Assembly: GCA_029932675.1 (NCBI GenBank)
Contig: JAOZPP010000041.1
Location: 1 to 24,329 of the forward strand
From: a bacterium
GTDB lineage: Bacteria > SM23-81 > DAOVCL01
Length of the DNA: 24,329 nt
Direction: 5' to 3'
The position numbers and the translations under genes were made by a program. Below the pieces are notes generated by a model, which searched no databases, was not told where the DNA came from, and saw nothing but the letters and a program-made list of their open reading frames with translations. Positions 1 to 24,329 of the stretch are shown one piece after another (position 1 is the first letter of the stretch; every line of letters begins with the position of its first letter).

Positions 1-6
1 CATAAC

Positions 7-1875
7 TCATTGAAAAACAAGGAAAATTTTTTCAAAGAGCGAAAGTTGGGTTAAGGCCCCACTTATGATCAAAGATGTGTTGGGGGAGAACTCTATCCGG
101 GAGCCAGGACTGATCACTAAGGCACAGGTGTCCACCGCGCAGGTGCAACAGCTTACTGGGACAAGAGGCCCGATAGACTCGCAAGCAACAAAAGGATGGA
201 CTTCTACCACTACATCACCAAGCACCAGATTATTGCCCTCCCAGATAAAGGGTTCCTTTATTATCCCCGCCCACCTGTTGTTATAAAAATTGGCCTCAAT
301 GGTAAGGGGGCTCCGGTCTCTGGTTAGCCCCTGGGCAGAAAATCCAGTGGCCATAGGCTGACTTCCCAAGAGGCTGTCTACTCCAGCATTGGGAGGGTAT
401 CCCCCTGTGCTGGGTGTGGAGACTGGTGTAAAGGCATCCTTGCCAGTGTTGCCTGGCCACAGATCTCCCACAGGATCAGCATAGTCATTGTCCGCTCTCT
501 CCACCATCTCGTATATATGAGGCCCCCCTGCAGGCCAAACTGTATGCCAGATCAGAACGCCATCGGTAGAGGGATCAGGAGCGTAGTAGGTGTATTTGTC
601 AAATTTGTAGCCCTGACCCTGTGTTGTCCTGTATTCCACCACAAAGAACTCATCAGTGCGCTCTCGCACCGGGTAGATATAGGCCTGAGCGCTTGTCTCC
701 ACCGGAAAGAGCACCTGGTCTAAAAGCTCAGAGTTTACATATGTTGGTTCCAGCCAGCCGAATTGTTGCTTGCTGAAGGCGCTTATATGTGCCGGGCAGG
801 CACCGAGGATGCGGTTGCGTGGCTCTTGGATCTCGGAGGGCAAAGGCAGCCTAAGCCCATACCCCATCAAGTCCCAGTCTACAGGTTCACCATGGTAGTC
901 GTATTTGTCAGGCAAGCCCAAGAGATGCCCGATCTCATGACAGTGAACCCCGATATGGCAGAAATATTCCTCGAATGAATGACTGCCGTAGCTCTGGGTC
1001 TCGCTCATAAAATAGTAGTTGCCGGAAGAGACATGGGGCCACAGCCCATTTCCATAACCTTGGAGATTCCAGTTTCCCGCATAGAGGATGCAGAGAAAGT
1101 CGTAACTGTCTGGATCGAATCCGGCGGCCTCAGCGGCCTCCTTGGCCTCCTGATAGAGGTTCCCGGAACCTGTGTTGTAGTAGTCCATATAATGGGCCGC
1201 CTCATACCAGACCGGATAGCCCTCATCTTCTGGATTGAGTATATCCCCGATGATGGAGATCTGCCCATAGGAGACCTCCTGCCAGTAGTCATTTACGCTG
1301 CCGAAGACCTTGTCTTCGTCTTCTTCCTCGTAATCACATTGCGGAGCATATGGGCCATAGGTTTCATCTGAGAAGAAGAGGTTCTCAAAGGCGGCCATTT
1401 CGTAAGGCACCTTCTCCTGTATACAGATCTTATGCCTCTCGTCTGGAAATTCGATGAGGATGACCCCCAGACTTACATTCTCATAGAGCGGTTTGGCAGT
1501 CCTCTGGGCATTCACACTATCCCTCACCGCCAGCAACTCCTCTCTTTTGGGATCGGCGAAATCAAGATATGGAGGGATACCCTTCTCCTCCGGATCTACC
1601 TTCCCTACCTTCCACTCAGTGGGCACCAGATCACCCTCAGCATTCACCTGAGCATAATAATACCAGTGGTCGGTGTAGTCTTTGACGAAAGTAAAGCCAT
1701 CCTCAGTCTCAAACCGATGGATGAACTCATCGCCAAAGCCCCGGCCCATAAATACAGAACTGTCAGGTTGCATAAATGGCCTCAGGTGGCCATCATCCGG
1801 CACAGCGTAAACCTGGCTAAAAAAGCCTAAAGCCAGAATAATTACGCCTGCTATAAGAAGGATTTGCCTTCTCAT
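7..1875 (-). CDS. Secreted M6-type (immune-inhibitor-A-like) zinc metalloprotease
   Basis: A 622-aa exported protein. Residues 1-24 form a signal peptide (RR, then a hydrophobic stretch, ending VYA|VP). The zinc-protease signature HEIGHLLGLPD lies at residues 313-323 and fits HExxHxxGxxD of the M6 family, with a downstream DLMGYG segment that resembles the Met-turn. It should cleave extracellular protein or peptide substrates. The start is supported by AGGAG a few bases upstream. It lies 22 bp after the upstream repeat-protein gene, so the two are probably co-transcribed. The C-terminus has a segment (VISPGSRIEFSPNTSLIISG) that looks like the start of a beta-helix or adhesion region, then stops abruptly. 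The NYPNPFN sorting domain found on its two neighbours is absent, so the protein may be truncated or use another anchor. Family assignment is firm; substrate is unknown. Confidence 0.88.
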   Translation of the reverse strand: MRRQILLIAGVIILALGFFSQVYAVPDDGHLRPFMQPDSSVFMGRGFGDEFIHRFETEDGFTFVKDYTDHWYYYAQVNAEGDLVPTEWKVGKVDPEEKGIPPYLDFADPKREELLAVRDSVNAQRTAKPLYENVSLGVILIEFPDERHKICIQEKVPYEMAAFENLFFSDETYGPYAPQCDYEEEDEDKVFGSVNDYWQEVSYGQISIIGDILNPEDEGYPVWYEAAHYMDYYNTGSGNLYQEAKEAAEAAGFDPDSYDFLCILYAGNWNLQGYGNGLWPHVSSGNYYFMSETQSYGSHSFEEYFCHIGVHCHEIGHLLGLPDKYDYHGEPVDWDLMGYGLRLPLPSEIQEPRNRILGACPAHISAFSKQQFGWLEPTYVNSELLDQVLFPVETSAQAYIYPVRERTDEFFVVEYRTTQGQGYKFDKYTYYAPDPSTDGVLIWHTVWPAGGPHIYEMVERADNDYADPVGDLWPGNTGKDAFTPVSTPSTGGYPPNAGVDSLLGSQPMATGFSAQGLTRDRSPLTIEANFYNNRWAGIIKEPFIWEGNNLVLGDVVVEVHPFVACESIGPLVPVSCCTCAVDTCALVISPGSRIEFSPNTSLIISGALTQLSLFEKIFLVFQ

Positions 1876-1897
1876 TTCAATCTCCTTGTTTTGAAGG

Positions 1898-3706
1898 TTA
1901 ACGGATTAAGGCGAGTTTCCTCACTTGACTGAAACCACCTGTGATCAGGCGGCAGAAATAGATCCCACTTACCAGCTCCTTTCCTTGGTTATTCCTCCCA
2001 TCCCAAACTACCCGGTAACTCCCCGCTTTTTGTTTCTTATCTACTAAGGTTACCACCTCCTCTCCTAAGATATTGTAGATCTTCAAGGTGGTGCGGACAG
2101 GGGAATTCTTAATTCTTAATTCATAATTAATAATTGTGGTTGCGTTAAACGGATTGGGATAGTTCTGTAAGAGAGCAAATTGAGAGGGCAAAACCTCCTT
2201 GTACCCTGGCTCAACCCAATCCACCACCCCTAACTGCCCTTTCCCATTCACCTGCTGCCCATAGACATCCCAATCAGTTTCGTAGTTCAACTCTGTCCAG
2301 ACAATTATGGCACCACCGGAACCATCTGATACTATGCTCTGACAATCTTGAGTCCGAAGCTTCCTCGATATGGGAATGCCATTTTCCTTCCATCTCACCA
2401 CTCCCGCAGAATCTATCCTCTGGCCGTAGATGTCACAGTCCCAATTCGTCTCATTCCGTCTATCCTCCCAGGCTATGATCACCCCTCCAGTGCCATCCGT
2501 GCACATCCTTCTCCGACCCGGACATCCCACGGCTCCATCGCAGATCAGCACTCCCTCCTCATCCCACAAGAGATTTCCCAGGCTGTCAATACGCTGAGCA
2601 TATACACTCCGATGCACCCCCCAAAGGGTGTCCGCAACAGACCAGACTGTGATAGCACCGCCTCCTCCATCCGAAACAACCTTTCCTCCTCCACTAAGTT
2701 CTAATCCCACAGGGGAGACCTGAACCCCACCCTCCCCCCATAGAGGGTTACCATCTCCATCCAGCCTCTGAGCCTTCACGCACGAATAATCGTGTCCGCC
2801 ATGCCTTCCCTCATACCTTGAACCAACTAAGATGACCCCTCCGTCCCTCATAGGAAGCATATAGCCAACAACGGTGCTCTCCGGTGCCTCAGGCCAGGGG
2901 TGAATCAGATTCTCTCCCCAGAGTTTGTGGCCATCCCTGTCCACCCGTTGAAAATAACCATTCTCATAACAGAATACAGCCCCTCCCTGCCCATCAGGGA
3001 CCAGATCGGTAAACCCGAAGTAGAAGCTATCCGGATCGTGATAGCAGAGCATCTGCACCCCTACCGAATCCCACATAAACTCCCCCTCCGGGCTCATCCT
3101 CTGCAGCCACACCTTCATCTCCTTGTCCTTGATATACCTGGTCCTCACAAAGATGATGCCTCCCTCCCCATCATTAACCATATGCTCTGCACCATAAAAG
3201 GTGTCACCCATCACTGAATTCATCGGGGTCATCTGGATGCCCTTCTCCCCCCAGAGGGGATTGGCCAGGCTATCATACCTCTGAAAGAAGACCATAGAGC
3301 TGTCCTCCAGAAGAGTCTGGTGATTAAAATAGACATCACGAATGATGAGATACCAGCCACCATCGTTGTTCTTCAGGATCCCATCCCGAGCGATGGATCT
3401 CCCATGATAGTTGCCTGGTGAGCTCTCTATCAACCTGGCAGAGTTTCCCCAAAGCAGATAGCCCTCTCTGTCTATATGTTGAGCATACGCATCTACCTCC
3501 CACTCGTATGGGCCTGTTCTGTGACCGAAAATCACTATGGCTCCCCCAGCACTATCGGATAACAAAGTTCCGGCAGCTCCCTGATCACCATACCAGTTGC
3601 AGATAGGGGTGTTCTCAGTGCAGCTATGTGACCACTGGGCCTCCACCGAAGAGGCCATCATAATGAAGCCAACAACCAACAAAATGCCCTTTGCCATTTT
3701 CTTCAT
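1898..3706 (-). CDS. Secreted repeat protein with T9SS-like C-terminal sorting domain
   Basis: Start chosen at 3706 (MKKMAKGILL…), where AGGGGG stands about 8 nt upstream and a signal peptide (ending VEAQ) begins. An in-frame ATG at 3784 would only add a translated low-complexity repeat. The protein has about 602 aa. The body is built of degenerate repeats of roughly 50 residues with the pattern DGxGGxIxxW, then D…YxQRxDxxGxxLWxxxG, a beta-rich solenoid or propeller-like type common in secreted proteins of candidate phyla. From about residue 513 follows QNYPNPFNATT…LKIYNILGEEVVTLVD…GIYFCRL, a FlgD-like Ig fold used as a type-IX-like sorting signal. The last 90 residues are nearly identical to those of the neighbour upstream. 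Function is unknown; surface display or secretion is inferred. Confidence 0.85.
   Translation of the reverse strand: MKKMAKGILLVVGFIMMASSVEAQWSHSCTENTPICNWYGDQGAAGTLLSDSAGGAIVIFGHRTGPYEWEVDAYAQHIDREGYLLWGNSARLIESSPGNYHGRSIARDGILKNNDGGWYLIIRDVYFNHQTLLEDSSMVFFQRYDSLANPLWGEKGIQMTPMNSVMGDTFYGAEHMVNDGEGGIIFVRTRYIKDKEMKVWLQRMSPEGEFMWDSVGVQMLCYHDPDSFYFGFTDLVPDGQGGAVFCYENGYFQRVDRDGHKLWGENLIHPWPEAPESTVVGYMLPMRDGGVILVGSRYEGRHGGHDYSCVKAQRLDGDGNPLWGEGGVQVSPVGLELSGGGKVVSDGGGGAITVWSVADTLWGVHRSVYAQRIDSLGNLLWDEEGVLICDGAVGCPGRRRMCTDGTGGVIIAWEDRRNETNWDCDIYGQRIDSAGVVRWKENGIPISRKLRTQDCQSIVSDGSGGAIIVWTELNYETDWDVYGQQVNGKGQLGVVDWVEPGYKEVLPSQFALLQNYPNPFNATTIINYELRIKNSPVRTTLKIYNILGEEVVTLVDKKQKAGSYRVVWDGRNNQGKELVSGIYFCRLITGGFSQVRKLALIR
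2043..2167 (-). repeat. 125-bp sorting-domain repeat, copy 1
   Basis: This stretch of the 602-aa protein gene matches 4114-4238 at 123 of 125 positions in the same orientation, 2071 bp apart. It encodes QNYPNPFNATTIINYELRIK and on through LKIYNILGEEVVTLV. Flanking coding sequence diverges at once, so the block is a recent duplication or conversion patch. Confidence 0.92.
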
Positions 3707-3722
3707 CGTTATCCCCCTTTGG

Positions 3723-3826
3723 CTGAGTCTCTTGAGTTCATTGAGTTCACTCAGTTTATTGAGTCCTTGAGTCAATTGAGTCATAGAGTTTATTGAGTTC
3801 CTTGAGTCATTGAGTTAGTTGAGTCC
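3723..3826. repeat. Degenerate tandem TTGAGT repeat, period 8-9 bp
   Basis: GAGT (once CAGT) recurs at 3725, 3734, 3743, 3752, 3761, 3769, 3778, 3786, 3795, 3804, 3812 and 3821, twelve copies spaced 8 or 9 bp. On the minus strand this reads as repeated AACTCA, directly upstream of the ribosome site of the 602-aa secreted protein, so it would be in its 5' leader or promoter region. Confidence 0.9.
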
Positions 3827-3877
3827 ACTTTTCGTCATTCGTCTCTCCTCTCTATCCCTATCTAATCTCCCACAGAG

Positions 3878-3901
3878 GCGTCAGAACCCTGATTCTGACG
3901 C
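3878..3901. repeat. Hairpin repeat, TCAGAA type
   Basis: Perfect 9-bp arms GCGTCAGAA / TTCTGACGC around CCCTGA. It lies between two minus-strand secreted-protein genes. Related TCAGAA hairpins occur at 6658 and 7057. No T-run follows on either strand, so an ordinary terminator is doubtful. Confidence 0.8.
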
Positions 3902-3910
3902 TTCCCCGTG

Positions 3911-3934
3911 CTGTCAGGAGTTACCTCCTGACAG
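3911..3934. repeat. Hairpin repeat, CTGTCAGGAG type
   Basis: Perfect 10-bp arms CTGTCAGGAG / CTCCTGACAG with loop TTAC, 23 bp downstream of the 719-aa gene's stop (minus strand). It could slow or end transcription of that gene, but lacks a clear T-run. Confidence 0.8.
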
Positions 3935-3956
3935 TCCCCCCCGAAGGCAGAAAGAC

Positions 3957-6116
3957 TCACCGCAAGAGTAACATCTTCCTCGTCTTTACCACCTTCCAAC
4001 TATCACCTTTCACCTCTAACCTGCAAAAGTATATCCCTGAACTCACATCTCTCCCTCCTTTATCCTTGCCATCCCACACTACCTGGTAAAAGCCAGGCCT
4101 TTGCCTTTTGTTTACTAAGGTCACCACCTCCTCTCCTAAGATATTGTAGATCTTCAGGGTGGTGCGGACAGGGGAATTCTTAATTCTTAATTCATAATTA
4201 ATAATTGTGGTTGCGTTAAACGGATTGGGATAGTTCTGAGATAAGGAGAAAGAACGAGGCACAAACCCAGGCCTAATAGTCTGCACACCTTCCAATTCAA
4301 ACCAATCGTGCAGGATGTGCCACATCAGGGTATCCGCCTGGGGGGTAAGGGTGCTGGTATCGGCACAGTCAACAATTGCCTCAAAAGACCAGGGCAGAAA
4401 GACTGTCTTAAACCCTTTGGGACCACCTAACCTGGTGCCACTATATTCTCCGCTCTCCCCTCCCTTAAAGATGTCTACTCCCTCTCGTGTAGCCTGGGTG
4501 TAATCAGCCCAGTTGGCTACCCCTATACAACTTGGATGTAACTCCACAGGGTCATCATAGAAACTTCCAGATACAGGATTATCAACATCTACCCCATAAA
4601 ATGTTGTATCTCCAAGGCTGATGGTATCCTGCATATGGGGGTCGCTCACACAGGACTCCACTCCTAAATAGTCATAGGCAAACTCCCCAGGGTGGAAGCT
4701 TGTCTCTACCCCACTGGGTAAACCTGCCTTCCAGAAATAGTCCTGATCAGCAATGAAAAGTTCCCCCCCATTGTTTAGATACCTGATGAGCGGATGATCA
4801 GCCTCCAAGGCATCAGGCCGAGGCAGGTTGCTACATCCCCATCCAAACCAGATCACCGCATCCCATGCCTTTCCTTCATAGCTATGGAGAACTACAGAGC
4901 TGTCTATCCCGTGGTTCTCCTCAGTAAACCAGGTGGGCTCATAGGAGTAGCCCAACCTGTCCAGCAGATTCTCATAGTATCTAGCCCTCTGCCCGCTCAC
5001 ATCCCCATCTCCCACCAGAAGTATCTGTGCCCCCGGATTCTGCGGCTCCTTGATGATAAAGGACTTAACCTCCTCTGTTGGAAAACCCATCCAATCACTG
5101 GAGTTGCCATCGTTGTCCACACAGGTGCACCAGTAGCTTATGGTATCATCCACTACAAAAGGCCCAGGAAGATAACTGACGGCTGTATAGTTGCTTCCCT
5201 TTGTCTCTGTCAGTGTCATAGGGACCTCGGCCGTATCCTCAGAGCCGCTTACCGTATAATGGAGGGTGGCCTCAGTTATCCAGCCATCAGGATCAGACAT
5301 CTGGGCAGTTATCTTGATGTTCTCCCTCAACCAGGTGTTACTCCTCTGTTCGGATTTTGCTGTAGGACGAAAACGCGGATTCCCGTAATAGCCAACTACT
5401 GCCTTCATCATAATCTCAGGGCACCAATGCTCCGGCCGTCCCTGCGAATAGTAGTAGACAAAATACCAGTGGCCATCGTGGCCATAAGTAAATCGCCAAT
5501 GTTGAGTATAATTATAAGGAGGATAGATAGGTTCATAGAGACTGTAATCGTCCATATAGATGTAAGGCTTCCCATAAACATCCGATCCAAAACCTACCCC
5601 AAAGAGGCTATCCCCTGGAAACTGCAATACATAACCCTCAGGGAGTATCCTGAAATCATACCACTCCCAACCATCAGTTCCAGAAATATCCCACTCGGCT
5701 GGGCCAGGCAACTCATTATCGGTTACTGGCCAAGGGTGTGAAGAATCACTGGAGGAGTATCCATACCTACAGATAAAGAGCCTGGCAGTCCCTGAGCTGG
5801 AGAATACACCACCAACTGCGTAAAGGGAGCAGGGGGCAAGGGGCTTGAACCAATTCACTGTGCTGTCATAAGGGCTTAAGTAATTGCCAAAATCTCTAAG
5901 GGGAACTCCATTACACCAGGTCATCGTATCGATGACCATACCATTGGTCGATACCAAGTGATGCCTCAAGCCTGTCTCCTCTACAAACTTGGCTTCTCCC
6001 CGATTTATCGAGGTCAACCCAAGTTTATACCCCCCTGCACCTGAGGCACATAGGGGAATAGCAGCCAGGGCCAAGATAATTACCAAGAATACGGGTCTCA
6101 TACTTATCTTATGCAT
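3957..6116 (-). CDS. Secreted multidomain protein with T9SS-like C-terminal sorting domain
   Basis: A 719-aa protein with an N-terminal signal peptide (hydrophobic residues 8-24, likely cut in CASGAGG). The first 240 residues are rich in W, Y and G and resemble a beta-sandwich. Residues about 255-350 form an Ig-like domain (ITAQMSDPDGWITEATLHY…DNDGNSSDW). At about 361-460 lies a Rossmann-like region: ILLVGDGDVSGQRARYYENL, AVIWFGWGCSN, NNGGELFIADQDY. It looks like the class-I-glutamine-amidotransferase-like domains found in secreted proteins, but I see no catalytic triad I can assign. From about 627 comes QNYPNPFNATT…LKIYNILGEEVVTLV and a terminal GIYFCRL segment, the sorting domain. GGGAGGAG sits just upstream of the ATG. 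The preceding small ORF stops within a few bases of this start. Confidence 0.82.
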   Translation of the reverse strand: MHKISMRPVFLVIILALAAIPLCASGAGGYKLGLTSINRGEAKFVEETGLRHHLVSTNGMVIDTMTWCNGVPLRDFGNYLSPYDSTVNWFKPLAPCSLYAVGGVFSSSGTARLFICRYGYSSSDSSHPWPVTDNELPGPAEWDISGTDGWEWYDFRILPEGYVLQFPGDSLFGVGFGSDVYGKPYIYMDDYSLYEPIYPPYNYTQHWRFTYGHDGHWYFVYYYSQGRPEHWCPEIMMKAVVGYYGNPRFRPTAKSEQRSNTWLRENIKITAQMSDPDGWITEATLHYTVSGSEDTAEVPMTLTETKGSNYTAVSYLPGPFVVDDTISYWCTCVDNDGNSSDWMGFPTEEVKSFIIKEPQNPGAQILLVGDGDVSGQRARYYENLLDRLGYSYEPTWFTEENHGIDSSVVLHSYEGKAWDAVIWFGWGCSNLPRPDALEADHPLIRYLNNGGELFIADQDYFWKAGLPSGVETSFHPGEFAYDYLGVESCVSDPHMQDTISLGDTTFYGVDVDNPVSGSFYDDPVELHPSCIGVANWADYTQATREGVDIFKGGESGEYSGTRLGGPKGFKTVFLPWSFEAIVDCADTSTLTPQADTLMWHILHDWFELEGVQTIRPGFVPRSFSLSQNYPNPFNATTIINYELRIKNSPVRTTLKIYNILGEEVVTLVNKRQRPGFYQVVWDGKDKGGRDVSSGIYFCRLEVKGDSWKVVKTRKMLLLR
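4114..4238 (-). repeat. 125-bp sorting-domain repeat, copy 2
   Basis: Partner of 2043-2167, with differences only at 4122 and 4157. It lies near the 3' end of the 719-aa protein gene and encodes the same sorting-domain segment. Confidence 0.92.
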
Positions 6117-6321
6117 TTCTCCTCCCCCTTTTTTTAACTAAATTTCTCTTGGGACAAAGCTGGTGTATGCGGCTTTGTTCTCCTATGTCCCATACAAGCA
6201 CTAACGCCAAAAATCTTAACTGTTCCTCAATTGTCCCTCCTTGGTAAGACATTTCCGATAAATCTATACTCCTCCTATCCTTCCAGGTCAAGGGGTTTCT
6301 ATCAGAATCCTTACCAGTCAC
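6109..6321 (-). CDS. Small hypothetical protein directly upstream of the 719-aa secreted protein
   Basis: A possible 70-aa product with a GTG start at 6321, or a shorter one from an internal ATG (MSYQGGTIEEQLRF, about 46 aa). The GTG overlaps the end of the preceding 55-aa ORF by 11 nt, and the stop lies 2 bp before the next start, the tight packing expected in a co-translated set. The sequence has an amphipathic stretch (IEEQLRFLALVLVWDIGEQSR) and a basic tail (CPKRNLVKKRGRRNA). I recognise no family. It could be a chance frame; operon-like spacing is the main support. Confidence 0.38.
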   Translation of the reverse strand: MTGKDSDRNPLTWKDRRSIDLSEMSYQGGTIEEQLRFLALVLVWDIGEQSRIHQLCPKRNLVKKRGRRNA

Positions 6322-6478
6322 TGGGATCCCTGCTCTCCTCCTCCATCCCTTTTTTTACCTCCTCCTCCAACACCTCTAGGATCCTTTGCCACACCCCTTT
6401 CCTCTTCTTTTGTGGCTTCTCCTGGTCAAGCTCCAAGCTTATTCTTAGCTCTGGTTTTTTATCCTCATTCGATTCCAT
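6311..6478 (-). CDS. Small charged hypothetical protein (55 aa)
   Basis: This short ORF begins MESNEDKKPELRISLEL and ends EEESRDPSDW. A strong purine-rich site (GAGGAGGAG) lies 7-10 nt upstream of the ATG. The product is very rich in K and E, with a predicted helix around GVWQRILEVLEEEVKKGMEE, and has no signal peptide. It heads the minus-strand run that leads into the secreted sorting-domain proteins. I do not recognise a family. The good ribosome site, biased composition and overlap with the next ORF favour a real gene, but the short length keeps this tentative. Confidence 0.5.
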   Translation of the reverse strand: MESNEDKKPELRISLELDQEKPQKKRKGVWQRILEVLEEEVKKGMEEESRDPSDW

Positions 6479-6508
6479 AAAGCTCACTCCTCCTCATGGA
6501 AAAATAGG

Positions 6509-6533
6509 AAAAATAGGGACACTTCCTATTTTT
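6509..6533. repeat. AT-rich hairpin upstream of the minus-strand small ORFs
   Basis: Perfect 9-bp arms AAAAATAGG / CCTATTTTT around GACACTT, with a further partial copy of the left arm (GAAAAATAGG) at 6499-6508. It lies about 30 bp upstream of the 55-aa ORF on the minus strand. On either strand it ends in a T-run and could act as a terminator. Confidence 0.65.
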
Positions 6534-6535
6534 TC

Positions 6536-6576
6536 CCTGTAATCCGCTCCTTTCGGACAGAGCTAAAGTCTTGTCC
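6536..6576. repeat. Decayed copy of the double-hairpin element
   Basis: CTGT, two odd bases, then TCCGCTCCTTTCGGACAG lines up with the middle and right half of the 7149-7209 element (CTGTCCGCTTCTTTCGGACAG). The following hairpin has lost several pairs (GGACA…TGTCC kept). Confidence 0.6.
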
Positions 6577-6590
6577 CCACGATTCTTTCA

Positions 6591-6606
6591 CTCAGCTTTA
6601 GCTGAG
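6591..6606. repeat. Short hairpin CTCAGC-TTTA-GCTGAG
   Basis: Perfect 6-bp arms with loop TTTA, the same loop as in the GGACAGACA hairpin at 7153. It is part of the palindrome-rich gene-poor stretch. Confidence 0.6.
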
Positions 6607-6657
6607 GAACCTTTTCCCATTGAGGTAGGGAAAACCCCCTTCTGCCACCTCTGCCGT

Positions 6658-6673
6658 CAGAATCGGGGTTCTG
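6658..6673. repeat. Hairpin repeat, TCAGAA type, eroded
   Basis: Arms CAGAA / TTCTG around TCGGGG. The sequence on both sides resembles that at 7055-7087 (CAGAATCGGGGTTCTG, then a downstream CTCAG), so these are two copies of one element in the same orientation. Confidence 0.7.
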
Positions 6674-6690
6674 CCAGCTCAGGGAAACTT

Positions 6691-6714
6691 GGGACAGGGC
6701 TTCAGCCCTGTCCC
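6691..6714. repeat. Hairpin repeat, GGACAGGGC type
   Basis: Perfect 10-bp arms GGGACAGGGC / GCCCTGTCCC with loop TTCA. The same hairpin forms one half of the double elements at 7149 and 18088 and recurs with one mismatch at 23370. Confidence 0.85.
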
Positions 6715-7056
6715 TGATGCCTCTAAAAATCCAAAAAACAAAAGCCGGCCTACCTCAAACTCGCAGCCCGGCTATCCGCACTTATTAGACTCCAGCTTAT
6801 ATTGTTGTTTGCTTCAGACCCCGGGCTCTGTGCCCTAACTCCCCTCGGCCACACTCTCCCGCAGGTCAGATGGGATGATCCTCCGTTTGCCTTTTGTTTA
6901 AAGATAGGAACCCTTCCCCTTACAGTCAAGGATTTTTTTGAAGTTTTCTTTGGGTAAGAGTGGCACAAAGTTGCTTCCCTCTATTAGCTTTCCGCTAATA
7001 AATTGCAAGAGGGTATCTAATCTTATTTCCTGTTACTTTCCCTGTTCTCTTTGCCC

Positions 7057-7087
7057 TCAGAATCGGGGTTCTGACGACTCAGAGGGC
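7057..7087. repeat. Nested hairpin, TCAGAA type
   Basis: Inner perfect arms TCAGAA / TTCTGA around TCGGGG (7057-7074). An outer pair, GCCCTC at 7053 with GAGGGC at 7082, can close over it. Confidence 0.75.
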
Positions 7088-7148
7088 TTATCCCGGATTA
7101 TTCATAAGCCAATGACGATCCCATTATCCAGAGGTTGTTCGGTCATCC

Positions 7149-7209
7149 GTAGGGACAGACATTTATGTCTGTCCGCTTCTTTCGGACAGGGCTTCAGCCC
7201 TGTCCCTAC
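7149..7209. repeat. REPIN-like double-hairpin element, copy 1
   Basis: A 61-bp unit with inverted ends GTAGGGACAG / CTGTCCCTAC. Inside are two perfect hairpins: arms GGACAGACA / TGTCTGTCC with loop TTTA (7153-7174), a linker GCTTCTTTC, then GGACAGGGC / GCCCTGTCC with loop TTCA (7184-7205). Its reverse complement matches 18088-18147 over the whole length with a few changes in linker and loop. Confidence 0.9.
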
Positions 7210-7530
7210 AACACAAAACCTATGCATATTGCAGATCCTCACCCTAATTTATGAATGGGTCGGGTTATACACAGCTCATGATCTTTAATTTATTAATCGG
7301 GTAATCGAGAAGCAGGGGCCGGAGGTGATTCTCGAACCAGGCATAATCTTCACCCTCTCCTTAGTCCTTCCCCATCAAGAGGACGGAGATTGTTCGAAGG
7401 CAATTGAAGCGTTTTTCCTTTTTGCAGGCAGGTGGAGGCAGCTTTTGCCAGATTATTTTTTAATTTAGTAAATCTGCGTTAGTCTGCGTCCCTTTGCTAT
7501 TCCGGCCTCTAATGGGATTCCTAAAATCCC

Positions 7531-7559
7531 TTGACAACTCCCCTTCCCATCTCTATAAT
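7531..7559 (+). promoter_or_regulatory. Perfect consensus sigma70-type promoter
   Basis: TTGACA (7531-7536), exactly 17 bp, then TATAAT (7554-7559). Transcription should begin near 7566, leaving a leader of about 23 nt with GGGGAGG before the ATG of the secretin-domain protein. It should also drive the MBL hydrolase. Confidence 0.9.
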
Positions 7560-7588
7560 TGCTCAGTCAAAGAGGGGAGGAAAAAGCT

Positions 7589-7795
7589 ATGATAAAGACC
7601 TTTTATCTGAAGTTCGTCCCGGCAAAGGAGATGGAGAGGAGGATCAAGGACTTGGGTGTCCTCGCCTACAGTTGTTTTATCGATGTTGACGAGAGACTCA
7701 ATGCCCTTACGGTGAACACACCCCACGAATCGATATTGAAACAGATTGAGGAGTTCATCGCTGCTGTGGACAAGGAAGCCCCGTCCAGTGGTTGA
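7589..7795 (+). CDS. Standalone secretin/NolW-like small domain protein
   Basis: A 68-aa protein. The ATG at 7589 follows GGGGAGG by 8 nt; a longer frame from a TTG at 7559 would begin inside the promoter -10 box and is rejected. The sequence (FYLKFVPAKEMERRIKDLG … DVDERLNALTVNTPHESI, then LKQIEEFIAAVD) has the beta-alpha-beta-beta-alpha pattern of the N-domains of GspD/PilQ secretins: a V/A-K-E segment, a conserved D-E-R-x-N-x-L, and a closing E-x-I-x-x-x-D helix. It has no signal peptide and no secretin channel domain, so it is a single such domain on its own. It is first in a transcript with the MBL hydrolase. Its role is unknown. Confidence 0.75.
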   Translation: MIKTFYLKFVPAKEMERRIKDLGVLAYSCFIDVDERLNALTVNTPHESILKQIEEFIAAVDKEAPSSG

Positions 7796-7815
7796 GGAGT
7801 TTAGGAGGGGATGGG

Positions 7816-8577
7816 TTGAAGATCACTATCTTGGGTTCAGCCTCTGGTCAGCCGGTTCCCCACCGGGCAAGCTCCAGTTGGCTCTTAGAAGTTGCAGGAG
7901 GTGGCTACCTCTTCGATATAGGCGAGGGATGTAGTTCATCCCTCTTGCGTAGGGGTATCGATGAGGAGGTAATCAAAGCTGGGTTCATCTCCCATATGCA
8001 CGCTGACCACTCCTCTGGCCTTCCTTCCCTCATCCAGCTTATGCATCTGAACGGCCGGAGGACCCCGTTTGAGGTTTGGCTTCCCGCTGAAGCCGTGGAG
8101 AGGGTAGAACTCTGCCTACGCACCCATTATCTCTTTCCGGAGAGGCTCTCCTTTCCTCTCAAACTTCTCCCTATAGGGGCCAGTCCCCTCTACTGGAGGG
8201 AGGGGCTTTCCATTTCTGCCTATCCCAACAGGCATCTTCAGGGTTATAAGGGGGTAGCAGATAAGCACCAGAGCTTGGAGAGCTACTCATTCAAGATCGA
8301 GGTTGAAGGGAAGGTAATAGACTATTCTGGGGATATAGGTTCCTTGGCTGATTTAGAGAACTTTGTCTCCTCTTCCCATCTTTTCATTACTGAGTGTATG
8401 CACCCGGAGATAGAGGAGCTTTTGAAGTTTATCTCCCAGCGGGGGATAGGGGAGACCATTCTCACCCATATCCCACCCCAACTGGAGGGCAAGGAGGAAA
8501 TCATAAAGGCCTTAGCCAAAAAGTTAGGGGCAGGAGGGGTGAAGATGGCCTGTGACGGTATGCAGGTTGAGTTATAG
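7816..8577 (+). CDS. MBL-fold metallo-hydrolase, ribonuclease Z-like
   Basis: About 253 aa from a TTG at 7816, chosen because AGGAGGGG precedes it by about 5 nt and the protein then begins KITILGSASGQPVPHRASSS, the usual first strand and glycine loop of the family. An alternative TTG at 7792 overlaps the previous stop but lacks a ribosome site. The metal-binding HMHADH motif (HxHxDH) is intact, followed by SSGLP as in RNase Z-like and phosphodiesterase-like members. YSGDIG supplies the bridging Asp, and TECMHPE and LTHIPP supply later ligands. The likely role is a metal-dependent phosphodiesterase or RNase-Z-type hydrolase in the cytoplasm. It is somewhat shorter than true RNase Z and lacks an obvious exosite arm, so I leave the symbol empty. 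Confidence 0.85.
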   Translation: MKITILGSASGQPVPHRASSSWLLEVAGGGYLFDIGEGCSSSLLRRGIDEEVIKAGFISHMHADHSSGLPSLIQLMHLNGRRTPFEVWLPAEAVERVELCLRTHYLFPERLSFPLKLLPIGASPLYWREGLSISAYPNRHLQGYKGVADKHQSLESYSFKIEVEGKVIDYSGDIGSLADLENFVSSSHLFITECMHPEIEELLKFISQRGIGETILTHIPPQLEGKEEIIKALAKKLGAGGVKMACDGMQVEL

Positions 8578-8586
8578 CAAAGGTGC

Positions 8587-8615
8587 TTGACATAATCTTT
8601 TTTAGTCCCTATATT
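8587..8615 (+). promoter_or_regulatory. Strong sigma70-type promoter for rocA
   Basis: TTGACA (8587-8592), 17 bp, then TATATT (8610-8615), which differs from consensus at one -10 position. The start site near 8622 would give a leader of about 200 nt before the rocA ATG. Confidence 0.85.
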
Positions 8616-8621
8616 CAGGGC

Positions 8622-8824
8622 ACAAATCTTGCCGTTTTAGAACTTCTTGGAGACCGCAGAACCAGCAAATAGTTCCTGTTCTCCGGGAGTAGTTTACCCT
8701 CTACCCAGACTCCCCTGTAGGGGAGGAGAGCCCCTTTGGTGTGCGGGAATAGCCCACCGGGACCAGGGACTAGGAAGCTCAGTGCCGATCTATGCCGGTG
8801 TAGAAATAGTAGAAAGGAGCGGAG
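8622..8824 (+). promoter_or_regulatory. Long structured 5' leader or small RNA before rocA
   Basis: About 200 GC-rich nt with no ORF of note. Possible helices: TAGTTCCTG with CAGGGACTA, CTTCTTGG with CTAGGAAG (both long-range), GGGAGT with ACTCCC, and a local CCCC-TGTA-GGGG hairpin. The nested long-range pairs enclose a branched centre, as in a riboswitch-type leader or an independent RNA of roughly 170 nt. I recognise no known riboswitch class. A 6S-like RNA was considered, but the bulge is one-sided. Confidence 0.45.
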
Positions 8825-10372
8825 ATGATTCGGGAGTTTAAGAATGAGACCTATGTTGACTTCTCCCAAGAGGAGAATCGGGCAAAGATGGAAAGTGCCC
8901 TTGCGGAAGTAGCCTCGCATCTGGGCGAGGAGTATGAACTGATCATTGGCGCACAGAGGTTGAAGGCCCCAAAGCAGTTTAAATCCATCAACCCCTCTAA
9001 TAAAGATGAAATAGTGGCAGTGCACCAGAAAGCGGATAAAGGATTGGCCCAGAAGGCAATTGAGGAAGCCCTGAAGAGGTTTGAAAGCTGGAGGTGGGTC
9101 GAGCCTGAGGAGAGGGCAGAATACCTTTTTCGGGCCGCTGAACTGATGAGGGAGAGGAGGTTAGAGCTTGCCGCCTGGGAGGTTTACGAGGTGGGAAAAT
9201 CCTGGCCTGAGGCCGATGCGGATGTAGCTGAGGCCATAGATTTCTTGGAATTCTATGGTCGGGAGATGATCAGATATGCCCAACCCCAGCCCCTGGTGAA
9301 GATCCCTTCAGAGGAGAACGAGCTGGTTTACATCCCCTTGGGCGTGGGGATAATCATCCCCCCCTGGAACTTCCCTTTAGCCATCTTGGTGGGTATGACT
9401 TCAGCGGCGCTAGTCACCGGAAACACCGTCGTTCTGAAACCTTCCAGTGATTCTCCTACAATTGGGGCCAAGTTCGTGGAGATATTGGACGATATTGGCC
9501 TTCCCCCGGGAGTGCTCAACTTCCTGCCCGGAAGTGGGGCTGAGGTGGGGGATTACCTGGTTTCCCACCCGAAGTCCCGGTTCATCAGCTTCACCGGCTC
9601 CAAGGAGATCGGCTTGAGGATAAATGAATTAGCCGCCAAACAGGCTCCAGGGCAGATCTGGATCAAGAGGGTTGTTGCCGAGATGGGGGGCAAGGATGTG
9701 ATCATAGTGGAGGAGGATGCCGATTTGGAAGAGGCTGCCCAAGGTGTGGTGAGCTCCGCATTTGGGTTTCAGGGGCAGAAATGTTCCGCCTGTTCCCGGG
9801 TGGTAGTCTCCAGCAAGATATATGATCGCTTCTTAAATATGCTTGTGGAGAGGACGGAGAAGATAAAGGTGGGACCGGCCAAGGATCCGGAGAACTATAT
9901 GGGGCCGGTAATCAATGAGAGGGCCCTGGCCTCCATCTCCGAGTATATCGAGATCGGGAAAAAAGAGGGAAGGCTTTGTTGTGGTGGGGGAAGGGTAGAG
10001 GGAAATGGCTACTTCCTCCAGCCCACGATATTCGCCGATGTGGACCCTTATGCCCGGATAGCCCAGGAGGAGATATTCGGTCCGGTCTTGGCGGTAATCA
10101 AGGCCGATGGATTTAACCAAGCCCTGGAGATTGCCAACTCTACCGAATATGGACTTACTGGATCCCTTTACAGTAAGGATAGGAAGAAGATCGAGAGGGC
10201 GAAGAGGGAGTTTCATGTGGGCAACCTCTACATCAACCGCAAGTGCACAGGGGCTTTGGTGGGGGTTCACCCATTTGGCGGGTTCAATATGTCTGGAACA
10301 GATTCCAAAGCGGGGGGAAGGGACTATCTTCTCCTCTTCCTGCAGGCCAAGGCCATCTCCGAGAAGGTTTAA
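8825..10372 (+). CDS. rocA: L-glutamate gamma-semialdehyde (1-pyrroline-5-carboxylate) dehydrogenase
   Basis: A 515-aa aldehyde dehydrogenase, the same length as Bacillus-type RocA. It oxidises glutamate-5-semialdehyde to glutamate with NAD+, the second step of proline and arginine breakdown. Visible family marks are PPWNFP (oxyanion Asn), the general-base Glu286 in VAEMGGKD, the catalytic Cys320 in GQKCSACSR, FTGSKEIG in the cofactor domain, and the C-terminal HPFGGFNMSG. The N-terminal NPSNKDEIVAVHQKAD region also fits RocA. The ATG is preceded by GGAGCGGAG. It has its own promoter and a long leader (8587-8824) and no proline dehydrogenase next to it, so the partner enzyme must be encoded elsewhere or the substrate comes from arginine or ornithine. 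The subfamily call rests on length and overall likeness. Confidence 0.9.
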   Translation: MIREFKNETYVDFSQEENRAKMESALAEVASHLGEEYELIIGAQRLKAPKQFKSINPSNKDEIVAVHQKADKGLAQKAIEEALKRFESWRWVEPEERAEYLFRAAELMRERRLELAAWEVYEVGKSWPEADADVAEAIDFLEFYGREMIRYAQPQPLVKIPSEENELVYIPLGVGIIIPPWNFPLAILVGMTSAALVTGNTVVLKPSSDSPTIGAKFVEILDDIGLPPGVLNFLPGSGAEVGDYLVSHPKSRFISFTGSKEIGLRINELAAKQAPGQIWIKRVVAEMGGKDVIIVEEDADLEEAAQGVVSSAFGFQGQKCSACSRVVVSSKIYDRFLNMLVERTEKIKVGPAKDPENYMGPVINERALASISEYIEIGKKEGRLCCGGGRVEGNGYFLQPTIFADVDPYARIAQEEIFGPVLAVIKADGFNQALEIANSTEYGLTGSLYSKDRKKIERAKREFHVGNLYINRKCTGALVGVHPFGGFNMSGTDSKAGGRDYLLLFLQAKAISEKV

Positions 10373-10406
10373 CCCCCCAATCGCATTTATATCACCTGAT
10401 CCTTGT

Positions 10407-10426
10407 GGGCTTGATAAAACAAGCCC
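10407..10426 (+). terminator. Hairpin after rocA
   Basis: Perfect 7-bp arms GGGCTTG / CAAGCCC with loop ATAAAA, 35 bp past the rocA stop. No T-run follows, so it may act as a weak terminator or mRNA-end stabiliser. Its right arm is also the left end of the element at 10420-10493. Confidence 0.45.
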
Positions 10427-10493
10427 CTATGGTTTATAAACCTCCTGCAGATTTCAAATCTGCAGGAGGTTGCAACACCATAAGTAGGGCTTG
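10420..10493. mobile_element. MITE-like palindromic element
   Basis: A 74-bp unit with imperfect inverted ends (CAAGCCCCTATGGT and ACCATAAGTAGGGCTTG) enclosing a 33-bp palindrome: 16-bp perfect arms beginning AACCTCCTGCAG at 10439-10454 and 10456-10471 around a single C. It carries no gene. It lies between rocA and the COG2403-type gene, just upstream of the latter's ribosome site. Confidence 0.6.
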
Positions 10494-10523
10494 ATCTTTG
10501 ATTTTTTCTTTAGGAGGATCGAT

Positions 10524-11858
10524 ATGGTTAAGAGAAGACGGGTTATCATCATGGGAGCGGCAGGGAGGGATTTTCACAATTTCAATCTCCGCTTCCGGGA
10601 AGAGGAAAACTATCAGGTGGTAGCCTTTACCGCTACTCAGATCCCCCATATAGAGGGGAGGAGGTATCCACCTGAACTCTCTGGCCGGCTATACCCAGGG
10701 GGCATCCCCATCTATCCCGAGGCGGAGCTATCTGATCTGATAAGGAAGGAAAGGGTAGATGAGGTTTGCTTCTCCTATTCAGATGTCTCCCATCAATATG
10801 TAATGAATAGGGCCTCCCAGGTGCAAGCAGCAGGAGCCTCCTTTACCCTCCTTGGCCCTCAGGATACAATGCTTTCCTCTAAGCTTCCTGTAGTGGCCAT
10901 CTGCGCAGTGCGCACTGGCTGTGGGAAGAGCCAGACGACTCGCCGGGTCTGTGAGATACTTGCTGGGTTAGGGAAGAAGGTGGTAGTGATCAGGCACCCT
11001 ATGCCCTATGGTGACCTCTCTAAACAGGTGGTGCAAAGGTTTGCCAGCTTAGCCGACTTAGACAAGCATAATTGCACTATAGAAGAGAGGGAGGAGTACG
11101 AACCTCACATTGTGAGGGGGAATGTCGTCTATGCCGGTGTCGACTATGGGGCTATCCTTGAGGAGGCGGAGAAGGAGGCGGAGGTGATCATCTGGGATGG
11201 AGGAAATAATGATATGCCCTTTTACCAGCCCGATCTCCTCATTACCGTAGTTGATCCCCTAAGACCTGGCCATGAAATATCTTACTACCCAGGGGAGACA
11301 AACCTGCGGATGGCTGATGTGGTGGTGATAAATAAGGAGGATCGAGCCAAATTTGACGATATCGAAAAGGTTAGGGCTAATCTGAGGAGGTTGAACCCCT
11401 CTGCCCAGATAGTTGATGCTGCCTCCCCGATCTTTGTTGATCAACCTGAGCTGATTAGGGGCAAGAGGGTGTTGGTAGTGGAGGACGGGCCTACCCTCAC
11501 CCACGGAGGGATGGGGTATGGCGCTGGTCTGGTCGCTGCCCAAAAGTATGGTGCAGAGGAGGTCATCGCCCCCAGGCCCTATGCGGTGGGAAGCATTGCC
11601 GAAACCTTTGTTAAATATCCGCAGACAGAGGATGTCCTCCCCGCAATGGGCTATGGGGATGACCAGATAAGGGATTTGGAATCCACCATTAACGCAACGG
11701 GAGCGGATACGGTTATTGTAGCCACTCCCATAGACCTTTCCCGCATCTTACGCCTGAAGCCCAAATCGGTGAGGGTGAGATACGAGCTCCAGGAGATCGG
11801 CAGACCTGATTTAAGGGAGATAATAGAGGGGTTTTTACAGAGGAGGGCAAATAATTGA
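10524..11858 (+). CDS. Predicted GTPase / cyclic 2,3-diphosphoglycerate synthetase-like protein (COG2403 type)
   Basis: A 444-aa protein. The ATG at 10524 follows AGGAGG by 6 nt; a longer frame from TTG 10491 would start within a repeat. The N-terminus has a Rossmann-like start (RVIIMGAAGRDFHNFN). A nucleotide-binding loop TGCGKSQTTR lies at about 131-140, followed by WDGGNNDMPF and a VVINKEDRAKF segment similar to the G4 region. This arrangement is that of the archaeal/bacterial cDPG-synthetase family, which makes cyclic 2,3-diphosphoglycerate from 2,3-DPG with ATP in some methanogens; bacterial members lack a proven role. Its stop overlaps the start of the CstA-like transporter by 3 nt, so the two are translationally coupled. 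Family assignment is fairly sure, the reaction is not. Confidence 0.8.
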   Translation: MVKRRRVIIMGAAGRDFHNFNLRFREEENYQVVAFTATQIPHIEGRRYPPELSGRLYPGGIPIYPEAELSDLIRKERVDEVCFSYSDVSHQYVMNRASQVQAAGASFTLLGPQDTMLSSKLPVVAICAVRTGCGKSQTTRRVCEILAGLGKKVVVIRHPMPYGDLSKQVVQRFASLADLDKHNCTIEEREEYEPHIVRGNVVYAGVDYGAILEEAEKEAEVIIWDGGNNDMPFYQPDLLITVVDPLRPGHEISYYPGETNLRMADVVVINKEDRAKFDDIEKVRANLRRLNPSAQIVDAASPIFVDQPELIRGKRVLVVEDGPTLTHGGMGYGAGLVAAQKYGAEEVIAPRPYAVGSIAETFVKYPQTEDVLPAMGYGDDQIRDLESTINATGADTVIVATPIDLSRILRLKPKSVRVRYELQEIGRPDLREIIEGFLQRRANN

Positions 11859-13486
11859 ACAGTCTTTTGATAGCCGTTATCACATTAGTCCTTCTGTGGT
11901 TAGGCTACCGTTTCTATGGTTCATTCTTAGCTAAGTTTTGGGGGGTTGATCCGGGAAGGGCAACCCCGGCAGTGGAACTCTCAGATGGGGTTGATTACGT
12001 CCCGGCGAAACACTGGACGCTTCTCTTTGGTCACCATTTCTCCTCCATCGCTGGGGCAGGACCGATAATTGGGCCGGTGATTGCCTGTGCGGTGTGGGGC
12101 TGGCTACCTGCTGTGGTTTGGATTATTTTAGGGTCGATCCTCATCGGGGGGATGCACGACTTCTCAGCACTGATGGCCTCCCTGCGGCATCAGGGTAGAT
12201 CGATTGCCGATGTAGCTGCAGAAAGGGTTAGCTATCGCACCAAACTGATCTTCGCCTCTTTCCTCTGGCTTTCCTTGGTGCTGGTGGTGGCTGTATTTGC
12301 TGCGGTGGGGGGGAAGACATTGGCTACCAAACCCCAGGTGGTTGTTCCCACCTTTGGCCTCATCCTGGTGGCCCTCTTCATCGGTTTGATGCTCTACCGT
12401 TGGAGGGTAAATCAAATTCTGGCCACTATCATTGGAGGAGGTCTTCTCTTTGGGCTCATCGTTTTAGGCTATCATCTGCCGGTTGGTTTAGGGCCACACT
12501 CCCAGCTTATCTGGACGGTTGTTCTCTTGCTCTATTCCTATGTGGCTTCAGTTCTTCCAGTGAATATCCTCCTTCAACCGCGAGATTATTTGGCTGCTTT
12601 GGTTCTCTTCTTTGGCCTTATCTTCGGCTATATCGGGGTTTTTCTCACCCATCCCCAGCTCCATACCCCGGCATTTCTTGGCTTCACTGGGAAGAGTGGG
12701 ACCCTCTGGCCGATGATGTGTGTGATCATTGCCTGTGGAGCTATCTCCGGCTTTCATGCGATGATCTCCAGCGGCACCACCTCCAAGCAACTCTCCAATG
12801 AGAGAAACGCTTCCAAAATCGGCTATGGGGGTATGCTCACCGAGGGGGGACTTGCTATATTGGCCTTGTTAGCCGTAGCTGGTGGACTTCTCTGGAAGGG
12901 GAGTCCAAATCTCTCCTATCCCCTTTTAGTGAAGAATAAGGGTTGGATAGTCGCCTTTGGAGAGGGCTATGGAAGGTTAACTTTGCCCATCTTCGGTGCC
13001 CTGGGGAGCCTCATTGCCATCACTACCCTGAAGACATTTGTCCTCACTACCTTAGATTCCGCGACCAGGATTGGTCGCTACATCGGGGAGGAACTCTTCG
13101 GCCAAGCCCTCAGGATAAGGCCGATGCGCAACAGGTTTTTCTCTACCCTCTTTATTACTGGTTTTGCTCTCTACTTGGCCTTGGGGAACTGGAAGGCCAT
13201 TTGGCCTGTATTTGGAGCAGCCAATCAGTTGGTAGCCGCTTTAGTCTTTTTGGTCGTTACCCTCTATCTTTTGGGGTTGGGGAAGAGGATCAGATATGCA
13301 TTCTATCCTGGCCTCTTTATGCTCGCCACCACCTTGGCTGCCCTGGGCTTGGAGGCAAGGGACTTTTGGGCTCAGCAAAACTACCTTCTTGCGTTTATCT
13401 CTTTAGTTCTCATTGGATTGGCTGGCTTTATGGTTGTGGAGGCGGTTGGGGTGGCCAGGAGAAAGACCAAGTGCAAGGGGGCTTAA
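11855..13486 (+). CDS. CstA-family carbon-starvation / peptide or pyruvate transporter
   Basis: A 543-aa integral membrane protein with many hydrophobic segments from the first residues (LLIAVITLVLLWLGYRF) to the end. The CstA hallmark occupies residues about 46-110: DYVPAKHWTLLFGHHFSSIAGAGP, IIGPVIACAVWGWLPA and GGMHDFSALMASLRHQG. The SGTTSKQL segment and the FVLTTLDSATRIGRYIGEE segment are also typical. Known relatives (E. coli CstA, BtsT) carry peptides or pyruvate into the cell; this shorter form resembles archaeal and clostridial members. The TTG start at 11855 overlaps the preceding stop and has AGGAGG 8 nt upstream. It is followed without gap by ndk. Confidence 0.92.
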   Translation: MNSLLIAVITLVLLWLGYRFYGSFLAKFWGVDPGRATPAVELSDGVDYVPAKHWTLLFGHHFSSIAGAGPIIGPVIACAVWGWLPAVVWIILGSILIGGMHDFSALMASLRHQGRSIADVAAERVSYRTKLIFASFLWLSLVLVVAVFAAVGGKTLATKPQVVVPTFGLILVALFIGLMLYRWRVNQILATIIGGGLLFGLIVLGYHLPVGLGPHSQLIWTVVLLLYSYVASVLPVNILLQPRDYLAALVLFFGLIFGYIGVFLTHPQLHTPAFLGFTGKSGTLWPMMCVIIACGAISGFHAMISSGTTSKQLSNERNASKIGYGGMLTEGGLAILALLAVAGGLLWKGSPNLSYPLLVKNKGWIVAFGEGYGRLTLPIFGALGSLIAITTLKTFVLTTLDSATRIGRYIGEELFGQALRIRPMRNRFFSTLFITGFALYLALGNWKAIWPVFGAANQLVAALVFLVVTLYLLGLGKRIRYAFYPGLFMLATTLAALGLEARDFWAQQNYLLAFISLVLIGLAGFMVVEAVGVARRKTKCKGA

Positions 13487-13923
13487 TGGAAAGAACTCTC
13501 TGTATAGTCAAACCAGATGGGGTAAGGAGAAAATTGGTCGGGGAGGTGCTGCGGAGGATAGAGGGGGCCGGTTTCCGAATAGAGGGGTTAAGGATGTTGA
13601 GGCTAAATAGGGAGCAGGCCGAACTCCTCTATGATATCCATTTAGGCAAGCCCTTTTTTGAAGATTTGGTGAAGTTTATGACCTCAGGTCCGATAGTAGC
13701 TATCCTTTTGGAGAAGGAGAATGGAATAAGCGACCTGCGGGATTTAATAGGGGAGACAGATCCTTCGCTGGCCAGGAGGGGGACGATAAGAGGCGATCTC
13801 GGTGGGACTAAGCAGGAAAACTTGGTGCATGCCTCAGATTCCCCCCTCAGAGCAGAGAAGGAGATACCAATATTCTTTCCTAAAACAGAAGGGGAATATA
13901 AGTCCGCGGGGGAAGTTAGGTAG
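13486..13923 (+). CDS. ndk: Nucleoside diphosphate kinase
   Basis: A 145-aa enzyme that transfers the gamma-phosphate from ATP to other nucleoside diphosphates by a phospho-histidine intermediate. Family marks are ERTLCIVKPDGV at the N-terminus (Lys9), the DLRDLIGETDPSLARRGTIRGDL segment, and the active-site motif NLVHASDS with His115. The length is normal. The ATG shares one base with the stop of the transporter gene and has a GGGG purine run just upstream. A long open frame extends further upstream but only as a shadow of the transporter gene. Clear assignment. Confidence 0.97.
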   Translation: MERTLCIVKPDGVRRKLVGEVLRRIEGAGFRIEGLRMLRLNREQAELLYDIHLGKPFFEDLVKFMTSGPIVAILLEKENGISDLRDLIGETDPSLARRGTIRGDLGGTKQENLVHASDSPLRAEKEIPIFFPKTEGEYKSAGEVR

Positions 13924-13946
13924 GTCCGACCAATCAAGTTATTTCC

Positions 13947-13975
13947 TTGACAAATCGCTGAAGAGGGTTTAACTT
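13947..13975 (+). promoter_or_regulatory. Possible promoter for the yceD-rpmF-fab operon
   Basis: TTGACA (13947-13952), 17 bp, then TAACTT (13970-13975), a perfect -35 with a weak -10. Transcription would begin at or next to the yceD ATG (13982), giving a leaderless mRNA, in agreement with the missing ribosome site. Confidence 0.5.
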
Positions 13976-13981
13976 GGGACG

Positions 13982-14485
13982 ATGAAATTGAGGTTGGGAG
14001 AAATAGAGGAAAAGCCAGGGAGGGTGACTCTGAAAGGGGAACCCGAGGATCTGGAGTTAGAGTGGAAGGATGGATGTTTTCGTTCCCCGGTTTGCTTGGA
14101 GTTAAAGGTCTTCCGGAGAGGGGACAGATTCCTTGCTCAAGGGGAGATAACCACTTCAGTAGATGCGAGGTGTAGCAGATGTCTGAGGGAGTTTCCCCTT
14201 CCCGTGAGGACTCAGTTTAAGCTTACCATTGAGCTTACCCCAAAGGGGAACAATGGTGACAACGTTGAAGAGGATTATATTCTCCTCTCCCCACAGAGTG
14301 AAGTCTTAGATCTAAGGGAGAGGGTGCGTCAATTGATTCTCCTCTCCCTTCCCGTTAAACCACTTTGTCACCCAAACTGTCGGGGCCTTTGTCCCATATG
14401 CGGAAAGGACCTCAACGAGGGGGAATGTGGCTGTAGAAGGGAAGAATATGATCCCCGCTGGGAGAAGTTGAAATCCTTAAGATAA
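13982..14485 (+). CDS. yceD: YceD/DUF177 family metal-binding protein
   Basis: A 167-aa protein of the family nearly always found just before rpmF. The middle motif CSRCLREFPLPV and the C-terminal cysteine cluster (CHPNCRGLCPICGKDLNEGE, followed by CGC and DPRWEKLKSL) are the family's typical metal-binding elements. In bacteria and plastids the family has been linked to 23S rRNA accumulation or ribosome assembly. It heads the rpmF-plsX-fab operon. The ATG has no good Shine-Dalgarno site and lies only 6 bp after a possible -10 box, so the mRNA could be leaderless. Confidence 0.9.
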   Translation: MKLRLGEIEEKPGRVTLKGEPEDLELEWKDGCFRSPVCLELKVFRRGDRFLAQGEITTSVDARCSRCLREFPLPVRTQFKLTIELTPKGNNGDNVEEDYILLSPQSEVLDLRERVRQLILLSLPVKPLCHPNCRGLCPICGKDLNEGECGCRREEYDPRWEKLKSLR

Positions 14486-14562
14486 GTTCGAAAGGTAAGG
14501 AAATGCTTGCGGAGGGGGCCCTAAGGGGTGAGAGCGGTTTATAATCTAAGGAGGTGTCTACT

Positions 14563-14745
14563 TTGGCCTTACCGAAAAGGAGGATATCCAAATCGCGCGG
14601 CGGCAATAGAAGAAGCCACTGGAAGTTGAAACTGGTCAATTCCGTGGAATGCCCGCATTGCCACCAGCCTAAATTGCCACATCGAGTCTGTCCTAACTGC
14701 GGATATTACAAGGGCAGAGAGGTAATTACCATAAAAGAGAAGTGA
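14563..14745 (+). CDS. rpmF: 50S ribosomal protein L32
   Basis: A 60-aa ribosomal protein of the large subunit, zinc-ribbon form. It begins (M)ALPKRRISKSRGGNRRSHWKL and contains CPHC…CPNC, the four zinc-binding cysteines, then YYKGREVI. The start is taken as TTG 14563 because this gives the usual N-terminus (ALPKRR-type) and AAGGAGG lies about 8 nt upstream; a GTG at 14554 would overlap that ribosome site. It is followed after 4 bp by plsX, the usual link between L32 and membrane-lipid synthesis. Confidence 0.96.
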   Translation: MALPKRRISKSRGGNRRSHWKLKLVNSVECPHCHQPKLPHRVCPNCGYYKGREVITIKEK

Positions 14746-14749
14746 TCTC

Positions 14750-15781
14750 TTGAAGGGCAAACTTAAAATTGCTGTAGATGCGATGGGGGGTGATCAGGGA
14801 CCGAGCGTGGTAGTTGAGGGTGTAGTTGAGGTAATCCCGCGCCTGAATCAAGGGGAGGAGCTGGTCTTAGTGGGAGATAGCGAACGGTTGAAGAGGGAGA
14901 TAGGGGTGTTCTCTACAAATTTCCTCCCCATATCCTTGGTTCATGCTTCCCAGGTCATCCAGATGGATGAATCACCCATTACCGCTTTGAGGAAGAAGAA
15001 AAACACATCTATTGCCGTAGCGCTCAGTCTGCACCGCCAGGGGAGGGTGGATGCGGTGGTCAGTGCGGGGAATACAGGAGCGGTTATGGCCTCTTCAGTG
15101 TGGACGTTAAAAAGGTTGGAGGGGGTCGATCGGCCGGCAATTGCCTCCTTCTTCCCCACGGAGAAGGAGCCGATTATCGTCTTAGATGTGGGAGCAAATG
15201 CTGACTGTAAACCCCTTAATCTCTATCAGTTTGCAGTTATGGGCTCTATCTATGCACGTTCAATTTTAGGCCGGAGAAACCCCAGGGTTGGCCTCTTGAG
15301 CATTGGCGAAGAGAGCTCAAAGGGGAACGAGCTTACCTTAGAGGCCCATCGGCTTTTGGGGAGAAGCTCCCTTAACTTCATCGGCAACCTCGAGGGGAAG
15401 GACATACTCACAGGGGATGTGGATGTTGTTGTCTGTGATGGGTTTGTGGGCAATGTCATCCTTAAATTTACCGAGAGCATTGAGAGAATTCTTACCACTC
15501 ACTTCAATAAACATCTCCGGTCGAACCTGAGGTCCAAACTGGGTGCCCTCTTGCTTAAGCCTGTCTTCGAGAACTTTAGGAAGGATTTTGATTATGCCGA
15601 ATACGGTGGGGCCCCCCTCCTGGGTATAGATGGGGTTTCCATCATATGTCACGGGAAATCATCCCCGAAGGCCATTTCTAACGCTATCCTCGTAGCCAGA
15701 AGGATGGTGAAGGAGGGGATTAATGAAATGATTAAACAGAGACTAAAAGAGAATGGTATTGGGAAGAGAGGCAATGGTTGA
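14750..15781 (+). CDS. plsX: Phosphate acyltransferase PlsX
   Basis: A 343-aa peripheral membrane enzyme that turns acyl-ACP and phosphate into acyl-phosphate, the donor for PlsY in phosphatidic-acid synthesis. The N-terminal IAVDAMGGDQGP, then SAGNTGAVMASS, LDVGANADCKP, LSIGEESSKGNE, VVCDGFVGNVILKFTE and YGGAPLLGIDG are all family signatures. The TTG start has only a weak upstream purine run. The last bases overlap fabH by 8 nt when fabH starts at 15774. Confidence 0.97.
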   Translation: MKGKLKIAVDAMGGDQGPSVVVEGVVEVIPRLNQGEELVLVGDSERLKREIGVFSTNFLPISLVHASQVIQMDESPITALRKKKNTSIAVALSLHRQGRVDAVVSAGNTGAVMASSVWTLKRLEGVDRPAIASFFPTEKEPIIVLDVGANADCKPLNLYQFAVMGSIYARSILGRRNPRVGLLSIGEESSKGNELTLEAHRLLGRSSLNFIGNLEGKDILTGDVDVVVCDGFVGNVILKFTESIERILTTHFNKHLRSNLRSKLGALLLKPVFENFRKDFDYAEYGGAPLLGIDGVSIICHGKSSPKAISNAILVARRMVKEGINEMIKQRLKENGIGKRGNG

Positions 15782-16748
15782 AATTGTAGGAACAGGTTCT
15801 TCAGCTCCGGAGAAAGTTTTGACCAACTTTGATTTGGAGAAGATGGTTGATACATCCGATGAATGGATAAGGACGAGGACGGGGATAAGGGAAAGAAGGG
15901 TGGCTGATAAAGACACCGCTACTTCGGATATGGCTGCTCAAGCCGCCCGGCGCGCCCTTGAGGATGCGGGGATGGGGGCTGAGGAGTTAGAGATGATCAT
16001 TGTAGGAACGGTTACCCCGGATATGAATTTCCCCTCTACAGCCTGTTTAGTGCAGGATAAGATTGGGGCAAAAAGGGCTGCTGTGTTAGATATAGGTGCC
16101 GGCTGTTCGGGGTTTATCTATGGGCTTTCCTTAGCCAGAGGCCTGATAGATATCGGGGAATATAGCACGGTTCTGGTTATTGGAGCAGAGACCTTGACCA
16201 AGATACTCGACTGGGAGGATAGGAATACTTGTGTCCTCTTTGGTGACGGAGCTGGTGCTGCTATCCTTCATACTGGGGATAAAGGCAGGGGCATCTTGGC
16301 AACCTACCTGGGGGGGGACGGCAGCTTGGGAGCCCTTCTCGCCCTACCCGCCGGTGGGTCCCGCCTACCAGCCTCTCATCAGACTGTGGAGGAGAGGCTG
16401 CACTACATAAAGATGGCTGGAAATGAGGTCTTCAAATCAGCGGTGAGAGCCATGGGCAAGTCAGCGGTAACAGTGTTGGAGAAAGCGGGTTTGAGCAACC
16501 AGGATGTGGATTTGCTCATCCCCCATCAAGCGAATCTGAGGATAATCCAAGCCACGGCCAAACGGATTGACCTCCCTATGGAAAAGGTCTATGTGAATTT
16601 AGATCGTTATGGGAACACATCTGCCGCTTCCATTCCCATTGCCTTAGACGAGGCTCGCAGGAATGGGTTGATTAAAAAGGGGGATATCTCCCTGTTGGTG
16701 GCTTTTGGAGCTGGATTCACCTGGGGTTCGGTGGTGATCAAGTGGTAG
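15774..16748 (+). CDS. fabH: 3-oxoacyl-[acyl-carrier-protein] synthase III
   Basis: A 324-aa condensing enzyme that starts fatty-acid synthesis by joining acetyl-CoA (or another acyl-CoA) with malonyl-ACP. The catalytic triad is visible: Cys111 in GAGCSGFIYG, His251 in IPHQANLRI and Asn281 in YGNTSAAS. The N-terminus VEIVGTGSSAPEKVLTNFDL is typical, with TSDEWIRTRTGIRERR for CoA binding. ATG 15774 is preferred over ATG 15753 because it gives the family-normal N-terminus. The expected next gene, fabD, is displaced by 1.5 kb of inserted material. Confidence 0.97.
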   Translation: MVEIVGTGSSAPEKVLTNFDLEKMVDTSDEWIRTRTGIRERRVADKDTATSDMAAQAARRALEDAGMGAEELEMIIVGTVTPDMNFPSTACLVQDKIGAKRAAVLDIGAGCSGFIYGLSLARGLIDIGEYSTVLVIGAETLTKILDWEDRNTCVLFGDGAGAAILHTGDKGRGILATYLGGDGSLGALLALPAGGSRLPASHQTVEERLHYIKMAGNEVFKSAVRAMGKSAVTVLEKAGLSNQDVDLLIPHQANLRIIQATAKRIDLPMEKVYVNLDRYGNTSAASIPIALDEARRNGLIKKGDISLLVAFGAGFTWGSVVIKW

Positions 16749-16798
16749 GGGAGGGGAAGAGAGGACCCCCTAAGGGGTGGAAAATTGAGATTTTACCA

Positions 16799-16821
16799 TG
16801 CTGGCAGGGCTCTGCCCTGAC
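16799..16821. repeat. CAGGGC hairpin repeat, left flank of HEPN/MNT cassette
   Basis: Arms CAGGGC / GCCCTG with loop TCT. The 23-bp unit matches 17981-18003 at 21 of 23 positions in the same orientation. It lies 51 bp after the fabH stop. Confidence 0.8.
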
Positions 16822-16838
16822 TGAAATCCACTTGTAGA

Positions 16839-16858
16839 GACTCCGACTTAGCGGAGTC
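16839..16858. repeat. GACTCCG hairpin
   Basis: Perfect 7-bp arms GACTCCG / CGGAGTC around ACTTAG, in the fabH to HEPN spacer. It has the same design as the other hairpins but a different arm sequence. Confidence 0.75.
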
Positions 16859-16933
16859 CGAGGGAAACTGCCACAGTGGGGTCAGCCGGGAACTTTTTGT
16901 AATGTTCAGGAATGAGTAAAGGTCCTAATAATT

Positions 16934-17284
16934 ATGAATGCTGATGGACATTTGAAAAGAGCCCATTCCATCCAGCAAAGTCTGGATAAACTGCTTCCTG
17001 ATCCAGAGGGAATCAATGTGGCTTCCATTGTTGAACTTACATACGGATTTATGTTCCACACAATTGCCTTTGGAATGGAAACCAAATATAATAGACATCT
17101 TGATACCCATGTAGGGTTACCGAGGGAATTAAGGAAGATTGGGGAGAACGAGATAGCGGACTGGTTCGAGGAAATCGACCTGTTTAGAGCAGGGCGATGG
17201 TATGGTTCCAAGGGAAATGGAGAAGTTGTTAAGAAATGTCTGGAGCTTGCGAGAAAAATAAAGTTATGGGCAACCGCCAAATAG
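16934..17284 (+). CDS. HEPN-domain protein, probable toxin of an MNT/HEPN pair
   Basis: A 116-aa mostly helical protein. Residues 54-59 read RHLDTH, which matches the R-polar-x3-H form of the Rx4-6H motif that forms the RNase site in HEPN toxins such as HepT. The following gene overlaps it and encodes a nucleotidyltransferase with GSx10DxD, the usual partner (MntA-like), which silences HepT by adding nucleotides to it. Pairing, size and motif make a HEPN/MNT toxin-antitoxin module the best reading. The order here is HEPN first. The ribosome site is poor (AAAGG about 13 nt upstream). The base composition looks more AT-rich than the fab genes on both sides, suggesting acquisition. The fold is inferred from pattern, not search. 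Confidence 0.7.
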   Translation: MNADGHLKRAHSIQQSLDKLLPDPEGINVASIVELTYGFMFHTIAFGMETKYNRHLDTHVGLPRELRKIGENEIADWFEEIDLFRAGRWYGSKGNGEVVKKCLELARKIKLWATAK

Positions 17285-17895
17285 CTGAAGAGTTTAAAAG
17301 CGCGATTATTGATTTTATCTCCAGAGCCTCTGAAATTCCTAATCTGATTGGGGCAATTTTATTCGGATCTGCGGTGACAGGGGATATTTCTAAAAAGAGC
17401 GACATAGATGTTCTGTTGCTGTTCGACTGTGAGCACAATCCAGAGCTTGGAGAGGAGATGAGGACCTCTGTTCGCATTGCCGGCGAAATTTGTTCCAAAT
17501 ATGATCTGACTCAATCATTTTCTTTTGTTGTTGTCAATAGGCGGATGATGGGTGAGGTAGAGGCCGATTTTCTCTGGAATGTTTCCAGGGAAGGTATTAT
17601 CATTTGGGGACTTCCTCAAATGATCCTTTCCCAGAAGCCCCATCCGCACCTGGAACCCCTCCTGCTTGTCTCGTATTCGGTTGGCGGACTCCCTGAAAAA
17701 GACAGAAGAGGTGTATTTCGGGCTCTCTATGGTGGCAACAAGGATCCTAAAGGCGGTTTGGTGGACAAAAGGGGCAACGAAAGGTTGGCTCCCGGCACAC
17801 TTTTGGTTCCTGCCACTAAATATGATTCCATAAAAGATGTATTCGATAAGTTTGGGGTGAGAACATACTCTGTAAGGAAATTGTGGGGACATTAG
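17236..17895 (+). CDS. MNT-type nucleotidyltransferase, probable antitoxin, with C-terminal extension
   Basis: Up to 219 aa. The pol-beta-type nucleotidyltransferase motif is complete: Gly44-Ser45, ten residues, then Asp56-Ile-Asp58 (ILFGSAVTGD…KKSDIDVLLLF). ATG 17236 overlaps the HEPN gene by 49 nt; ATG 17266 (MGNRQIAEEF…) overlaps by 19 nt and may be the true start. Neither has a strong ribosome site, so coupling to the HEPN gene is likely. The first 140 residues match the size of MntA-like proteins. After them come some 80 residues (PEKDRRGVFRALYGG … TKYDSIKDVFDKFGVRTYSV) that I do not recognise from minimal MNT antitoxins. In known pairs the MNT protein modifies HepT and blocks its RNase action; that is inferred here. 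Confidence 0.78.
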   Translation: MSGACEKNKVMGNRQIAEEFKSAIIDFISRASEIPNLIGAILFGSAVTGDISKKSDIDVLLLFDCEHNPELGEEMRTSVRIAGEICSKYDLTQSFSFVVVNRRMMGEVEADFLWNVSREGIIIWGLPQMILSQKPHPHLEPLLLVSYSVGGLPEKDRRGVFRALYGGNKDPKGGLVDKRGNERLAPGTLLVPATKYDSIKDVFDKFGVRTYSVRKLWGH

Positions 17896-17904
17896 ACTCG
17901 GTAA

Positions 17905-17926
17905 TTTTGTCACCGGGGTGACAAAA
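17905..17926. repeat. TTTTGTCACC palindrome, copy 1
   Basis: Perfect 10-bp arms TTTTGTCACC / GGTGACAAAA separated by GG, 10 bp after the MNT stop. On the plus strand it ends in an A-run, and on the minus strand in a T-run. It could be an operator or a repeat-array unit. Confidence 0.8.
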
Positions 17927-17945
17927 AAGCACTATATCAGCCGAT

Positions 17946-17965
17946 TTTGTCACTGGGGTGACAAA
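17946..17965. repeat. TTTGTCAC palindrome, copy 2
   Basis: Arms TTTGTCAC / GTGACAAA with loop TGGG. It is preceded by AGCCGAT, and a third partial start (AGCCGATTTTGT) follows at 17968-17979, so the unit of about 30 bp is tandemly repeated with decay. Confidence 0.75.
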
Positions 17966-17980
17966 GAGCCGATTTTGTAG

Positions 17981-18003
17981 TGCTGTCAGGGCTCTGCCCT
18001 GAG
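17981..18003. repeat. CAGGGC hairpin repeat, right flank of HEPN/MNT cassette
   Basis: Arms TCAGGGC / GCCCTGA with loop TCT. Direct-repeat partner of 16799-16821, 1182 bp away, with the toxin-antitoxin pair between them. Confidence 0.8.
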
Positions 18004-18087
18004 AGCAGGATAGGATTTGGTCAAATTGAGGGAACGTTTTGATTGAGCGGTTAGATGCCCTCATCTAACCGACATCGGCCAGTAGTT

Positions 18088-18147
18088 GTAGGGACAGGGC
18101 GTTAGCCCTGTCCGAAAGGGCGGACAGACATAAATGTCTGTCCCTAC
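18088..18147. repeat. REPIN-like double-hairpin element, copy 2 (inverted)
   Basis: A 60-bp unit with inverted ends GTAGGGACAG / CTGTCCCTAC. GGACAGGGC / GCCCTGTCC with loop GTTA comes first, linker GAAAGGGC next, then GGACAGACA / TGTCTGTCC with loop TAAA. It is the reverse complement of the 7149-7209 element apart from linker and one loop. Confidence 0.9.
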
Positions 18148-18240
18148 GAAACACACACACAAATCATTGGCCTTGAAAAATTTATGCCAATTCATTTTCA
18201 GTTCATGAATAATTCGGGATAATTTGGAAGGAGCGAAAAT

Positions 18241-19185
18241 TTGAAGACAGTCTTTTTATTTCCGGGACAGGGGTCTCAGTATGTGGGGATGGGGAAGAGG
18301 CTTTGCGAGGAGGACCCTTCCTCAAAAAAGTTGTATGAGGAAGCCAACCAGATCTTAGGCTTCGATTTGGCTAGGCTTTGTTTTGAAGGGCCGGCGGAAG
18401 AGCTCAATCAGACGGTCAACGCCCAGCCGGCTATCTTCCTCCACTCCATAGCGGTTTTTGACCTTTTGAAAAGGGAGGGGCTTGAACCAGAGGCGGTGGC
18501 CGGGCACAGCTTGGGGGAATATTCAGCCTTAGTAGCCTCTGGAGTCCTCTCCTTTGAAGATGGTTTAAGGGCAGTGAAGCATAGGGGCCAGCTTATGCAG
18601 GCTGCTGGAGAGGAACAGGCGGGGACGATGGCAGCCATAATTGGCCTGGTAGCAGACGCGGTGGAGCAGATATGCAGTGAGGTGGAGGGGGTGGTTAAAG
18701 TAGCCAATTATAATTCCCCCTCTCAACTTGCGGTTAGTGGGGATTGGAAGGCGGTGAAGGAGGTGGTTGAGCTGGCCAAGAAGAAGGGGGCGAAGAGGGC
18801 CATCCCGCTCAAAGTGAGTGGGGCATTCCATTCTCCCCTCATGGAGCCCGCCAGGGAGAGGATGGGGGAGTTTTTGAGGGAGGTGGATTTTCACCCCCCA
18901 CAGGTTCCTTTCTTCTCTACAGTATCGGCCCAAAGGGTGGATGCACCTAATAAGATAAGGGAGCTTTTAGAGGACCAGATTACCAGTCCGGTCAGGTGGA
19001 CGGAGACCGTGGAGGGTCTATCAAAGCTTAATCCTACCGTTTTCATAGAGGTAGGCCCAGGAAGGGTTCTCTCTGGTCTGGTGAAGAGGATAGACAGGGA
19101 GATCAAAGCCTGGCCTGTTTCAGACCAAGGGGAACTGAGGGATCTCCTGGAAAATGGTCTATCCACGGGTGGATTAAATAGATGA
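18241..19185 (+). CDS. fabD: Malonyl-CoA:ACP transacylase
   Basis: A 314-aa enzyme that moves malonyl from CoA to ACP to feed chain elongation. Visible are FLFPGQGSQYVGMG at the N-terminus, the nucleophile Ser90 in GHSLGEYSAL, Arg115 in KHRG, and His197 in GAFHSPLM; the length is normal. It starts with TTG, preceded by AAGGAG at 7 nt. The upstream 340 bp hold repeats and the HEPN/MNT cassette, so this gene may need its own promoter, but I find no convincing one. Its stop overlaps fabG (ATGA). Confidence 0.97.
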   Translation: MKTVFLFPGQGSQYVGMGKRLCEEDPSSKKLYEEANQILGFDLARLCFEGPAEELNQTVNAQPAIFLHSIAVFDLLKREGLEPEAVAGHSLGEYSALVASGVLSFEDGLRAVKHRGQLMQAAGEEQAGTMAAIIGLVADAVEQICSEVEGVVKVANYNSPSQLAVSGDWKAVKEVVELAKKKGAKRAIPLKVSGAFHSPLMEPARERMGEFLREVDFHPPQVPFFSTVSAQRVDAPNKIRELLEDQITSPVRWTETVEGLSKLNPTVFIEVGPGRVLSGLVKRIDREIKAWPVSDQGELRDLLENGLSTGGLNR

Positions 19186-19925
19186 CGGAGTTAAGGGGAA
19201 GGAAAGCTCTGATTACTGGGGGGGGAAAGGGCATAGGGAGGGCAATAGCTCTGAGGTTGGCAAAAGGGGGGGCTGATGTGGCCCTCTTTGAGGTGGACGA
19301 AGGGTCTGCCCAAAAAACAGCAATTTCCATAGAGGAAATGGGGGTGAAGTCCCTCTATTTAAGGGTTGATGTCTCCCTTCAAGAGGAGGTGGAGAAGGGG
19401 GTGGAGGAGATCAACCAGCGGTGGGAGGGATTGGACATCCTGGTGAACAATGCTGGGATTACCCGGGACAACCTGATAATGAGAATGACAAGCGAGGAGT
19501 GGGATTCTGTGCTGGGAGTGAACCTCCGGGGTGCTTTCTATTGTATAAAGGCTGTCCTTAAAGGGATGATGAGGAAAAGATGGGGAAGGATTGTAAATGT
19601 GAGCTCAGTGGTGGGGAAGATGGGCAACCCGGGGCAGGCCAACTATGTCTCCTCTAAGGCGGGGCTTATTGGCCTAACCAAGGCAGTGGCCAAGGAGGTG
19701 GCCTCCCGCAGGATTACGGTTAATGCCGTTGCTCCTGGTTTCATCGATACTGAGATGACCAAGGCGTTACCCCAGAAGATTAGGGACTTGTTCTTGAATC
19801 AAATCCCCTTGGGGAGAACTGGAAGGCCAGAGGATGTGGCTAATCTCGTCTTTTTCCTTTGCACAGAGGAAGCTGGCTATATCACTGGCCAGGCTATAAA
19901 TGTTGATGGGGGAATGCTTATGTAA
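19182..19925 (+). CDS. fabG: 3-oxoacyl-[acyl-carrier-protein] reductase
   Basis: A 247-aa short-chain dehydrogenase that reduces 3-oxoacyl-ACP with NADPH. The cofactor motif ITGGGKGIGRAIA, NNAG at 89-92, and the catalytic set Ser142 (NVSSVVG), Tyr155 and Lys159 (YVSSK) are intact. The C-terminus AGYITGQAINVDGGMLM is the FabG form. Start and fabD stop share the ATGA overlap. Confidence 0.97.
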   Translation: MTELRGRKALITGGGKGIGRAIALRLAKGGADVALFEVDEGSAQKTAISIEEMGVKSLYLRVDVSLQEEVEKGVEEINQRWEGLDILVNNAGITRDNLIMRMTSEEWDSVLGVNLRGAFYCIKAVLKGMMRKRWGRIVNVSSVVGKMGNPGQANYVSSKAGLIGLTKAVAKEVASRRITVNAVAPGFIDTEMTKALPQKIRDLFLNQIPLGRTGRPEDVANLVFFLCTEEAGYITGQAINVDGGMLM

Positions 19926-20019
19926 AAAGCAGTTTATAGGAGCCAGTTTACAGGGGTCGGTGAAGACTCCTGGCGGCTGACTACTGATCATAGCCAACTG
20001 TTAAAAAAAGGAGGTTAAG

Positions 20020-20256
20020 ATGTCCGTAGAAGAAGAGGTAAAAGAGATTATAGTGGAGCAGTTAGGCGTGGATCCCGATAAGGTGACCTTAGAGGCATCC
20101 TTTGTCGATGACTTAGGAGCGGACTCCTTGGATACAGTGGAATTGGTAATGGCCTTGGAGGAGAAGTTTGGCCTGGAGATTCCCGATGAGGAGGCCGAGA
20201 AGCTGACTACTGTGGGGAAGGCCATTGAATACATTGAGAAGAATAAAAAAGATTGA
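20020..20256 (+). CDS. acpP: Acyl carrier protein
   Basis: A 78-aa acidic protein that carries the growing acyl chain on a phosphopantetheine arm. The attachment site is Ser36 in [15 protein letters not shown], exactly the usual position. A very strong ribosome site (AGGAGG) precedes the ATG, in keeping with the high amount of ACP needed. A 94-bp gap separates it from fabG. Confidence 0.98.
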
Positions 20257-20269
20257 GGGGAAAAGGCAT

Positions 20270-21514
20270 ATAGAGCTTCAGAGGGTGGTGGTTACCGGTA
20301 TGGGGGCCCTTACCCCTATCGGTAATACGGTAGAGGAATACTGGAGAAATCTGGTCGCCGGGCGATCGGGGGTTACTAAGATCACTAAGTTCGATCCCGA
20401 TGGGTTTTCCAGCCAGATAGCCGGTGAGGTGAAGGGGTTTCAACCCTTAGATTATATGGATAAAAAGGATGCCCGTCGTATGGATACCTTTGCCCAATAT
20501 GCGGTTGCGGCAGCGAAGATGGCTGTAGCCGATGCCCGGCTCGATCTGTCCGCTGAGGATCCAGAAAAGATTGGGGTGGTTGTTGGCTCCGGCATTGGGG
20601 GGATTGGCACCTGGGAGAGGCAATACAAGATCCTCTTGGAAAAAGGGCCGATGAGGTTGAGCCCCTTTTTCATCCCGATGATGATCATCGATATGGCTCC
20701 TGGCCAGGTGGCCATAGCCCTCAATGCCCGGGGGCCCAACTATTCCACGGTCTCTGCCTGTGCTTCCGGGGCCCACGCCATCGCCGACTCCTTTAGGATA
20801 CTTCAGAGGGGGGAGGCGGAGGTGATGATCACCGGGGGGGCAGAGGCTTCCATTACGCCCCTTTCCATTGCCGGTTTCTGCACTGCTAAGGCCCTTTCCA
20901 CCCGTAACGATGCTCCCCAGGAGGCGAGCAGACCGTTCGACGCCCAAAGGGATGGGTTTGTGGTGGGAGAAGGGGCGGGTGTCCTTGTTTTAGAAACCCT
21001 TGAGCATGCTTTGCAGAGGGAGGCGAAGATATATGCCGAATTGGTCGGTCTGGGGATGACCGATGATGCCTATCACATAACTGCTCCCGCCCCCAACGGT
21101 GAGGGAGCAGCTAAGGCTATGGAGTTAGCCCTTAAGGATGGGGATACTAAACCAGAGGAGGTAGATTATATAAATGCCCACGGCACCTCCACCCCCTTCA
21201 ACGACCGCACGGAGACAATGGCGATAAAGTCTGTATTCGGTGAACATTCTTATCGGTTGTCGATAAGTGCTACAAAATCTATGGTGGGACACCTATTGGG
21301 GGCTACAGGGGCTACAGAACTCATCGCTACCGTAAAGTCTATTGAGGAATCTATTATTCACCCCACCATTAATTACCAGTATGAAGATCCAGAGTGTGAC
21401 CTGGATTACGTCCCCAATCGGGCTCGGAAGAAGGAGGTGAAGGTGGCCTTGAGTAACTCCTTCGGTTTTGGAGGACACAATGTCTGTCTGGCGGTAAGGA
21501 AATTTGTGGGCTAA
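20270..21514 (+). CDS. fabF: 3-oxoacyl-[acyl-carrier-protein] synthase II
   Basis: A condensing enzyme for chain elongation. The triad is Cys164 in [11 protein letters not shown], His in [11 protein letters not shown] and His in [14 protein letters not shown]. The start is unusual: the normal N-terminus ([19 protein letters not shown]) begins at an ATA codon at 20270, with GAGGGGAAAAGG just upstream. This start gives 414 aa and puts the Cys near position 163-164 as in the family. Standard alternatives are TTG 20225 or 20234 inside acpP, which add an atypical basic tail, or GTG 20285, which removes the residues before the first strand. The gene itself is certain, the start is not. Confidence 0.95.
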
Positions 21515-21520
21515 TCCTCG

Positions 21521-22216
21521 ATGGAGGTAGGGGACCCCTTTACAAAAGATGAGTTGAGATCTTGGTTAGCCCAGGAGGGAATTGAGTTTCACAACTCTCA
21601 ACTTCTGAAGCTTGCCTTAACCCATGCTTCCTATGCCTACGAGAAGGGGGAGGGAAGGTCAAATCAGAGGCTGGAGTTTCTTGGTGATGCTGTTCTTGAA
21701 CTGGTAGTAAGGGAATTTCTCTATCGACTGCGACCACAGGCCGATGAAGGGGAGCTTACCAGGCTGAAGTCAAATATAGTGAGGGGAGAAACCTTAGCCG
21801 CTAAGGCGAAGGAGATGGGGTTAGGGAGGTTCATCCTCTTGGGCAAGGGGGAGGAGAGCAAGGGGGGGAGGGAGAATACCTCAAACCTGGCTGGATGTTT
21901 AGAGGCGATGATTGGAGCCATCTATTTGGATGGGGGGATGGAGATGGCCAGATCATTTGTGGAGAGGGAGGTCATTGGTGAGGAGCTGTTGTATATTCAG
22001 CCCAACTACAAGGGGGTATTGCAGGAGTTTAGCCAGGGTAGGGGGTGGGGCCTCCCCACCTATTTGGTTGGCGAACTGGAGGGGGGAAGGTTTGCAGCCA
22101 AAGTGAAGCTTAAAGGAAGGGTGTGGGGGGAAGGTAAGGCCCGCTCAAAGAAGGGTGCTGAACAGCTTGCCGCCCGTGCAGCTTTAAAAAAGTTAGAGGA
22201 AACTTATGGATTATGA
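21521..22216 (+). CDS. rnc: Ribonuclease III
   Basis: A 231-aa double-strand-specific RNase for rRNA and mRNA processing. The nuclease domain (to about 150) has the signature RLEFLGDAVLEL with Glu52 and Asp56, and Glu128 in CLEAMIGAIYLDGG. The C-terminal dsRNA-binding domain is NYKGVLQEFSQGRGWGLP … GKARSKKGAEQLAARAALKKL. Two usual positions differ: the first signature residue is Gln49 instead of Glu, and the metal-site Asp three residues before Glu128 is Gly125. Gene position after fabF is common in bacteria. The ribosome site is weak, so it may be coupled to fabF, 6 bp upstream. Confidence 0.96.
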   Translation: MEVGDPFTKDELRSWLAQEGIEFHNSQLLKLALTHASYAYEKGEGRSNQRLEFLGDAVLELVVREFLYRLRPQADEGELTRLKSNIVRGETLAAKAKEMGLGRFILLGKGEESKGGRENTSNLAGCLEAMIGAIYLDGGMEMARSFVEREVIGEELLYIQPNYKGVLQEFSQGRGWGLPTYLVGELEGGRFAAKVKLKGRVWGEGKARSKKGAEQLAARAALKKLEETYGL

Positions 22217-23369
22217 GCTTACCGAGGAGCAGTTGACAATAAAGGAGCTCTGTCGGCAGATCGCCGAGGAGAAGATAAAACCAGTAAGGGCAAAGTATGA
22301 TGAGACCCAAGATTTTCCCTGGGAGATAGTGGAGGTTTTCGCCCGATCCGATCTATTTGGCCTCTTCATCCCTCAGGAGTACGGGGGATTAGGAGGGGGC
22401 ATATTGGAGATGGTCATCGCCACCGAGGAGCTAAGCAGGGTCTGTGGGGGGATAGCCTTGGCCTTCGCGGCCACGGCTTTGGCTACATTTCCTATTCTCC
22501 TCTTTGGCTCTGAGGAACAGAAGAGAAAATATCTACCCGATATCGCTAAAGGGAAGAAGCTTGCTGCCTTTGCCCTTACAGAGCCGGGGGCAGGTTCGGA
22601 TGCTGGTGCGGTGAGGACGACTGCAAAGAGGGAGGGAGATGGCTGGTTGCTCAACGGCACAAAGCAGTGGATCACTAATGGAGGAGAGGCGGAGATATAT
22701 ACGGTGATAGCGGCAACGGATCTTAGTAGAGGTGCCAGGGGGTTGAGCGCCTTCATCGTGGAGAAGGGGACCGAGGGCTTCTCCTTCGGCAAAAAGGAAG
22801 ACAAGATGGGAATAAGGGGTTCGGCCACTCGGGAGCTAAGCTTCCAGGACTGCCTTATCCCCCGAGAGAACCTCTTAGGTAAGGAGGGACAAGGGTTCCT
22901 CATCGCTATGCGCACCTTCGATCAGTCGCGTCCCGGAGTTGCTGCTCAAGCAGTGGGTATAGCTCAGGGGGCTATGGAAGAGGCTATTGTCTACGCACAG
23001 GAGAGGGAACAGTTTGGGAAACCCATCGCCTCCTTTCAGGGGATTCAATTTATGCTTGCCGATATGGCCACCCAAATTGAGGCCGCCAGGGCCCTTACCT
23101 ATGCTGTGGCCAGGCTAATCGACCGCGGGGCCAAGAAGGTAGCCAGGGCCTCAGCTATGGCCAAACTCTTTGCTTCCGATGTGGCGATGAAGGTGACTAC
23201 AGATGCGGTGCAGATCCTTGGTGGATATGGGTATATGAAGGACTATCCGGTGGAGAAGATGATGCGGGATGCTAAGATAACCCAGATCTACGAGGGAACC
23301 AACCAGATCCAGCGGACCATTATTGCCTCCAACCTGATTAGGGAGATGGCCGGGAGGAGGAAGAAGTAG
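22206..23369 (+). CDS. Acyl-CoA dehydrogenase (short-chain / butyryl-CoA type)
   Basis: A 387-aa FAD enzyme that makes trans-2-enoyl-CoA from acyl-CoA, or works in reverse with an electron-transfer partner. Family marks are FALTEPGAGSD (FAD/substrate loop), WLLNGTKQWITNGG, QYGKP-like REQFGKPI, ILGGYGYMKDYPVEK and the catalytic Glu363 in QIYEGTNQIQR, the position used by short- and medium-chain types. The ATG follows AGAGGAAA by 6 nt and overlaps rnc by 11 nt, so it is translated with the fab operon. It could serve fatty-acid breakdown or butyryl-CoA formation; no ETF genes are in view. The TAG stop lies within a hairpin repeat. Confidence 0.93.
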   Translation: MDYELTEEQLTIKELCRQIAEEKIKPVRAKYDETQDFPWEIVEVFARSDLFGLFIPQEYGGLGGGILEMVIATEELSRVCGGIALAFAATALATFPILLFGSEEQKRKYLPDIAKGKKLAAFALTEPGAGSDAGAVRTTAKREGDGWLLNGTKQWITNGGEAEIYTVIAATDLSRGARGLSAFIVEKGTEGFSFGKKEDKMGIRGSATRELSFQDCLIPRENLLGKEGQGFLIAMRTFDQSRPGVAAQAVGIAQGAMEEAIVYAQEREQFGKPIASFQGIQFMLADMATQIEAARALTYAVARLIDRGAKKVARASAMAKLFASDVAMKVTTDAVQILGGYGYMKDYPVEKMMRDAKITQIYEGTNQIQRTIIASNLIREMAGRRKK

Positions 23370-23391
23370 GGACAGGGCTGAAGCCCCGTCC
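23366..23391. repeat. GGACAGGGC-type hairpin overlapping the acyl-CoA dehydrogenase stop
   Basis: GTAGGGACAGGGC followed by TGAA and GCCCCGTCC: 9-bp arms with one A/C mismatch. The TAG stop of the acyl-CoA dehydrogenase (23367-23369) is part of the repeat's left end. It represents one half of the double element. Confidence 0.8.
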
Positions 23392-23409
23392 GAGTGCTTT
23401 TCTGCCGCG

Positions 23410-23429
23410 GTCAGGGCTCCTGCCCTGAC
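23410..23429. repeat. GTCAGGGC hairpin
   Basis: Perfect 8-bp arms GTCAGGGC / GCCCTGAC with loop TCCT, between the acyl-CoA dehydrogenase and the secreted repeat protein. It is related to the hairpins that flank the HEPN/MNT cassette. Confidence 0.8.
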
Positions 23430-23449
23430 AGCAAAACAAAGGAAAAGAG

Positions 23450-24329
23450 ATGAGAAATTTCTTTGGCGCAATCGTAGTTCTCCTTCTTCTCTCAGGTTCA
23501 GTTTATGCAACTCAGAAAGAGATTCCCTTCAACTTGAGGGAGGTGATGGAGGGGGTAGCCCATCATCCGAGGATGGATGGGGATAGGATTGTTATTGGTG
23601 GGGAGGTTTATCAGGCATCTTTTGATGGTTCTGAGGTCATTTTGACCTCAAGGGATGGTGAGCATATCTATAGAATTCCTATTCAAGATGGGACAGAGCC
23701 GTATGTAAAGGATGGCAAGGTGTGCTACCAGATCCCTGATGGGGAGATACACTTCAGCGGCAACAAACACGGCTTAAGATACCAGAGAACAATCAACGAT
23801 CCTGGCTTTGAAAGATATCTGGGGGATATGGTGATTGGGGTGAAAGGCCAAGGGGATCTGGCCCGTCCTGAAAGGCTTCGGGTTTCCGATGCTTTGGGCC
23901 ATAATGTACCATACAGGGCTGACCAGGGGGATCTCCGGATATCCCAGAAAGACCTTACTTTACTTACATTCCCCCTTACCTTAGACGGTGAATTCCTGAT
24001 AGATACCACAATCGTTTATGTTCCCGCCGGAGGGTGGCAAGGATCTCCCTCGGTGGCCTTTGATGGCACGAACTATCTGGTGGTGTGGGAGGACTGGCGC
24101 AACGGTTCAGGTGATATATACGGGGCGCGGGTGGCTCAATCAGGGGAAGTTCTTGACCCGGCCGGGATTGCCATCTCTACTGCTCCCGCAGATGGGCAAT
24201 ATTCTTCCTCAGTGGTCTTTGATGGCACAAACTACCTGGTGGTGTGGACGGATAAGCGCAGCGGTTCAGATGACATATACGGGGCGCGGGTGGCTCAATC
24301 AGGGGAAGTTCTTGACCCGGCCGGGATTG
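23450..24329 (+). CDS. Secreted tandem-repeat protein, cut by the window end
   Basis: An open frame of 293 codons without stop to the window edge. AAAGGA lies about 6 nt upstream of the ATG. Residues 1-20 are a signal peptide (MRNFFGAIVVLLLL…VYA|TQ). Residues about 21-195 are beta-rich, with no family I recognise (EVILTSRDGEHIYRIPIQD…). From residue 201 a 53-aa unit begins (S-V-x-FDGTNYLVVWxDxRxGSxD, then IYGARVAQSGEVLDPAGI); one full copy and about three quarters of a second are visible. Such units occur in secreted proteins that end in a sorting domain, as in the minus-strand proteins of this window. The repeat probably continues past the edge. Confidence 0.85.
   Translation, partial: MRNFFGAIVVLLLLSGSVYATQKEIPFNLREVMEGVAHHPRMDGDRIVIGGEVYQASFDGSEVILTSRDGEHIYRIPIQDGTEPYVKDGKVCYQIPDGEIHFSGNKHGLRYQRTINDPGFERYLGDMVIGVKGQGDLARPERLRVSDALGHNVPYRADQGDLRISQKDLTLLTFPLTLDGEFLIDTTIVYVPAGGWQGSPSVAFDGTNYLVVWEDWRNGSGDIYGARVAQSGEVLDPAGIAISTAPADGQYSSSVVFDGTNYLVVWTDKRSGSDDIYGARVAQSGEVLDPAGI
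24050..24329 (+). repeat. Tandem coding repeat, 159-bp period
   Basis: Two consecutive units of 53 codons, the second cut by the window end. The block 24116-24170 is identical base for base to 24275-24329 (55 bp), while the first third of the unit differs more. This suggests recent duplication or gene conversion of part of the unit. Confidence 0.9.

Follow-up and report, generated by a model that had tools for sequence, protein, structure and literature searches.

Known REPIN and MITE systems

REPINs, pairs of REP hairpins set head to head with a linker between them, have been described (Bertels and Rainey 2011, PMC3116915), as has their linkage to RAYT (REP-associated tyrosine transposase) genes (PMC3733652, PMC3116915, PMC6006769), and GTAG REPs, including head-to-head heterodimers of different stems, form a described superfamily (Di Nocera et al. 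2013, PMC3733652). A cognate RAYT in the same genome is usual but not required, loss of the REPtron having been reported for many E. coli strains (PMC3733652). In the Marinomonas REPtron Mb, which has a group 3 TnpA_REP, GTAG serves as guide, the loop must read T-T-N-A and perfect stems are preferred (PMC8266576). GTAG REPs are also on record inside larger elements: one lies within the MITE-sized QMITE2 of Coxiella burnetii (PMC5896051), and A. variabilis GTAG-15 dimers lie inside long palindromes (PMC3733652).

The repeats considered here, which we call family A, were encountered in a stretch of 24,329 nucleotides (the window), contig 11 of a 3.03-Mb MAG that is 97% complete (G000). Like GTAG REPs and REPINs in general, they show GTAG outer feet, short stem-loops, head-to-head pairs of different stems with a variable linker, many intergenic copies and the same units around a RAYT gene. 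They differ from the surveyed GTAG REPs in their GGAC(N5) stem, perfect 9-bp pairing and mostly TTNA loop; their hosts are Zixibacteria-like, Schekmanbacteria and Chloroflexi MAGs, and the string 'GTAGGG' is absent from the main text of the survey, figures aside (PMC3733652). The first-pass annotation had taken the arms to be unlike those of described REP families, but this is no sign of a new kind, since the described superfamily already includes GTAG-footed REPs whose arms differ (PMC3733652). A perfect stem, the T-T-N-A loop and GTAG are shared with the Marinomonas system, whose stem, however, is of 5 bp and two bases from GTAG, whereas that of family A, known here from sequence, is of 9 bp and directly follows GTAG (PMC8266576). 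As in QMITE2 and the A. variabilis GTAG-15 dimers, a GTAG REP sits within a MITE-sized element with inverted ends; unlike in those cases, the window element has a full head-to-head REPIN at its centre and a 4-bp TSD, its genus holds free REPINs and a linked RAYT, and the same TIRs occur without REPs elsewhere in the phylum. The enclosing elements resemble bacterial MITEs (review PMC10969869) in size (67-380 bp), TIRs, TSD and want of coding capacity. Family A is a new family of the known GTAG REP/REPIN kind, with a well-defined nested arrangement.

Structure and copies within the window

The unit at 7149-7209 (Table 1) comprises two perfect hairpins, exactly where the first-pass annotation had placed them: stems 7153-7161/7166-7174 and 7184-7192/7197-7205 are each of 9 bp with a 4-nt loop, and the two arms differ in sequence. 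Its folding is far more stable than expected (z about -8; none of 200 shuffles reached that stability), and both full window REPINs have folding energies about 6-8 SD below dinucleotide shuffles. A short hairpin with GTAG (or GT[AG]G) at its 5' base is the mark of a GTAG REP, and family A shows it. The GTAGGGAC ends that had been said to close the unit are not the outermost ends of this copy: the REPIN is enclosed by a MITE with TIRs and a TSD of its own, which the first-pass annotation had missed. The TGAA loop of the right REP is the reverse complement of the usual TTCA, and may make that REP a poor substrate.

Table 1. Coordinates of family-A repeats, the enclosing MITE and the linked RAYT gene (positions in the window unless a contig is named; '.', no strand assigned)
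Feature	Position	Strand	Remarks
REPIN, family A, head-to-head REP pair, 61 bp	7149-7209	+	perfect hairpins, GTAG at both outer feet
Left REP: GTAG + GGACAGACA-TTTA-TGTCTGTCC	7149-7174	+	covariance model 42.6 bits
Linker, 9 nt	7175-7183	.	differs from copy to copy
Right REP: GTAG + GGACAGGGC-TGAA-GCCCTGTCC	7184-7209	-	covariance model 41 bits
MITE, 173 bp, REPIN at centre	7092-7264	.	
Left TIR CCCGGATTATTCATAAG	7092-7108	+	1 mismatch
Right TIR CCCGACCCATTCATAAA	7248-7264	-	3 mismatches
TSD TTAT, left copy	7088-7091	.	
TSD TTAT, right copy	7265-7268	.	
Second REPIN, inverted relative to the first	18088-18147	-	92% identity to the first over the whole unit
Right half of MITE	18148-18218	-	54-nt arm 18148-18201, perfect TIR 18202-18218
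Decayed half REPIN	6543-6580	-	linker + right REP, 7/9 pairs; 82% over 38 nt
Single REP hairpin without GTAG foot	6688-6715	.	
Single REP, TCCGC-arm type	16834-16859	+	
Single REP	23366-23391	+	its GTAG gives the TAG stop of acyl-CoA-dehydrogenase-like ORF 22206-23369
RAYT ORF of the same-genus MAG (G001)	G001:C42:19489-20004		between family-A REPINs 19388-19451 and 20001-20061

Both window REPINs are intergenic. The recurrence of the unit as its reverse complement, already pointed out from the letters alone, extends over the whole of it, the left-hand half being complementary over 29 of 29 nt. The decayed third copy reported near 6536-6576 does exist, though as a linker and right half and not as a full unit. 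Beside the second REPIN only the right half of a MITE was found; its left end, lost by truncation or replacement, was not. This copy lies between fabH and fabD; in the syntenic spacer of the same-genus MAG the REPIN and the MITE end of 18088-18218 are both missing, and hairpins of other kinds are present. Also between fabH and fabD, at 16934-17895, are two overlapping small ORFs, the second an MNT-type nucleotidyltransferase and the first HEPN-like by eye; the pair is missing from the same-genus spacer.

Family A across genomes

A genome-wide search with the 61-mer, the check that the first-pass annotation had proposed, gave 47 blastn matches in G000, and a covariance model of the single REP gave 147 there, many copies and far beyond chance. 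The model matched 134 times in G001, a MAG of the same genus (Ca. Zixiibacteriota CSMAG_1030), and had no match in either of two further genomes of the phylum (G002 and G003); owing to palindromy some hairpins are matched on both strands, so that distinct REPs are somewhat fewer than these counts. Head-to-head pairs with a linker number 15 in G000 and 17 in G001.

The stems covary. In the single-REP alignment 50 cells were altered on both sides of the stem, compared with 14 in shuffles, and the covariation score was 0.51 as against 0.12, with strong compensatory change at stem positions 5-9. The alignment was pre-filtered for pairing, which biases its percentage of paired cells; the arm exchanges AGGGC/GCCCT, AGACA/TGTCT, AGACC/GGTCT and TCCGC/GCGGA are not explained by this filter. 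Relative to the GTAG foot, the loop of well-paired REPs reads TTNA in 113 and its reverse complement in 7, among copies that are related and not independent; these 7 include the right REP of the unit at 7149-7209.

Linkage to RAYT transposases

The RAYT gene of G001 lies between two family-A REPINs (Table 1), the GTAG of the second supplying its stop codon. Its product scores 118 bits on NF047646, passing the curated cut-off of 80 for REP-associated tyrosine transposases, and matches the solved TnpA_REP structure 4er8. Its closest homologues are encoded in a Schekmanbacteria MAG (L262, 61% identity) and a Chloroflexi MAG (L263, 60%), and there again GTAGGGAC hairpins, whose loops are TTTA and TTCA, flank the gene. 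In homologues of 38-45% identity GTAG is followed by other stems wherever GTAG hairpins are detectable. The RAYT-linked REPIN loci, in MAGs labelled with three different phyla, contain no exact MITE end. Linkage assigns the matching RAYT clade in the same-genus genome and in the two distant MAGs. By its similarity to characterised enzymes this RAYT would be expected to recognise family-A REPs and cut them strand-specifically, and the loop polarity is consistent with this.

The first-pass annotation took REPINs and RAYTs as the closest parallel, and the many copies together with a RAYT flanked by the same hairpins bear it out; such a gene, which it suggested looking for, is present in G001, L262 and L263 but not in the window's own assembly. 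G000 has three Y1 transposase (RAYT) genes, on C78, C72 and C104, none a close homologue of the cognate RAYT: the best in this 97% complete assembly reaches 39% identity and is flanked by another REP family. The cognate gene is possibly missing through an assembly gap. The C78 gene (L032) is flanked by a sister REPIN family, GTAGCCGCAACC-TTTA-GGTTGCG... (GTAGCCGC-type), and the C72 gene (L033/L083) by CTGAGCCGTCAGAA.../...TTCTGCCACCTCAG hairpin pairs of another family, with CTGAG/CTCAG ends; no hairpins flank the C104 gene. The window, too, has hairpins resembling the C72 family, at 3869-3898, 6655-6685 and 7057-7086.

The enclosing MITE

Inverted ends of the form CCCGRATTATTCATAA terminate the flanks of many REPIN copies. 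Matches to this TIR motif number 97 in G000, and three relatives have 53, 3 and 12; the reversed control pattern gave 0 throughout. In G000 the motif forms 33 paired elements, enclosing 67-380 bp, of which 10 have perfect 4-bp TSDs (mean 1.6, maximum 6, in shuffled pairings). G002 and G003 possess the MITE ends and lack family-A hairpins; TIRs without REPs in these two genomes of the phylum, and RAYT-linked REPINs without TIRs elsewhere, indicate that MITE and REP are separate systems. Some MITEs with the same ends carry other hairpins at their centre. In G003, which represents another family of the phylum, same-ended MITEs (L090, L107, L111) have different interiors, two of them with CTAG/TTAG duplications.

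HUH transposases of IS200 type are not known to make target duplications of this sort, and the TSDs therefore make a DDE enzyme the likely agent. No DDE transposase for the MITE was found among the candidates considered: IS1380 (PF13701) is absent, the two fragments of DDE_Tnp_1 (PF01609) each lie at the end of a contig and lack the MITE TIR, and the TIR pairs spaced like a full IS, at 1.9 kb on C8 and at 1.5 kb on G001:C71, enclose ORFs that are not transposases. At the ends of G000 contigs C30 and C73 (L039, L047), 96% identical stretches of 171 bp start with the MITE TIR and both stop at the same base, where the contig ends; each is a likely candidate for the left end of an autonomous insertion sequence, of which no completion was found in the G000 bin or 40 relatives. 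Elsewhere, at about 490-590 of locus L260 (G000:C88), decayed REPIN-like hairpins lie inside a disrupted DDE transposase gene.

Probable nesting of two mobile systems, and alternatives

In G000 a TIR stands beside 13 of 15 REPINs, and on both sides in 9, so that the REPIN probably spread in part as cargo of the MITE. The distances are mostly fixed, 36-41 nt on one side and 37-42 or 53-55 on the other, and one REP type goes with each MITE arm type in both genomes of the genus, which suggests that the REPIN was captured before the species split. Arm types here mean only the two arm lengths and the visible sequence types; clustering of arms by single linkage was abandoned because it lumped most of them, even unrelated short sequences being about 47% identical when aligned. 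Cargo is nevertheless not the whole story, given that 8 of 17 REPINs in G001 are free of MITE ends and that about half of the single REPs have none nearby; the difference between the two genomes in the MITE-associated share is a trend only (Fisher p 0.06, not significant). We regard it as very probable that the window copies arose from one mobile system nested in another: an older one, in which a RAYT drove a REPIN of the GTAG superfamily, and a MITE-driven one, the latter probably accounting for most full REPINs in G000.

Were the 61-bp unit the whole mobile element and all copies spread by a RAYT alone, one would expect the free REPINs of both genomes, most of all those of G001, and the RAYT flanked by REPINs; but the window copy and 12 other REPINs of G000 are bordered by a MITE end on one or both sides, mostly at similar distances, and the TSDs lie outside the MITE ends and not outside GTAG. 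For the window copy, its TIRs and TSD already contradict this account, which we find distinctly unlikely. Recurrence of the whole unit does not, therefore, reflect RAYT-driven spread alone.

It is more improbable still that the hairpins are simply the structured interior of the MITE and unrelated to RAYTs. Most full REPINs of G000 do lie inside MITEs, and same-ended MITEs carry other central hairpins, yet in MAGs labelled with three phyla the same hairpins flank RAYTs at loci where no exact MITE end is present, such hairpins are absent from G002 and G003, which do have the ends, and RAYT substrates share this GTAG foot and this loop polarity. Least probable of all, and slightly less so than the last, is that the units are not mobile DNA but have been retained for a function as signals in RNA or DNA, such as terminators or mRNA stabilisers: their intergenic position, the REP at a stop codon (23366) and one weak terminator-like call at 7153-7174 would suit such a role, but the window holds no Rfam family, a continuous T tail is lacking, terminator-like sites in the region number 3 against 1.5 expected, and the second window copy is not conserved at the orthologous site. 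Individual REPIN copies could still have been co-opted as signals.

Under the preferred reading of two nested systems, movement of the REPIN itself would follow the characterised TnpA_REP proteins: a displaced single strand would fold into hairpins, the RAYT, an HUH/Y1 transposase, would recognise GTAG and the loop, cut near the hairpins and move the REPIN as single-stranded DNA. A DDE-type transposase would move the MITE, with the REPIN carried as cargo, and its source would be an IS with CCCGRATTATTCATRAA ends and 4-bp TSDs. A further step, to which we give somewhat less than even credence, is that two unrelated mobile systems form a stable composite: a single capture would have placed the single-strand RAYT element at the centre of a DDE-type MITE, and amplification by the MITE would let the REPINs persist and spread in a lineage that has lost its own RAYT.

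In MAGs of three phyla an unfamiliar repeat can now be placed with its RAYT clade. Before the number of REPIN copies is taken to reflect RAYT activity, an enclosing MITE has to be checked for. Family A also offers a case of a REPIN population that may outlast its transposase, a point relevant to the maintenance of REPINs.

Other repeats in the window

The window contains further repeats. At 10428-10482, on the 3' side of an aldehyde-dehydrogenase-like ORF (8825-10372), lies a 27-nt near-perfect palindrome with arms 85% complementary and 1 nt apart. Imperfect tandem repeats of about 17 nt (AGTCAATTGAGT...) occupy 3753-3824, around the start of ORF 1898-3784. A 216-nt duplication (1952-2167 and 4023-4238, 83% identical) codes for a C-terminal sorting-type domain (NYPNPFNATT...) in two neighbouring secreted-protein genes.
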